Below are positions 1 to 64,000 of a DNA stretch of 64,000 nucleotides, piece after piece. Origin of the DNA: Nitrosospira sp. NpAV (lineage in GTDB: Bacteria; Pseudomonadota; Gammaproteobacteria; Burkholderiales; Nitrosomonadaceae). The notes under the pieces are model-generated. The model was given only the letters and a program-made list of their open reading frames with translations, did not search any database and was not told the DNA's origin. A program made the translations under genes and the position numbers. The DNA lies in NCBI RefSeq assembly GCF_000832065.1, contig NZ_JXQM01000003.1, forward strand, positions 310,001 through 374,000, read 5' to 3'. Within the stretch, counting starts at the first letter, position 1. The number at the start of each line of letters is the position of its first letter.

Positions 1-691
1 TTGACAACATTTGCCCGAGTTTCGAGAATATCGGGCCCAGCTCTTCCAAGGCGGCACGTAAGCGCTTGGCCTGCTGACGGCGGATGGACGTATCCGGTTC
101 GTTGGATTGGCCGAACAGCTTTGTGAGGCCATGTTTCGCCATCACGGCTGCGATATGCGTAGCACGTGCTACCAGTCGAGGCTCAAAAGGCGGGACTTCA
201 CCCTTGGATAGGTCAGCTCGCACCGAGTCCGAGGCATGCCCACCGATAGAGTGCGCGGTGTTTACAATAATCACGGTGCAGTGGGCGCTGTGACTGATAC
301 GGTTCGGTATGTTACCGAGCAAAAACTCTTTTCGACCCGCCATGCCAAAATTGCCGACCACAAGGACATCGACCGCCTCCTGCTCAGCGGCGCGGACGAT
401 CGCCAATGCCGGATCAGCATCAATGACAACCTGGGCATGAGCGCGGTCCCCGGCGATCTGCTGCGCGAAGTGCGCCAGTTCATTATTGGCAGCCGCAGCG
501 CGCGTTTGTTCGGCTTCGCCGAATTCCATGGCGGACGGATACTGCGGCACCACCACCTGTACCACGAACAGCTCTGCGTCATAGCGGTCGGCGAACCCGG
601 CGGCCCACTGGACAGCCCGGTCGGCAGTTTCGGAGCGATCAGTGCCTACCATCACGCGCCGTATGATATTACTCTCCAGATAATTTTTCAT
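1..691 (-). CDS. UspA domain fused to AarF/UbiB (ABC1) kinase, 3' end beyond window
   Basis: The reading frame is open for 230 codons from the ATG at 691 to the window edge. Residues about 10-145 are a universal stress protein domain: VMVGTDRSE at the first strand and a nucleotide loop of the form G-x2-G-x9-G (GNFGMAGRKEFLLGN, about residues 113-127), with Asn where many family members have Ser or Thr. After a linker of about 25 residues comes the N-terminal part of an ABC1/AarF kinase: ARATHIAAVMAKHGL and then ALEELGPIFSKLGQMLS, the invariant KxGQ motif. AarF/UbiB proteins are atypical kinases or ATPases linked to ubiquinone synthesis. The kinase core lies outside the window. Stress-gated quinone synthesis is only an inference. 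Confidence 0.85.
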   Translation of the reverse strand, partial: MKNYLESNIIRRVMVGTDRSETADRAVQWAAGFADRYDAELFVVQVVVPQYPSAMEFGEAEQTRAAAANNELAHFAQQIAGDRAHAQVVIDADPALAIVRAAEQEAVDVLVVGNFGMAGRKEFLLGNIPNRISHSAHCTVIIVNTAHSIGGHASDSVRADLSKGEVPPFEPRLVARATHIAAVMAKHGLTKLFGQSNEPDTSIRRQQAKRLRAALEELGPIFSKLGQMLS

Positions 692-836
692 AAATGTAGC
701 AAACTCGCTCAGCTGCGAGCCCAATCATTCCAATCTGGCTTGCTATTGTTCATTCTCCAGGCGCACCTTGGGCACATAGCGCAATACTGTACGTGATAGC
801 TCCACAAGCAGACAGGCACGGCGCTCAGAAATAATT

Positions 837-1310
837 TTATACAGAGTTACTTTTGCGGCGAAAAACAAGAAGATTGGCTGTCAGGGTCTGTACGACTTCA
901 CCATTTTGGTTTTTGGTTTCAGTGCAGACCGTGACAATGCCACGATCATCATAAGACCGTGAAGGTGCGACGGCAGTGACTTCGCCTTCGATGTGAAGGG
1001 TGTCATTGGCGCGCACCGGATTGGGCCACGCCGCTTCGCCGCCAAGACCAATCGTACCGTTCCCTATGGGGAAGGCGTCAAGCAGCAACCGCATCGTCAT
1101 GGCTGCAGTGTGCCAGCCGCTGGCGATCAGGCCGCCGAACAAGGTTTGACTCGCCAGGCCGGCGTCAATATGGAAGGGTTGGGGATCGAATTGCCTGGCG
1201 AACGCAATGATCTCCCGTTCCTGCACGACACGCGATTCTCCAGTGAAGCGCAACCCTACTTTCATATCGTCCAGATAACGGATAGGGGGTGTGTCCTGAG
1301 GAAGGGACAT
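837..1310 (-). CDS. MaoC-family hot-dog dehydratase/hydratase
   Basis: A 157-residue single hot-dog domain protein of the MaoC/(R)-specific enoyl-CoA hydratase type. The stretch FDPQPFHIDAG followed by FGGLIASGWHTAAM is the family signature carrying the catalytic Asp and His. The start is set at the ATG at 1310 because GAGGT lies seven bases upstream. An in-frame TTG at 1340 would add ten residues and overlap the stop of the aldehyde dehydrogenase remnant. Substrate is unknown; acyl-CoA hydration in fatty-acid or polyester metabolism is the usual role. Confidence 0.85.
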   Translation of the reverse strand: MSLPQDTPPIRYLDDMKVGLRFTGESRVVQEREIIAFARQFDPQPFHIDAGLASQTLFGGLIASGWHTAAMTMRLLLDAFPIGNGTIGLGGEAAWPNPVRANDTLHIEGEVTAVAPSRSYDDRGIVTVCTETKNQNGEVVQTLTANLLVFRRKSNSV

Positions 1311-1336
1311 TGTTGTTACCTCATTTTCTAGCTTAT

Positions 1337-1639
1337 TCAATAGTCAAACCACATGGACAATGCCTTAACCTTTTCTTCCGTATAAGGCAGAAAGAGATGA
1401 TCGATGGCGACATCCGGTGGCGAAATCAGCATGGACTTGGCGTGTGTCAACTGGTCGAATCCATATTTACCGTAATAGTGGCCCATGCCTGACTGCCCCA
1501 CACCCCCGAATGGCATAGTCTCTATGAACAAATGAACATTGACCTGGTTCACCGCGCCGCCGCCGAATGACAACTCGGATATGGCGGCGAAGTACATTAT
1601 CTGAAATTCGGGAACGACTACCATTCCAATGCGCAACAT
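1337..1639 (-). pseudogene. aldehyde dehydrogenase, C-terminal remnant
   Basis: The last 80 or so residues of this frame match the C-terminus of coniferyl-aldehyde/ALDH3-type dehydrogenases: GGGAVNQVN, then MPFGGVGQSGMGHYYGKYGF and LTHAK, followed by a PYTEEK tail. Active enzymes are about 470 residues; here the catalytic Cys, the NAD-binding domain and everything before the oligomerisation arm are absent. The first 20 or so residues of the frame do not look homologous, so the conserved part begins near 1580. It is a deletion remnant that ends next to the MaoC gene. Confidence 0.8.
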
Positions 1640-1809
1640 GAATTCCTCCGCCGAAGATGTCTAGAAAGGTCGTATATATGAAATTTAGGATATAGACAAA
1701 TTCTAGACTTTTGTTCTGATTTCCCATTCATTGTGCATCAGATAGAATCGCCAATTGTAAAGCTAGGTCACTCCGGTTATGAGGCAACACGCGAGTATAA
1801 TCAAGTTGT

Positions 1810-2553
1810 ATGGGATTCGTTATATTAAATAATGAACGTCAAGACGAAGCTGGCTTTTTGGAGCTGCTCTCGAGTGATTTAAAGTCCTTTTATGAGCCGC
1901 GTTTACCCTATCACAACTGGGATGAACATATTGAGCACGGTCTTGATATCATCGACAACCTTTGTGAGCAGGAAAAGGCCAAAGGCAACCCAATCAATTC
2001 TTTCATGGCCAAGATTGCATACATGGGTCATGACGCTGGTTTCCCGCATGACCTCATAACGCCGGATATCTGGGAAAAGTATGGCAGTAAAGAGGGGTAT
2101 TCAGCCCATATAATGGAGGTCCTCCTGCAAAATTACGGGTTTGAAGAATCACGTATTCGAGACATTCAAACCTGCATAATGTTTACAAAGATGGGCGAAC
2201 ATCTACCAGAAGATATTGATGAAGAGCTTGGTAACACGGCTAAAGCTGTGCGCACAACTGACCTTTCTCATATCTTTGGGCCTTACAAGGGCTTTGTCAT
2301 CAATAGCTTCAAGCTCATGGAAGAAGGCAAAATGTATGGCCGAGAACCAGACTTGGCAGAATTCAAAAATATAGCCAGATTTGTGCTTACAAGTTACTTG
2401 AGCCCCGATTTTATTCCTTCCGGTACTTGCAGTATTGTTGATGGCATGAAAAATATTGAACGCTTTAGTAAAGATTCACCAAGCCGTTTATTGAAAGTTG
2501 TCGGGAACCAGGCGAACCGTTTCGCAAGTCTTGTAAAAAGAAAAGCTGCTTAA
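1810..2553 (+). CDS. HD-domain metal-dependent phosphohydrolase-like protein
   Basis: A 247-residue soluble protein with the layout of the HD superfamily: His35 in YHNWDEH, a second His pair at 40/43, the His74-Asp75 doublet in YMGHDAG, and a later Asp in RTTDLSH (about 153) that could complete the metal site. HD proteins hydrolyse phosphoesters of nucleotides or cyclic nucleotides; the substrate here cannot be read. The gene is visibly richer in A/T and uses more AT-ending codons than its neighbours, and it stands alone between a pseudogene and a tRNA, which suggests horizontal acquisition. There is no strong ribosome-binding site before the ATG. Confidence 0.7.
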   Translation: MGFVILNNERQDEAGFLELLSSDLKSFYEPRLPYHNWDEHIEHGLDIIDNLCEQEKAKGNPINSFMAKIAYMGHDAGFPHDLITPDIWEKYGSKEGYSAHIMEVLLQNYGFEESRIRDIQTCIMFTKMGEHLPEDIDEELGNTAKAVRTTDLSHIFGPYKGFVINSFKLMEEGKMYGREPDLAEFKNIARFVLTSYLSPDFIPSGTCSIVDGMKNIERFSKDSPSRLLKVVGNQANRFASLVKRKAA

Positions 2554-2961
2554 AGATTTCTAGATACTAGATTGCTTCTTAATAAGTGACTGTGCAAGTC
2601 TTGTGTTGATTTGTCCTTTTGATTCTCTCATCACCTAGCCGCTTCTGGCAGTCTGATCTGGTTGGGAGTAGTCGCTGGACGAAACATGCAGGCAACAGCA
2701 CACAAAATAAATGTGAGTCAACGGAACCGCTGATTTTCAGCGTCTTATTCTTATATCTGGTATGTGGCGGAGGCGGTGTCCGCCCATCCAATGTTCAACA
2801 GTGAGCATCGCCGTCGTAAGAGAACATCGGTGTCAAGATAATATAAATAAATTGTGAATTATTTGTGAACTAAAGTTATCCATGATCGTCTTACGGGTAC
2901 ACCAGTAAGGTGCGGCACCTCTTAGGTACTTTCGTAAACGCAACCACAGGAGAACTTGAAA
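2554..2961. other. gene-free spacer with copy of tRNA-Ser 3' end
   Basis: No convincing gene is visible. The stretch TGGCGGAGGCGGTG at 2765-2778 is identical to the last 14 bases of the tRNA-Ser gene (CCA end and acceptor arm side) at 3282-3295 in the same orientation. It also forms half of a small hairpin, with GGCGGA pairing with TCCGCC at 2779-2784. The rest is AT-rich and unremarkable. Confidence 0.5.
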
Positions 2962-3171
2962 ATGGGCAAACATGTTACGTATTTGCGAACCCTCGAAGGC
3001 AACATCGAGCGCTTGCCAAATGCCATCACCACGCAACTCAGTCATTCGCTGCATCCCTATCATTATGAAGAAACCCTGGTGGGTTGGCCCGAATCAAAAG
3101 TATATTGGGCGAACGCCAGAGGTCCCGCCGTGGGACTGGCACCGCTGGAGGCAACTTTCGAAATTAGATGA
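2962..3171 (+). CDS. small hypothetical protein (doubtful)
   Basis: A 69-codon frame whose ATG has a good AGGAGA about eight bases upstream. The product (starts MGKHVTYLR, ends EATFEIR) has no signal peptide, membrane segment or motif that I recognise. An overlapping frame continues to 3259, so this could be a frameshifted remnant. It lies between the two copies of the tRNA 3' end. Only the ribosome-binding site argues for it. Confidence 0.25.
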   Translation: MGKHVTYLRTLEGNIERLPNAITTQLSHSLHPYHYEETLVGWPESKVYWANARGPAVGLAPLEATFEIR

Positions 3172-3281
3172 TCAAGTTACAGCGGGAGAATTAAACGAGG
3201 AAGCCGCGTGGGTTAGAACGTGGGTATCAAAAGCTAATATAATAAATATTACTTTATAAACATAGATATATACAATATCTT

Positions 3282-3371
3282 TGGCGGAGGCGGTGAGATT
3301 CGAACTCACGGTAGAGTTGCCCCTACGGCAGTTTTCAAGACTGCTGCCTTAAACCGCTCGGCCACGCCTCC
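3282..3371 (-). tRNA. tRNA-Ser (UGA anticodon)
   Basis: Ninety bases on the minus strand fold as a class II tRNA: acceptor GGAGGCG pairs with CGCCTCC, discriminator G, and CCA is encoded. The anticodon loop CTTGAAA gives anticodon TGA, reading UCA. A long variable arm, as expected for serine, precedes the T arm GTGAG-TTCGAAT-CTCAC. The 3' end faces the AT-rich HD gene and is duplicated 517 bases away. Confidence 0.97.
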
Positions 3372-3519
3372 CTTCCTCTATACTCCCGGGCGGAGAATCA
3401 TACCGTTTTGACGCCGGTTTTGCCAGCAAGACCCTTATTTGAATGTTGATATTGATTGCAACTTTCCATAAACATGCGTAGTCTTATGCATGTATAAGTT
3501 CGTCAACCAAGGAGACGTC

Positions 3520-4215
3520 ATGCAACCTGAACTGAGATATTCCGGCTCGACTGCGCATACCGGAGTTGCTGTTGTTCGTAACAAGGTCCTGCGCAATACC
3601 TACTGGATGCTCGGCCTGACCATGATTCCGACGATGTTCGGCGCAATGATCGGGATGAGCACCAATTTCTCATTCCTTGCGCAAGCGCCGATCATGGGGC
3701 CGCTGGTGATGCTGGCCGTGATGATGGGCCTGTTGTTTGGGGTGAGTGCCACTCGCAATAGCATGATGGGGATTGTGCTGTTGTTTCTGTTTACATTCGT
3801 TGCGGGCTGGTGGCTGGGACCGATGCTGCAATATGCGCTTCATTTCAAGAATGGCGCGCAACTGGTGGGAACCGCGGCCGCCGGAACGGGAATGATCTTC
3901 TTCACCCTGGCGGGGATCGCGACAGTGACCAAAAAGGATTTCGGCTTCATGCAGAACTTCCTGTTTGTGGGATTGGTGCTGCTGATCATCGCGTCCATCG
4001 CCAATCTGTTCTTCGCCATGCCGGCAGCTTCGCTCGCCATCTCGGCTGTTGCGGTGCTGCTATTCTCTGGCTTCATTCTGTTTGATGTAAGCCGTATCGT
4101 TAACGGTGGAGAAACCAACTACGTGATGGCGACGATGGGTATCTACCTTAGCCTCTATAATCTGTTCACCAGCCTGCTGCATCTGTTGCTGGCATTCTCA
4201 GGTGAACGAGACTGA
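3520..4215 (+). CDS. Bax inhibitor-1/YccA-family membrane protein
   Basis: A 231-residue polytopic membrane protein with about seven hydrophobic segments, typical of the BI-1/YccA/TMBIM family. It contains the conserved late segment FILFDVSRIVNGGETNYV, whose Asp is characteristic of the family's pH or ion-sensing pore. In E. coli, YccA interacts with the FtsH protease; other members act as ion leak channels. The start is placed at the ATG at 3520, preceded by AAGGAG at ideal spacing, rather than at the earlier 3490 codon. It is monocistronic with its own terminator. Confidence 0.88.
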   Translation: MQPELRYSGSTAHTGVAVVRNKVLRNTYWMLGLTMIPTMFGAMIGMSTNFSFLAQAPIMGPLVMLAVMMGLLFGVSATRNSMMGIVLLFLFTFVAGWWLGPMLQYALHFKNGAQLVGTAAAGTGMIFFTLAGIATVTKKDFGFMQNFLFVGLVLLIIASIANLFFAMPAASLAISAVAVLLFSGFILFDVSRIVNGGETNYVMATMGIYLSLYNLFTSLLHLLLAFSGERD

Positions 4216-4235
4216 CGATCTGGGTAATCTCTAAC

Positions 4236-4268
4236 AAAAAGGGTGGCTGTTACAGCCGCCCTTTTTTT
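4236..4268 (+). terminator. rho-independent terminator after the YccA-family gene
   Basis: A stem GGGTGGCTGT / ACAGCCGCCC, closed by a short loop, is followed by a run of seven T. It lies 20 bases after the stop codon. The preceding A-run makes it usable on the opposite strand as well, for rlmD. Confidence 0.85.
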
Positions 4269-4297
4269 GCGCCCCGCCATTTCTCGGATCATCCTTC

Positions 4298-5614
4298 CTA
4301 AACGGCGGCTTTTTCAAACAGGGCAATGGATTCGACATGTGCGGTGTGCGGAAACATATTCACCACGCCTGCGGCCTTCAACAGGTATCCTTTCCTATGC
4401 ACCAGCACGCCTGCATCGCGGGCCAGCGTGGCCGGGTTGCAGGATACATAAACGATGCGCGGGGGCATGGATCTTCCCTCACCTAAGGCATTGACCGCGG
4501 CGATTGCACCCTCGCGCGGTGGATCGACCAGCATTTTGTCAAAATATCCCTGGCCTCGCATCCAGGCTTCGTCGATTTCAAACAGGTTGGCTTCAATAAA
4601 TTGCGTATTCCGTAAAAGTCCGTTGCGCTTAGCATTCTTTTCCGCCCGCTTCACCATGGCTACGCTGCCTTCGTAACCCGCCACATGCGCGCCACGCCGC
4701 GCGATTGGCAGAGTGAAATTTCCCAATCCGCAGAATAAATCCGCAATGCGTTCTCCCGGCCGCGGGTCGAGCAGGTTCAGCGCACGCCGCACCAGTATCC
4801 GGTTCATGGCGGGATTGACTTGGGTAAACTCGGTCGGGTGAAACGGCATGACAATATCGAACTCCGGCAGGGTGTAATTCAGCTCCGGGGCATTTTCCGG
4901 ATAAAACGGAGAAGCTGTCTGCGGGCTGCCTTCAGGTTGCAGGAAAAACTGAATGTGATGTTGGTCGGCAAAAGCCTTGAGTAACGCTTCGTCCTGGGAA
5001 GTAAGCGATTCCAGGATACGCAATACCAGCACATCCACATCCTCCCCCAACGAGACCTCGATCTGCGGGATACGGTCGAGGATCGATAGACTTCCCACTA
5101 GTTCCCGCAGCGGCAGGATGAGCTTGGAAATACGCAGCGGCATGACTTCGCAAGCTAGCATGTCGGCGACAAAGCTGCTGCGCTTCTCATGAAAGCCGAC
5201 GAGAACTCCGCCTTTCTTGGCAACGTAGCGCACTGACAGCCGGGCGCGGTAGCGGTAACCCCAGGCTGTCCCATGTACAGCAGGCAGGATTAATTCAGGC
5301 TCGACCTTGCCGATATGCTTGAGGTTGTCTTCCAGAACACGCTGTTTCGCCGCCACCTGGGTGCGTGCATCCATGTGTTGCAGGCTGCATCCGCCGCATA
5401 TTCCGAAGTGCCTGCATTGAGGCGTTACTCGCGCATAGCCCGGCTTGAGAACCTGGCCTACCTGCGCCATCTCGAAGCTGGATTTCTTGCGATAGGGGCT
5501 GTACGTAACCACTTCACCGGGCAACGCGCCTTCAATAAAGATGACTTTACCTCCCGCGTGCGTAACCCCACGGCCTTCCTGATCCAGGGATTCGATGGTG
5601 ACGGGAGCAATCAT
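4298..5614 (-). CDS. rlmD: 23S rRNA (uracil-1939-C5)-methyltransferase RlmD
   Basis: At 438 residues it matches RlmD (RumA) in length and order. There is an N-terminal TRAM domain (residues 1-60), the [4Fe-4S] ligand cluster C67, C73, C76 ([10 protein letters not shown]) with a further Cys near 154, the SAM-binding motif [11 protein letters not shown], and the catalytic region VDPPREGA and [12 protein letters not shown], where the Cys is the nucleophile. It methylates C5 of uridine 1939 in 23S rRNA. The ATG at 5614 sits directly beside a short leader repeat, CCTAAATCTGG on the plus strand. Confidence 0.95.
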
Positions 5615-5669
5615 CCTAAATCTGGAAGTTGAACGGGGTAAGGTGAGGGAATAAGCGTCGTCGTTGCCG

Positions 5670-6443
5670 CTACGGCCACTGACCGAGGAATTCGTGCCAA
5701 TGAGGTTCGGCAGACTTGCTTAAGGTGAAGCGCACCAGCTCGCATTCACGCTGATAATGCTCGTCGTCGAAAATACCGCGCATAAGCTGGAAGCGCAAAA
5801 AGACGAGATAGGTATTCACCACATCGGTCTCACAGTAGTTGCGGATAGCGGCGATTTCTCCGTTCTGGAAGGCGCTCCAGACCTGAGAGCCATCCATGCC
5901 GAACTTCCCGGGAAAACCCATCAGCTTCGCCAATTCATCCAGCGGCGCATTGGCGCGCGGCTGATACAGCGCAAGTAAATCCATCAAATCGAGATGGCGC
6001 GTATGGTAGCGGCTGAGGTAGTTGTTCCACTTGAACTCGCGGTCATCATCGCCCATTTCCCAGTAACGCCGTGCCTGCAATCCATGAATCAGGCTGCGGT
6101 AATGAAGTACTGGCAGGTCGAACCCACCGCCGTTCCAGGAAACCAGTTGCGGACTGTATTTATCGATGCCTTCAAAGAACCGGCGAATGAGTTCCGCTTC
6201 GGGATCTGCCGCACTTCCCAGCGACCATACACGAAAATCATTCTTGTCGCGCAGCGCACACGAGATGGCGACAATCTTCTGTATGTGCAATTGCAGGAAA
6301 TCATTTCCCACGACCTGGCGGCGCGATTGAAACGCCATGTCGGCGATATCGGCGGCGGTAAGCTCCGGGCCAAGATCGTGAAGCTTGCGCAATCCCTCTG
6401 TATCGGGAACCGTCTCGATATCGAAAACCAGTACCGGTGTCAC
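5670..6443 (-). CDS. PolB-like DEDDy 3'-5' exonuclease
   Basis: The 257-residue product begins [14 protein letters not shown], the ExoI motif with Asp and Glu, and continues with [12 protein letters not shown] (ExoII) and the later [14 protein letters not shown] (ExoIII, Tyr form). This is the stand-alone exonuclease family related to the proofreading domain of DNA polymerase B, common in beta- and gammaproteobacteria. Its biological role is not well defined; single-strand trimming in repair is inferred. It is the first of several minus-strand genes with short gaps. Confidence 0.85.
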
Positions 6444-6497
6444 GTTAAAGGAATCCCAGGCGGATTTTTTGAATTTGCCAATTATGAGTCGCAGGCT

Positions 6498-6929
6498 TTA
6501 TTTTCTGACCCAGGCACCGCCCGCCCCCTCATACCACCACCCCGGCCTGGCTAATTCGATCCAGCGCTGACCAAAAGTGGAGCGGATGTCCCCCTCCCAC
6601 TCGGGATGATTATTGGCACGGGCTATTTCGCGATAAAGCGCATTTCTATCCTGGTTCTCAGACGCAATCAAGGCATTGACCGGCTGGCGTGCCGACAATG
6701 GCAGCGCGTTGGCATCCCGCATGGCGATAAGTCCGTCGCGCGTAAGTCCCACTGCGCCCCTTGCATAGTAAGGCTCCAATTGACCGTGCCGTTGCTGCAT
6801 GCTTTGTTTGAGGGCCGCAATCGCCGGCGTATTGATCTCGATATCGGCCGCCGTGTAGCCGGCAAACGATGCCGAGAGCAATATCACCAGCAATATCAAA
6901 CGGGAAACTGAGTTGCGCATGGGATTCAC
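6498..6929 (-). CDS. ydbL: YdbL-like periplasmic protein (DUF1318)
   Basis: A 143-residue protein with an N-terminal signal peptide (hydrophobic ILLVILLSASFAGYTAA) and a DUF1318 domain, including the ARGAVGLTRDGLIAMRDA stretch and a conserved region around NALIASENQDRNALY. The C-terminus WWYEGAGGAWVRK is Trp-rich. In E. coli, ydbL lies in an operon with ydbH and ynbE, and the gene order here is the same (ydbH, small lipoprotein, ydbL). It is known as a modulator of the YdbH-YnbE envelope bridge. The start may be the second Met (MRNSV). Confidence 0.85.
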   Translation of the reverse strand: MNPMRNSVSRLILLVILLSASFAGYTAADIEINTPAIAALKQSMQQRHGQLEPYYARGAVGLTRDGLIAMRDANALPLSARQPVNALIASENQDRNALYREIARANNHPEWEGDIRSTFGQRWIELARPGWWYEGAGGAWVRK

Positions 6930-6956
6930 CTTTAATGTGACGCTTGCAAGCGGTTG

Positions 6957-7166
6957 CTATGGTTGCACAGGGGGTGGGGAAACAGCGGGTTTATCCGTAC
7001 CCTGCCCGCCCTCTTCGGGTTTTTTGATCTGCCACACTTCCTCAATGATCTTGTCCGCCGCTTTTTCGGCCGCGGCCGCGGGGAAATAAATATTAATGGT
7101 GACACATCCCGACAGCAATGTACCCGTCAATGTCAGCAAGCCTGCGCGAAAAAAGATGTTTTTCAT
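6957..7166 (-). CDS. YnbE-position small outer-membrane lipoprotein
   Basis: Sixty-nine residues with a lipobox (LLSGC, Cys about residue 21), followed by VTINIYFPAAAAEKAADKIIEEVW and a Pro/Gln-rich tail. Position between ydbH and ydbL, size and a beta-strand like VTINIYF just after the lipid anchor fit the role of YnbE, which pairs with YdbH at the outer membrane. The Ala/Lys-rich helix and proline tail differ from E. coli YnbE, so I give function by position, not by clear similarity. Confidence 0.75.
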   Translation of the reverse strand: MKNIFFRAGLLTLTGTLLSGCVTINIYFPAAAAEKAADKIIEEVWQIKKPEEGGQGTDKPAVSPPPVQP

Positions 7167-7173
7167 ATCGTCC

Positions 7174-9204
7174 CTACTGAAAGATAGGCTTAACGTTTTC
7201 TTGAGTGATCCGCTGCAGGCGGTTAATCAGCTCCCACCAGTCGACGTTGCGATTATAGCCTATCACCGTGATCGCCGGAATTCCCCAGCCTTTGACGATG
7301 ACATAACCTTGCGCCGGATGCTCGGACGCTATCCCGCCCATATGGCAAATTCCGTTGCGCAATGAACAGCTCCAGCCGATCTTTGAATAGCCGAACTCCT
7401 CAAAAATGTGCAGGAAACTGCGCTGAATCGCGGCTGCCGCCCCCGATCCCCCCAGAGAAGAGATATTCTGTACAGCGGCCTGACTGATACGGCGCGGATA
7501 GTTGCCGGGGCTGCTCATGACGCTGGCGTCAAACTTTGTTGGTTTCCAGTCAAAAAGCTCAAGGCCATGCACCGCCACATCAATGCGGCCTTGCATATTA
7601 CCGAATGAAAACACGCCGGTCAGCAGATCGAGATCGAGATTGCGCATATCCAGATCTGCCACCAGCGACGGCGCCCGGCCCATTGGGTCCAGCACCATCA
7701 AGTTTCTCAATTCCACCGTGCCATCGAATACCTTGAAAAGTAGAGCGCCCTCCATTTCGAGAGTGTGGCCCGTGTAACTCACTTTGGGAATCGTCCCGGA
7801 TAGCGTACCGTGCATCGGGCGGCTTTTCAGCGCTTCTGTCAACTTCTGCATGGACACGGGCGAGAGTCCGCCGCTGAATTGCCAGTGCCAGTCCTGCGCC
7901 TGCCTCGATGCGCGAAAATTCTCCAGGGTGAACTCGCCGTCCAGTACCGGAATGGTCATCCGCGAGATGGCGAGATCTTGTCCGTTAATTTCCAGCGGGA
8001 TACGGAATTCCCCTAGTGGTATCCGCAATAACTGGCTGCTCCGGATACTGATATCGGCTGCCGACACTCCTCGCGCCTGCCAGGGAACGTTGGCGTTCAC
8101 GCCACGAAACGTGAAGCGCTCGCGTTCGTCTTCCACCGACACGTCGCGCAAATTGAGAGTGAGTAACTCGCTGGCGCCATTGCGGTAGCGCAGGTAAATT
8201 CCGGCATACCCTGCTGCTTTTAACCCGGTAAGGGAAGTATTCTCCAGAAAAGGTTTCAGCACTTGGCTGAATAACGCGGACAATTCCAGGTTGTCGGCAC
8301 GCAAATCAAGATCGCGCAGCGTGTTGCTGGATCGATCGACCACGCCCGACAAATCCGCCTCGCCGATACCCGCGAGCATGAGATTCCCCTTGAGCAGACG
8401 AATGATATCGTCATCCAGGCTGCCGCTGACATGCAAGCGATGACCTTGGCCTGTAAAATAAATCGGTTGCCAGAATATTTCCCCCAGCGGCCATGTCATA
8501 TCGGCCTGCCATTCCCATAAATTTCCCGGCTGGCGATTCTGACGCTCAGCTTTGGCGGTGATTTCCCCACTGATATTCTCGCCCGCATGCAAACCGCTAA
8601 CGTCGCTAAACGCCAATCCATCCACTGCGAAATTGGCCTCTATATTAGCTAGTCCGCCGGCATTGCCGCGCAACTTGGCCATACCATTGATTTTCCCGTT
8701 GGCGGATGCAAGCATTTCTCTTTCTTTATCCGGCAGCAATTCGGCAATGCGTGTCACTTGTCCGTTGGTAACGGTCAGCACGCCTTCCCACGCCGCGCCT
8801 CCCCAGTGGGCAGAAAACCGCCAACCTTCGCTGGCTTCACCGGAAGTCATCTGAATTTTTACATCCAGCGTTTTATCGCGAGAAGAATAATGAAAGGTTG
8901 CGGGTATCGGCGCTGACTTGGATAGCCGCAATACTCCATCATCGCAGCTGATCAGGTCCCCGGAAAACTGAAATGCATGACAGGAAAAACGTAAATTACG
9001 CCAGATCTTTCCCTGCACCGTAATTTCACCCAACGTTATCTCAAGCAATGATGCCCGCGGGCCGGTAAGGCTGGCCTTTATCCCCTTTGCATCTAAAAGA
9101 GGGCTATGAACATCATCAACAGAAAGGGTAATGAGAGGCGCAGCGTAGGCGGAAGAAATGGCGATGAAGAGTGCTGACAATATTTTGACGAGCAGCTTAA
9201 CCAT
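7174..9204 (-). CDS. ydbH: YdbH-like AsmA-family intermembrane lipid-transport protein
   Basis: The 676-residue product starts with a signal or anchor sequence (MVKLLVKILSALFIAISSAYA) and is otherwise made of repeated beta-rich segments, as in YdbH/AsmA/TamB-like bridge proteins. The C-terminal YdbH domain includes VAVHGLELFDWKPTKFDASV. In E. coli, YdbH with TamB and YhdP carries phospholipid towards the outer membrane. The ATG at 9204 is preferred over the GTG at 9222 because it starts directly at the signal sequence. The lipoprotein and DUF1318 genes follow eight and 27 bases downstream, indicating one operon. Confidence 0.85.
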   Translation of the reverse strand: MVKLLVKILSALFIAISSAYAAPLITLSVDDVHSPLLDAKGIKASLTGPRASLLEITLGEITVQGKIWRNLRFSCHAFQFSGDLISCDDGVLRLSKSAPIPATFHYSSRDKTLDVKIQMTSGEASEGWRFSAHWGGAAWEGVLTVTNGQVTRIAELLPDKEREMLASANGKINGMAKLRGNAGGLANIEANFAVDGLAFSDVSGLHAGENISGEITAKAERQNRQPGNLWEWQADMTWPLGEIFWQPIYFTGQGHRLHVSGSLDDDIIRLLKGNLMLAGIGEADLSGVVDRSSNTLRDLDLRADNLELSALFSQVLKPFLENTSLTGLKAAGYAGIYLRYRNGASELLTLNLRDVSVEDERERFTFRGVNANVPWQARGVSAADISIRSSQLLRIPLGEFRIPLEINGQDLAISRMTIPVLDGEFTLENFRASRQAQDWHWQFSGGLSPVSMQKLTEALKSRPMHGTLSGTIPKVSYTGHTLEMEGALLFKVFDGTVELRNLMVLDPMGRAPSLVADLDMRNLDLDLLTGVFSFGNMQGRIDVAVHGLELFDWKPTKFDASVMSSPGNYPRRISQAAVQNISSLGGSGAAAAIQRSFLHIFEEFGYSKIGWSCSLRNGICHMGGIASEHPAQGYVIVKGWGIPAITVIGYNRNVDWWELINRLQRITQENVKPIFQ

Positions 9205-9355
9205 TATCGTCCAGCCAAACACACACTGCGTAGCGCCTAGTCAAGCAGCCTGTAGGCTCAAAGGAAATCGGCTGCAAAAACTTCGATCCTCAAGTCTGAC
9301 AGGCCATTAGCGCAAAAGAAATGACGGAGGGTTCCCCCGCCGCTGAACTGGTAAC

Positions 9356-10243
9356 TCAGGCCGGGAAAACCCCCGTGGAAAGGTAGCGATCGCCGCGATC
9401 GCAAACGATGGAAACGATCACCGCATTATGCACTTCGGCGGAAATCTTGAGTGCTGCCGCCAAAGCACCTCCCGACGAAATTCCGGCAAAAATCCCTTCC
9501 TCGCGCGCCAACCGCCGGGTCATTTCCTCGGCCTCAGCCTGGGAAACCAGAATAATGCAATCTACCCGATTGGCATCGTAGATTTTTGGCAGATAGGCTT
9601 CCGGCCATTTCCGGATGCCCGGAATCTGTGCGCCTTCTTCCGGCTGTACGCCGATGATCTGAATCTCCGGATTTCTTTCCTTGAAATATTCGGAGCAACC
9701 CATGATCGTACCGGTCGTACCCATGCTGCTCACCAGATGGGTAATTCCCCCTCCGGTATCGCGCCAGATCTCGGGAGCGGTGTCTTCGTAATGTGCCCGT
9801 GGATTATCGGGGTTGGCAAACTGATCCAGGATGATTCCGCGCCCCTCGTCACGCATCCGCTCAGCCACGTCCCGCGCTTCTTCCATGCTGCCCTCTTTTG
9901 AGGTCAACACGATTTCCGCACCGAACGCCTTCATCGATTGCCGCCGCTCCACGCTCAAGTGCTCCGGCATCACCAGTATCAGAGGATAGCCCATGATTGC
10001 CGCCGCCATCGCCAGCGCAATGCCGGTATTGCCGCTGGTGGCTTCTATCAGCGTATCTCCGGGCCTGATCTCCCCGCGCGCCTGCGCATGCCTGATCATC
10101 GATAACGCGGGGCGATCTTTCACCGAGCCTGCGGGATTATTCCCTTCCAGCTTGGCGAGGATGACATTACTGGTTTTCCCCGGCAGGCGTTTAAGTTTCA
10201 CCAGGGGCGTATTGCCGACAAAGTCTTCTATGGTTTTGTACAT
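9356..10243 (-). CDS. cysM: cysteine synthase B (O-acetylserine sulfhydrylase)
   Basis: A 295-residue PLP enzyme. Lys42 in NNPAGSVKDRPA binds the cofactor, and EATSGNTGIALAM holds the substrate-binding Ser/Thr/Asn loop. The later SSMGTTGTIMG binds the phosphate. Length and the sequence around the active site fit CysM rather than the longer CysK. It forms cysteine from O-acetylserine and sulfide or thiosulfate. The ATG at 10243 is chosen over a TTG at 10249. Confidence 0.92.
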   Translation of the reverse strand: MYKTIEDFVGNTPLVKLKRLPGKTSNVILAKLEGNNPAGSVKDRPALSMIRHAQARGEIRPGDTLIEATSGNTGIALAMAAAIMGYPLILVMPEHLSVERRQSMKAFGAEIVLTSKEGSMEEARDVAERMRDEGRGIILDQFANPDNPRAHYEDTAPEIWRDTGGGITHLVSSMGTTGTIMGCSEYFKERNPEIQIIGVQPEEGAQIPGIRKWPEAYLPKIYDANRVDCIILVSQAEAEEMTRRLAREEGIFAGISSGGALAAALKISAEVHNAVIVSIVCDRGDRYLSTGVFPA

Positions 10244-10435
10244 GTCCAATTCGCAGAGAATTCGTAAAGATCGTGCCGGATTATCGCATATGCGCCGCTA
10301 GAAGGCCCATTACAAAACACATAAAACGTAACGACTAAAAACGCCGGAGTGTCCGTTTCTCGTAGATACTCTGTTCGCTGTCAACGATATTTTTTATGCA
10401 GCCACATTGCCCTACACCTACTTCCCCTTTACCCT

Positions 10436-10505
10436 GTCATTCCCGCGAAAGCGGGAATGACGAAGCTAGTGAAGCAAAGCGCAACCCATCGGCGATTGAT
10501 GGGTT
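10436..10505. repeat. REP-like double hairpin in the cysM upstream spacer
   Basis: Two hairpins follow one another. The first, 10436-10461, is a perfect 11-base stem (GTCATTCCCGC / GCGGGAATGAC) with a GAAA tetraloop, the form of many proteobacterial REP elements. The second pairs AACCCATC (10483-10490) with GATGGGTT (10498-10505). The spacer lies between the start of cysM and the end of the ComEA-like gene, so the hairpins could terminate transcription of the latter. No other gene is seen in 10244-10548. Confidence 0.6.
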
Positions 10506-10548
10506 ACAGCGTAACGCCTCTACCTATTCTGCCAATGCCAGGTCTTCA

Positions 10549-10842
10549 TTACTTGGCGGCAGCTTTACTTTCCTTCTTGACCATAGAGGCACCGCCAACC
10601 GTAATATCCTTGCGAAGTTTCTTCATGGTGGCGGGGCCAATGCCATTGACCTTTTCCAGGTCAGCCGGTGATTTGAAAAGACCATTCTTCTTGCGATAAT
10701 CGACGATAGCCTTGGCTTTGGCCGGACCGATTCCCTGAAGGGTTTCCAGCTCGCCCTGAGTGGCGGTATTGATGTTGACAGCCGCGTAGACCGGCCCGGC
10801 AAGCGCGAACAACATGACAATAAGAAACAAAAGTTTTCTCAT
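10549..10842 (-). CDS. ComEA-like helix-hairpin-helix DNA-binding protein
   Basis: Ninety-seven residues from the ATG at 10842: a signal peptide (MRKLLFLIVMLFALAGPVYA), then VNINTATQGELETLQGIGPAKAKAIVDYRKKNG and a second HhH (VNGIGPATMKKLR), and a basic tail. This is the periplasmic competence-type ComEA layout, which binds double-stranded DNA non-specifically during uptake. No other competence gene lies nearby. A longer start at 10857 would place five residues before the signal peptide. Confidence 0.88.
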   Translation of the reverse strand: MRKLLFLIVMLFALAGPVYAAVNINTATQGELETLQGIGPAKAKAIVDYRKKNGLFKSPADLEKVNGIGPATMKKLRKDITVGGASMVKKESKAAAK

Positions 10843-10871
10843 AACCCTACACGGCACGCGATTGCATCACA

Positions 10872-11333
10872 TCAAAACGGAATATCGTCATCCATGTCAT
10901 CGAACCCCGTGCTGCTTCTTGGGGCAGGTTTATTGCTGCCGGATGTACTCGGCGCAAAACTGCTTTCGTCCCTATCGCCCCCCTCGTAGCTGCCGCTGCC
11001 CGGTTTGCTGCCCAGCATTTTCATGTCGCTGGCGATGATCTCGGTGGTATAGCGTTCGGCGCCCGCCTTGTCGGTCCATTTACGGGTTTCCAGCCGCCCC
11101 TCGACATATACTGGACGGCCCTTCTTCAGGTATTCACCGGCAATTTCTGCCAGTTTGCGGTAAAACGTAACGCGATGCCATTCGGTTTTTTCCTGCTTTT
11201 CACCGTTTTTGTCTTTCCAGGTTTCCGTCGTTGCCAAAGTGATGTTGGTCACCGCGTCGCCATTTGGCATGTAGCGGGTCTCGGGGTCTTTGCCGAGATT
11301 GCCGATGAGTATGACCTTGTTGACTGATGCCAT
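10872..11333 (-). CDS. ssb: single-stranded DNA-binding protein
   Basis: A 153-residue SSB: an OB fold ([21 protein letters not shown], later [22 protein letters not shown]), a flexible Gly/Ser-rich linker, and the acidic tip DMDDDIPF that recruits partner proteins. It protects single-stranded DNA in replication and repair. It begins on the base next to the stop codon of the MFS gene at 11334, so translation is probably coupled. In many proteobacteria ssb lies beside uvrA; here the transporter stands between them. Confidence 0.96.
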
Positions 11334-12719
11334 TTACGCTTCCCCCCCAAGTAGTTGAACAACCCCTTTTTCATCAAAGCCTCGCATATCCACTTTCAGG
11401 TAAGCCACGCCTTCGCTTGCCAGCACCAGCGCCTCATGCACACCGGGGAGTGCCGCCAACTGGCGCGACAGCCCGCTGGCCTTGCCGGGTTCCATTTCTT
11501 CCACGTGGTACATTCTGGTACGTACGGCGGCAGGCGCTTTCATGGTGGCGGCAAACAACAGCCATAACGTCAGAAGGATGCCACAAAATGCAAACAGCGC
11601 GGAGCTGCCATGATGCTCAAATAAATAGCCGCCAGCGGTTGCGCCGGTAAACGCGCCGAGAAATTGAACACTGCTATAGACGCCGATGGCTGTGCCCTTC
11701 GCGCCAACCGGCGCTATCTTGGAAATAAGCGAGGGTAAGGTTGCTTCCAACAGATTGAACGCGGCAAAGAAAACCAGCAGCGCCGTCGCCGTCCCCCATA
11801 GGGATTCGAACGTGAACGCCAGTAATACCTGGCTTGCCAGCAATACAGCCACCGCAGTGACAAAAACCGGTTTGAGTTTTGCTTTCTTTTCCGCATAGAT
11901 GATCGCCGGAACGATCAGAACCATGGAAAAGAGCAATACCGGAAAATATATCTGCCAGTGAGAATCCACCGCCAGCCCCGATTTGCGCAGCGACAGCGGC
12001 ACCACCAGCCACAGCGCCATCAACACCGCGTGCAGGGCAAATACGCCGAAATCCAGGCGCAGCAATTCAGGATTATGCAGCACGTTACCAAAACGTCCGG
12101 ACGATGCTTCGGTATCCGAGTGGAAACGGCTGATGAGCGGATTGGGAATGATCTTATACACCACCGCCATCGCCAGCAGTGCCAGCACCCCGGTCATGGC
12201 GAAAATTCCGGGAACGCCGATCAAACGATTGAGTGCCGGTGCGACGATCAACGATAGCGCAAAGGTCGTACCGATGGTCATGCCAATCGCGGCCATCGCT
12301 TTGGTGCGATGCTCTTCGCGGGTAAGATCGGCGGCAAGCGCCATTACCGCGGCAGAAATCGCTCCCGCACCCTGAATGATGCGGCCAAAAATTACCCAAT
12401 AAATATCAGCGGCGGATGCGGCCACGAAACTGCCTGCGGCGAACAGAATGAGACCAATGTAAATAACCGGCTTGCGCCCGATCCGGTCGGACAACCAGCC
12501 GAAAGGTATTTGCAGTATCGCCTGGGTCAACCCATAGGCGCCAAGAGCGATGCCGACCAGCGTATAGTTGCTTCCGCCCGGCAAATGCTCGGCGTAAAAC
12601 GCGAATACGGGCAGAATGATGAACATGCCAAACATGCGCAACCCATAGATACCGGCCAAACCGGCGGTAGCGCGCACCTCTATCGGCGACATTTTTTCGG
12701 GGGGTGATGATACGGACAT
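11334..12719 (-). CDS. MFS transporter, YajR type with C-terminal cytosolic domain
   Basis: 461 residues: twelve hydrophobic segments (residues about 15-390) with the MFS motif GWLSDRIGRKPVIY between segments 2 and 3, and a C-terminal cytoplasmic domain of about 65 residues with a ferredoxin-like pattern (LAALPGVHEALVLASEGVAYLKVD), the YAM domain of YajR. The substrate is unknown; YajR is a proton-driven exporter. It diverges from uvrA across 65 bases and abuts ssb. The order transporter-ssb opposite uvrA recurs in betaproteobacteria. Confidence 0.85.
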   Translation of the reverse strand: MSVSSPPEKMSPIEVRATAGLAGIYGLRMFGMFIILPVFAFYAEHLPGGSNYTLVGIALGAYGLTQAILQIPFGWLSDRIGRKPVIYIGLILFAAGSFVAASAADIYWVIFGRIIQGAGAISAAVMALAADLTREEHRTKAMAAIGMTIGTTFALSLIVAPALNRLIGVPGIFAMTGVLALLAMAVVYKIIPNPLISRFHSDTEASSGRFGNVLHNPELLRLDFGVFALHAVLMALWLVVPLSLRKSGLAVDSHWQIYFPVLLFSMVLIVPAIIYAEKKAKLKPVFVTAVAVLLASQVLLAFTFESLWGTATALLVFFAAFNLLEATLPSLISKIAPVGAKGTAIGVYSSVQFLGAFTGATAGGYLFEHHGSSALFAFCGILLTLWLLFAATMKAPAAVRTRMYHVEEMEPGKASGLSRQLAALPGVHEALVLASEGVAYLKVDMRGFDEKGVVQLLGGEA

Positions 12720-12746
12720 GAATCAGATTGGGAAAACGCGGGAAAC

Positions 12747-12762
12747 TTGAGTATATTAACAG
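12747..12762. promoter_or_regulatory. possible LexA (SOS) box in the uvrA/MFS divergent spacer
   Basis: TTG-N10-CAG with an AT-rich centre (AGTATATTAA), followed by GT. It differs from the CTG-N10-CAG core at one base and has the same CAGGT end as the E. coli uvrA box. It lies 22 bases before the uvrA ATG. With such a short site a chance match is possible. Confidence 0.4.
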
Positions 12763-12784
12763 GTTTGACCGCACTCAGTAGCCC

Positions 12785-15616
12785 ATGGAACTCATAAAAA
12801 TTCGCGGTGCACGCACGCACAACCTCAAAAACATCAATCTTGATCTGCCGCGAAACAAGCTGATCGTCATCACCGGTTTGTCCGGTTCGGGCAAATCCTC
12901 ACTCGCCTTTGACACGCTCTATGCGGAAGGTCAGCGGCGCTACGTGGAATCGCTCTCGGCATATGCGCGGCAATTCCTGCAATTGATGGAAAAACCCGAT
13001 GTCGATCTGATCGAGGGTCTTTCCCCCGCTATTGCCATCGAGCAAAAAGCGACATCGCATAATCCGCGTTCCACCGTCGGCACCGTCACGGAAATACATG
13101 ATTACATGCGCCTGCTATTTGCACGCGTGGGCGATCCCCAGTGCCCTGACCACGGCATCACGCTGATCGCGCAAAGTGTTTCACAAATGGTCGATCACGT
13201 TCTGAAGCTGCCGCCCGATACCCGGCTGATGATACTCGCGCCGCTGGTGGTTGGACGCAAGGGTGAGCAACTGGATTTGATCGATGAGTTGCGTGCACAG
13301 GGTTTCGTGCGGCTGCGCATCGACGGTAAGATACATGAAATCGATGCGCTGCCAAAATTGCAGAAAAATAAAAAACACACGATTGAAGTGGTGGTGGACA
13401 GGCTCAAAGTTTCTCCCGATGCCAAGCAGCGGTTGGCCGAGTCATTTGAAACCGCCCTGCGCCATGCCGATGGACGCGCTTTGGCGGTGGAAATGGATTC
13501 CGGCAACGAGCATCTGTTTTCCGCCAAGTTCAGTTGCCCCGTTTGCAGTTATTCGCTGCCCGAACTTGAGCCACGGTTGTTTTCCTTCAATAATCCGATG
13601 GGCGCCTGCCCAAAGTGTGACGGCCTGGGGAAAATTACATTCTTCGATCCCAAGCGCATCGTCGCCTTTCCTCATTTATCGCTGGCTTCCGGCACGATCA
13701 AAGGCTGGGATCGGCGCAACCAGTTTTATTACCAGTTGCTGACGAGTCTGGCCAAGCACTATGATTTTGACCTGGAGATACCTTTCGAACAATTGCCTGA
13801 AAATATTCAGGACATCATCCTGAAAGGATCAGGCAGGGAAAAAATCGCGTTTTCGTATCTGAATGAAAGTGGCGCCCGAACCCAGCGGACGCATACCTTC
13901 GAAGGCATTATTCCCAACCTGGAACGGCGCTATAAGGAGACCGAATCGCAGACCGTGCGCGAGGAGCTGGCAAAATACCTGAATTCCCAGACTTGCCCAG
14001 AATGTGCGGGCACCCGTCTGCGAAGGGAGGCCCGTCATGTGCAGGTGGGAGGCCAGGCTATTTTCGAAATTAACGCGCTGCCTCTGAAACAGGCCATGGT
14101 TTTTTTCGATCAGATGGAGCTGACAGGACAAAAGTATGCCATTGCGGAGAGAATCGTCAGGGAAATTTCCAGCCGTATGCTATTCCTCAACAACGTAGGC
14201 CTGGACTACTTGTCGCTGGATCGCTCCGCGGACACCTTGTCCGGCGGAGAATCCCAGCGTATTCGGCTCGCCAGCCAGATCGGCTCCGGACTGACTGGCG
14301 TAATGTATGTGCTGGATGAACCTTCCATTGGCCTGCACCAGCGCGACAATAGCCGATTGCTGGAGACACTCAAGAATCTGCGCGATCTTGGCAACAGCGT
14401 AATTGTAGTGGAGCATGACCAGGACGCCATACTCTCCGCCGATCATGTGGTGGACATGGGTCCCGGCGCAGGCGAGCATGGGGGATCGGTCATCGCGCAA
14501 GGCACACCGGCAGCCATTCGGCGAAGTACCGCCTCCCTGACCGGGAAATATCTTTCCGGTCAACTCGCTATCGCGCTGCCGGAAAAACGCACCCAACCAA
14601 AAAGTGATCGCTGGCTCAGAATCGAGGGCGCATCCGGCAACAATCTGAAAAACGTCAACCTCAATCTGCCGGTGGGATTGTTTGTTTGTATCACCGGGGT
14701 TTCCGGCTCGGGTAAATCCACTCTTATCAATGAAACGCTCTACCTCGCAACGGCACGTTACCTTTACGGCAGCAGCACGGAACCTGCTCCGCATCAGAGC
14801 CTGGATGGCCTGGCGTTCTTCGACAAAGTCATCAACATGGACCAAAGCCCCATAGGACGGACGCCACGTTCCAATCCGGCCACTTATACCGGCCTGTTCA
14901 CCCCCATTCGCGAACTATTCTCGGGCGTACCCCAGGCGCGCGAACGCGGCTATGGTCCTGGACGATTTTCGTTCAACGTCAAGGGCGGACGCTGCGAAGC
15001 CTGTCAGGGCGACGGCATGATCAAGGTTGAAATGCATTTCCTTCCGGATATATATGTGTCATGCGACGTCTGCCATGGCAAGCGCTATAACCGCGAAACC
15101 CTGGAAATCCAATACAAGGGAAAAAATATCAACGAAATTCTGCAACTGACGGTGGAACAGGCACATGAATTTTTTAGCGCTGTGCCAGTGGTGGCTCGAA
15201 AGCTGCAAACGCTGCTGGATGTGGGTCTAGGCTACATTACCCTGGGGCAATCCGCTACTACGCTCTCCGGCGGAGAAGCCCAACGGGTAAAACTTTCGCT
15301 GGAACTCTCCAAACGCGATACCGGCCGCACGCTCTACATCCTGGACGAACCCACTACCGGCCTTCATTTCCAGGACATCGACATGCTACTGAAAGTGTTG
15401 CACCGGCTACGCGACCACGGCAACACCGTGGTGGTAATTGAACACAACCTGGATGTGATCAAGACTGCCGACTGGGTAATCGACCTCGGTCCGGAGGGTG
15501 GTGAAGGCGGCGGCCAGATCATCGCCGAAGGTGCGCCGGAGAAAATAGCAATGAACGAGAACAGCTTTACCGGCCATTACTTGAAAAGCGTGCTCGGCTT
15601 ATTATCGGGTTCCTGA
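12785..15616 (+). CDS. uvrA: excinuclease ABC subunit A
   Basis: At 943 residues it is full length. It has two ABC ATPase units: Walker [17 protein letters not shown] (about residue 31) and [16 protein letters not shown] (about 640), two signature motifs ([27 protein letters not shown]), Walker [11 protein letters not shown] and [10 protein letters not shown], and zinc fingers (CPVCSY...[14 protein letters not shown]...CDVCHGKR). UvrA finds bulky DNA lesions and loads UvrB in nucleotide excision repair. A candidate SOS box lies just upstream. Confidence 0.98.
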
Positions 15617-15625
15617 GCGGAAAGC

Positions 15626-16981
15626 ATGGCAAAAGCAGCGAAATGGAACCCCGCAATGGAATCCCGCGAACTTCTACTCAATAGTTTCAATGCCGCCATC
15701 GCTGCCGCTGACCCGCTGCATATCGTACCGCGGCATGTACCCATACCAAAGTTACCCAAGGGATCTACTTTCGTTGCCGGGGTCGGAAAAGCCGCCGCGG
15801 CAATGGCATTGGCGGTAGAGAACCATTGGCCAAAGAATGCGGTACTGAATGGTGTTGTCCTTACCCGTTATGGCCATGGCTTACCGCTTGAAAGAATCAA
15901 GGTGATCGAAGCGGGACATCCGCTTCCGGACGCACAGGGTGAGGAAGCTGCGCGGGATATCCTGTCGGAAGTGAAAAAACTCGGCGTGGATGATTTTCTG
16001 CTATGCCTGGTGAGCGGCGGCGGCTCAAGCCTATTATCACTGCCGGAGGCGGACGTATCGCTGAATGACCTCAGAAATGTCACCCGGGGATTGCTGCGCA
16101 GTGGCGCTTCGATTCAGGAAATCAATACCGTGCGCAAGCATCTCTCCGCTATTCAAGGCGGAAAACTTGCCGCTTCATGCCGTGCCCCGGTATTGGCATT
16201 GATAATATCGGACGTGACGGGGGATGATCCAACACATGTCGCTTCCGGCCCATGTGCGCCTGACCCCTCCACCTACCCGGACGCATTGGAGATACTCAAA
16301 CGCTACCGGATCAATGCGCCCGCCGCAGTGTGGGAAATATTGCTGACAGGCGCAAAGGGCAAGCGTGGCGAGACACCGAAACCGGGTGACGCCGTTTTCA
16401 GAAATGTAGAAAACCGGGTGATCGCTACCGCCCATGATTCGCTGCTGGCAGCGGCAAAATATTTTCATGATCAAGATATTCCCGCCGTAATTCTGGGTGA
16501 GACCATAACCGGCGAGGCACACGATGTGGCCAAAGTCTTCGCGGGGCTCGTAAAGGATATCCGTCGATATGGCCAGCCATGGAAGCCGCCGGTGGCGCTA
16601 ATCTCGGGGGGAGAGACAACGGTTACGTTAAGGCAAAATGGCGATGGTGAACGGGATGGCCTCATCGGAATGAATCCTGGCGGGCGCGGGGGCCGTAACA
16701 CGGAATTCTTGCTGTCGCTTGCCGTTGAACTCAATGGAGTAGCGGGAATTCACGCCCTCGCCTGCGATACCGACGGCATAGACGGTTCGGAAAACAACGC
16801 TGGCGCCATCATGGCATCGGATTCGATACAGCGCGCGGAACAAATCGGCATCAACGCGCGAGCCTTGCTTGCCAGCCATGATGCATATACTTTCTTCGAA
16901 TTGCTTGACGATCTGATACTCACGGGACCGACCCGGACCAATGTCAATGATTACCGGGTAATTCTGGTTTTGGAGAACTAA
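15626..16981 (+). CDS. glycerate 2-kinase (MOFRL family, GckA/TtuD-like)
   Basis: A 451-residue protein of the GckA/TtuD family. Motifs include VSGGGSSLLSLPEADVSL in the N-terminal domain and the C-terminal MOFRL region GMNPGGRGGRNTEFLLSLA with CDTDGIDGSENNAGA. These proteins phosphorylate D-glycerate to 2-phosphoglycerate (older annotations call them hydroxypyruvate reductase). In an autotroph it would return photorespiratory or serine-pathway glycerate to central metabolism. It starts ten bases after uvrA; ATG 15656 is an alternative start. Confidence 0.88.
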   Translation: MAKAAKWNPAMESRELLLNSFNAAIAAADPLHIVPRHVPIPKLPKGSTFVAGVGKAAAAMALAVENHWPKNAVLNGVVLTRYGHGLPLERIKVIEAGHPLPDAQGEEAARDILSEVKKLGVDDFLLCLVSGGGSSLLSLPEADVSLNDLRNVTRGLLRSGASIQEINTVRKHLSAIQGGKLAASCRAPVLALIISDVTGDDPTHVASGPCAPDPSTYPDALEILKRYRINAPAAVWEILLTGAKGKRGETPKPGDAVFRNVENRVIATAHDSLLAAAKYFHDQDIPAVILGETITGEAHDVAKVFAGLVKDIRRYGQPWKPPVALISGGETTVTLRQNGDGERDGLIGMNPGGRGGRNTEFLLSLAVELNGVAGIHALACDTDGIDGSENNAGAIMASDSIQRAEQIGINARALLASHDAYTFFELLDDLILTGPTRTNVNDYRVILVLEN

Positions 16982-17129
16982 GAGCCAAAAATGAGCCCTA
17001 AGACTGCGTGGAACTCAACTATTATGATGGAAGGAGTCGCCCCCTGATTCAACAATATGTCACGAAACCGCAATATTGCTTACATATCATCGCAATATCG
17101 AAGGGAATATAACCGATAAAGGAAAACAT

Positions 17130-17840
17130 ATGGCGGCAACCATACTGGTGGTGGAAGATGAACCCGCGATTCAGGAGTTGATCTCGTATAGTTTGAGGCA
17201 AGCCCGGCATGTCGTTTTTGGTGCAAGAAACGCGGAACAGGCCATGGAGATAGTGAACGATGCTTTACCCGACCTGGTGTTGCTTGACTGGATGCTACCG
17301 GGAATGAGCGGTGTCGAGTTCGCACGGGTGTTGCGGCGTGTAACGCGCACCAAGACTATCCCTATTATCATGCTTACCGCGCGTGCCGAGGAAAGTGACA
17401 AGGTAGCGGGACTGGAAATTGGTGCCGACGATTACATCACCAAGCCTTTTTCGCCGCGTGAATTGCTCGCACGGATCAAAGCGGTACTGCGGCGGCGCGC
17501 ACCGGAAGCGGCAGACGATCTTGTTGAGATCGGCGGATTGCGCCTTGACTCCGCAACGCATCGCGTAACCGCAGGTGATAAAGAAGTGGTGCTTGGGCCA
17601 ACCGAATTTCGTTTGCTGCATTTCCTTATGACCCACTCCGAACGGGTGCATACACGCTCGCACCTGCTCGACCAGGTATGGGGAGACCATGTATTTGTGG
17701 AGGACCGCACCGTGGACGTGCATATCCGCAGATTGCGAAAAGCCCTGGAAAACGTCAGCAAGGATGGGCTGGTGCAGACCGTGCGAGGATCGGGCTATCG
17801 CCTGTCCGCCGGGCCGGCGGCAAGCATGGGGATAATATGA
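17130..17840 (+). CDS. phoB: phosphate regulon response regulator PhoB
   Basis: 236 residues from the ATG at 17130, with AAAGGA eight bases upstream. The receiver domain has the acidic pair near 10-11, phosphoacceptor Asp53 (LLDWMLPG) and the conserved Lys in DDYITKPFSPREL. The winged-helix OmpR/PhoB DNA-binding domain follows (EFRLLHFLMTHSERVHTR...VDVHIRRLRKAL...GSGYRL). It activates phosphate-starvation genes. The sensor phoR follows after a 175-base spacer that holds a dispersed repeat copy. Confidence 0.93.
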   Translation: MAATILVVEDEPAIQELISYSLRQARHVVFGARNAEQAMEIVNDALPDLVLLDWMLPGMSGVEFARVLRRVTRTKTIPIIMLTARAEESDKVAGLEIGADDYITKPFSPRELLARIKAVLRRRAPEAADDLVEIGGLRLDSATHRVTAGDKEVVLGPTEFRLLHFLMTHSERVHTRSHLLDQVWGDHVFVEDRTVDVHIRRLRKALENVSKDGLVQTVRGSGYRLSAGPAASMGII

Positions 17841-17843
17841 ACG

Positions 17844-17980
17844 CAGATAGTCCATCCCATCATGCGGCTATTCACCGCTTTGCCCGGCTTCCATAGACAT
17901 GCGATGGACTTCTCTCAACCGGCAAGACCGTCTATCCGCCTGCTTCGCCATTATCTCGCATCGTAATGGATTATCTGGGA
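17844..17980. repeat. dispersed inverted-end repeat, copy A (degenerate)
   Basis: It begins four bases after the phoB stop codon and ends ...AATGGATTATCTGGGA. It shares the internal CAACCGGCAA block and the terminal ATGGATTATC arm with copies B-E, but has a degenerate left arm (CAGATAGTCCAT). It sits between phoB and phoR, which would otherwise be expected to lie close together. Confidence 0.7.
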
Positions 17981-18015
17981 ATATAATGAGTCAATTTCAT
18001 TCTTCCAAATAACTC

Positions 18016-19332
18016 GTGTCCGGTTTCTGGGGGCGCCTTACCACATTCATCGTTATTGCTGCTGTGACCGGCATAGTTTGGGCTACGCTCGGCGCGGTCA
18101 CAACATTGATCATTTGTAGCGTTGGCCTGTTGTTGCTGGTCATTCATTACCGGCGGCATTTGATTATCCTGGACCGATGGCTGCAAACCGAAGAATCTAC
18201 ATCTGTTCCATTGCCTGATGGTTCGGGAAAATGGGGAGACGTGTTTGCGCGCCTGGCACGCCTCATGCGTGAACAGCACAAAAATCATCAGCAACTCAGC
18301 TCCGCGCTGGAGCGCCTGCGGCGCGCCACCTCCGCTATGCCGGAAGGCGTGATAATTCTGGATGAGATCGACCGTATCGAATGGTGCAATCCGGTAGCCG
18401 AAAAGCATCTGGGCATAGACGCCAGTCTCGATGCCGGTCAGCCCATCACCCATTTAGTGCGCCAGACCCAGTTTGCCGAATACCTGGATGCTCATAATTA
18501 CAACGAACCGCTGATCATCAAGCAATCCCGGAATCAGGGGTTGATTCTCTCCCTACAGTTCGTGCCGTATGGCGACAAACAGAAATTGCTCATCAGCCGT
18601 GATGTTACTCGTCTTGAAAGAGTCCATACCATGCGGCGGGATTTTGTCGCCAATGTCTCACATGAGTTGCGTACCCCATTGACAGTCATTGGCGGATTCC
18701 TTGAAACACTCTCGGAAGACGGCGGTTCCGACGCCGGAACAACTAAATTGGCGCTCTCGCTGATGACCGATCAGACCCGGCGCATGCAGCGCCTGGTAGA
18801 AGACTTGCTGACGCTGTCACGGCTGGAAGATTCGGAAAATCTGGTACGGGAGGACAATATCAACCTCTCCGAAATGTTGCGCGAGCTCTCTCATGAAGCG
18901 AAATCTCTGAGCACGGGACGCCACCGGATCAGCCTCAAACTCGATACCGAAGCGAAGCTGCTGGGTAGCATGGACGACTTGCGGAGTGCTTTCAGTAATC
19001 TTGTCAGTAATGCCATACGCTACACCGCCGATGGCGGGAATATCACATTGAACTGGCAGATTCGTGACGGACAAGGCGTTTTCTCTGTGCAGGACAGTGG
19101 CATCGGCATCGAGCCAGAGCATATCCCGCGCCTGACGGAACGCTTCTATCGCGTGGATCGCGGCCGCTCACGTGAAACCGGTGGCACTGGCCTGGGACTT
19201 GCCATCGTCAAGCATGTTCTGACTTGTCACCAGGCGAAGTTGGAAATTGTCAGCGAACCCGGCAAAGGTAGCTGTTTTAGTGCCTGGTTCCCTGCAGCGC
19301 GGCTGACAACAAAAACGCACAAAAGCAAGTGA
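18016..19332 (+). CDS. phoR: phosphate regulon sensor histidine kinase PhoR
   Basis: 438 residues beginning at a GTG. Two hydrophobic segments (about 8-45), a linker and PAS domain (about 90-200), the HisKA box with phospho-acceptor His216 (FVANVSHELRTPLTV), then the ATPase domain with N (LVSNAIRYT), G1 (QDSGIGIEPEHI) and G2 (TGGTGLGLAIVKH) boxes. It controls PhoB in response to phosphate supply. No ATG with good spacing is visible nearby, so the GTG start is the best choice. Confidence 0.92.
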   Translation: MSGFWGRLTTFIVIAAVTGIVWATLGAVTTLIICSVGLLLLVIHYRRHLIILDRWLQTEESTSVPLPDGSGKWGDVFARLARLMREQHKNHQQLSSALERLRRATSAMPEGVIILDEIDRIEWCNPVAEKHLGIDASLDAGQPITHLVRQTQFAEYLDAHNYNEPLIIKQSRNQGLILSLQFVPYGDKQKLLISRDVTRLERVHTMRRDFVANVSHELRTPLTVIGGFLETLSEDGGSDAGTTKLALSLMTDQTRRMQRLVEDLLTLSRLEDSENLVREDNINLSEMLRELSHEAKSLSTGRHRISLKLDTEAKLLGSMDDLRSAFSNLVSNAIRYTADGGNITLNWQIRDGQGVFSVQDSGIGIEPEHIPRLTERFYRVDRGRSRETGGTGLGLAIVKHVLTCHQAKLEIVSEPGKGSCFSAWFPAARLTTKTHKSK

Positions 19333-19612
19333 GTGGCCGTACTTATTGATCCCGCCAGAAAATACCATGAATCTCGTCATTCGGGCTTGACCCTAAATCC
19401 AGTCCAAACCAGCAATGGCATGCTTTGAACGCCACTAGATACCGGCTTCCACCGGCATGCGCTTATATTGTTTGTTCGCCGGATCAATAGGGGGCTGTAT
19501 AATTCCCGGTCTACGATGCAACGATAGCATTTTAGATGAGCTGGCTTTCCTTTTCCTCCTCAGCGTAATGTGGATCGCTTATACGATCCACTTTTTGGAG
19601 TCCTCTACCTTC

Positions 19613-20173
19613 ATGTCCAAACCGCCCCCCCTGGATCTCACCGAAACATTGGTCAGCAGTCGGAAAGTATTTGATGGGAACCTTTTGCACGTTTACCAGG
19701 ATCAAGCTCGCCTACCTGACGGGAAAGTGAGAGTGCGCGAATACATCACCCATCCTGGTGCGGTCGTCATCATTCCGCTGCTCGACAATGGCGAACTGGT
19801 GTTGGAGCGTCAGCATCGCTATCCGCTGCATCAGGATTTTTTCGAGCTGCCTGCCGGAAAAATCGATCCCGGCGAAGATCCGCCCTCGTGCGCGCAACGT
19901 GAGCTGCTGGAAGAAACCGGCTACACCGCGGAAAGTTGGCGGTATCTCACCACCTTGCATCCGTGTATCGGGTATTCCGATGAGAAGTTAATTTATTATC
20001 TTGCCCAAGGACTCAGCTTTCAAGGCGAGAACCTTGATGAAGGCGAACATCTGGAAGTATTCACGCTGTCGCTGCCCACGGCATTGGAATGGGTGAAGTC
20101 GGGGAAAATCACGGATAATAAAAGTGTTTCCGGACTATTCTGGGCAGAGAAAGTATTGCGCGGCGAGTGGTAG
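19613..20173 (+). CDS. nudF: ADP-ribose pyrophosphatase (Nudix)
   Basis: 186 residues from the ATG at 19613. The Nudix box is GKIDPGEDPPSCAQRELLEETGY, with the expected G-x5-E-x7-RE-x2-EE-x-G spacing. The N-terminal YQDQARLPDG and HPGAVVIIPLL segments are typical of ADP-ribose pyrophosphatases, which split ADP-ribose into AMP and ribose 5-phosphate. An earlier in-frame start at 19457 would add a non-homologous stretch of 52 residues and is rejected. No terminator is seen in 19333-19612. Confidence 0.87.
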   Translation: MSKPPPLDLTETLVSSRKVFDGNLLHVYQDQARLPDGKVRVREYITHPGAVVIIPLLDNGELVLERQHRYPLHQDFFELPAGKIDPGEDPPSCAQRELLEETGYTAESWRYLTTLHPCIGYSDEKLIYYLAQGLSFQGENLDEGEHLEVFTLSLPTALEWVKSGKITDNKSVSGLFWAEKVLRGEW

Positions 20174-20206
20174 CCGTCGATCAGCCACCCCGAGCCTGCA
20201 CTTGAC

Positions 20207-21007
20207 ATGAGAATACCCCCTAACGAAGCCCCCATAGGTGTCTTTGACTCCGGCGTTGGAGGCCTATCCGTCCTTCTGAGCATTCGGCGCGAACTTCCGG
20301 CAGAGCATTTGTCGTACGTGGCAGATTCTGGCAATGCGCCATATGGCGACCGGCATGCCGCCTTTATCGAAGACAGAGCTACAGAAATTACCAAGTTTCT
20401 GCTTGCCTCCGGCGTTAAGGCGATCGTTGTCGCCTGCAACACGGTGACCGTCGTAGCCATTGAGAAGCTTCGGGCATGGTGCCCTGTTCCGATAGTGGCG
20501 ATGGAGCCCGCCATCCGGCCGGCATCGGGTCGTACAAGGTCTGGGGTTGTCGGCGTGCTTGCCACGAGCCAAACGCTCGCAAGTCCCAATGTGGCACGCC
20601 TCTGCGCACGCTACGGTAATGATGCCCAGATTCTGTTGCAGTCATGCCCCGGCTTGGTTGAACAAGTCGAGCGAACCGAACTCACGAGCGACACCACACG
20701 ATCGCTTCTTTTACGGTATATCTCACCGCTTCTCGAAGCCGGGGCAGATACGATTGTACTTGGGTGCACTCACTATTTATTTCTCAGGCAGATCATCGGA
20801 GAAATCGTTGGCCCGAATGTTGCGATAATCGATTCAGCGGATGCAGTAGCGTGTGAACTCGTACGACGGCTCGGTTTCCATCGTACAACTTCGCTACAAA
20901 GCCAGGCAGGATACGAACGATTCTTCTCCAGTGCGCCACTAGAACAGGCTCGCACGACGATATCAGCGCTATGGGGCAGACCTGTGATGGTTCATGCCCT
21001 CGGGTGA
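20207..21007 (+). CDS. murI: glutamate racemase
   Basis: 266 residues. The start IGVFDSGVGGLSVL has the substrate-binding Asp-Ser; VVACNTVTVVA carries the first catalytic Cys and VLGCTHYLFL the second Cys with its His. The PYGDR motif is present. It makes D-glutamate for peptidoglycan. It follows nudF by 33 bases and is likely cotranscribed. Confidence 0.94.
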   Translation: MRIPPNEAPIGVFDSGVGGLSVLLSIRRELPAEHLSYVADSGNAPYGDRHAAFIEDRATEITKFLLASGVKAIVVACNTVTVVAIEKLRAWCPVPIVAMEPAIRPASGRTRSGVVGVLATSQTLASPNVARLCARYGNDAQILLQSCPGLVEQVERTELTSDTTRSLLLRYISPLLEAGADTIVLGCTHYLFLRQIIGEIVGPNVAIIDSADAVACELVRRLGFHRTTSLQSQAGYERFFSSAPLEQARTTISALWGRPVMVHALG

Positions 21008-21150
21008 CTTCACTGACGTCATACAGCTGACGAACTCTAATTGGCTGGCGAATTTCCTTCCCGTATAAACGTCATTTACGAGAGGGGGAAAGTGCAGCCG
21101 GTCATCACGCGACTGGCGGATCCGAGCTGTTTCCTTGCAACCGGAAGGCC

Positions 21151-22257
21151 TTACTCTGCAAAGAACTCGCGCACCTTATCCATCCAGGATTTGGCGCGGG
21201 GGCTATGACGAGAATGATCTCCCTGGGTAATCGCTTCCAGTTCCTGCAATAGCTCTTTTTGACGCGTGGTGAGCTTGACCGGAGTCTCAACCACCACATG
21301 GCACAATAAATCCCCTTGGGTACTGCTGCGCACCCCTTTGATCCCCTTGCCACGCAAGCGGAAGATCTTTCCGCTTTGGGTTTCCGCCGGTACTTTGATT
21401 TTGGCGTGGCCATCCAGTGTCGGGATCTCGATCTCGCCACCCAGCGCAGCGGTGGTAAAACTTATTGGCATTTCGCAATGCAAATCGTTATGGTCTCGTT
21501 GGAAAACGGAATGTGGCGATAGATGGATAACCACATACAAATCCCCCGGTGGACCATTGTTGACGCCGGCTTCGCCTTCTCCAGATAAACGAATGCGATC
21601 GCCTTCATCCACCCCCACTGGAATCTTTACCGACAGCGTTTTGTGTTGTTTGACGCGTCCGGCACCATTGCATGTAACGCAAGGGTTCGAAATAAACTTG
21701 CCGCTGCCATGGCATTTGGGGCATGTTTGCTGGATGGAGAAAAATCCCTGTTGCATTCTTACCTGGCCATGCCCATTACAGGTCGGACACATAGTGGGCG
21801 AGGTGCCGGGCTTAGCGCCATTGCCATGGCAGGCCCCGCAAACTTCCATGGTGGGAATGCGAATCTTGGTTTCCGTTCCGCGCGCCGCCTGTTCGAGCGA
21901 GATTTCCAGGTTGTAGCGCAGATCGGCACCGCGATAGACATTAGCGTGTCCGCCGCGTCCGCCGAAGATATCGCCGAAGATATCGCCAAACGCATCGGCA
22001 AATCCTTGAGCTCCGCCGCCAGCCATGCTCGGATCCACGCCGGCATGACCATGCTGGTCGTATGCTGCGCGTTTCCGGGGATCGGAAAGTATCTCATAGG
22101 CTTCCTTGGCTTCCTTGAAATGCTCGTCCGATTTCGGGTTATCCGGATTACGATCCGGATGGTACTTCATCGCCAGCTTGCGATAAGCCTTCTTTATTTC
22201 ATCTTCGCTGGCGTCACGGTTAAGGCCCAGCACTTCATAGTAGTCGCGTTTGCTCAT
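21151..22257 (-). CDS. dnaJ: chaperone DnaJ
   Basis: 368 residues: J domain with the HPD motif (KYHPDRNP), a Gly-rich linker ([19 protein letters not shown]), four CxxCxGxG zinc repeats ([32 protein letters not shown]) and the C-terminal substrate-binding domain. It stimulates the DnaK ATPase and delivers unfolded clients. It is last in the grpE-dnaK-dnaJ order, 153 bases after dnaK. Confidence 0.97.
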
Positions 22258-22410
22258 ATAGGTTTTCTTGAAAATTGAGAGAGCAGAAATCTATGTTATG
22301 GCATGTTTCACTTGCACTGCTTTCTTCCGATAAATGCCAAGCGCAGGGAACGCAGAAGAGTTACGCTCATCTCTCTTCGCGGCCCCTGCGCCTGGACGTA
22401 CAGTATCTCT

Positions 22411-24351
22411 TTATTTCTTGTTTTTCACTTCCTCGAACTCGGCATCTACCACTTCACCCTCCACAGGTTTCTCGCCGCCGCCCCCACCCCCATGGGGCGC
22501 TGATTCCGCACCAGGTTGAGCTTGCTGGGCCTGTTCTTGGGAATACATTTTCTCCGCAAGTTTATGCGAAACCTCGGCCAGGGCCTGGGTCTTGGCTTCA
22601 ATAGTGTCCTTGCTGTCGGATTTCATCGCTTCTTCCGCATCCTTCAGCGCCCCTTCGATCTTGGATTTCTCCTCGCCGTCCAGTTTGTCGCCATGTTCTT
22701 TCAACGTCTTTTTCACCGAGTGGATCATTGCGTCGCACTGGTTGCGGGCGGTCACGAGTTCGAGCGCCTTATGGTCATCTGCGGCGTGCGCTTCGGCATC
22801 CTTGACCATGCGCTGTACCTCGTCATCCGACAGACCTGAGCTTGCCTGGATCTTGATTTTATTTTCCTTGCCGGTGGCCTTATCCTTGGCCGATACGTGG
22901 AGTATGCCATTCGAGTCAATATCGAATGCCACTTCGATTTGCGGCATACCGCGCGGTGCGGGAGGAATGTCGCTCAGATTGAATTGACCCAGACTCTTGT
23001 TGCCGGACGCCAGCTCCCGCTCACCCTGCAGTACATGGATGGTCACGGCGGTCTGATTTTCCTCGGCGGTTGAAAATACCTGCTGGGCCTTGGTCGGGAT
23101 AGTCGTGTTCTTCTGAATGAGCTTGGTCATTACGCCACCCAGCGTTTCAATACCCAGCGACAATGGCGTAACATCCAGCAACAGCACGTCCTTCACCTCG
23201 CCCTGCAGTACGCCACCCTGAATGGCTGCACCCACGGCAACCGCTTCGTCCGGATTCACATCCTTACGAGGTTCCTTGCCGAAAATTTCTTTGACTTTAT
23301 CCTGCACTTTGGGCATGCGGGTTTGCCCACCCACCAGAATGACATCCTCAATATCGGAAATCTTCACGCCGGCATCCTTAATAGCGATGCGGCAGGGCTC
23401 CACGGTGCGCTCAATCAATTCTTCCACAAGGCTCTCCAGCTTGGCCCGGGTGATCCTCACTGCCAGATGTTTGGGGCCGGATGCATCCGCCGTGATATAG
23501 GGCAGGTTGACTTCGGTCTGTTGGCTGGAAGAGAGTTCGATTTTGGCCTTTTCCGCCGAATCTTTTAGGCGCTGCAGGGCTAGCATGTCTTTTTTCAAGT
23601 CTATGCCGCTTTCCTTTTTGAACTCATCCACAAGATACTCGATGATGCGCGAGTCGAAATCCTCACCGCCAAGGAAGGTATCACCGTTGGTGGCCAGCAC
23701 TTCAAACTGGTGCTCGCCCTCCACTTCCGCAATCTCGATAATGGAAATGTCGAACGTACCTCCACCCAAGTCATATACCGCCACCTTGCGGTCACCCTCT
23801 TTTTTATCCATGCCAAAAGCCAGGGCTGCCGCGGTTGGCTCATTGATAATGCGCTTGACTTCGAGTCCGGCGATGCGTCCCGCGTCCTTGGTCGCCTGGC
23901 GCTGTGAATCGTTGAAATAGGCGGGAACAGTGATGACCGCTTCGTTTACCGTTTCACCCAGATAATCCTCTGCGGTCTTTTTCATTTTCTTCAGCACTTG
24001 TGCGGAAATTTCCGGCGGCGCGACTTTTTTGCCGCGCACCTCTACCCAGGCATCATTATTGTCGGCCTTGATGATACTGTAGGGCACCATTTTGATGTCC
24101 CTTTGCACCATGTCCTCGTTAAAACGACGTCCAATCAACCGTTTCACCGCAAACAATGTATTCTTTGGATTGGTGACCGCCTGACGCTTGGCGGAAGCGC
24201 CCACCAGAATCTCACCTTCTTCCGTATAGGCGACGATTGAAGGTGTAGTGCGCGCCCCTTCCGAGTTCTCTATCACCTTTGGCTTGCCATTTTCCATGAC
24301 AGCCACACATGAGTTGGTGGTACCGAGATCTATGCCGATAATTTTTGCCAT
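22411..24351 (-). CDS. dnaK: chaperone DnaK (Hsp70)
   Basis: 646 residues. The N-terminal ATPase begins [15 protein letters not shown] and contains [13 protein letters not shown]; the linker [16 protein letters not shown] leads to the substrate-binding domain, and the C-terminus ends in a Gly-rich stretch and the EEVKNKK variant of the EEV tail. It has its own sigma-32 promoter, centred about 60 bases before the ATG. Confidence 0.98.
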
Positions 24352-24397
24352 GATTTGATCCTTGTAGTAGTTGGTGCAGAATAATCGCTAATGCGTG

Positions 24398-24425
24398 AAA
24401 TGGGGATTCAGCCCGGAATTTCAAG
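24398..24425 (-). promoter_or_regulatory. sigma-32 heat-shock promoter for dnaK
   Basis: On the minus strand CTTGAAA is followed after exactly 13 bases by CCCCATTT, a full match to the RpoH consensus. It lies just after the grpE stop codon (24430), 47-74 bases before the dnaK start. Confidence 0.85.
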
Positions 24426-24429
24426 TCTT

Positions 24430-24999
24430 CTATTTGGTCTTCGAAACCGATACCAGCGCCGGCCGGATCACCCTGTCATTCAAAACGTAGCCTTTTTGCA
24501 TTACTTGCACGACCGTATTGGGGGCAAGCTTAGAGTCCACCATACACATGGCCTGATGCAGATGCGGATCAAATTTCTCACCCGCCGGATTGATCACTTT
24601 GACGTTGAATCTTTCAAAAACGGTGGTAAGTTGCTTGAGTGTCAGTTCCATGCCGCTTTTGAAATTCTCAACCGTTGCATTTTCCACCGCAAGCGCCGCC
24701 TCCAGGCTATCCATTACCGCCAGCAATTCCGTGGAGAAATTTTCGATGGCATATTTATGAGCATTGGTAACGTCAATCTGGGCACGCTTCCGTATATTTT
24801 CGGCATCCGCCTTGGCTCGCAGCCACGCATCATGATGTTCCTGCGCATCGAGTTCGGCTTTCTTCAGTAATTGTTCCAGACTCGGCATCGTTTCCACCGC
24901 GGGTTCCGCTATCGTGTTTTCATTCGCCTCTCCGCTCGCCTGGTCCGTGGCAATAGTCAATTCCGGCTGGTCCGGGTTGGGTTTTTGTGTATCTGCCAT
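24430..24999 (-). CDS. grpE: nucleotide exchange factor GrpE
   Basis: 189 residues: an acidic, disordered N-terminus, a long coiled coil ([33 protein letters not shown]), then the beta domain with [19 protein letters not shown]-type sequence and [27 protein letters not shown] at the end. It releases ADP from DnaK. A strong Shine-Dalgarno (AAGGAGAGGAG) precedes the ATG. Confidence 0.96.
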
Positions 25000-25027
25000 A
25001 ATCTCTCCTCTCCTTTCAATTTAAGCT

Positions 25028-25055
25028 ATATCGGGATTGTTTTTCCAATTTCAAG
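25028..25055 (-). promoter_or_regulatory. sigma-32 heat-shock promoter for grpE
   Basis: CTTGAAA, a 13-base spacer, then CCCGATAT on the minus strand: one mismatch to CCCCATNT. Transcription would start near 25020, about 20 bases before the grpE ATG, leaving just room for the ribosome-binding site. Confidence 0.8.
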
Positions 25056-25169
25056 ATCATGATCGCAGTCCGACAGCCAACCTTGCTTGTATGGTGATGC
25101 CGGCGCAATATGGGTAGCTTGAAAACCCTTGGAGTAAAATCAGCGGGGCATGACAACAGACAGAACTCT

Positions 25170-26573
<1,404 letters not shown>

Positions 26574-26728
26574 TCACCCTTCTGTTTAGCACCATGATAC
26601 ATAAACGCGACGAGTCCCTTGAATTTCACCGTCCGCCGCTGCATTTTAACATAGCGTCCCAGCTACGCCATGTGATATGGAAAGCCGATATAATACGCAC
26701 CTGAATAAAATTGCCGCCAAGGGATGTC

Positions 26729-27337
26729 ATGAAGCTTATCGGATCACTTACGAGCCCTTATGTGCGCAAGGTGCGTATTGTTCTGGCGGAAAAGCGCATT
26801 GGTTACGACTTTGTGGTGGATAGCCCATGGAATGCGGACAGTCATGTGCCGAATCACAATCCTCTTGGAAAAATACCGATACTCATCTTGGATGATGGCT
26901 CCACTTTATTCGATTCACGTGTGATCGTCGAATACCTTGACAGCGTCAATCCGGTATCCCGTCTGATTCCCGAATCAAACCGGCACCGTATTATGGTAAA
27001 ACGCTGGGAGGCGTTGGCGGACGGTATCTGCGACGCTGCCGCCACCGTATTCCTTGAACGCAAACGACCTGCCACCGAACAAAGCGCGGAATGGATCTCG
27101 CGCCAACTGACGAAGGTTACCCAGGGCCTGGAAGGGGCCGCTCGGGACTTGGGTGACAAAAAATGGTGCGATGGCAATACCTACACCCTGGCCGATATCG
27201 CGCTGGGCTGCATGCTGGGATATCTGGCTTTTCGTTTTCCGGAAATTGAATGGCGCGATACATCGCCCAATCTTGCGGAACTCTTCGGCAGGCTGGAAAA
27301 GCGGACGCCATTTACGGAAACGACGCCAAAGGAATGA
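26729..27337 (+). CDS. glutathione S-transferase family protein
   Basis: 202 residues from the ATG at 26729. The thioredoxin-like N-domain starts MKLIGSLTSPYVRKVRIVLAE, with the catalytic Ser at position 9, and NPLGKIPIL holds the cis-Pro of the GSH site. The all-helical C-domain includes TLADIALGCMLGYL. It belongs to the YibF-like group, whose substrate is unknown. A repeat copy follows it, then the converging mnmA. Confidence 0.85.
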   Translation: MKLIGSLTSPYVRKVRIVLAEKRIGYDFVVDSPWNADSHVPNHNPLGKIPILILDDGSTLFDSRVIVEYLDSVNPVSRLIPESNRHRIMVKRWEALADGICDAAATVFLERKRPATEQSAEWISRQLTKVTQGLEGAARDLGDKKWCDGNTYTLADIALGCMLGYLAFRFPEIEWRDTSPNLAELFGRLEKRTPFTETTPKE

Positions 27338-27347
27338 GCAGCAGGCG

Positions 27348-27472
27348 TTGAACCCGGATTATCTTGCCCGGCGTCCATCACCCAAAGCATGGACTTCTCC
27401 CAACCGGCACCACTGTCTCGCAACCCACCTCGCCATCATCTGGCATCCCCTAATGGCTTATTCGGGTTGAAA
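27348..27472. repeat. dispersed inverted-end repeat, copy B (internally deleted)
   Basis: Left arm TTGAACCCGGATTATC, right arm CTTATTCGGGTTGAAA, 125 bases. It lacks about 60 central bases present in copies C-E but keeps the ATGGACTTCTCCCAACCGGC block. It fills the spacer between the converging gst and mnmA genes and could act as a bidirectional end. Confidence 0.75.
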
Positions 27473-27477
27473 ACGAA

Positions 27478-28560
27478 CTACTCATCCGAAATCACCCCGC
27501 CTCCAAGACATACCTTGCTCTCGTAAACGACCACTGACTGTCCCGGCGTCACCGCCCACTGCGGCTGGGCAAATTCAATTTTGCATTGGTCCAGCCCGAT
27601 ATGCGCAATCGCACAAGGTGCATCCGGTTGACGATAACGCGTCTTGGCGGCATAAACCCAGTTGCAATGCGGCTCGTGGCCGCTTATCCATGTCAGGTCA
27701 ATAGCATTGAGCGCGGGGCGGAATAAATCCGGATGATCATGGCCCTGTACCACAATCAAGATATTCCGCTCCATATCCTTGGCTGAAACGAACCAGGGCT
27801 CGCCATCGCCGTCCCTTATGCCGCCAATGCCCAATCCCTGCCGTTGGCCGATGGTGTAATACATCAGCCCAACATGCTTCCCCAAAAGGGTACCGTCCGG
27901 TGTTTGTATTTCTCCCGGTTCGTGCGGAACGTAACGGTTGAGAAATTCCCGAAAAGGCCTTTCCCCAATAAAACAGATTCCGGTGCTGTCTTTCTTGGAA
28001 AAATTCGGCAATCCGTGATCCCGGGCGATTTTACGTACATCGCGTTTATAAAGGTGGCCAATCGGAAACAGTGTTCTGGAGAGTTGTTGCTGGTTCAAGC
28101 GATAGAGAAAATAACTCTGATCCTTTGTTCCATCCTCACCTTTCAGCAACTGGAACGACCCGTCTATTTCGCGTATTTGCGCATAATGACCGGTAGCAAT
28201 ATGCTCCGCGCCGAGCCCGAGCGCGTGGTCGAGAAACGCCTTGAACTTGATTTCGGCGTTACACAGCACATCCGGATTGGGTGTACGCCCAGCTTTGTAT
28301 TCGGTAAGAAACTGACTGAATACACGTTCCTTGTATTCGGCCGAGAAATTCACCGCTTCCAAAGGAATTCCGATGACGTCCGCCACCGAGGCGGCATCGA
28401 TCAAATCCTGCCGGGATGAACAATAACCGTCGGTGTCATCATCCTCCCAGTTCTTCATGAAGAGGCCGATCACATCGTATCCTTGTTGTTTTAACAACAA
28501 CGCCGCGACGGATGAATCCACTCCGCCCGACATACCAATCACCACACGCTGTTTACTCAT
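27478..28560 (-). CDS. mnmA: tRNA 2-thiouridylase MnmA
   Basis: 360 residues. The PP-loop [15 protein letters not shown] (about residues 9-23) binds ATP; Cys100 ([12 protein letters not shown]) and Cys196 ([12 protein letters not shown]) are the catalytic pair. It puts sulfur on wobble uridine 34 of Lys, Glu and Gln tRNAs. nudJ is upstream on the same strand, as in E. coli, but a repeat separates the two genes. Confidence 0.95.
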
Positions 28561-28579
28561 TGGTTCTGATGAATCCAGG

Positions 28580-28763
28580 TTTAACCCAGATAATCCATTA
28601 GGCGGCTCTCCGGGCCTACGCGAGTGCTGGCAGTCGGTTTGCGGCCATTTCCGCCACTTGTTCGGCGTCCATCGACCAGGCTATGGACTTCCCCCAACCG
28701 GCAAACCTGTCTCGCAACCTGCTTCACCATCATCTCGCGTCCTAATCGATTATCTGGGTTTAA
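28580..28763. repeat. dispersed inverted-end repeat, copy C
   Basis: TTAACCCAGATAATCCATTA at the left and CTAATCGATTATCTGGGTTTAA-like arm at the right, about 184 bases. The right arm supplies the TAA stop codon of nudJ (28760-28762), and the left arm ends 20 bases before the mnmA ATG, so it lies inside what should be one transcription unit. Confidence 0.8.
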
Positions 28764-29206
28764 TCGTAATGAGTAAGGATATCCAGAGAGTAGCGCTTAC
28801 CCGCCAAATGATCTTCGATACACCTCATCACCAGCGGACTGCGATGACGATCGGTCATTTCACGGATCTCATCAACGCGAAACCATCCGGCGCGCAATAT
28901 TCCCGCATCCAGCGGACGACCGGGATCATGGTCGGTGACGGAACCCGCAAAAGCAAAGCGCAGATAGGTAACATTGTCGGAACGTGAGTGCCAGCGATAA
29001 ATACCCAGTACCCATTGCGGGGCGAAAGTATAACCTGTTTCCTCCAGAGTTTCCCGGACAGCGCCCTGCATGATGGATTCGTCCGGCTCGAGATGTCCCG
29101 CTGGTTGATTGAACAATACCCCATTACTGGTTTGCTCCTCGACCAGCAAGTATTTTCCATCTCGCTCGACGACTGCCGCCACCGTGACATTGGGCTTCCA
29201 AATCAT
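28760..29206 (-). CDS. nudJ: NudJ-type Nudix phosphatase
   Basis: 148 residues with Nudix box GHLEPDESIMQGAVRETLEETGY and the upstream NGVLFNQPAGHLE typical of NudJ (YmfB), which hydrolyses nucleoside tri- and diphosphates and hydroxymethylpyrimidine pyrophosphate. Position directly before mnmA is conserved with E. coli. Its last codons and stop run into repeat copy C, so the original C-terminus may have been altered. Confidence 0.85.
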   Translation of the reverse strand: MIWKPNVTVAAVVERDGKYLLVEEQTSNGVLFNQPAGHLEPDESIMQGAVRETLEETGYTFAPQWVLGIYRWHSRSDNVTYLRFAFAGSVTDHDPGRPLDAGILRAGWFRVDEIREMTDRHRSPLVMRCIEDHLAGKRYSLDILTHYD

Positions 29207-29529
29207 AAGTTCTCGGGTAACTTCATGTTGTTAAAAAAACGAAGCGGGTTTACGCCCCAGCCCACATTCTATCGTCACTGACCGGCAGAAAGAAATAATG
29301 ATGAAGGCAAGCAAAAAATCTGAGCGGAGCTCCATTTGCAGGGATGAATGCATGATCCCGAATCCACCACCCACTTTGCTATATTCGCTATGGCGACGCG
29401 GATTTTCAGGCGAACAGCTTCAAACTGCACCATACACGTTAGCGCTTCCTTCCAAAACACGAGTAAAATGGTCGGTTTGCATGTTTTTGCTCGCGCAACT
29501 TTCACTCATCATTAATTATCGGAGATACC
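29207..29529. other. spacer upstream of icd, no gene seen
   Basis: The region lies between the divergent nudJ and icd genes. The small frames in it have no coding look. It should hold both promoters, but I cannot pick a convincing -35/-10 pair by eye. CGGAGATACC before the icd ATG supplies its ribosome-binding site. Confidence 0.4.
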
Positions 29530-30780
29530 ATGTACCAGCACATCAAGACGCCGGCGGAAGGCGAAAAAATCCGGGTCAACGCAGATTTCTCTTTGAGTGT
29601 GCCGGATAACCCCGTTATTCCATTCATCGAAGGTGATGGGATCGGGATAGACATTACGCCAGTAATGAAAAAAGTGGTGGATTCGGCGGTGAACCGGGCT
29701 TATGACGGCAAGCGCAAAATTTCCTGGATGGAAATTTATGCCGGCGAGAAATCGAACCATGTATACGGCGAAAACGTGTGGCTGCCCGATGAGACGTTGG
29801 AGGCGGCACGGGACTATGTGGTTTCCATCAAGGGACCGCTCACCACTCCGGTCGGTGGAGGCATCCGTTCCATTAATGTGGCCTTGCGCCAGAAACTTGA
29901 TCTCTATGTGTGCCTGCGTCCTGTGCGCTATTTTCAGGGCGTACCCAGCCCGCTAAAAAATCCGGAAAAAACCGATATGGTGATTTTTCGCGAGAATTCG
30001 GAAGATATTTACGCCGGTATTGAATGGGGAGCCGAATCGGAAGATGCGAAAAAGGTCATCAATTTTTTATTAACGGACATGGGTGTCACCAAGATACGCT
30101 TCCCCCAAACATCGGCCATCGGCATCAAACCGGTATCCAGCGAAGGCACCGAACGCTTGGTGCGTAAGGCAATACAGTACGCGATAGATAACAAGCGCCG
30201 CTCGGTGACTCTGGTGCACAAGGGCAACATCATGAAATTTACCGAAGGCGCATTCAAGAATTGGGGCTACGCCTTGGCAGCGAGGGAGTTCGGAGCAAGC
30301 CTGCTGGATGGCGGGCCATGGATGAAATTGCCCGGAGACAAGGGCGGGATCGTCATCAAGGACGTCATCGCGGATGCTTTTCTGCAACAGATCCTGTTGC
30401 GCCCGGAGGAATACGACGTGATTGCCACACTGAATCTGAACGGTGATTATATTTCCGATGCGTTGGCGGCACAGGTGGGGGGCATCGGCATAGCGCCGGG
30501 TGCAAACCTCAGTGACTCGATTGCGATGTTCGAGGCAACTCATGGCACCGCGCCAAAGTATGCCGGCAAGGATCAGGTTAATCCGGGATCACTCATCTTG
30601 TCGGCGGAAATGATGTTGCGGCACATAGGCTGGGGCGAGTCCGCTGATCTGGTAGTCCATGCAATGGAGAAAACCATCCAGGATAAAATCGTGACTTATG
30701 ACTTTGCCCGTCAAATGTCCGATGCGCAAAAAGTCTCATGTTCGGCATTCGGCGAGGCATTGATTGACAGAATGACTTGA
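29530..30780 (+). CDS. icd: NADP-dependent isocitrate dehydrogenase
   Basis: 416 residues, close to the E. coli enzyme throughout. [20 protein letters not shown] contains the isocitrate-binding Ser that is phosphorylated by AceK in enteric bacteria, and YAGIEW and the [11 protein letters not shown] cofactor loop are present. It makes 2-oxoglutarate in the TCA cycle, mainly for glutamate synthesis in an autotroph. Repeat copy D begins 21 bases downstream. Confidence 0.97.
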
Positions 30781-30801
30781 TATTTTCTTCATATCCATGT
30801 C

Positions 30802-30971
30802 TCAACCCGGATAATCCATGAGCGGCTCCGCGCGCCCACCCAGGTGCGGGGGGCCAGTTTGCGGCCATTTCGCCGCTTGCCGGGCATCCCCAGACCCGCT
30901 ATGGAATCTCCAACCAGCCAAACTGGTTGCCATCATTTCACGTACTAATACTAATGGATTATCCGGGTTGA
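30802..30971. repeat. dispersed inverted-end repeat, copy D (best ends)
   Basis: Perfect 18-base terminal inverted repeats, TCAACCCGGATAATCCAT at 30802-30819 and its complement at 30954-30971, bound a 170-base element. It lies between the icd stop and the terminator of the convergent cold-shock gene. Confidence 0.85.
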
Positions 30972-30972
30972 A

Positions 30973-31008
30973 AAAAACCCCTTGCCGCTTTAGCTGGCAA
31001 GGGGTTTT
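30973..31008. terminator. bidirectional terminator between icd and cspA-like gene
   Basis: AAAACCCCTTGCC pairs with GGCAAGGGGTTTT around a nine-base loop. A-rich and T-rich flanks on the two sides make it usable by both converging genes. Confidence 0.85.
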
Positions 31009-31062
31009 GTATAATCCTGTAATTACAAGCTGATCACGATATTACGCGTCAGCAGGAGATCA

Positions 31063-31266
31063 CTAGGCAGACTGAATGTTTGAAGCTTGTTTGCCCTTTG
31101 GACCCTGTGTGACTTCAAAGCTCACTTTCTGACCTTCCTTGAGCGTTTTGAACCCGGACATATTGATTGCGGAGAAATGGGCAAATAAATCCTCGCTACC
31201 ATCATCCGGGGTAATGAAACCAAAACCCTTGGAATCGTTGAACCATTTCACTGTACCTGTTGCCAT
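31063..31266 (-). CDS. cold-shock protein (CspA family)
   Basis: 67 residues of one cold-shock domain: RNP1 KGFGFITP and RNP2 LFAHFSAI are intact, beginning [11 protein letters not shown]. It binds single-stranded RNA and acts as an RNA chaperone. The ~290-base spacer upstream (31267-31558) would hold a long 5' leader, as is usual for cspA genes, though I cannot trace its folding. Confidence 0.95.
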
Positions 31267-31558
31267 TATTGCTTCCTATAAAAAAACCGGGCCGGAAACC
31301 CGAACACTGTTTGAGTTTCAAGACCGCAAAACGGCTGTAACCGGTACTGCAGAGAACTTGAAGCCAAACGCCAAGAGCCGTTTTACGCAAATCCGTTGTT
31401 CAAGTCAAGTAGTCATACACTTATTTTATCGAATTGCAATAGAATAATTTTCTCAAGGTACTTGAATATTTCGGTGTAATCATCAAATATATTAGTAGAA
31501 GCACATTCGGTTATAGTTGCACTCTAACTGATAAGCTAACAAGATAGGAAATCATGAT

Positions 31559-31867
31559 ATGGCAACCAGAGATCATGGGGATGTTGTACTCGAAGTTGAA
31601 AAGAGTAGACTCAAGCCACCACCCATGTTTAAAGTGATACTGCTGAATGATGATTTCACGCCGATGGATTTTGTGGTGGTTGTGTTGCAGACTTTTTTTT
31701 CCATGAATCGAGAACAGGCGACACAAATTATGCTCAAAGTTCATATAGACGGCGCAGGAGTCTGCGGGGTTTATCCCAATGATGTCGCTATCACCAAGGT
31801 TGAGCAGGTGGTCACATTTGCAAGGCAGCATCAACATCCGCTACGGTGCGTGATGGAGGAGACATGA
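31559..31867 (+). CDS. clpS: ClpA adaptor ClpS
   Basis: 102 residues: a flexible N-terminus, then [21 protein letters not shown], where Asn-Asp-Asp and the nearby Met form the N-degron pocket, and [17 protein letters not shown]. It presents N-end-rule substrates to ClpAP. ClpA begins two bases after its stop codon. Confidence 0.96.
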
Positions 31868-31868
31868 A

Positions 31869-34127
31869 ATGATTGCTCAAGAGCTGGAAGTCAGTTTACA
31901 TATGGCGTTTGTCGAGTCGCGGCAGAAGCGGCACGAATTCATTACGGTGGAGCATTTGTTGCTGGCCATGCTCGACAATCCCACCGCCGCCGAAGTGTTG
32001 CGTGCTTGTTCGGTCGACATCGATGATTTGCGCAGACTGCTGGCGGAACATGTTACCGAGAATACGCCAACAGTGAGTGGCAGCGGTGAAGTGGACACCC
32101 AACCTACCCTCGGTTTCCAGCGCGTCATCCAGCGCGCGATCCTGCACGTTCAGTCTTCAGGAAAGAAGGAAGTCACCGGCGCCAATGTACTGGTAGCCAT
32201 ATTCGGCGAGAAGGATTCTCACGCAGTTTATTTTCTGCACCAGAAGGGTGTGACGCGGCTCGACGTGGTGAATTATATTTCGCATGGCATTAGCAAAGTA
32301 CCTCAAGGTAGTAGCGCCAAAACCGAAAGTGAAGGCGATACCGAACAGGAATTGGGGGCGGGTGGTGCGCTGGAAAGCTACGCCGTGAATCTGAACACCC
32401 AGGCTCTCGCCGGCAAGATCGATCCGTTGATCGGACGCGAGAAGGAATTGGAGCGTCTGATACAGACTCTGTGCCGCCGCCGCAAGAACAATCCCTTGTT
32501 GGTAGGTGAGGCGGGAGTGGGCAAAACTGCTATCGCCGAGGGACTGGCACGCCGGATCATAGAAAATGACGTTCCCGATGTGCTTGCACACCACCAAGTG
32601 TACGCTCTGGATATGGGTGCGCTACTTGCCGGTACCAAATATCGCGGGGATTTCGAGCAACGCTTGAAAGCGGTACTGAAACAGTTGCTCGACAGTTCCA
32701 ATGCCATTCTCTTCATTGATGAGATACACACGCTGATCGGTGCGGGGGCGGCTTCCGGAGGGACGCTGGATGCCTCCAACCTCCTCAAACCAATACTTAA
32801 TACCGGTCAACTGAAATGCATCGGAGCCACCACTTATAGCGAATATCGGGGGATCTTCGAAAAGGATCACGCTCTATCCCGTCGCTTTCAGAAAATCGAT
32901 GTGCATGAGCCGAGCGTGGAAGAAACCGTGGCCATTCTGCGGGGCCTGAAACCTCGTTACGAAGCCCATCATGGCGTCAAATATACCGCCATTGCGCTCA
33001 CCACCGCCGCGGAATTGGCGGCACGCTTCATCAATGATCGTCATCTGCCTGATAAGGCAATAGACGTGATCGATGAGGCCGGCGCGGCACAGCGTATCCT
33101 GCCGAAATCACGGCAGCGCAAAGTGATCAGCAAGCATGAAATCGAGGATATCATCGCCAAGATTGCACGCATTCCGCCGCAAAATGTTTCCAGCGATGAC
33201 CGCAATACGCTGAAGACGCTGGATCGCGACCTGAAGGCCGTCGTGTTCGGTCAAGATAAAGCCATCAACGCATTGACGACGGCCATCAAAATGGCGCGGA
33301 GCGGCCTGGGTAATCCGCAAAAACCCGTCGGTTCGTTCCTTTTCTCCGGCCCCACCGGTGTCGGCAAAACCGAGGTGGCACGGCAGCTCGCTTATGCATT
33401 AGGCATTCATCTGCATCGTTTCGACATGTCTGAATACATGGAGCGGCATGCGGTGTCACGCCTGATTGGCGCGCCGCCTGGATATGTGGGGTTCGACCAG
33501 GGCGGACTGCTCACCGAGGCCATTATCAAGCAGCCCTACTCGGTATTGTTGCTGGATGAAATTGAAAAGGCTCACCCGGATATTTTCAATATTCTGCTGC
33601 AAGTAATGGACCACGGTACTTTGACGGACAATAATGGCCGCAAGGCGGACTTCCGCAACGTGGTCATTGTCATGACCACCAATGCCGGTGCCGAATCGCT
33701 TAGTAAAGCCTCGATAGGCTTCACCAAGTCGACGCAGGCGGGTGACGAGATGATGGATATCAAGCGCATGTTTACGCCGGAATTCCGCAACCGGCTGGAT
33801 GCGATCATTTCCTTCGCTGCTCTGGACCGGGACGTGATTCTGCGCGTAGTGGACAAGTTCCTGATGCAACTTGAAACGCAGTTGCATGAGAAGAAGGTGG
33901 AGGCGATATTCACCGATGCCTTAAGAGAGTATCTCGCCAGGAATGGCGTTGATCCCCTCATGGGCGCCCGCCCCATGGCACGGCTCATCCAGGACACCAT
34001 ACGCAGCGCCTTGGCGGATGAATTGCTGTTCGGACGTCTTGCCAACGGCGGCAGAGTGACTGTAGATATAGACGCCGACAGCAAAGTGAAACTTGAGTTT
34101 GAAGAAGAAGCGACCATCGCTTTGTAA
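31869..34127 (+). CDS. clpA: ClpA, ATPase subunit of the ClpAP protease
   Basis: 752 residues: N-domain (1-145), first AAA+ module with GEAGVGKTAIAEGL and ILFIDEIHTLIGAG, second module with FSGPTGVGKTEVARQLA and LLLDEIEKAHPDIFN, and an IGF loop (SKASIGFTKS) for ClpP docking. It unfolds proteins and feeds them to ClpP, which is not in this window. It is translationally coupled to clpS. Confidence 0.97.
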   Translation: MIAQELEVSLHMAFVESRQKRHEFITVEHLLLAMLDNPTAAEVLRACSVDIDDLRRLLAEHVTENTPTVSGSGEVDTQPTLGFQRVIQRAILHVQSSGKKEVTGANVLVAIFGEKDSHAVYFLHQKGVTRLDVVNYISHGISKVPQGSSAKTESEGDTEQELGAGGALESYAVNLNTQALAGKIDPLIGREKELERLIQTLCRRRKNNPLLVGEAGVGKTAIAEGLARRIIENDVPDVLAHHQVYALDMGALLAGTKYRGDFEQRLKAVLKQLLDSSNAILFIDEIHTLIGAGAASGGTLDASNLLKPILNTGQLKCIGATTYSEYRGIFEKDHALSRRFQKIDVHEPSVEETVAILRGLKPRYEAHHGVKYTAIALTTAAELAARFINDRHLPDKAIDVIDEAGAAQRILPKSRQRKVISKHEIEDIIAKIARIPPQNVSSDDRNTLKTLDRDLKAVVFGQDKAINALTTAIKMARSGLGNPQKPVGSFLFSGPTGVGKTEVARQLAYALGIHLHRFDMSEYMERHAVSRLIGAPPGYVGFDQGGLLTEAIIKQPYSVLLLDEIEKAHPDIFNILLQVMDHGTLTDNNGRKADFRNVVIVMTTNAGAESLSKASIGFTKSTQAGDEMMDIKRMFTPEFRNRLDAIISFAALDRDVILRVVDKFLMQLETQLHEKKVEAIFTDALREYLARNGVDPLMGARPMARLIQDTIRSALADELLFGRLANGGRVTVDIDADSKVKLEFEEEATIAL

Positions 34128-34142
34128 AAAGGAAGCAAGGAA

Positions 34143-34175
34143 TAAAAAAGGCGCGTAATCCGCGCCTTTTTTATT
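34143..34175 (+). terminator. rho-independent terminator after clpA
   Basis: AAAAAAGGCGCG pairs with CGCGCCTTTTTT over a four-base loop, 16 bases after the clpA stop. Its symmetry also suits the convergent dodecin gene. Confidence 0.9.
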
Positions 34176-34195
34176 CCGGATTATTGCCGGTCCAG

Positions 34196-34429
34196 CTATT
34201 TACCGGTTTTTTTACTGCTGGTTTCGTACTTGAAAGACAGATTCACTCTGGCGCGATACGCAGTCACTTTACCATCCTCAATTACCATATCAAGCTTTAC
34301 TATTTCGGCAACCCGCAAATCTCTTAGGGTTTTTGACGCGGCCTTGACGGCATTCTTGGCTGCATCTTCCCAGGATATCTTGCTGGTTCCCACTATTTCC
34401 GTTATGCGATAAATACTATCTCCTGCCAT
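34196..34429 (-). CDS. dodecin family flavin-binding protein
   Basis: 77 residues, beginning MAGDSIYRITEIVGTSKISWEDAAKNAVKAASKTLRDL and containing VEDGKV-like and AYRARVNLSFKYE segments that match dodecin. Twelve subunits form a hollow shell that binds flavins pairwise around the conserved Trp (SWEDA). The role is flavin storage and quenching. Confidence 0.93.
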   Translation of the reverse strand: MAGDSIYRITEIVGTSKISWEDAAKNAVKAASKTLRDLRVAEIVKLDMVIEDGKVTAYRARVNLSFKYETSSKKTGK

Positions 34430-34570
34430 GACGTTTCTCCTTGTTGGTTAGCGCGAGATACACCCCAGGTGCAACACACATGCATCCGGCACACCATCAG
34501 TTTAGATTAACACCGGTAAATTGCAATCAAGGTGGGTGGTACACACCCACAGGGAAAAATTAAGCGATAT

Positions 34571-37141
34571 TTAGCCCGCGACAACCCGCTCATTGATGTA
34601 TCCGAGCGCTTCCTCTACCTGATCGACAAGAATAAGGCACAGTTCGCCCGCTTTCAGGTTGGCGAAAGCGGTATCGATGGCTACGAACTCACCCCGGATT
34701 TCCTTGACATCACGCGTGCGTTTCGCATTCTCCAGGCCTTGCCGCAACAGGCCAAGCACTTCTCCATCGGCGCGTCCTCGCTGGCACTGGTCCTGATAAA
34801 GCACCACCTCATCAAAAGCGTCACCGAGAATCTTGGTCTGTTGGCGAATATCGTCATCGCGCCGGTCGCCGGCCCCGCTAATGACGACTGACCGTCGTTT
34901 AGCTGGCATATTGTCAATCGCGTGCACTAATGCCTGGATGGCATCGGCATTATGACCATAATCGGCAATCAGCGTGGCGCCACGGTGGTTGAAGAGATTA
35001 AAACGCCCCGGCGCGGTTTGCATGTCACTGACAAAAGTAGCCAAACCGGCACGAATGATTTCCCAATCAAGACCCAGTGCCCACCCCGCTCCTGCGGCAG
35101 CCATCACATTATCGATCTGAAATGCGATAGCGCCATTTTGCGTGAGCGGAACTCCACCCAGCGGTATCCGCTGTTCGGCGTCAGCGTCCGACGCAACAAT
35201 CGAGTCGCCGTCAAGGTAGATGACGCGCTTACCTTGGGCGCGATGCTTCGCGATGACCGGATTGTCGGGGTTGCGGGCAAAAAAAGTTACTGACCCGGGG
35301 CAATGGACTGCCATTCCCGCCACAAGTGGGTCGGCCGCATTGAGTACGGCGACTCCGGTCCCGGGCGTAACGTTTTGCACAATGATTCTTTTGACAGCGG
35401 TTAGATCCTCCACCGTATTAACATACGAGAGACCGAGATGATCGCCCATGCCGATGTTGGTGACCACCGCGACACCGCAGCGATCGAATCCCAGTCCTTC
35501 GCGCAACAAACCGCCACGCGCTGTTTCGAACACGGCGGCATCAACGTCAGGGTGCAGCAGCACTTTTTTTGCACTCTTCGGACCACTGCAATCCCCGGTA
35601 TCGATGCGCTGACCATTGATGTAAACTCCATCAGTGCTGGTCATACCGACACGCAGGCCTTGATAACCCAGAATATTGGCGATCAGGCGCACAGTGGTGG
35701 TCTTGCCATTGGTACCGCTCACCGCAATAACCGGGATGCGCGCATCATCGCCATCCTTGAACATATTGGCGATGACTGCTTCCCCCACCGCGCGTCCCTT
35801 GCCGAATGAAGGCTGCAAATGCATGCGGAGACCTGGAGCAGCATTAATTTCTATGATGGCGCCATGTTCCTCCAGGGGGTTCGACACACTGTCGCAGATA
35901 ACATCGATGCCGCAAATGTCGAGACCAATCATTTGCGACGCAGCTTCCACACGCGCGGCAAGAGCGGGGTGCACATCATCGGTCACATCGGTAGCCGTTC
36001 CGCCAGTGGAAAGATTGGCGTTATTGCGGAGAAAAATACTTGCCCCTTTAAGCGGGATGGATTCAGCGGTCAAACCCTGCGTTGCCAGATGACTCAGCGC
36101 AATTTCATCGAAATGAATTTTTGTCAGCGAGTTCGCGTGGCCCTCGCCACGTCGCGGGTCATTATTGACCTGCTCCACCAATTCTCTGACGCTGCGCATG
36201 CCATCGCCGATAACCTCGGGCGGGTTGCGCCACGCAGCCGCAATCAGTTTATTGCCGACGACCAGCATACGGTAGTCGTGACCTGGAATATAACGTTCCA
36301 CCAGCACCTCACCGCTGATCTCCACCGCCATCGCATAAGCCGCTTCCACCTGCTCCCGGCTGGTGAGATTCACGGCTACACCCTTCCCCTGATTACCATC
36401 CTGGGGCTTGACGACCACCGGCCCGCCGATCTCACAAGCGGCAGTCCAGGCGTCCTCCGCATTCGCTACCGGCCGGCCTGATGGCACGGGAATGCCAGCG
36501 GCACTCAGCAGCGTTCGGGTCAATTCCTTATCCTGTGCGATCGATTCAGCCACCGCCCCGGTCAGGCCGGTTTCAGCGGCCTGTATACGCCGCTGCTTAC
36601 TGCCCCAGCCAAATTGCACCATGCTCCCATCAGTCAGACGGCGGAAAGGGATATCTCGTGCGACAGCAGCGCTGACAATCGCACCCGTGCTCGGCCCAAG
36701 GCGTATTTCTTCGTTCAAGGCGCGCAGACGGCGCACCGCATCGGCCAGATCGAAGGCGGTATCCTCGGCCGCAGCGTGGCACAAGGTTTTTGAGAGCTCG
36801 GTGGCAAGTCTGCCCACCGCTTCTTCGCTGTACTCAACAACGACCTGATAAATCCCGGTTTCCAGCGTCTGCATGGTGTGACCGAAGGTTACCAGACACC
36901 CGGCTTGTACTTGCAGGCCCAATATAACGCGCTCAAAAGCGTGCGCCATGGTCAGAGCGCCATGATGATAGGCAGGCCGGAGCAGATCGACTTGTGGAAA
37001 CCGTTCCCGCAGCCGGTCCAGAAAATCCGGTATTCCGACAGGATGGCACTCGGCATCGCTACATGAAACAATAGCTTCTATGGCCGTATGGCGGCTCCAC
37101 AAATTGGGACCGCGCAATGCGCGGATACGCGATACTTTCAT
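34571..37141 (-). CDS. cphA: cyanophycin synthetase CphA
   Basis: 856 residues from the ATG at 37141 (AGGAG eight bases upstream; 37225 is a weaker start). Domains in order: N-domain (1-160); ATP-grasp (about 205-465, including KPQDGNQGKGVAV and EINAAPGLRMHLQPS); Mur-ligase-like domain with P-loop SGTNGKTTTVRL (about 475) and, near the end, ADYGHNADAI and SGAGDRRDDDI. It alternately adds Asp and Arg to make the storage polymer cyanophycin. It is the last gene of the locus, 16 bases after the second ligase gene. Confidence 0.95.
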   Translation of the reverse strand: MKVSRIRALRGPNLWSRHTAIEAIVSCSDAECHPVGIPDFLDRLRERFPQVDLLRPAYHHGALTMAHAFERVILGLQVQAGCLVTFGHTMQTLETGIYQVVVEYSEEAVGRLATELSKTLCHAAAEDTAFDLADAVRRLRALNEEIRLGPSTGAIVSAAVARDIPFRRLTDGSMVQFGWGSKQRRIQAAETGLTGAVAESIAQDKELTRTLLSAAGIPVPSGRPVANAEDAWTAACEIGGPVVVKPQDGNQGKGVAVNLTSREQVEAAYAMAVEISGEVLVERYIPGHDYRMLVVGNKLIAAAWRNPPEVIGDGMRSVRELVEQVNNDPRRGEGHANSLTKIHFDEIALSHLATQGLTAESIPLKGASIFLRNNANLSTGGTATDVTDDVHPALAARVEAASQMIGLDICGIDVICDSVSNPLEEHGAIIEINAAPGLRMHLQPSFGKGRAVGEAVIANMFKDGDDARIPVIAVSGTNGKTTTVRLIANILGYQGLRVGMTSTDGVYINGQRIDTGDCSGPKSAKKVLLHPDVDAAVFETARGGLLREGLGFDRCGVAVVTNIGMGDHLGLSYVNTVEDLTAVKRIIVQNVTPGTGVAVLNAADPLVAGMAVHCPGSVTFFARNPDNPVIAKHRAQGKRVIYLDGDSIVASDADAEQRIPLGGVPLTQNGAIAFQIDNVMAAAGAGWALGLDWEIIRAGLATFVSDMQTAPGRFNLFNHRGATLIADYGHNADAIQALVHAIDNMPAKRRSVVISGAGDRRDDDIRQQTKILGDAFDEVVLYQDQCQRGRADGEVLGLLRQGLENAKRTRDVKEIRGEFVAIDTAFANLKAGELCLILVDQVEEALGYINERVVAG

Positions 37142-37157
37142 TAACCGTTCTCCTGTT

Positions 37158-39485
37158 TTATTCATTCGGAAGCATGGATTCTGGGGCAAGGTTTTTTCTG
37201 TCTTGAATACCCGAGAAATTTTCAATTCCGTTACGTATGAGAGCAGGCGCTATACCGAGCGCCCAAGCAGCGCCCACCGCCGCCAGAACATTCTCGACCT
37301 CCAGCGTCGCAAGCCCTCCTCGCGTGACTGGCACGTCAGCGAGTTTGGCCAGCGTTATTTCACTAGGGCCGGTAACAAGCAGAATGTTTCCCTCACGAAC
37401 GGTCACGGCCCGGTTGCTCCGTATGCCCTCCACATTCTGGGTACCACTCGTGCGATGCGCATTGATGACCGGCAGCTCAGGATCAACACTGAAGTAAATA
37501 ATCTCGCCATTACACAGCGTGGCCATGTCGACGAGCATCGGCTCCCTGGCGTTGAGTACCGCTGCGCCTGCCGGCAGCACGACATCCACCTGGGTACGCA
37601 GAACATCGAAGACCTGTTTCGGCGTCTCGATATCGTGGCGACCATAATGCCGGCTTGTGTCAACGTTGGTAACGACGCCGACCTGACACCAATCGTAAGC
37701 AAGTCCCTCGACCAGAATATTGTCGCCGCTGTTCTCAAAAACCGCCGCTTCGATCGAGCGATTCATCAGAATATTGTTGGCTGACTTCCAATTGGCGTGA
37801 TTGCCCTTATAAACCTGCCTTGGGCCGAGATAAAATCCGTCGCCGCAAGCGAGCCCCGTATGCTGGCCGGTAAGGGCAAGCAACCGCGCGACAAGATGTG
37901 CCACGGTGGTTTTACCATGGCTGCCGGTCACTCCCACGACCGGAATACGGCCGTGGTTATTGTCCGGAAAGAGATGATCGACAATGGCTTTGCCCACGGG
38001 GCGGGGAGTGCCCACAGCAGGTTTAATGTGCATCAGCAGGCTGGGGCCGGCATTGACTTCGACGATTGCGCCACCCTGTTCGGCAAGTGGCCGCGAGATA
38101 TCCTGGGCGACGAGATCGATGCCGGCAATATCCAGTCCGACGATACGAGCTGCGAGGGAAGCGGCAGCGGCAATGCTCGAATGCACCTCGTCAGTGACAT
38201 CGAAAGCATGATTGCCATTCCGCTGAATGAGGACTTCGAGTCCGGCAGGGGGTATCGAGTTGATGGTAAAACCCTGGCGGGCAATCTCCATGATGGTTAC
38301 GCCATCTATGCCGATCAGGTTGAGCGGATGATCTTCAGTTGCTCCGCGGCGCGGATCGGAATTGATCTGATGGCCGATCAAGTCGCTGATGGTAGATTTG
38401 CCGTCACCGGTAACCGACACCGAGTCGCCCCGGTTCGCAGCAACGAGCCGGCCGCCAACGACCAGCAAACGATGCTCGGTGCCCGGAATAAAGCGTTCAA
38501 CCAAAACGCCACTGCCTTGTGCCAATGCCGCATGATAAGCCGGCACGATCTCTTCACGGGTAGTCAACTCAATGAAAACACCGCGCCCATGATTCCCGTC
38601 GCAGGGTTTGATGACGACCGGCACACCGATATCCTGCGCAGCCTCCCACGCATCTTCGGCACTATTGACAATGCGGCCTTCGGGAACATGGACTCCGCAG
38701 GACCGGAGTAATGACTTCGTCAGATCCTTGTCACGCGAGATGCTTTCCGCAATCGCCGGAGTCCGATCGGTTTCGGCTGTCCAGATGCGCTGGCTGCGCG
38801 CCCCGTAGCCGAGTTGCACCAGATTTCCCTTGGCAAGAAGGCGGATATAAGGAATGTTGCGATGGGTGGCGGCCTCGACGATACACGCGGTTGATGGTCC
38901 CAGCCACAGCGAATCGACCATGTCGCGCAGGCGCTCGATGACACCATTGACATCGTAAGGCTCGTTGCGGGGTGGCTGGGTTTCCATCGCCGCCAGCACC
39001 AGCTCACGGGCCGCAAATAAGGCGTTGCGCGCAATATCCTCATGCCAGGCACTGACGGTTACCTTGTAGACGCCGCGCTGAGAAGTTTCACGAGCTCTGC
39101 CGAAGCCGCCAGACATGCCGGCTAGGTTCTGCAGTTCAAGTGTAACGTGTTCGAGAATGTGGCCTGGCCAGGTACCTTCCTTGAGCCGGCGCAGAAAACC
39201 GCCCCGCTCTCCATAACTACAACGGTGTTCGATCAGCGAAGGAAGCCAGGAAGAAAGGCGCTCATAAAATCCCGGAATGGTATCGGAGGGAAAATCTTCG
39301 AGTTCACCAATGTCGACGACTGCCTCGAGTACCGGACGGCAGGTCCAGATGTTGGGTCCGTTAAGATGCCTTATCTCAAGAAATTTGATGTCCTTTTTGC
39401 CGACATAGTCAGTGTTCGAATTCGGGCAGACCGGCATAAAATTATGCAAGAAATGGATTGAAACTGAGTTAAACGCGGTTTGCAT
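37158..39485 (-). CDS. CphA-like second cyanophycin synthetase lacking the C-terminal domain
   Basis: 775 residues (or 759 from the ATG at 39437; neither start has a clear ribosome site). It has the CphA N-domain, the ATP-grasp module (KPCDGNHGRGVFIEL; VEVNAGPSLLMHIKP) and the Mur-ligase P-loop GVTGSHGKTTVAH near 520. It then stops about 125 residues earlier than CphA, after EVENVLAAVGAAWALG, so the C-terminal Mur domain carrying DYGHN is absent. This is the paired, shortened type found beside CphA in several non-cyanobacteria. It probably works with CphA on the same polymer; its exact activity cannot be read here. Confidence 0.9.
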   Translation of the reverse strand: MQTAFNSVSIHFLHNFMPVCPNSNTDYVGKKDIKFLEIRHLNGPNIWTCRPVLEAVVDIGELEDFPSDTIPGFYERLSSWLPSLIEHRCSYGERGGFLRRLKEGTWPGHILEHVTLELQNLAGMSGGFGRARETSQRGVYKVTVSAWHEDIARNALFAARELVLAAMETQPPRNEPYDVNGVIERLRDMVDSLWLGPSTACIVEAATHRNIPYIRLLAKGNLVQLGYGARSQRIWTAETDRTPAIAESISRDKDLTKSLLRSCGVHVPEGRIVNSAEDAWEAAQDIGVPVVIKPCDGNHGRGVFIELTTREEIVPAYHAALAQGSGVLVERFIPGTEHRLLVVGGRLVAANRGDSVSVTGDGKSTISDLIGHQINSDPRRGATEDHPLNLIGIDGVTIMEIARQGFTINSIPPAGLEVLIQRNGNHAFDVTDEVHSSIAAAASLAARIVGLDIAGIDLVAQDISRPLAEQGGAIVEVNAGPSLLMHIKPAVGTPRPVGKAIVDHLFPDNNHGRIPVVGVTGSHGKTTVAHLVARLLALTGQHTGLACGDGFYLGPRQVYKGNHANWKSANNILMNRSIEAAVFENSGDNILVEGLAYDWCQVGVVTNVDTSRHYGRHDIETPKQVFDVLRTQVDVVLPAGAAVLNAREPMLVDMATLCNGEIIYFSVDPELPVINAHRTSGTQNVEGIRSNRAVTVREGNILLVTGPSEITLAKLADVPVTRGGLATLEVENVLAAVGAAWALGIAPALIRNGIENFSGIQDRKNLAPESMLPNE

Positions 39486-40237
39486 GAAATGGTTTACAGA
39501 TTTATCAAATTAATTCTGGAAGTATGTGGACGGATTCCTGTAGAGGTTTTGGATAGTCATTCATATTGAATTCCCCCATCCACGCTAGAGCGGGCTGATA
39601 TTCAACCTGTCCGGTGTGCCCATCTGAATTTTTATTGTTTTGGCTAATGCGGCTCTGCCGCTCATCATGCACGAACAAAGCTTCGCTATTTACCGTGCAA
39701 ACGCTCTCGAAAAATTGGGAATATTCCTGATGATGTAATTTTTTATAATTTTAAAGGCGGAAGGATTGCTTGTATTCGATATCAGGCTGGGAATCGACAA
39801 CAACATAAGCATATGTCATGCCAGATCATTTTTATCTTATAGAACAATAGATTAATTAAGATAGCTTTATCAGATCGGATTAAGAGTGTCGTCACTCATC
39901 GACAATGAGTGCTCAGCTTATTATCAACCAGTTGAAGCATAACCAATATTGCCTGTCTCCAGATGGCGACAGGGGCGATAATTGCTCAAACAGGCATGAG
40001 GAAAAGAACCACGCCGCGGCGTTTCAGGCGATTTGACTATCATCGATTATCGCCAGTTATGAAAATGAAATGGGAAGGCGGCCGTTCTAGCCCGGATATC
40101 TCACCAGACTCGGCAGAAAATTGTCATAAGCGGCATGAATAATGCCATGGGTGAACAGTAACTGATTTGTACGCCAGCCGTCGAGAGCGCCGGCGGGCGC
40201 GTGGCGGCATCTTCCGCGATCCGGCGAAGTATCCGGG
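39486..40237. other. long gene-poor spacer inside the cyanophycin locus
   Basis: About 750 AT-rich bases between the second synthetase and the MITE-like element. It holds small hairpins (ACTCAT-loop-ATGAGT near 39894-39910) and a 12-base inverted repeat, CTAGCCCGGATA at 40087-40098 with its complement at 40230-40241. Between these arms a minus-strand frame ends ...FTHGIIHAAYDNFLPSLVRYPG and may be a gene remnant. No intact gene or known riboswitch pattern is seen; promoters for the synthetases are expected here. Confidence 0.45.
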
Positions 40238-40424
40238 CTAGGGCCTGTTAACACTTATTTCGCACCCGCGACGGTGACGAATTTCATCCAGCACGAGGCA
40301 GGAGCCGCGCGGCGGAGCAGGCCTCCGTAAGCGGCGAGTAACGAAGGGCTGGATGAAATCCGTCCCGTCCCTTTGGGTTGTGCGCAAAAAACGCGGGTGC
40401 GAAATAAGTGTTAACAGGCCCTAG
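40238..40424. mobile_element. MITE-like element with perfect 33-bp inverted repeats
   Basis: CTAGGGCCTGTTAACACTTA at the left edge continues into a 33-base arm (40238-40270) that is an exact inverse of 40392-40424. The outer CTAG on both sides could be a target duplication. An inner arm ATTTCATCCAGC (40281-40292) also pairs exactly with 40348-40359, so most of the element can fold as one long hairpin. It has no open frame. The right CTAG provides the stop codon of the DUF1854 gene. Confidence 0.88.
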
Positions 40425-40894
40425 AGAAACCGGTCCAGAATCTTGCGGCTATGAGAATCAAGCGCAAGCCGATCACGGATCAGGAACTGAATGCCATGAC
40501 TGTCCGCAATCAGCAGGGCCGGTGGAGTGAGGCGGCGAATATCTTCCTCGCCTTTGAGGACAAAGGATGTTTTGCCGCGATCCGTTTCCACGTGCCAAGT
40601 ACTTGGCGTGACAAAACTCGAAACATCGTGAATTCGTCTGATTTCGGGAATGAACTCGCGGCTGGCCAGATCGGCTTCGACCAGCGTACGCAATCCATCG
40701 GGCAAATCGCTCAATTGATCAATCCACGCCAGCTCATGACCATGCTGGCCGATCAGCGCAATACCATAATCCGGGGCAGTGATCGGGAACGCGCGCACGG
40801 GAACGACCCCTTCATGCGCCTCGCCATCCATCCCGGTAAATACCAGCCGCCCGAAGGTATTTCGGCTTAGCCGATAATTCGGTTTATCGGTCAT
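40421..40894 (-). CDS. DUF1854 protein of the cyanophycin locus
   Basis: 157 residues from the ATG at 40894 (MTDKPNYRLSRNTFGRLVF). It matches the DUF1854 family, which regularly lies next to this type of ABC exporter and cyanophycin synthetases; its function is unknown. It has no membrane segment or known catalytic motif. The start overlaps the end of the ABC gene by 11 bases, so the two are translationally coupled. The TAG stop coincides with the edge of the MITE, raising the possibility that the last residues were replaced. Confidence 0.85.
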   Translation of the reverse strand: MTDKPNYRLSRNTFGRLVFTGMDGEAHEGVVPVRAFPITAPDYGIALIGQHGHELAWIDQLSDLPDGLRTLVEADLASREFIPEIRRIHDVSSFVTPSTWHVETDRGKTSFVLKGEEDIRRLTPPALLIADSHGIQFLIRDRLALDSHSRKILDRFL

Positions 40895-43232
40895 CGCGTC
40901 CATCCCCGGCTTTGCGATCAACATCCGGTCTGCGCAAATCGTCCTCAGTATCGACGTTGCGTGCCTGCGCCTGATAGAGACCGTAATAATGGCCTTCCTG
41001 CGCCATCAGTTGAGCATGATTGCCCGTCTCGATGACGCTGCCGCGGTCGAGCACAATCAGCCGGTTGGCGTCGCGCAAGGTGGAAAGACGGTGGGCGATG
41101 GCGATAGTCGTTCGTCCACGCACGAGATTCTCGAGTGCTCTCTGAATTTCTTTTTCGGTCGTTGTATCGACAGAGGAAGTCGCTTCGTCGAGGATCAGAA
41201 TGCGGGGATCGATAAGCAGTGCGCGAGCAATGGATATGCGCTGCCGTTCACCTCCCGAGAGAGCCTGTCCGCGCTCACCGACCAGAGAGTCGTAGCCGTG
41301 TGGCAGGCGCAAGATGAACTCGTGGGCATGGGCGGCACGGGCCGCGGCAATAACTTCCTCCCGCTTTGCATCCGGTTTACCGTAAGCAATGTTCTCGGCG
41401 ATCGTTCCAAAAAACAGGAAGGGCTCCTGAAGCACCAAGCCAATATGCTTGCGGTATTCGACGACCGGTAGCGAGCGAATGTCTACCCCATCCAGCAAAA
41501 TCGCTCCTTCGGTGACATCGTAGAATCGGCAGATCAGATTGACAAGCGTACTCTTGCCCGAACCGCTATGCCCCACAAGGCCGATCATTTCACCTGGCTC
41601 GATGGTCATGTTTATATCGTGTGTCACACTGCGCGTGCCATAACGAAATCCGACGCCGCATAACTCGATACGGCCTTTGACGACAGGCAGATGAACGGGA
41701 TGTACGGGCTCAGGAACGCTGGAGACATGATCGAGGATTTCAAAAATACGTTTGGTACCAGCCGCCGCTTTTTGCGTAAACGAGACAATACGGCTCATCG
41801 AGTCCAACCGCAGATAGAAGCGGCTGATATAGGCAAGAAAGGCGGTGAGCACGCCAACCGTAATTTGGTCTTTCGATACCTGCCAGATGCCGAAAACCCA
41901 TACCACAAGCAACCCGACTTCAGTCAGCAGCGTCACGGTGGGCGTGAACAATGACCAGATCTTGTTGACCCGGTCGTTTACCTCCAGATTCCGGTCGTTT
42001 GCAGCCCGGAAACGTCCTGCCTCGCGCTTCTCCTGGGCAAATGCCTTGACCACGCGTATGCCGGGAATGGTATCGGCAAGCACGCTGGTGACCTCAGCCC
42101 AGACGCGATCGACCTTTTCGAAGCCGGTGCGCAATCTATCGCGTACCAGATGGATCAGCCAGGCGATGATCGGCAGCGGCAGCAGGGTGACCAGCGCGAG
42201 CCAGGGATCGATCGAAATCAGGATGATGATCGTCATGGCTATCATCAGTACATCGGTAGCGAAATCCAGCAAGTGCAAAGACAGAAAAACGTTGAGGCGA
42301 TCGGTTTCCGAGCCGATGCGCGCCATCAGATCGCCAGTGCGCTTTCCGCCGAAATAGGCATGCGAGAGTTTGAGGAGGTGTTGGTAGGTGGCCGTACGCA
42401 GATCGGCGCCGATACGTTCGGAAACCCTTGCCAGCATGTAGGTTCGCGCCCAGCCCAGTCCCCACGCCAGAATGGCGGCACCGAGCAGACCGGTGAGATA
42501 AAAGGTGACAAGGCTCGTATCGATCGGTTTCCCATTCTGATAGGGAATCAGCACATTATCCATCAGCGGCATGGTCATGTAGGGTGGTACCAGCGCCGCT
42601 GCCGTACTGCCTAGCGTCAGCAGAAAACCCGAAAGCAATTGCCACTTGTAGGGTCTGGCAAAACGCCACAGACGAAAAAGTGTCCAGGTCGAAGATGGCT
42701 TAAGTAGTTCTGTCCTGCACGCCGCACACGCTTCCTCCCCCGGCAATAAGGGCGCATCGAGCGTCCTCTGGCACTTGGGACATACAACATGCACGGACGG
42801 CTGCGGCAGCTCTCCGTTAAGCCGGTAAGCCAGTTGCTCTGCAAAATGTTCGGTCAGGCGCCCGGCCGCGATGTCTGCGCCGAAGGTATAACGCCAACGA
42901 GCAAGTTGCGAATCCGCGTCAAGGAGCTCAAGGCTGCCAACGCCGGAATAATCGTGACGAATCAGCATCAATCCTGGCTGGTAAGTCCACTTCCGCCAAG
43001 CAGCGCCCTTCTGATCCGTCCCTGGACTGGCCAATAGGCGCCGAGTGGTCACGATCACCAGGCCCGAAGCAAAATGCAAGTGCGCATCAAGATCAGTTTC
43101 CAGCCAGGCCAGTATTTTTTCCTCGGCAGAAAGCTGCGGCTCGACTTGCGCGACCCAGACGGAAGGCAGGTTTAGCGGTGAGACGCTTGGCAAAACGGCG
43201 GGATCAATAGTGGAAGGCGAAGGGCTGGTCAT
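40884..43232 (-). CDS. ABC exporter of the cyanophycin locus, with zinc-ribbon N-extension
   Basis: 782 residues. Residues 1-180 are an unusual N-terminal cytoplasmic region ending in a zinc ribbon (CPKC at 151-154, CAAC at 169-172). Six transmembrane segments follow (about 195-480), then one nucleotide-binding domain: Walker [15 protein letters not shown], signature ALSGGERQRISIARALL, Walker B ILILDEATSSVD. It resembles lipid or peptide exporters of the MsbA/half-transporter type and would act as a dimer. Gene context ties it to cyanophycin; the cargo is not known. Confidence 0.9.
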   Translation of the reverse strand: MTSPSPSTIDPAVLPSVSPLNLPSVWVAQVEPQLSAEEKILAWLETDLDAHLHFASGLVIVTTRRLLASPGTDQKGAAWRKWTYQPGLMLIRHDYSGVGSLELLDADSQLARWRYTFGADIAAGRLTEHFAEQLAYRLNGELPQPSVHVVCPKCQRTLDAPLLPGEEACAACRTELLKPSSTWTLFRLWRFARPYKWQLLSGFLLTLGSTAAALVPPYMTMPLMDNVLIPYQNGKPIDTSLVTFYLTGLLGAAILAWGLGWARTYMLARVSERIGADLRTATYQHLLKLSHAYFGGKRTGDLMARIGSETDRLNVFLSLHLLDFATDVLMIAMTIIILISIDPWLALVTLLPLPIIAWLIHLVRDRLRTGFEKVDRVWAEVTSVLADTIPGIRVVKAFAQEKREAGRFRAANDRNLEVNDRVNKIWSLFTPTVTLLTEVGLLVVWVFGIWQVSKDQITVGVLTAFLAYISRFYLRLDSMSRIVSFTQKAAAGTKRIFEILDHVSSVPEPVHPVHLPVVKGRIELCGVGFRYGTRSVTHDINMTIEPGEMIGLVGHSGSGKSTLVNLICRFYDVTEGAILLDGVDIRSLPVVEYRKHIGLVLQEPFLFFGTIAENIAYGKPDAKREEVIAAARAAHAHEFILRLPHGYDSLVGERGQALSGGERQRISIARALLIDPRILILDEATSSVDTTTEKEIQRALENLVRGRTTIAIAHRLSTLRDANRLIVLDRGSVIETGNHAQLMAQEGHYYGLYQAQARNVDTEDDLRRPDVDRKAGDGRDDR

Positions 43233-43510
43233 TATTTAAATGGACTGCTCGTCTCAAGAGTCATGCTTGCAAACCGATAAACAGCTGCACTGCCAGCATT
43301 AAGGCCGAGACTCAAGTCCCTGAAGCTTGCGTTCATGCGACTGGATACCGGACACATTATCCTAAATCCGGTAGTCGATCGCTTATTTAGTGGATCGGTA
43401 TTATGATTAATAACCATATTTCGTATTATTTGACTCACCTTCCGGGTGAGGCCGCTACGGATTAGGATTATGCCTTGTCTGAGCATGTCAGTGACTTTGC
43501 ATTCACGTTC

Positions 43511-44401
43511 TCAGTACTTACTTGATGGGGATGTTCGTGCTCCCAGCACGGCGCCAGCTGTTACCGCACCCAGCCCCGCCAGTGTGAGGACGGACAGTGG
43601 TTCGCCCAGAAGCGGCACGGCGGCAAGTGCCGATATGACAGGCACAAAAGCCATCAGCAGGGCCACAGTCTGTGAACCGAGACGACGCACCGCGAAAGTG
43701 TAGAGCAGCATCGCAACGAAAACCACCAGCACACCCTGATATATCGCTTGGGTTGCAATCTCGCTGAGAGGCGCTAGGACAAGCGTACTAGGTAGAAACA
43801 ACCACCAGACTGGCAGATAAATCAGGGCACTGCCCAATGTCGTAGCTACCGTTGCGGCAAGAGGATGCACTGGATAGCGGCTCAGCAGCAGAGTAAATAT
43901 CGCCCACGAGGATGAGCCGCAAAGAAAAAGCAGATCGCCAAAAATTTGCGGACCGGTGAGTTGTGGGCCACGTGAGAATGAATCGGCGGCGGTCAGTACG
44001 ATGCCGGCGAAGACGATGGCAAGCGCGGCGCGTTGCCGCCCCAATGGTTTCTGCCCAAGCCATAGCCACGCAATGATAGCTGTCTCGAAAGGCAATGCAC
44101 CGGGCAGCAATACCGAGGCATGAGCAGCGGGGGTCATGCGAAATGCGGCATAGACGACCACCGCATACCCAATGCCGCCAAACAAGGTGAACAGCATGGT
44201 CACCTTGAGCGGTGGCAGTGTCGTTCGCGGCAGGAAAAAGACCGCGATCAACGCACCCACCCCAAAACGCAGCAACGTGATATCCCAACTGGTCAGCGTG
44301 CCCGTGCCGCCATGACGCGTGACCAGAATGAAGCCGGTCCAGATACATATGGTAACGAAAACCGCAACCCAACCTTGATGGGAACGTATCGCTATATTCA
44401 T
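43511..44401 (-). CDS. EamA/DMT-family transporter
   Basis: 296 residues with about ten hydrophobic segments and two EamA repeats (first ends near FAGIVLTAADSF, second includes LGSQTVALLMAFVPVISALAAVPLLGEPLS). DMT exporters move amino acids, metabolites or thiols. It is the third gene on the minus strand of the ovothiol block, 187 bases after the lyase, so ovothiol or a precursor is a possible cargo. The start at 44401 (MNIAIRS) is preferred; 44413 is an alternative. Confidence 0.85.
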   Translation of the reverse strand: MNIAIRSHQGWVAVFVTICIWTGFILVTRHGGTGTLTSWDITLLRFGVGALIAVFFLPRTTLPPLKVTMLFTLFGGIGYAVVVYAAFRMTPAAHASVLLPGALPFETAIIAWLWLGQKPLGRQRAALAIVFAGIVLTAADSFSRGPQLTGPQIFGDLLFLCGSSSWAIFTLLLSRYPVHPLAATVATTLGSALIYLPVWWLFLPSTLVLAPLSEIATQAIYQGVLVVFVAMLLYTFAVRRLGSQTVALLMAFVPVISALAAVPLLGEPLSVLTLAGLGAVTAGAVLGARTSPSSKY

Positions 44402-44587
44402 GTATGGCAGCACGGATCGGAAACTTAAACACCATGACCGGAATGGGATTTCAAGATTGAACCTGAATCCTGATCGATAAAATGCCGGCGCAACATGCCT
44501 TTGACATGATAAATAAGAAACATTTTTGAATAAGATAAAAGCGGTCGCGGCAGGCTGCCAATAAATATATGCTTGCAGGAATGACTT

Positions 44588-45829
44588 TTAAGCTTGGCTC
44601 ATCCCTTGCCTGGTTCCATGTTCCGCTTCCCTGATGTTTTCGAGGGCCATTTGAATGACATGGCGCGGTGCGCCGATATTCATGCGCATAAAGCCGCTGC
44701 CTGCCTCCCCGAACAGTGTGCCGGGACTCATGCCCACGCCGGCTTCATGCACGAAGAAGTGCCTGAGTTGTGCATCATTTATCCTCAATCGAGCAGTGAG
44801 CGCACGGCAATCAAGCCATAGCAGGTAGGTACCCTCCGATTCAATAAGCTGAATGTCCGGGAGATGGGTAGCCAGATACTCCGCTACGTAGTCCCGCGTT
44901 TGCCGGAGATAAATCAGCAATTCATCCAGCCATGCCTCGCCATCTCGGTAGGCTGCCTCGAACGCAACAATACTGAATGGATTGGATGCGCTGACATGCA
45001 TGGCGTCGAATGTCTGGATAAGTGCTTTGCGACACTCCGGATCAGGCACGATCAGCGCAGAAAGATTCAGCCCGGGAATATTGAACGTCTTGCTGGGTGC
45101 GACGGCGGTTACAATATTAACGCTGTCCGCCGATGCTTCCGCCAGCACGGAAAGTACATGATGCCTATTTCCAGGGTAGATCAGATCGGCGTGGATCTCA
45201 TCCGAGAATATCACCAGATCGTGTTTCTTCGCTATTCGCAGAATTTCCTCCAGCTCCTGCTTACTCCACACCCTGCCGACCGGGTTATGCGGTGAACACA
45301 GCAATAGCAGGCGGGCTCCCGCCGCACACTGCTCCAGATGAGCTAGATCTATGGTGTAACGGTTGTTTCCCAGACGCAGTGGATTATATGCCAGTTGTCT
45401 ACCGGTGCCGGTAACGGCTGAGAAAAAAGGAAAATACACGGGGGGCTGTACAATGACCGACTCGCCTGGCTCAGCGAAAGCCATAACAGCGGCATGCAGC
45501 GATGGAACCACACCGGGACACATTACGATCCATTCGCGCCTGACCTCCCAGCCATGGCGGCGCTTCAACCAGTCGATCAGCGAGTCATACAGACTGTCCG
45601 GGTAGAGGGTATAGCCATATACCGGATGCGCGGCGCGTTTCGCAAGCGCCTGGGTCACCGCCGGAGGTGCGGCAAAATCCATGTCCGCTACCCATAGCGG
45701 AATAACTTCTGCTGTGCCGAACGTACTCTGCCGCCCATCATATTTGAGGCTGGCGGTACCGATGCGGTTGATATCGCGGTTGAAATCATGACTGGGAGCA
45801 TCATTGCCACTCAAGCAATTCTCTCCCAC
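44588..45829 (-). CDS. PatB/MalY-type C-S lyase, probable ovothiol sulfoxide lyase OvoB
   Basis: 413 residues, fold-type I PLP enzyme of the MalY/PatB group: substrate loop YGYT (residues 71-74), SPHNPVGRVW, PLP aspartate in FSDEIHADL, and Schiff-base Lys247 in APSKTFNIPGL. It overlaps the end of ovoA by 19 bases and begins with GTG, an arrangement that supports translational coupling. In known ovothiol pathways a PLP lyase cleaves the cysteine-histidine sulfoxide made by OvoA; context makes that role likely, but cystathionine beta-lyase activity is the alternative. Confidence 0.85.
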   Translation of the reverse strand: MGENCLSGNDAPSHDFNRDINRIGTASLKYDGRQSTFGTAEVIPLWVADMDFAAPPAVTQALAKRAAHPVYGYTLYPDSLYDSLIDWLKRRHGWEVRREWIVMCPGVVPSLHAAVMAFAEPGESVIVQPPVYFPFFSAVTGTGRQLAYNPLRLGNNRYTIDLAHLEQCAAGARLLLLCSPHNPVGRVWSKQELEEILRIAKKHDLVIFSDEIHADLIYPGNRHHVLSVLAEASADSVNIVTAVAPSKTFNIPGLNLSALIVPDPECRKALIQTFDAMHVSASNPFSIVAFEAAYRDGEAWLDELLIYLRQTRDYVAEYLATHLPDIQLIESEGTYLLWLDCRALTARLRINDAQLRHFFVHEAGVGMSPGTLFGEAGSGFMRMNIGAPRHVIQMALENIREAEHGTRQGMSQA

Positions 45830-47931
45830 ATAGTCATTTCTGAAAGCGTGTGCTGAAATTTCCGCCGGGTTTCACGGATTACAAATGGAACTTCCTGCGG
45901 GCCTTTAATCAGCTTGAAATGGCTGCCCAGGATCTCTTTCAGGCCATCCAGGGTACCAAAGCTTTCTCCATCGCGCTTGAATCCACCAATCCATGCTTCC
46001 TTTTTCGTATGCTCCTCCAGCCACGTATAAGGCGAGGCGATCATCAACACCCCCCCCAGGTTAAGCCGCGTATGAATGGTCGAGAGGAGTTTGGCCGGAT
46101 CGTATAGACGATCGATCAGATTAGCCGCGAGGATTAAGTCATAACCGCTGAAAAGGCTTTTGAGATTACAGGCATCGCCCTGGTAAAACCTTACTTTATG
46201 CTTGACGGCATCCAGGCCAAGACCCGTCAGGGTACGTTCCTTATAAAAAACCAGATCACCTTCATCCGTCAGCGTATAGCGCAGCACGCCCTGGCCTGCA
46301 AGCTGGACACCCTGACCGATAAAGCGGGCAGAGAAATCGATACCGGTGACATCGTCGAAATGCCGCGCCAGTTCGAAAGTGGCGCGTCCCGAAGCACAGC
46401 CAAGATCAAGCGCTTTATGCGCCGGTTTATCGCCCATGGCTGCGATAGCGAGTTCAGCCAGAGCCTTCGGGAAGTTGGGAACCTCAAAATATTCATCCCC
46501 ATAATGAAACTCGGCGTACTCCGAGAGCAGCTTATCCGTTTCGTAATGCGAATCATGCTGAACAGCAGCAGTGTCGGCCACCACATAGCGAAACCCGGTA
46601 TGCTGAAAAAAATGACGGCGAAAAGCATAACGGGCACTCTTGAGCGACTCGTTGCCACATGAAATCCACGAGCCCCCCTTCATGAGATTATGCCGTCCAT
46701 CGAATGTTGGTGTAGTGAAATCGTCGTAATGTGGATGGATATCGAAGCCCTCGAACGGATAAATCGGCGTTTCGGTCCATTGCCAGACGTTACCGGCCAC
46801 ATCGTAGAATTCCCCTTGAGGAAACTCATTGACGGGATGGCTGGAAGCGGAGTGGTCAAGATGAATATTGGCGGCCGCTGGTTCGGCGTGTGGAATCTCC
46901 GACAACCCGGCTACGTCATAGAGCCGGTACCACTCATCCTCTGTCGGCAATCTGAACGGTTGGCCGGTTGTCGCAGCTTTCCAGTTACAGAAGGCTTTAG
47001 CCTCATGATAGTTCACTTCCACCGGCCAATCCCATGGCATCGGTATTTCTTCGGTCATCAGGCGCAGCCGCCACTCGCTACCATGTTTGCTCCAGAAAGT
47101 GGGGTAGCCCGCCTGGGTATGACGTTGCCATGCACGGCCCTCCTCTTCCCAACAACTCTCCATGCCATAACCATTAGCCTCGACAAAAGCCAGAAATTCC
47201 TGGTTGCTCACCAGGTATTTGCCAGCCTGGAATGCCGCGACTTCCGCACTATGACGGCCATATTCATTGTCCCACCCGTAGACGGGATCGGCCTTGCTTT
47301 TTCCCAGGGAAACCACGCCCGCCGGCACGTCGATTAATTGATTTTGTGGCGCCCGGCCGGATTTGCGGCAAGGCTCCCATGCAGGGTGGGGTCTGACGTG
47401 TTCAAGCGCATGCTGCCGGATGAGTACCGAAGACGTTTCCAGATGGATACGCTCGTGCTCGATACCCATTAGAATAGTCCACCAGGGATTGTCCCAACCA
47501 ATCGGCAGCGTCAGCGGCGTTTCGCTGATGAGCCGGTCGACCATGCTGCGAATGGCGTTGCGGTAGGTTCGCACCTCTTCAACGGACGGCCAGTCGTAAT
47601 GAGTGGTATTCAGGTCGTCCCAGCTCATCTCGTCGACGCCGACCGCGAACATGGATTCCAGCTTGGGATTGATTCGTTCCGTAATCAATCCCGCAAGCAG
47701 CAATTTGTTGGCGAAGAAGGTTGCGGTATGACCCAGGTAGAAAATTAGCGGGTGCCGCAACGATATCGGTTTTTTGAAATAGGCTTCATCGCCATGCAGC
47801 GTTTCGAAAAGCTGCTCGTAGCGGTCCAGTGTGGCATGAAAATAGGCCCGTATTTCCTCACGCTTTGCAGCAACATCCTCACCGGATAGCGTGGGACTTC
47901 TTTGGAAAATCAATTTTGGCATAGAACGCAT
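45811..47931 (-). CDS. ovoA: ovothiol synthase OvoA (sulfoxide synthase + N-methyltransferase)
   Basis: 706 residues: a DinB-like N-domain with iron ligands His68 (YLGHTA) and the H-x3-H-x-E motif HERIHLE at 159-165, a formylglycine-enzyme-like domain (about 200-440; NEFPQGEFYDVAGNVWQW and GGSW), and a C-terminal SAM methyltransferase (LDLGCASGRATFELA near 500). It joins cysteine and histidine at C5 of the imidazole to give the sulfoxide; the methyltransferase later methylates the imidazole. The fused form matches complete OvoA proteins and would suffice, with OvoB, to make ovothiol A. Confidence 0.93.
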   Translation of the reverse strand: MRSMPKLIFQRSPTLSGEDVAAKREEIRAYFHATLDRYEQLFETLHGDEAYFKKPISLRHPLIFYLGHTATFFANKLLLAGLITERINPKLESMFAVGVDEMSWDDLNTTHYDWPSVEEVRTYRNAIRSMVDRLISETPLTLPIGWDNPWWTILMGIEHERIHLETSSVLIRQHALEHVRPHPAWEPCRKSGRAPQNQLIDVPAGVVSLGKSKADPVYGWDNEYGRHSAEVAAFQAGKYLVSNQEFLAFVEANGYGMESCWEEEGRAWQRHTQAGYPTFWSKHGSEWRLRLMTEEIPMPWDWPVEVNYHEAKAFCNWKAATTGQPFRLPTEDEWYRLYDVAGLSEIPHAEPAAANIHLDHSASSHPVNEFPQGEFYDVAGNVWQWTETPIYPFEGFDIHPHYDDFTTPTFDGRHNLMKGGSWISCGNESLKSARYAFRRHFFQHTGFRYVVADTAAVQHDSHYETDKLLSEYAEFHYGDEYFEVPNFPKALAELAIAAMGDKPAHKALDLGCASGRATFELARHFDDVTGIDFSARFIGQGVQLAGQGVLRYTLTDEGDLVFYKERTLTGLGLDAVKHKVRFYQGDACNLKSLFSGYDLILAANLIDRLYDPAKLLSTIHTRLNLGGVLMIASPYTWLEEHTKKEAWIGGFKRDGESFGTLDGLKEILGSHFKLIKGPQEVPFVIRETRRKFQHTLSEMTMWERIA

Positions 47932-48472
47932 AGAGGACTAATTTACAAGTTTTTGAAAGGTCGTTAGAGGCACATTATAACTTCTCGCGCATTCAAATCC
48001 ATACTCAACCCCGGATCCGGGGTTTCCCTGATAACAAAGCAACCAAAGCGCGCGCCCGCCTGGGTGATCAAAAATGGGCTGTCTCAAAATTATCGGCAAC
48101 CAGACTGATGAGGATTATAGCCATCGGGAACCCGGGTTGACGCGGGTATTAGACCAGATTGTGGTGATTGAGCCGGCGTTACTTGTCAGGTTCGATTGTG
48201 ATAAAGGGAGCGAGTTCCATAATTTCTTGCTGTCGCTTCCCATCATCATCACCTAAGGCCGTTTTATCCATGTCGAGCGCGCACAACGAGGTTCGAAGAA
48301 GAGCAAAACGGAAAACGTACCAGATAGTACAATTAATTCAGATGATCCACTAGGGTTCGGATAAGTTCCGGAGACCCGCCTGATAGGACGACCCGGATTT
48401 GATCGATATTAACATCCATTCCCTGTATTTGACTCAATGGGGTGAACGATACGCCATTAGGTAAGCAGTCAT
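47932..48472. other. divergent spacer with possible transposase remnant
   Basis: No intact gene. A plus-strand frame near 48150-48240 reads ALLVRFDCDKGSEFHNFLL, which resembles the DDE-core motif (D-x-D-N-G-S-E-F) of IS481-like transposases; no start, no continuation. The promoters of ovoA and of the lipoprotein gene must be here. Confidence 0.3.
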
Positions 48473-50008
48473 ATGCAAAGAAAGAAAACTGTAGATAATT
48501 TCAGCGGTGCCGGCCGTCCTAATGAAGGCAGCATTACGCCAAAGGCGGAATTTGTCCTGCTATTGCTCACGCTGCTTCTTGCCGGTTGCGCCACGGTAAG
48601 AACCCCACCGGTTGCACCGGGCACCGGATCCCTGGCTGCCTGTGAGGCACTTTATCAAGAAGTGGATGACATCATTGATAATAAGGAGATACGTGACCAT
48701 GACTCATCCCCGGTTCCAGGTTTCCCTTATTTGCGCACGACCCGCCTGCTTGTCTCGTTGCGTGACGAGCTCATCGAATCCGGACACTGGCCGGCATGGA
48801 TCGGGCATATGGCCGAACTCGACGCCAAGGCACGTACGCTGGAATTCCGCAATCTACCGGATCCATTAGCGGGCTATCGCAAGGATGCCTTGCTCCACGA
48901 CCTCGACAGTTGCCGCGAACGTCTGGTGACCGCCGATCTCACGCAGCCGCAGCGCCGCGCCCGGTTACGCAATGTTGTTCGCGTTCAGGATGACTACGTA
49001 ACCTGGTGGCGGGTGCTCGGCCTCTACCCATTTACCGCGCCTTTTGTGTCCATCGGCATCTCAGCCTGGCACAACGAAACGCATGGTACCTTTTCTACAG
49101 AGTTGGCGTCCCTGCCGGTGGCCGGCAAATTGGTGCGCTGGCTACCTATATCCACCATATCGTCCCCCGATCCGCTCAACGCTCGGCAAGTGGGCGAAAT
49201 TCTGCGCCGCTCACTTGATCCGCTCGGTATCCCTCTGCCAACGGGTCCTGATCTTGACCGGCTTTTCGCCACATTTGCTCCGTTATGGGAAGTGGATGTG
49301 GTTGATGAGAATGATCATATCGGGTTGTTGCAATGGAAAAACGGACCGGTGGTTGATGTCACCCGTCCAACACTATACCGCAAGGTTTCGTATACCCGTT
49401 TTGGCGGCCAGATACTGCTGCAGCTTAATTACATCGTCTGGTTTCCGGCCCGGCCGGGCAATGATATCTATGCGGGAAAACTTGACGGTATCAATTGGCG
49501 GGTGACCTTGGGCCCGGATGGAGAGCCATGGCTTTACGATGCCATTCATAATTGCGGCTGCTACCATAAGTTTTTTCCGAGCCATAAGCTACGCCTGCGC
49601 AGCGATCTTCCCGATTTTTATTTCGAACCTCCCATGTTGCCGCAAGTAGCCCCGGCAGCACGTGAACGGCAGCCCGTGGTGTTACGCATCGCTCACCATA
49701 CTCACTTCATCCAGAGACTTTATCTCGATAAATCACCCTCCGCATTATTGCCAGGCGCGCAGCCGCTGGCATGGGAAGAATATGATGTGCTGCGTTCTCT
49801 GCCTACCGATGAGGGCTACCGCAGCCTGTTCGGCACTCATGGTTTGATCGCCGGAACAGAACGTAGCGAGCGCTTTCTCCTGTGGCCGATGGGCATCCGG
49901 TCGCCAGGTGCGATGCGTCAGTGGGGACACCATTCCACCGCTTTCGTCGGACGCCGGCACTTCGATGATGCCTTCCTCATCGAGTTGCTTTTCGAGAAGG
50001 CACCATAA
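48473..50008 (+). CDS. lipoprotein of unknown function
   Basis: 511 residues. Twenty-six mostly polar residues precede a hydrophobic stretch and a lipobox (LLLAGC, Cys39); the signal region is therefore unusually long and the true start may lie later. The mature protein is soluble with several Trp/Tyr-rich regions (WWRVLGLYPFTAPFVSIGISAWHNETHG, FVGRRHFDDAFLIELLF) and two close Cys (NCGCYHKFF). I do not recognise the family. The DUF3047 gene follows two bases after the stop, so the two are likely one unit. Confidence 0.7.
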   Translation: MQRKKTVDNFSGAGRPNEGSITPKAEFVLLLLTLLLAGCATVRTPPVAPGTGSLAACEALYQEVDDIIDNKEIRDHDSSPVPGFPYLRTTRLLVSLRDELIESGHWPAWIGHMAELDAKARTLEFRNLPDPLAGYRKDALLHDLDSCRERLVTADLTQPQRRARLRNVVRVQDDYVTWWRVLGLYPFTAPFVSIGISAWHNETHGTFSTELASLPVAGKLVRWLPISTISSPDPLNARQVGEILRRSLDPLGIPLPTGPDLDRLFATFAPLWEVDVVDENDHIGLLQWKNGPVVDVTRPTLYRKVSYTRFGGQILLQLNYIVWFPARPGNDIYAGKLDGINWRVTLGPDGEPWLYDAIHNCGCYHKFFPSHKLRLRSDLPDFYFEPPMLPQVAPAARERQPVVLRIAHHTHFIQRLYLDKSPSALLPGAQPLAWEEYDVLRSLPTDEGYRSLFGTHGLIAGTERSERFLLWPMGIRSPGAMRQWGHHSTAFVGRRHFDDAFLIELLFEKAP

Positions 50009-50010
50009 GC

Positions 50011-50664
50011 ATGGGAAAATGCATGAACAAGTGGCTGTGTTGGGCGATGGTTTGTTTCCCGGCGCTTTCATGGGCAGCCGATGACCGTATTGACATCGCC
50101 CGCTTTTCACGCGGAGACCTGAATGGCTGGCAACCAAAAGTATTTACTGGCGAAACCCGCTATACCTTGCAGAATAAGGACGGACGAACCGCCTTGCGCG
50201 CTGACAGCGAAGCCGCCGCTTCGGGATTGTATCGCGAGGTAAGTATCGATCTCGATAAGACGCCTATCCTCAACTGGATGTGGCAAGCCGGTAACATATT
50301 GGCAGGAGCCGATGAGCGCAGCCGCGCTGGCGACGATTACCCGGCGCGCATCTACGTCGTATTTTCGGGTGGCCTGATATTTTGGCGCACGCGCGCCATC
50401 AACTACGTATGGTCGAACAGCCAGCCCATCGGCAGCCGCTGGCTTAATGCTTTTACCGGAAATGCGCGTATGATCGCAATAGAATCTGGTCCTGCCCGGC
50501 TCAATCAATGGATTAGCGAGAAACGCGACGTCCAGGCCGATTACCAGCGCCTCTTTGGCGAAAAGCCCGGCCGCGTCGATGCCGTGGCGATCATGACCGA
50601 CACCGACAACACCCGCAACAAGGCAACGGCTTGGTATGGTGATATCTGGTTCAGCGCAAAATGA
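50011..50664 (+). CDS. DUF3047 secreted protein
   Basis: 217 residues with signal peptide (MNKWLCWAMVCFPALSWA) and a DUF3047 beta-sandwich: RFSRGDLNGWQPKVFTGET near the N-terminus, YPARIYVVFSGGLIFWRTRAINYVWS in the middle and VDAVAIMTDTDNTRNKATAWYGDIWF at the end. Function unknown; the fold resembles carbohydrate-binding modules. Coupled to the lipoprotein upstream. Confidence 0.85.
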   Translation: MGKCMNKWLCWAMVCFPALSWAADDRIDIARFSRGDLNGWQPKVFTGETRYTLQNKDGRTALRADSEAAASGLYREVSIDLDKTPILNWMWQAGNILAGADERSRAGDDYPARIYVVFSGGLIFWRTRAINYVWSNSQPIGSRWLNAFTGNARMIAIESGPARLNQWISEKRDVQADYQRLFGEKPGRVDAVAIMTDTDNTRNKATAWYGDIWFSAK

Positions 50665-50795
50665 CAGATGCTATTATCGATATCACGGAACCGATTTATC
50701 TACTTCTGTTTCGTCCCCGGTTGCATGCGGCTATTGGAAGGTTTGGATAATCTTTCTCCAGCCTTGGATGGGAATTGCAATGTGCTAGGAGGTAT

Positions 50796-51659
50796 ATGGA
50801 GGAAATAGAGCTTCGTCATCAGCGCATCACCGGAGATGGCATAGACCTGCATGTGGTGACGGCCGGTGTGGGACCGCCGGTCATCCTGCTCCATGGTTTT
50901 CCGGAAAATTGGCGCTCCTGGCGTCGGCAGATTCCCATGCTGGCAGCAGCTGGCTTCTCCGTATTGGCGCCGGACATGCGCGGATACAACCTGTCGGACA
51001 GACCTCCCGAGCAAAATGCTTACCAATTGGATCATTTAGTAGCGGATGTTGCCGCACTCGTCCGTGCAACCGGATATCCCCGCGCACATATTGTGGGACA
51101 CGACTGGGGCGGTATCATCGCATGGACGTTCGCGGATAAACACCCTCAACTTGTGGACAGGCTCGTCATCCTCAATGCTCCACACCTCAAGTTGTATTTT
51201 CAAGAGGTTCGGCACCCGCGTCAGATGATCAAGAGCTGGTACATGCTCTTTTTCTTGTTACCCCGTCTACCCGAACTTGCACTCTCCTCGAATAATTTCA
51301 AGGCAGTACGCGATATGTTCAGGCTGCGTCCGGCCCGAAAGGAGTCTTTCAGCGACAAGGACATTGAGACGTATATCGAAGCGCTTTCACAGCCGGGTGC
51401 ACTCACCGCGGCACTCAATTACTACCGCGCAAATCTGACGATAGCCAATATGCGCAAGATCGCGCGCTCGGCACCCATCAATGCTGAAACGCTGGTGATC
51501 TGGGGAGAGCTTGATCCAGCGCTTGGAATCCAACTGCTCGAAGGACTCGAGCAGGTAGCGTCCCGCTTGCGTGTTCATAGAATTCGGGATTCGAGCCATT
51601 GGGTCCAAAACGAGGCCCCTGAGGAAGTCAACAAGGCACTTGCAAGTTTTCTAAGTTGA
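50796..51659 (+). CDS. alpha/beta hydrolase, epoxide hydrolase-like
   Basis: 287 residues from the ATG at 50796 (AGGAGG four bases upstream). Oxyanion motif LHGFPE, nucleophile Asp103 in VGHDWGG, which points to epoxide hydrolase or haloalkane dehalogenase rather than a serine esterase, and a late catalytic His in DSSHWVQNEAP. The cap-domain Tyr residues typical of epoxide hydrolases are plausible but not certain. Its TGA stop lies inside the left arm of repeat copy E. Confidence 0.85.
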   Translation: MEEIELRHQRITGDGIDLHVVTAGVGPPVILLHGFPENWRSWRRQIPMLAAAGFSVLAPDMRGYNLSDRPPEQNAYQLDHLVADVAALVRATGYPRAHIVGHDWGGIIAWTFADKHPQLVDRLVILNAPHLKLYFQEVRHPRQMIKSWYMLFFLLPRLPELALSSNNFKAVRDMFRLRPARKESFSDKDIETYIEALSQPGALTAALNYYRANLTIANMRKIARSAPINAETLVIWGELDPALGIQLLEGLEQVASRLRVHRIRDSSHWVQNEAPEEVNKALASFLS

Positions 51660-51837
51660 ACCCGGATAATCTTATCAAGGCAGCTTTTCAAGCCCACGCA
51701 AGTGGTGGCGGTCAGTTGCGATTTCACCGCTTGTCCGGGCTCCATGGACCAAGCTTGCGGATTTCTTCCAACCGGCAAAGCGATCTCGCAACCTGTTTCG
51801 CCTTTATTTCGCACCCTAATGGATTATCAGGGTTGAA
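51656..51837. repeat. dispersed inverted-end repeat, copy E
   Basis: Left arm TTGAACCCGGATAATC, right arm GGATTATCAGGGTTGAA, 182 bases. It shares the CAACCGGCAA and TCTCGCAACCTG blocks with copy C. The left arm contains the stop codon of the hydrolase gene. Confidence 0.8.
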
Positions 51838-52006
51838 ATAACCATACTGATACCCTGCTTTATTATCCGATGCCGGAATCATCTTCTGCTATAACTGTCT
51901 TATGAAGCATGCATTCGTTAATATTTTTGCTTCCAGGTCATGCTCGTTAGGATACTAAACCCGGGTGCATGTGCGCTCGGCACTTGTCATCATTGAGGAG
52001 AAAAGC

Positions 52007-52561
52007 ATGAGACGGTATTCATTATTAATCTGTTTGTTACTGAGCGCTTGCGCCGGGCTACCGTCAGCAGTCAAGGATGTTCCCGTAAGGGACGTCTCAT
52101 ATAGCCAAGCCAACCAAAACCTGAATAGTTATAAAGATACATCTGTCCGGTGGGGCGGAGTCATTATCGACGTGGAAAATGAGCAGAATTTTACCCTCAT
52201 ACAAGTATTGTCCTATCCTCTCAATTATTACGGCCGCCCGCAATTAAACAAACCCAGCGAGGGACGCTTTGTCATTAAAAGTGCCGAGTTTCTTGATCCC
52301 GCAGTTTATGCGAAAGACAAGGAAGTAACGGTTGCGGGAACGTTGCAAGGTGATATCGAACGTACCATAGGCAAGAAAACCGTCCGGCTACCGTTACTGG
52401 TGTCTAAGGCCATTTATTTGTGGCCTGTCTACCAGAATTATCCATCCTATGGATATGGTTATCCGGGATATGGGTATGGGGGATATGGCTTTAATCCATA
52501 TTTTGGATACGGATTTTATGGCGGCCCATATTGGGGAGGGTACTATAGGCCGTATTGGTAA
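52007..52561 (+). CDS. Slp-family outer-membrane lipoprotein with Gly/Tyr-rich tail
   Basis: 184 residues from the ATG at 52007 (GAGGAG seven bases upstream). Lipobox LLSAC with Cys15; residues 25-138 are the Slp domain (VRWGGVIIDVENEQNFTLIQVLSYPLN, VTVAGTLQG). The last 40 or so residues (143-184) are almost only Gly, Tyr, Pro, Phe and Trp with YGYG-type repeats, which is not part of E. coli Slp. Slp proteins respond to starvation or acid stress. An earlier start at 51965 lacks a ribosome site. Confidence 0.88.
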   Translation: MRRYSLLICLLLSACAGLPSAVKDVPVRDVSYSQANQNLNSYKDTSVRWGGVIIDVENEQNFTLIQVLSYPLNYYGRPQLNKPSEGRFVIKSAEFLDPAVYAKDKEVTVAGTLQGDIERTIGKKTVRLPLLVSKAIYLWPVYQNYPSYGYGYPGYGYGGYGFNPYFGYGFYGGPYWGGYYRPYW

Positions 52562-52811
52562 GAGATTGAGTTCCACCTCCTGCAGGTCGACTATTTTCCG
52601 AGTGGTGCGTTGCGGTTCCTTGGAATGGAGCAACCTCCGGCATTGTTGTGCGTTACCCTATACTGCAAGAACCGCGCATTTCACCCCGCCCCACTACCGG
52701 ACCCAGGTTGGAAACTAAAGTTGAAGTAAGCGACTGTGTCCGGCCTCCGGCATGGCAATTTTGGGTCATCTGTGCCACTCGCGGCCCCGAAGAACATCAC
52801 GGTAGACAGTC

Positions 52812-54062
52812 ATGCGCAAACTCGCGCTTTTTATAATTACCTTGGCATTGGGTCTTCCCCTCGCGCTGGTGGCCCTATTGTTTCTGGCCATTGAAGACCA
52901 CCCCCTCGTCGACCGCCGGGTTATTCTCACCCCAGAACACGTGGAGCGTGCGAAACAAATCATCGATGCGCATCGTTATTGGGTCCGACCCGGAATGCTG
53001 GCATCGGCCAGAGTGATCCCCGCGGATGCTGATCTCGCCGCGAACTATCTAGCCAACCGTTTTGGAAAAGGCAGTGCGCAGGTAGCGCTTGCCGACCGCA
53101 ATGCCGTTATCCGTCTGAGTCTTCCGTTGAACGGATATCCACTTGACGGCTATCTGAATCTTGAAGCAACACTGGTTGAAACAGCGGAGCTCCCACAGCT
53201 CCAGTCGGTGAATATTGGGAAACTCTCACTACCCGACGCGCTTACGGACATGCTCATGCCACAGCTTGTGCGCTGGCTGCGGTACAGCCCGGAATATCGG
53301 GCCGGATTCGATACGCTCCGGTTGGTTAAAATGTCACCCAACGAATTGAACATCATTTATCGTTGGGAGGGAGATTTCCCTCATGAAGTCCGGGCTGCGG
53401 TCGTCGACAACAACGAGCGAGAGCGGCTGCTTCGTTATCAATCGCTGCTGGCCGCAAACAGCAAGCAATACGGCCCGGTAGTATCCTTATCGGAAGTTTT
53501 ACCGCCGCTGGTGCGTCTTGCCAGCGAACGTTCGGTAAGTGGAGATGCTTTGGCGGAAAACCGCGCGTTAATTTTAGTTACAACGTTTTACGTGCTCGGC
53601 ATTTCTTTGGAACAGATCCTTCCAGAAGCTGCTGGCTGGCCTCGCCCACTGCGGCACACGGTTACGATCGATAAACGTGACGACTTCGCAAAGCATTTCA
53701 TGGTATCGGCCACTATCGCCGCCTATGCCGATACTGCATTAGCCGATGTAGTTGGTTTATACAAGGAGGTCGAGGACTCCCGCTCCGGGAGCGGGTTTTC
53801 ATTCAATGACATTGCTGCTGACCGGGCAGGCACAAAATTTGGTGAAAAAGCCGTGGCGAGCGAATCCTCGGCACAGCAACTTCAACGTCGCGTAGCGTCA
53901 GGACTGAAAGACTCTGATTTGATGCCAGTCTGGTCTGATCTGCCTGAATTCATGGCCGAAGCCGAATTCAAGCGACGGTTCGGCGGGATCGATGCGCCGG
54001 CCTACCGCGAAATGATGCGAAAGATCGAACAGAGGGTCGCAGCTCTGCTTGTATTGCACTGA
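52812..54062 (+). CDS. membrane-anchored protein of unknown function
   Basis: 416 residues with a single N-terminal transmembrane segment (about 5-27, LALFIITLALGLPLALVALLFLA). The rest is predicted periplasmic, with IVTAAD-less, Leu-rich helices and one region, GSGFSFNDIAADRAGTKFGEKAV, reminiscent of a small soluble domain. No family recognised. It stands alone. Confidence 0.75.
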   Translation: MRKLALFIITLALGLPLALVALLFLAIEDHPLVDRRVILTPEHVERAKQIIDAHRYWVRPGMLASARVIPADADLAANYLANRFGKGSAQVALADRNAVIRLSLPLNGYPLDGYLNLEATLVETAELPQLQSVNIGKLSLPDALTDMLMPQLVRWLRYSPEYRAGFDTLRLVKMSPNELNIIYRWEGDFPHEVRAAVVDNNERERLLRYQSLLAANSKQYGPVVSLSEVLPPLVRLASERSVSGDALAENRALILVTTFYVLGISLEQILPEAAGWPRPLRHTVTIDKRDDFAKHFMVSATIAAYADTALADVVGLYKEVEDSRSGSGFSFNDIAADRAGTKFGEKAVASESSAQQLQRRVASGLKDSDLMPVWSDLPEFMAEAEFKRRFGGIDAPAYREMMRKIEQRVAALLVLH

Positions 54063-54181
54063 CACCTGTTGCTCGCAATGAGGATGTCTATCGCAACGGT
54101 TTGTTCCCGAATTTCCAGTCGCACTTATAACGGTCTGGAAATTCATGATCGACCCGGCGGTATATTCTTTTCCGGGTCGCG

Positions 54182-54571
54182 CTATAGTCTATTGAGAAAG
54201 GCCGAAATGGTAGGCCAGCTCCATGCATCGATCTCGCGGTCCCCCACGGGATCAGGTAATTTGGAAGGCAGCTTCTCGGCATCACCATGAAGTAATAGCA
54301 CAGGCATTCTACCTTCGTAAGCACAACGTATTTCCCACAGTTGACCATCGGCCCTGACTACATTTTTCGTGATAAGGGCGATCACGCCATCACAACCGGT
54401 AACTTTGTCCCGGCACTCTTCTTTCCAGGCGGGCTCCCACGACTGCTTGACAGGCATGTCCACGAACGAGAAGCCTGTTTCCTCTTTGTTCAGTTGCTCA
54501 AGAAGCTGATCGCGCAGTTTGATATCCCTGAGTGCGAAGCTGACAAATACTTTATTTGTTTTTGTAGCCAT
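54182..54571 (-). CDS. stand-alone TIR-like domain protein
   Basis: 129 residues forming one TIR-like domain (MTH538/ThsB type): first strand KVFVSFALRD (residues 7-16), SWEPAWKEECRDKVTGCDGVIALIT and LWEIRCAYEGRMPVLLL, where Glu80 sits where catalytic TIR NADases have their Glu. Such domains either make or sense NAD-derived signals, for example in Thoeris anti-phage systems. No ThsA-like partner is adjacent, so the role is open. Confidence 0.8.
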   Translation of the reverse strand: MATKTNKVFVSFALRDIKLRDQLLEQLNKEETGFSFVDMPVKQSWEPAWKEECRDKVTGCDGVIALITKNVVRADGQLWEIRCAYEGRMPVLLLHGDAEKLPSKLPDPVGDREIDAWSWPTISAFLNRL

Positions 54572-54647
54572 TCATTCCTCCCTCAAAATCAATTTATTAG
54601 CAACATCAAAAAATACATCACTATCAACTATTCATCAATCTGCTGCG

Positions 54648-55037
54648 TCAAGCACCGGAACCCCGGCGGGCCGTCACCTGAATCTCGATACGCATTCGAG
54701 GATCTGATAAACCGGCTGAAATCATCATTGCCGCAGGTCTAACTTTTTCGAGATATTTGCGCATGGTTGGCCAGCACTTGGGGAAGTCCGCCGCATCAGG
54801 CAATACATAGGTCACCCGGACAATATCTCGCAAATCGGATCCCGCTTCGTTCAAGGCTGCCTGAATATTTTTAAAACATTGCTCGGCTTGCTCCACCAGA
54901 TCATCTGAAATTGTCATCTTGGTATAATCGAACCCGGTCGTACCGGAGACGAAAATCCAATCGCCATCCACCACAGCCCTTGAATAGCCAATTTCCTGTT
55001 CAAACGTGGAACCTGAACTTATTAACTGGCGCGGCAT
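54648..55037 (-). CDS. RidA-family protein (enamine/imine deaminase-like)
   Basis: 129 residues. The fold signature WIFVSGTTGFD, then QAEQCFKNIQAALNEAGSDLRDIVRVTYVL and the C-terminal RMRIEIQVTARRG, where one Arg near 118 likely corresponds to the active-site Arg of RidA. RidA clears reactive enamines from PLP enzymes. Several paralogues exist that bind other substrates. Confidence 0.88.
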   Translation of the reverse strand: MPRQLISSGSTFEQEIGYSRAVVDGDWIFVSGTTGFDYTKMTISDDLVEQAEQCFKNIQAALNEAGSDLRDIVRVTYVLPDAADFPKCWPTMRKYLEKVRPAAMMISAGLSDPRMRIEIQVTARRGSGA

Positions 55038-55100
55038 AAAACTTCCCCTTTGACTAGAATCCCACTCACACCGAATAACTACGCGATAGTCGGCAAAAGA

Positions 55101-55550
55101 TCAATGAGAAAAACACTGGTTTTTATCCGATACAACAGTGCAGGCATATCGCATCTCCTGCACACCTCCTGCCCGGTTGAATACGTATTCCGCCCTCAAC
55201 CCTTTAAATTGTTCAGGGGTAAAAGATACCGCATCGGGAATAAGGCGTTTCTCATTCCAGAATCTCACTCTGCAGAAATCAGTCGCAGACCGGCATATCT
55301 TGCTAAGTGCGGCGCCATACACCGCTTTATCCATATCCCGTTTGCTATCGATCAGGACGAAATGAATATAATTCCCTGAACTTCCAAGTTCAAGCGAACG
55401 AACAAGCTGCCAGCCATCGCCATGCAGATCCAGTTGTGATTCCGATGGTTGCTGCGACGGTGGCTGTGGCTTTAGCTGCTGCGAGGCGGCAAAAACCGGC
55501 CACGAGAAAACGAACGCGGCTACTGCAACACTTATAATTCTCGTGCTCAA
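55101..55550 (-). CDS. secreted protein of unknown function
   Basis: 149 residues from a TTG at 55550 with AAGGAG six bases upstream. Signal peptide (STRIISVAVAAFVFSWPVFA), a Gln/Pro-rich linker (QQLKPQPPSQQPSESQ) and a domain with three Cys (KICRSATDFCRVRFW, RYACTVVS). No family recognised. A longer frame to 55607 would put 19 residues before the signal sequence. Confidence 0.65.
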   Translation of the reverse strand: MSTRIISVAVAAFVFSWPVFAASQQLKPQPPSQQPSESQLDLHGDGWQLVRSLELGSSGNYIHFVLIDSKRDMDKAVYGAALSKICRSATDFCRVRFWNEKRLIPDAVSFTPEQFKGLRAEYVFNRAGGVQEMRYACTVVSDKNQCFSH

Positions 55551-55607
55551 CAAATACTCCTTAACTGATCTTTTTCCAGTCACCGAATCGAGAGCGTCGA
55601 TCGGCAA

Positions 55608-56283
55608 TATCCGCTATGGATATGGCGGGATTGGGTAAAAAGAAAGATGATGTCCCTCACAAAACAAATTCGTAAAATGTCAGCCGAGTGCCAAGAAAAT
55701 ACCCGGAGACGCGCCCACTAAACAATCTGACGGTTTATTTTCCTCCATCTGAATTGCTCATATCATCCCCAAATACAGAGCGCCGGGTAGACGTAACTGT
55801 GAGACATAAAGTTTTCATTCTATCAATAAAGAATCGGTACGAGCAAATCGTAAACAGTCTAACTATCCGACCTTGGCAATGTTGAGTAACCAACCTGAGC
55901 GTATCGAAGTTTATCTGTTATGGCGCTCGGCAAGCTTCCCATGGCGGGATTCTCAGAAGGCTTGGTATTGAAAAGCTTAGCCGCACCCAAATGAACCGCT
56001 GGACCGGAGGATGTAGTATCCAGCATTGAAACCAGATGTTTCATTCCGGCGACGCCTCGGAGGGGTAACCGGCTTGAACGTTGGAACGCTATAAAAGCGG
56101 TTTATCGGCAGCTAACGAGATTGAACGCAGAGCAGAAAAAGGATTCAGGGCATGTCTTCTCTGCGGGGGAAATCGATGAATCGACCAGCACGCTCCACAG
56201 AATGCTGGTTAACCGTAGACTCGCCGCCAAGCCCACACTTCAGAGTGGGATTTCCTGGAAGGTGCCGCTGGCAAATCGATTCC
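55608..56283. other. gene-free stretch
   Basis: About 675 bases between the secreted protein and the end of the sucrose synthase gene. Short frames here show no conserved domain or ribosome site. I see no terminator or repeat. Confidence 0.4.
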
Positions 56284-58674
56284 TCATTGATCAGGCAGCA
56301 GCGCCTGTGCCATGGGACGAAATTGCAAATGGTAGAACATATTGAGATAGCGCACGGTTTCTTCACGCTCCAAGTTGCTGACAAACTTCCAGAAGCCGTA
56401 AATACGTGACAAAGTCATCATACGCTCTGCATAAAGACGCCATGTATAACGTGATTCGACCCGTTTTAGAGCCATTTCTGAAACCTTATTCCAGTAATCT
56501 GGATCGCCCGCAGAGCGTGCAAAGAAATCCGCCATGGCGGTAGCCGCCGCTAAACCATCATTGGGATCAAAATGGTAGCCTGAAACGCCGTGCTGAATGA
56601 TCTCTCGCGGCCCGCCATAGCAAGTGGCAAATACCGGAAGACCAGAGGCCATCGCCTCGATAATGGTCAAACCAAATGCCTCAAATCGGGCTGGCTGTAC
56701 AAAAATACCACGCATGTCGGCCACATGACGATACAGTTCGCCAGCGAGATTCTTTTCCAGGCGGGTACCGAGCCAGCGCATCCGTCCTTCCAGCTTATAT
56801 TCGTTCATGAGGGCATGCATATGTTCGATTTCTGCACGTTCTTCGCTATCAGCGGAAGCGGCCGGATCAATATGTCCACCAATTATCAATAGATTAGCGG
56901 CATCGGATAGCCGTGGGCATTGCGCAAACCATGCTGCAAGCGACGTCAGATTCTTGACCAGATCAAGCCGCGCCATCGTGAATATCAAAGGTTTGGCTGG
57001 GTCATTGAAATGGCCGCGCCACGGTACGCCGGGATCAAGCTCGTACAAAAGCCGTTCAATGTCAGGCAACAGGGATTGCAGCCGGCGCTCACGGTCAAGA
57101 TACGAGAAGTACACCTCGGCATCGGCCCCCGGTGAAACAATATTGAACTTCGGATCGAAAAGATCTATTCCGTTTATGACCCGATATAAGTCAGGCATGG
57201 TGTAATTCTGGTAGGTCTCATATTGGCCAACCGTGTGCGGGGTGCCGGCGATTTCCTGATAGGTGCTGGTAATGATGAAGTCAGCGCTATTCATCGCGAT
57301 GAGATCCGCCGTGTACTGGCAATTGAAATGGTACTGGTCTTCATTCTCGCGCCAGTGCAAAGCAGAATGAAGGTATTTGCTCTGTTCCAGCGCATGCGCA
57401 ATATTGCATTGCGTTACGCCGGTTCGTTTGGAAATCAGCGACGCTACCAGATTGCCATCCGAGTAATTGCCTATCACCAGATCGGGGCGTCCGCTTAACT
57501 GTGCCAGCGCTTCCCGTTCAACGTCATGGGCAAAATTCTCGAGGTATGGCCAAATTTCAAAACGCGATATCCAGTGACGGACAATTTCGCCATTTGTTTT
57601 TCGAAAAGGTACGCGCACGATCCAGGAATCACGGGTACCGTGAACTTTTTCCAAAGGCTGGTTACACAATGTCTCTCCCGCTTCGGGAATCAGGCGTGTG
57701 CATATCAGGATTTTTGGTTGTGCCTCTATTCCTTGCAGGATAAGGCGCTCGCTCATTTCTCGTTCCAGCGCACGTACCTGATCAAGGATATACACCACCT
57801 GACCGCCAGTGTCAGGCAATCCCAATACGTTGTCCTGCCCGAAATAGCCATGCGGTGACAGAATCAATAATCTTGAGATCATGGGAATGCGCGCCAGAAA
57901 ATTCTCAAGTATCTGCGGGGAGGCTGCTTCAAGAATGTCCACCAACAAGCTCATCGTCTCGCTTACCCGCATGACACAATTACCCCATCCGGGAGCAAAA
58001 CCCAATCCACTCAGTGGTTCCGCAATCGCCTGCCAGGGAGCATCCTCAGTGTAGCTATCGAGCAGGCCAAGCGCGCGACGTAAACCAGTGCGCAATGCGG
58101 CCACGTCGGCAAAATTGCCATGGAGCATCAGTTGCTGGCCATCCATGGAGTGCATCGTCAAGAAATGCAGCAATTCGGCTGTTCCTATGCCGGATTGAGT
58201 AAACAGGGTGCCAGCCAATTGCCTGTTGAGAAACATTACGCCCTGCCCAATCGACCGGATTTCCTTAAGTCTCGGAAAATTGCGGTTAAAAGGAGTAAAG
58301 TCCAACTCCAATACCGGTTCATGTGCGCTGTCCGGACGCACCAGCAACTCCTTGAAAGCGAGATAATCGGAAACACTGATATCCTCCGGTATCAGTTGTT
58401 GCTGGTGAATTCGCAGGTAAGACCAGCGCCCCGCATCCTCGCGCAGCGCCAGATAGGCCAAGGGAGGCCGGCAAACCGCTTCCTGCAGCGACTTGACCAG
58501 TTCATGCAGAGGGGTATTGACAAGAGGCTGGGGATGAGAATCTCGCACCAGGTCAAAAGCCTCCAGCAAATCAGAGCGCAAAAGAAGCGGACGCTCCAGC
58601 TCGAACCATTTACGCAAAAGTGCGTGTAACTCATCGCGATGGTCTGTAGCCCAGGTATCAAGTTTTTGTATCAT
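56284..58674 (-). CDS. sucrose synthase
   Basis: 796 residues from the ATG at 58674 (GGAG seven bases upstream). The N-terminal regulatory region (about 1-270) is followed by GT-B glycosyltransferase halves: [28 protein letters not shown], and the C-terminal [30 protein letters not shown] with the E-x7-E pair. It reversibly converts sucrose and NDP (ADP preferred in bacteria) to NDP-glucose and fructose. It overlaps the end of the preceding gene by 17 bases. Confidence 0.95.
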
Positions 58675-60832
58675 TCGCAGTCTCCAGATTAGGAATACCA
58701 AATGCGTAGTGCGCCATACCCTCAGCGATGCCATCCGCGTATCGGCTGCGGGCGAAATAAATCTGTTCATTCCCTTTCAAACTCGCAAGCTCGGGACTGT
58801 GGTTCGCAACGACCACGCCGAGCGTGTCGCCGATCAGCATTTCATGGTCATTGCCGGAATCCCCCGCTACCAGAAAGGCGCGCAATGGCAACCCCCATTT
58901 ATAGGCAAGATAGCGTATTGCTCTTCCTTTGGAAGCACGCAGCGGCAAGATGTCGAGATATGCCTGCCGGGAGTAAATCAAATTCGCGGATAGATTCCGG
59001 GCACGCAGCAATTCGCGAATTTTGGAAATTGCCGGCAGCGTATCGGGATCGACATTGTAGCTAAGCTTGAATTCGCGCTGATTCTCCGATGATTGCAGGG
59101 TGAGTCCAGGCACCTCGCGCAATGCTTCTTCCACCGCCCCGCGCCGCCACGAGTATTTGATAAGATTTTGCCATCCGATATCGGGCCGAAGCTCAGGACC
59201 ATAGTTGATCTCGCTGCCCACCGCTGTAATCAACACATCGGGCAAGGGCACGCCCCAGTCGTTTAATATTCTCAATGTGCTTTCCAGTGTACGCCCGGTG
59301 GCAATACCAAAGCCCAGGTTTGGTGGCGTGGCTCGCAACATGGCAAGAAAACGGCGCAAGGCGGCACGGTCCCCAAGCAGGGTATTGTCTATGTCGCTGA
59401 TTAACATCTGCGAAATAAACGGAAGCGGATGACGTTGCGATCTCCGGTATATCGCCATGTTGCGCCGGATTTGCTTGCGCTCATGGTGCAACAAGCGAGA
59501 CAAAACATGCAGATATTTCTTGACATGCGCATCCCAGGTATAGTGTTTTTTTACGCCTGTAATACCGTTGCGCGCCCAGCGGCGCCAGCGGCGCGGCTCA
59601 GCCAAGACGTATTCAATGGCATTCGATATGGCTTTTACATCCAATGGATTAACCAACACCCCGTTTTCGCAGTGGGCCACTATATCGCGCGGTCCGCCAT
59701 CTTCGGTCACGACGATTGGAAGACCGCTGGCGGCCGCTTCAATCAAGGTAAGGCCGAATGGCTCGGTGAGTGCCGGATTGACGAACACACCGCGGCGCTG
59801 CGCCGCTAGCCGATAGAATCCGGGAATGTCGGTTGCCTTATGCTGCTTGGGCAAGGCCACCTTTCCCCACAGGTCGTATCGATCGATGTCGAGCAATAAA
59901 TTGGTCATCACCTCAGTCTGAGCAGCCTCCAGCGCGCGGATGTCTTCGCGGTTGCCAGCCACGATCGCCAGATTGGCCTGTTCACGCAATGTGGATGAGC
60001 CGCCAAATGCAGCCACCAGAAAACCGAGATTTTTTCTCATTTCAGGACGGCAAATCGTCAATATCAGGGGTTTGCGCGGCTGTACCAGGAACCGGTCCAT
60101 AAGTCCGGCAACCTCCGGTTCTGGCGGTATCCGGCGACCGGGCGGTGCAAACCGCGATATATCGGTTCCGGGCGGAATCACGACTGCTCGCTCAGCTTGA
60201 TAATTGGTATACAAGCCATACTGTTCGACACTTTCCTGAGGTGTGCTGGTTATGATCAGACTGGCGTGCTGCAATATAGCTTCCTCGGTGGCGATGCGCC
60301 TCTGAAAATTAAACTGACGTTCCAGCGCATGGGGTTTACGGCCCTGCGCGAGCAGACGTTGTTGTTTGCTGCGCCCGAGCGAGTGACCAGTATGAATCTG
60401 TGGGATGCCCAACAACTGCGAAAGTTGCATCCCGACATATCCCGCATCCGCATAGTGACTATGGATAACATCGGGTAAGCGCCTCTGTGCGCGCAGAAAA
60501 AGCAGTGCCCGGTCCACCAGTTGATCGAGATAGGGCCAAAGGCTTTCCTTGCGCAAATAGCGACGGGGACCGCAACGAAGCCTAATAATCCGTGCGTTCT
60601 TGCCAAGCACTTCTTCTGGATGTGCGTAATCCGCTGACACGGTGGAATCTTCCACCAGGCGGGTTAACAAATCCACCTTGCCGACCTGTCGTTGACGCGC
60701 GAGCGAGCGCGCCAACTCCACTACATACAACGTTTGACCACCGGTATCCGCATCGGACCCCAGTTCCAGATCATTCCCCCGAATCAGTCCATGCAGGCTT
60801 AGCATCAAAACATATAATTCATTCATCTGCAT
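58658..60832 (-). CDS. fused sucrose-phosphate synthase / sucrose-phosphate phosphatase
   Basis: 724 residues. Residues 1-455 are the GT4 synthase ([54 protein letters not shown]). Residues 475-720 are a HAD phosphatase ([26 protein letters not shown]). Together they make sucrose from NDP-glucose and fructose 6-phosphate. An ATG two codons later (60826) is an alternative start. CCTAAATCCGG lies directly upstream. Confidence 0.95.
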
Positions 60833-60971
60833 TCAACCTAAATCCGGTAATTGGACGAGGTGAAGTGCGCGGTTCTGGAGTACAGGAGCAAAGCACAATG
60901 ACAAACCCAAAAGCGGAATGCAAAATATCATAGAGAATCTTTGTAAATCATATTATTAACTCAAAAAACGG

Positions 60972-61892
60972 TTAGCTGCCGGATTGAGGTTCAAACCATT
61001 CATTGAGGAATGGTTGATAAAAATCGTTCTGTTCCGGGATCGGGCCACGTATGCGGCATATAGCTCCGGCAAAATGATTTGCTCTTTGCAAGGTAACCGG
61101 CACCGCCCAGTGATGCAGCAGGCCAAGCATGAAGACCGCGGAGAAGGCGTCCCCGGCGCCCACCGTGTCAAGAATATCCGCTACGGGTTCAGTCGCCATC
61201 TTTGTCAATTGGGCGGAATCATCCAGCCACCAGGCACCCGACGCCCCGCATGTTACGAGCAAGCCGCGCAACTGATATCGCTGTATCAGTACTTTGGCCT
61301 GAGCTTCGGCGGATACCGCCTCCAGGTCGAGCAGTTGGATTACGCGTTCAAGCTCAGTGTCATTGGTTTTAACAAAATCCGCATGCTGCAATGACCAGTC
61401 GAGTCGCTCTGTCGATATCCATGGATCACGCAAATTAACATCAAAAAAATGTTGGCCACCCGCCGCGCGCAACATGTGACGCAAGGCTCGATGCGAACCG
61501 GCACGCTGGGCCATTGTCCCGAAATAAACCAGTTCGGGGTTTGCCGCCAAGGCGGTCATCCGGGACAAGCGGGGATGAATATGATCATAGGCACGATCGG
61601 GAAGAATATCAAACCGATGGCCGTCAGCGGTAAGCGTTACCTCGACTACACCTGTGGGATACTTGGAATCGAGCTGCACCCCATGTATGGGCAGCCCCTC
61701 CGCTTCCATGGCCTGCAATAAGCGCGCGCCCGCCTCATCCTGTCCTATCCGCGTGACCAGGACCGACATACAGCCGAAAGCATGCAGATGTCGGGCAACA
61801 TTGAACGGCGCACCACCCAAGGCTTCCTGGTCGGGAAACCGGTCTATCAAAATTTCGCCAAACAAGAGTACAGCGTGGCGGGCGGCAGTCAT
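60972..61892 (-). CDS. fructokinase-like PfkB carbohydrate kinase
   Basis: 306 residues from the ATG at 61892. FGEILIDRFPDQEALGGAPFNVARHLHAFG is the N-terminal PfkB pattern and DTVGAGDAFSAVFMLG holds the catalytic Asp with the anion hole. In this order (kinase, synthase/phosphatase, sucrose synthase) it would phosphorylate the fructose freed by sucrose synthase. A 353-residue version from 62033 is less likely because the extra residues are not kinase-like. Confidence 0.88.
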   Translation of the reverse strand: MTAARHAVLLFGEILIDRFPDQEALGGAPFNVARHLHAFGCMSVLVTRIGQDEAGARLLQAMEAEGLPIHGVQLDSKYPTGVVEVTLTADGHRFDILPDRAYDHIHPRLSRMTALAANPELVYFGTMAQRAGSHRALRHMLRAAGGQHFFDVNLRDPWISTERLDWSLQHADFVKTNDTELERVIQLLDLEAVSAEAQAKVLIQRYQLRGLLVTCGASGAWWLDDSAQLTKMATEPVADILDTVGAGDAFSAVFMLGLLHHWAVPVTLQRANHFAGAICRIRGPIPEQNDFYQPFLNEWFEPQSGS

Positions 61893-62163
61893 CCGTGGAA
61901 GCCCCCGAAAAGGAATGGAATTGACAAAGCTGCCACAGGTCCTAAGGTCAGGCAGCCGGTGAGTGATTGATAGTAAATATTCCGAGCAGACTCGTATGTG
62001 CGATGACACACATAACCCCCCGGGGAAAGGCATTGAAAAATCTGATACTCGGTTTTCCGCTAATGCGGGAACAGCGTCAGATAAAAATAAAGAGGGAAAA
62101 AGCAGTCTTACTGGGCGTTGTCAAATCAATGCTCAGCAGAAGATTTTGTATCTTGACACCGGA

Positions 62164-62898
62164 CTAAAATTTATAGCCCCGGTGGAGCGCAACCGCACTG
62201 GCAGCCAGATTGAAATACTCAACACGCTCGAAACCGGCGTATCGCATCAATTGCTTCAATTCTTCCTGAGAGGGGTGTACACGGATAGATTCGGCGAGGT
62301 AGCGATAGCTATCCTGGTCTTTGGCAACCAGTTTTCCCATCGCCGGCAGCACCTTGAATGAGTAGATATCGTAAAGCGGTTGCAATGGTTTCCATATCTT
62401 GGAAAACTCAAGCACAATGACACATCCGCCAGGGCGTAATACACGCAGCATTTCCTTCAATGCGACGTCTTTATGAGTCATGTTTCTGAGACCGAAAGCA
62501 ACGCTCACGCAATCGAAATAGTCGTTTGGAAATGGTAATTTCTCCGCATCGCACTGCGTCACCGATACAGCCGCGCCCTCATCCAGCAACCGGTCCCGGC
62601 CTATCGTGAGCATGGCATTGTTGATATCGGTAAGCCAGACCTCGCCCCCTCCGCCAACCTGTTCCACAAACAATGCACTCAAGTCAGCGGTGCCGCCCGC
62701 AATGTCGAGTACACGGTCACCCTTCTTGACACCGCTTGTTTCCACCGCAAAACGTTTCCACAACCGGTGCATGCCTGCCGACATGAGATCGTTCATCAGA
62801 TTATAGCGCTCCGCCACGGAATCAAATACGCCCGCCACCTTGCGGGCCTTCTCTGTTTCAGGAACGGCGGTAAAGCCGAAATGGGTAGTTTTTGCCAT
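62164..62898 (-). CDS. ubiE: ubiquinone/menaquinone biosynthesis methyltransferase UbiE
   Basis: 244 residues. [43 protein letters not shown] is the family's N-terminal signature; SAM-binding motif [15 protein letters not shown]; later [22 protein letters not shown]. It C-methylates the quinone ring. It follows the DUF971 gene, as in many betaproteobacteria. Confidence 0.96.
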
Positions 62899-62945
62899 GA
62901 TGTCCAGTTTCTATAAGTACGTGATGTTTTATCGCGGAAATGAAG

Positions 62946-63362
62946 TTATTTCGACCCGGATGGCTGATTTGATGCTCGTGAACCCGCAACCGGCTCGCGG
63001 CTCATACCGGCCTCTTCCATCCGATCGAGATACCTCTGCCACATTCTATCCTGATGCAAACCATAATCGTAGAGTAAATCCCACGAATAAAGACCGGTAT
63101 TGTGACCATCGGAAAAAGTGAGCTGGATTGCGTAATTGCCTACCGGCTCGATATGATTGATATTTACATTCTTCTTGCCTATCTGCAGGACTTCCTGGCC
63201 GGGACCATGTCCGCGCACTTCCGCGGAAGGCGAATAAACCCGGAGAAATTCACAGGGAATCTGGAAAGTTTTACCGCTTTCAAAAGAAATTTCCAGTAAC
63301 CTGGACTTTCGATGCAATTTTATTTCAGTGGGATTAGGGGTATCTTTGCTTAGTCCCGCCAT
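62946..63362 (-). CDS. DUF971 protein
   Basis: 138 residues from the ATG at 63362 (GGAGG nine bases upstream). The domain TEIKLHRKSRLLEISFESGKTFQIPCEFLRVYSPSAEVRGHG and VGNYAIQLTFSDGHNTGLYSWDLLYDYG is DUF971, related to the N-terminal part of gamma-butyrobetaine hydroxylase. The Trp/Tyr-rich end may bind a metal or substrate. Its position before ubiE suggests a link to quinone or iron-sulfur metabolism, unproven. Confidence 0.9.
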   Translation of the reverse strand: MAGLSKDTPNPTEIKLHRKSRLLEISFESGKTFQIPCEFLRVYSPSAEVRGHGPGQEVLQIGKKNVNINHIEPVGNYAIQLTFSDGHNTGLYSWDLLYDYGLHQDRMWQRYLDRMEEAGMSREPVAGSRASNQPSGSK

Positions 63363-63796
63363 CGTGGTATTCCTCCAGTCGAACCTTGCATGATAAACCA
63401 GCACCGGCAAAACTTAAACCTCGATGCGAGAAAGAAACTGTTTGAACCCGATTCATCAGGACACGAGGTGAGGGCAAGGCGAGTTGAGAGAAGTAGAAAT
63501 CCATAGCGGCCTATGAGGCGCTGCGAAATGGCGAAAATGGAATCAAACATTGCCGAAGTCGGGCGTCTTTGCCATACGCATGGCAAAGACGCTGGGTTGC
63601 AACCCACGCCTATCTGTCAGGCCGTATGCTCGAGGACTAACAGCCGCAATGCCCACAGCCTTAATCTCAATGGCATCGCATACGGACATGCCATCGCTTC
63701 TTACGGCTGCCTGGCGGCAGCACGATGGGAAAACTGGATCGATCGCCGCTTTATACTGCAGTTTCAAGAGCTGCCCATCCAACCTTGATCTGCTGA
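63363..63796. other. spacer with long perfect hairpin
   Basis: No gene is supported. A perfect 13-base stem, GCGTCTTTGCCAT with its complement around an ACGC loop (63563-63592), has no T-run, so it is not a classic terminator. GGGTTGCAACCC follows it. The sequence before it (63460-63530) has a repeat-like look with a CATAG-CGGC-CTATG palindrome. Confidence 0.5.
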
Positions 63797-64000
63797 TCAG
63801 GGGAACGCCGGTATTATCGGTTCTGTTCCCTCGATCTCCACCGTGGGCAAATGTGCTTTTATACGGGCCTCAATCTCTTCGACTCTGCTCTTTGGCACGT
63901 CAGCCAGCACCAATAGTTGACCTGCCTCAATCGCTGCTTCGAACTGCTTGATCCTCGAACTGGCGGTGCTTACACCTATCAAGCCGCCTGCCCATGCGCC
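63797..64000 (-). CDS. DUF1269-like membrane protein, C-terminal part only
   Basis: The frame stays open to the window edge and gives the last 67 residues of a longer protein: AWAGGLIGVSTASSRIKQFEAAIEAGQLLVLADVPKSRVEEIEARIKAHLPTVEIEGTEPIIPAFP. The Gly-rich membrane-like start followed by the VDVP/ADVPKSRVEEIE segment is typical of DUF1269-type stress proteins. The N-terminus lies outside the window. Confidence 0.7.
   Translation of the reverse strand, partial: GAWAGGLIGVSTASSRIKQFEAAIEAGQLLVLADVPKSRVEEIEARIKAHLPTVEIEGTEPIIPAFP

Follow-up and report, generated by a model that had tools for sequence, protein, structure and literature searches.

The association of cyanophycin synthetase genes with an ABC transporter is not new, as it is already contained in two NCBIfam family names and, without DUF1854, in PMC10687191. 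The latter reports a 'Group 1' cphA cluster of activated-sludge bacteria with two cphA genes, an ABC transporter and no cphB, all of which is shared by the locus discussed here, and Accumulibacter, one of the bacteria treated in that paper, is also among the matches listed in the present work. The passages on that cluster contain neither DUF1854 nor an active-site comparison, and they stress the flanking IS as a possible composite transposon. In NCBIfam, both NF052233 (an ABC transporter) and NF052234 (a DUF1854 family protein) are called 'cyanophycin metabolism-associated'; these names state an association but no mechanism, and contain neither the active-site division nor the exclusion of cyanophycinase loci described below. 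In the CC-licensed PMC literature DUF1854 was not found, alone or linked to cyanophycin, and the NCBIfam family phrase was not found either. Within the literature searched, what is new here is that DUF1854 never occurred without a CphA-family gene in the genomes surveyed, that loci of the exporter/DUF1854 pair and cyanophycinase loci look like alternatives, and that the active sites appear to be divided between two proteins.

On the enzyme side, the closest described systems are the CphA1 synthetases SuCphA1 (7lg5) and TeCphA1 (7wac), of which both synthetase-family proteins of the present locus are full-length or near full-length homologues. SuCphA1 has three active sites in one protein, and it has been noted that synthesis and cutting are not separately tunable by expression as long as they reside in one CphA1 protein (PMC9262961). 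In the present locus, by contrast, the residues of these sites are distributed over two proteins, so that the sites for synthesis and cutting would be separate. PMC9262961 mentions neither proteobacteria nor paralogs nor two copies. In a published survey of CphA1 carriers the Betaproteobacteria form the largest group (903 genomes), and their missing cyanophycinase was termed unanticipated there (PMC10206079). The residue-level division names a candidate cutter inside the same gene cluster, and from the mutual exclusion of exporter-pair loci and cyanophycinase loci it would seem that the pair stands in for the recycling branch.

The locus and its proteins

The window, that is, the whole stretch of 64,000 nucleotides from Nitrosospira sp. 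NpAV (probably an ammonia oxidiser) that was analysed, contains the following features:

40884..43232, minus strand: ABC exporter, 782 aa; NF052233 1396 bits; PF00664, PF00005
42675..43166, minus strand: N-terminal extension of the exporter, residues 23-186; a PH-like domain is followed by CxxC pairs 151/154 and 169/172
40421..40894, minus strand: DUF1854 protein, 157 aa; NF052234 239.8 bits, PF08909 177.2 bits; start codon within the exporter gene
40238..40424, no strand: MITE-like element 1, 187 bp; perfect 33-nt inverted terminal repeats ending CTAG
40087..40241, no strand: MITE-like element 2; 22-nt inverted repeats, 82% complementary; abuts MITE-like element 1
37158..39485, minus strand: cphA', 775 aa counted from the first ATG; CphA1-like, with N-domain motif, ATP-grasp and a truncated, degenerate Mur-ligase domain
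39147..39221, minus strand: Cx19HxxEH motif of cphA' (C89, H109, E112, H113)
34571..37141, minus strand: cphA, 856 aa; residues of the ATP-grasp and Mur-ligase sites retained, with Gln at the H267 position as the exception; cutting motif absent

The exporter, DUF1854, the short cphA' and the full-length cphA all lie on the minus strand, which agrees with the preliminary description of this DNA. The 11-base overlap given there for the exporter and DUF1854 genes holds if DUF1854 starts at ATG 40894, while the alternative ATG 40924 would make it 41 bases. The start of cphA is most likely ATG 37141, which stands behind AGGAG and 16 bases past the cphA' stop; the ORF-list start, TTG 37225, gives a longer version. 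The homology of cphA' to CphA1 starts near residue 33.

Both members of the exporter/DUF1854 pair exceed the curated NCBIfam cut-offs (880 bits for NF052233 and 150 for NF052234), and the DUF1854 protein also exceeds that of PF08909 (26.8 bits). The exporter consists of the PH-like N-terminal domain, the two CxxC pairs, which are zinc-ribbon-like, and MsbA-like transmembrane and ATPase domains, and its Walker A, signature, Walker B and H-loop residues are invariant in 18 aligned exporters. The N-terminal extension was modelled by AlphaFold2 with a mean pLDDT of 90.2, and the best Foldseek matches are the bacterial PH domains 3hsa and 3dcx (E 7e-4 to 1.5e-3, TM ca 0.43 by query length). Its four cysteines are at least 90% conserved among 56 sequences. 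For the DUF1854 model (pLDDT 88.9), the fold search in the PDB gave no convincing match (best E 4.9e-3, TM ca 0.2). A profile comparison of DUF1854 with the N-terminal region of the exporter showed no relationship (probability 5%), and a search for DUF1854 in plasmids gave no match. Considering the MsbA-like exporter, the earlier suggestion of membrane transport or membrane anchoring in this system is plausible, with substrate, direction and place all putative.

Occurrence of the exporter pair

The surveys were made on samples of genomes that are at least 90% complete. In two of those of the phylum sample, that of the exporter among them, and in the CphA survey of the order, only the 3 or 4 best first-look candidates were scored per genome. 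The exporter family was searched for in the phylum sample; elsewhere it was seen at DUF1854 loci.

In the phylum sample, DUF1854 and the exporter were found in the same 18 of 299 genomes, all of which have CphA over the cut-off. The four-gene variant is widespread in the order of the window, where DUF1854 occurs in 70 of 200 genomes, all of them within the 76 that have a CphA-family match at E <= 1e-100. CphA is over the cut-off in 68 of the 70; in one of the other two only cphA' was found (G329), and in the other a full-length cphA lies in two frames (G313). In total, a CphA-family gene is present in 75 of 75 DUF1854 genomes, with 73 over the CphA cut-off. This total includes G117, which is not leaned on, being 8% contaminated and having a CphA truncated at the contig end; it is the sole pair genome outside the order, and one of 48 in its class. 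Also, among the matches listed, 7 of 7 genomes without CphA in the fetched flank carry CphA elsewhere, one of them being L115, where the pair and the synthetases are far apart on one chromosome. The preliminary description had linked the pair functionally to the cyanophycin genes and had named the pair commonly occurring without any such gene as the refuting case. The survey it called for found no such case in either set, which supports the link.

It is important to point out that the grouping of the genes is also conserved. Of the 18 pair loci in the phylum sample, 17, the window included, have the same four genes together, so the grouping is more than chance; the 18th, that of G117, has a single CphA running into the contig end. 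Among the best 80 of at least 559 confirmed loci, a set that for this reason leans to close relatives, the exporter was seen beside DUF1854 in 78, and the other two loci (L105 and L142) both begin less than 600 bases from a contig end. We have also searched 98 loci for a conserved gene besides these four. The cluster with the most members (60 loci) resembles antisense shadow ORFs of the exporter, and beyond it no family is present in more than 26 loci, the next ones being a 447-aa family in 26 and a third cluster in 15. Among these clusters, which are unannotated, there was no recognisable adaptor, outer-membrane channel or peptidase acting outside the cell.

We now turn to the recycling genes. 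The preliminary description had no cyanophycinase in view, and this can be extended to the whole assembly, in which TIGR02069 has no match at E <= 0.001. The same genome has one PF01112 match, outside the window and 76 kb from DUF1854; PF01112 is broader than IaaA. For the 70 pair genomes of the order, cyanophycinase is over the cut-off in five (G240, G320, G362, G391, G483), and PF01112 (IaaA-type) is present in 19, that of the window included, and absent in 51. In every case these genes are separated from the pair, either by 75 kb or more or by lying on a different contig. Weaker cyanophycinase matches were seen in four of the 70 (G310, G368, G401, G457) and in one genome of the phylum sample (G274).

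The pair-free CphA genomes of the order, on the other hand, have both cyanophycinase (233-251 bits) and PF01112 in 6 of 6 cases, and no exporter or DUF1854 homologues were found in 12 fetched regions around the CphA or cyanophycinase genes of pair-free loci (11 genomes). At the cphA-cphB-iaaA loci (G339, G412, G443, G471 and the second locus of G240) the synthetase is present as in the window, but, unlike in the window, cyanophycinase and an IaaA-type gene adjoin each other and no exporter pair was found; in G378, which is of the same type, the full synthetase is on a separate contig. Pair loci and cyanophycinase loci thus look like alternatives. Five of the six pair-free genomes belong to one genus (g215), which means that the exclusion rests on few independent lineages; further pair-free support comes from four genomes elsewhere in the phylum (G083, G086, G218, G239) and from the second locus of G240. 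The departure from the textbook cycle that had been suggested is supported, as cyanophycinase and IaaA-type genes are absent at the pair loci and most pair genomes lack them altogether.

Active-site residues and possible functions

The window cphA scores 967.8 bits with TIGR02068, above the cut-off of 850. Residues K220, K261, R309, R323, N394, S396, D431, E450, R458, D585 and H586 are kept in 85 of 85 cphA proteins, but the H267 position is Gln in all 85, as it also is in two cphB-linked CphAs. In SuCphA1 the exchange H267A abolishes the activity of the G site (PMC9262961), and with Gln at this catalytic His position polymer synthesis by cphA is putative. The Cx19HxxEH motif, defined in PMC9262961, is absent from cphA (0/17 in the phylum set, 0/68 in a second set), and the remnants are a His at the H79 position in 74/85 and a Glu at the E82 position in 59/85.

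In cphA' the motif is present in 17/17 of the phylum set and 73/73 of the second set, and the zinc endo-cyanophycinase residues C59, H79, E82 and H83 are kept in 86/86. The residues for Asp recognition (R323, N394 and R458) are lost: in 86/86 the R323 position is G or S and the R458 position is L, the latter being the residue in contact with the alpha-carboxylate of the Asp to be added. A shortened NLSTGG loop is seen in 17/17, and its motif is missing in 69/69 of the second set. The ATP, Mg2+ and acylphosphate residues are retained (K220, K261, R309, D431 and E450 in 86/86, H267 in 85/86). These residue counts are without four cphA' fragments below 650 aa, the CphA of G117 and the CphAs of cyanophycinase-type loci. 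The window cphA' scores 743.8 bits with TIGR02068, under the cut-off, and has no Mur_ligase_C match. Elsewhere there are full-length cphA' proteins (870-890 aa among the matches listed), some of which exceed the cut-off (927 bits in G327), and DHLG is retained in 14/69, so the loss of the Mur-ligase site is usual but not universal. The preliminary description took cphA' for a second synthetase; the Asp-adding residues are lost, and the Arg-adding ones in most copies, while the polymer-cutting motif is kept. A midpoint-rooted tree of 83 sequences, a selection from those fetched, places the classical CphAs on the cphA side, which shows that the cphA'/cphA split is old, not when the duplication took place. 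Judged by sequence, the three active sites of CphA1 would thus be divided between two old homologues.

The reading that we favour, tentatively and at somewhat less than an even chance, is one of building, cutting and export. CphA would build the polymer by its chain-extending ATP-grasp site and its Arg-adding Mur-ligase site, and the zinc endo-cyanophycinase site of CphA' would cut the chains, presumably in trans, to short (beta-Asp-Arg)n oligomers, which would be used both as primers and as product. These would then be moved across the inner membrane by the MsbA-like exporter, together with its PH-like extension and the DUF1854 partner. Cutting would in this case matter beyond priming, and the locus would replace the cyanophycinase-plus-dipeptidase recycling branch by cutting and export. 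On this view the cell may release its product in pieces instead of keeping it as a store. Action in trans has a precedent, in that SuCphA1 with dead G and M sites renders TmCphA1 primer-independent (PMC9262961). Also in favour, the native R. eutropha genes yielded no detected cyanophycin, either in R. eutropha or in E. coli (Adames 2013, cited in PMC8560796). Counted against the reading are the Gln at the H267 position of cphA and the remnants of the cutting motif there, the search of 98 loci that brought up no adaptor, channel or peptidase, the slow N-domain cutting by SuCphA1 (PMC9262961), the PF01112 gene of the window genome, and a review that lists Bordetella as a cyanophycin genus and Nitrosomonas and Ralstonia with extracellular cyanophycinase (PMC8560796). 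If export is correct, many nitrifiers and phosphorus-accumulating bacteria that are assumed to store cyanophycin nitrogen may release it.

An alternative that is unlikely, though to be taken seriously, is ordinary intracellular storage, where CphA makes granules, CphA' is the missing betaproteobacterial cyanophycinase, an endo-cyanophycinase under separate regulation by which the granules are mobilised, and the exporter pair is ancillary, tethering granules or shedding surplus peptides or Arg. Among the four proteins, the cutting motif known for cyanophycin is found only in cphA', fully conserved. Cyanophycinase was recognised in just 2.8% of the 903 betaproteobacterial CphA1 genomes, for which unknown isozymes were suggested (PMC10206079), and the 19 pair genomes with an IaaA-type gene fit as well. 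Storage leaves the constant presence of the exporter and DUF1854 unaccounted for, however, and the 51 pair genomes without PF01112, the lack of polymer from the R. eutropha genes and the slowness of the SuCphA1 N site, to which granule chains are largely stable (PMC9262961), speak against it.

We consider it quite improbable that CphA' is only a primer maker for a primer-dependent CphA, with an unrecognised enzyme recycling the polymer and the exporter pair handling another compound tied to nitrogen or arginine surplus. The cphA proteins do resemble the primer-dependent TmCphA1 in having no Cx19HxxEH, and the trans-priming mentioned above is demonstrated, but this explains neither why pair loci and cyanophycinase loci exclude each other nor why the ATP-grasp core of cphA' is conserved.

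The latter point, a strictly conserved ATP-grasp core from which every known Asp-receiving residue is nevertheless gone, leads to a bolder option that we regard as decidedly doubtful. Here no cyanophycin would be stored; a short beta-Asp-Arg oligopeptide would be made, and CphA' would, prior to export, attach an acceptor other than Asp to the C-terminus of the cut chain. The repurposed synthetase pair would then yield a secreted nonribosomal peptide in ammonia oxidisers and many other betaproteobacteria.

The same retained ATP, Mg2+ and acylphosphate residues could indicate a CphA2-type synthetase that re-polymerises beta-Asp-Arg dipeptides. CphA2 shares with cphA' the reduced M domain and the kept ATP-grasp core, and the M lid is absent in CphA2 (PMC9427784) as in truncated cphA' such as that of the window. 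This is very improbable, since CphA2, set apart here by its description, has no N-domain motif (PMC9262961) whereas 86/86 cphA' keep it, the R458 position is Leu in all of these, and in 65 of the 70 pair genomes there is no cyanophycinase above the cut-off that could provide dipeptides. Finally, that the pair is an unrelated neighbour is hardly credible: it finds support in cases such as L115, where the pair is not beside CphA, and in nothing else, and the co-occurrence of 75/75 and 7/7, non-adjacent cases included, contradicts it.

Gene order and MITE-like elements

A promoter and terminator scan of positions 39400-40500 gave no promoter-like site, and one terminator-like site compared to 1.0 expected by chance. 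In the phylum sample, all pair loci but the window's (17) have the divergent layout, and we have considered that the one-strand layout of the window is a local inversion by a MITE-like element. This idea was dropped, as the one-strand layout is a common alternative: in the best 80 of at least 559 loci, 30 are one-strand, 37 divergent and 13 incomplete. Elsewhere in the genome, MITE-like element 2 has partial matches only. MITE-like element 1, one end of which overlaps the DUF1854 stop codon, has one near-full copy (on C253) and three matches of ca 160 bases.

Layout of the locus and the accessory proteins

The preliminary description placed four cyanophycin genes on one strand, and this is confirmed. 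The region and the features within it are as follows.

34571-43232, minus strand: four genes, for the ABC exporter, the DUF1854 protein, CphA' and CphA
minus strand: cphA', CphA1-like protein of 775 aa
34571-37141, minus strand, probable start at ATG 37141: cphA, full-length synthetase
40087-40424: two adjoining MITE-like palindromic elements

The 11-base overlap described for the exporter and DUF1854 genes is also borne out (DUF1854 ATG at 40894), and such a start-stop overlap suggests that their translation is coupled; the two proteins may form a physical complex. The start assigned to cphA has AGGAG upstream and the cphA' stop 16 bases before it, and the two genes thus look co-transcribed. 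The gap of 935 bases between DUF1854 and cphA' holds the MITE-like elements, the first of which (187 bp) ends in CTAG, overlaps the DUF1854 stop codon, and is matched elsewhere in the genome by one nearly complete copy and by three stretches of ca 160 bases. Among the matches listed, the best relatives of the window DUF1854 are from two Nitrosospira (79 and 76% identity), while those of an Accumulibacter MAG and one bin are also 76% identical. The source is thus probably Nitrosospira or a neighbour of it, and its order would be the Burkholderiales as defined by GTDB. Nearby, 45811-47931 encodes a putative fusion of an OvoA-type sulfoxide synthase with a methyltransferase (706 aa).

In the exporter, the catalytic motifs typical of ABC exporters are present and do not vary among 18 sequences. 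Its residues 23-186 model well (pLDDT 90.2), with a PH-like domain from 23 to ca 140 followed by two conserved CxxC pairs. In a Foldseek search this domain resembles 3hsa and 3dcx, two PH domains from bacteria (E 7e-4 to 1.5e-3, TM ca 0.43 by query length). The DUF1854 model (pLDDT 88.9, pTM 0.62) gave no interpretable PDB match, and profile comparison found no relation between DUF1854 and the PH-like region.

Association with CphA and distribution of cyanophycinase

The four-gene association already stands in a database and, in part, in the literature, and is therefore not a discovery. NCBIfam names one family 'cyanophycin metabolism-associated ABC transporter' and the other 'cyanophycin metabolism-associated DUF1854 family protein'. 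For sludge bacteria, an ABC transporter clustered with two cphA but without cphB is described (PMC10687191), and paired synthetase genes with no cyanophycinase are reported (PMC5178258, PMC5670224). Of 903 betaproteobacterial genomes with CphA1, only 2.8% are given as having cyanophycinase, which was termed unanticipated (PMC10206079). No paper naming DUF1854 together with cyanophycin was found in the CC-licensed literature. What is new within the searches made is the split of the three CphA1 sites over two proteins, with an exporter pair replacing cyanophycinase, and this makes the question of the missing cyanophycinase testable.

In a phylum sample of 299 genomes with completeness of 90% or more, DUF1854 and the exporter match the same 18 genomes. 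All of these have CphA over the cut-off, and CphA is present in 22 genomes of the sample in total. In the order sample, DUF1854 is present in 70 of 200 genomes, all among the 76 with a CphA-family match at E <= 1e-100, and 68 of the 70 exceed the CphA cut-off; the exceptions are G329, where cphA' alone was found, and G313, with cphA in two frames. Since the samples have 13 pair genomes in common, there are 75 distinct ones, and every one has a gene of the CphA family, which exceeds the cut-off in 73. Among the best 80 of 559 confirmed DUF1854 loci, taken from genome contigs, seven have neither cphA nor cphA' within the fetched flank, partly through contig ends; all seven genomes carry CphA elsewhere, six of them two homologues. 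The tie of the exporter-DUF1854 pair to cyanophycin, proposed in the preliminary description, thus stands, as no pair genome among the 75 or the seven lacked a cyanophycin gene. The DUF1854 model NF052234 gave a below-cut-off match in the control archaeon Sulfolobus acidocaldarius in every search made.

Cyanophycinase (TIGR02069) was searched in all 22 phylum-sample genomes with CphA and in 63 further ones of the order sample. It scores 233-251 bits in each of the six order genomes that have CphA but no pair (G339, G378, G402, G412, G443 and G471, five of them of one genus), and it adjoins cphA in four pair-free CphA genomes elsewhere in the phylum (G083, G086, G218 and G239). It is over the cut-off in five of the 70 order-sample pair genomes (G240, G320, G362, G391 and G483), with weaker matches in four more (G310, G368, G401 and G457), and in none of the five pair genomes found only in the phylum sample, where the match of G274 is weak. 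None of these over-cut-off genes is at the pair locus; where they share its contig, the distance exceeds 180 kb. IaaA-type genes, detected through the broader family PF01112, occur in 6/6 pair-free genomes compared with 19/70 pair genomes; in the latter they are either on a different contig from DUF1854 or separated from it by at least 75 kb. The window genome is one of the 19, its gene lying outside the window. In 12 regions around CphA or cyanophycinase of pair-free loci from 11 genomes, neither exporter nor DUF1854 homologues were detected.

G240 carries both systems (L076 and L063), a cyanophycinase-type locus with its own cyanophycinase, two CphAs and an IaaA-type gene, and, apart from it, a pair-type locus. 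In seven cyanophycinase-type regions (L078, L079, L169, L170, L171, L172 and L173) a second, weaker CphA homologue of ca 570-720 aa, possibly Mur-ligase-like, adjoins cphA.

Division of active sites between CphA' and CphA

Many CphA1s are described as having a third site, a zinc endo-cyanophycinase (Cx19HxxEH) in the N domain (PMC9262961). This motif is present in cphA' of 17/17 pair loci vs 0/17 of the partner cphA, and in a second set in 73/73 vs 0/68. In a survey of 86 cphA' and 85 cphA, all at least 650 aa (CphA1 numbering), H57, C59, F67, R70, H79, E82, H83, E87 and R100 are intact in every cphA'. Its ATP-grasp domain also keeps the residues for ATP, Mg2+ and the acylphosphate (K220, K261, R309, D431 and E450 in 86/86, H267 in 85/86). 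The residues assigned to the incoming Asp, namely R323, the N394 loop and R458 (PMC9427784), are gone: in 86/86 position 323 has G or S and position 458 has L, and the loop is shortened in 17/17 and its motif absent in 69/69 of the second set. The Mur-ligase domain of cphA' is the least conserved (mean pairwise identity 0.52 vs 0.67 for N and 0.70 for ATP-grasp). The window copy is without the C-terminal Mur-ligase lid; some copies are full length, and DHLG is kept in 14/69.

In cphA, the listed ATP-grasp and Mur-ligase residues are intact in 85/85 apart from H267, the catalytic His of the ATP-grasp loop, which is Gln in all 85 (Q279 in the longer ORF of the window). The two cphB-linked CphAs of G240 also have Gln here, so this residue need not kill activity. 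The N domain is the least conserved part of cphA (0.625), and its motif is lost as a whole, though individual residues survive: the H79 position still has His in 74/85, and the E82 position has Glu in 59/85.

In a tree of 83 sequences, 38 cphA' form one clade (support 1.0) and 38 pair-type cphA another (0.853); the two thus separated once and long ago. Midpoint rooting places the classical CphAs with cphA, and the tree therefore does not date the duplication. The genome G117 (8% contaminated) has the pair and a single CphA with an intact N motif, which may resemble the pre-split state.

Proposed mechanism and its main rival

As judged from sequence, the module is constant, recycling genes are absent from the pair loci and the sites are divided. 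CphA would extend the chains, CphA' would cut them, and the exporter with DUF1854 would carry the short products out. Cutting by the N site has been demonstrated by others for relatives, as has priming in trans, where SuCphA1 with dead ATP-grasp and Mur-ligase sites could prime TmCphA1 (PMC9262961). Pointing to export are the fold of the exporter, the missing recycling branch and a study on the genes of R. eutropha in which no cyanophycin was reportedly detected (Adames 2013, as quoted by PMC8560796 and PMC11362209). On the other side, neither an adaptor nor an outer-membrane partner stood out among the unannotated gene-family clusters of the loci; one review lists Bordetella as containing cyanophycin and credits Nitrosomonas and Ralstonia with an extracellular cyanophycinase (PMC8560796), and a genome paper assumes storage in Gallionellaceae (PMC10734482).

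The main rival, in which CphA' is the missing cyanophycinase that degrades a store, fits almost as well, but it gives no account of the exporter. Neither export nor store degradation explains why the ATP-grasp core of CphA', unable to receive Asp, is strictly conserved. This core is the basis of a further case, in which CphA' would join another acceptor to the cut beta-Asp-Arg chain before export, giving a secreted peptide and no storage.
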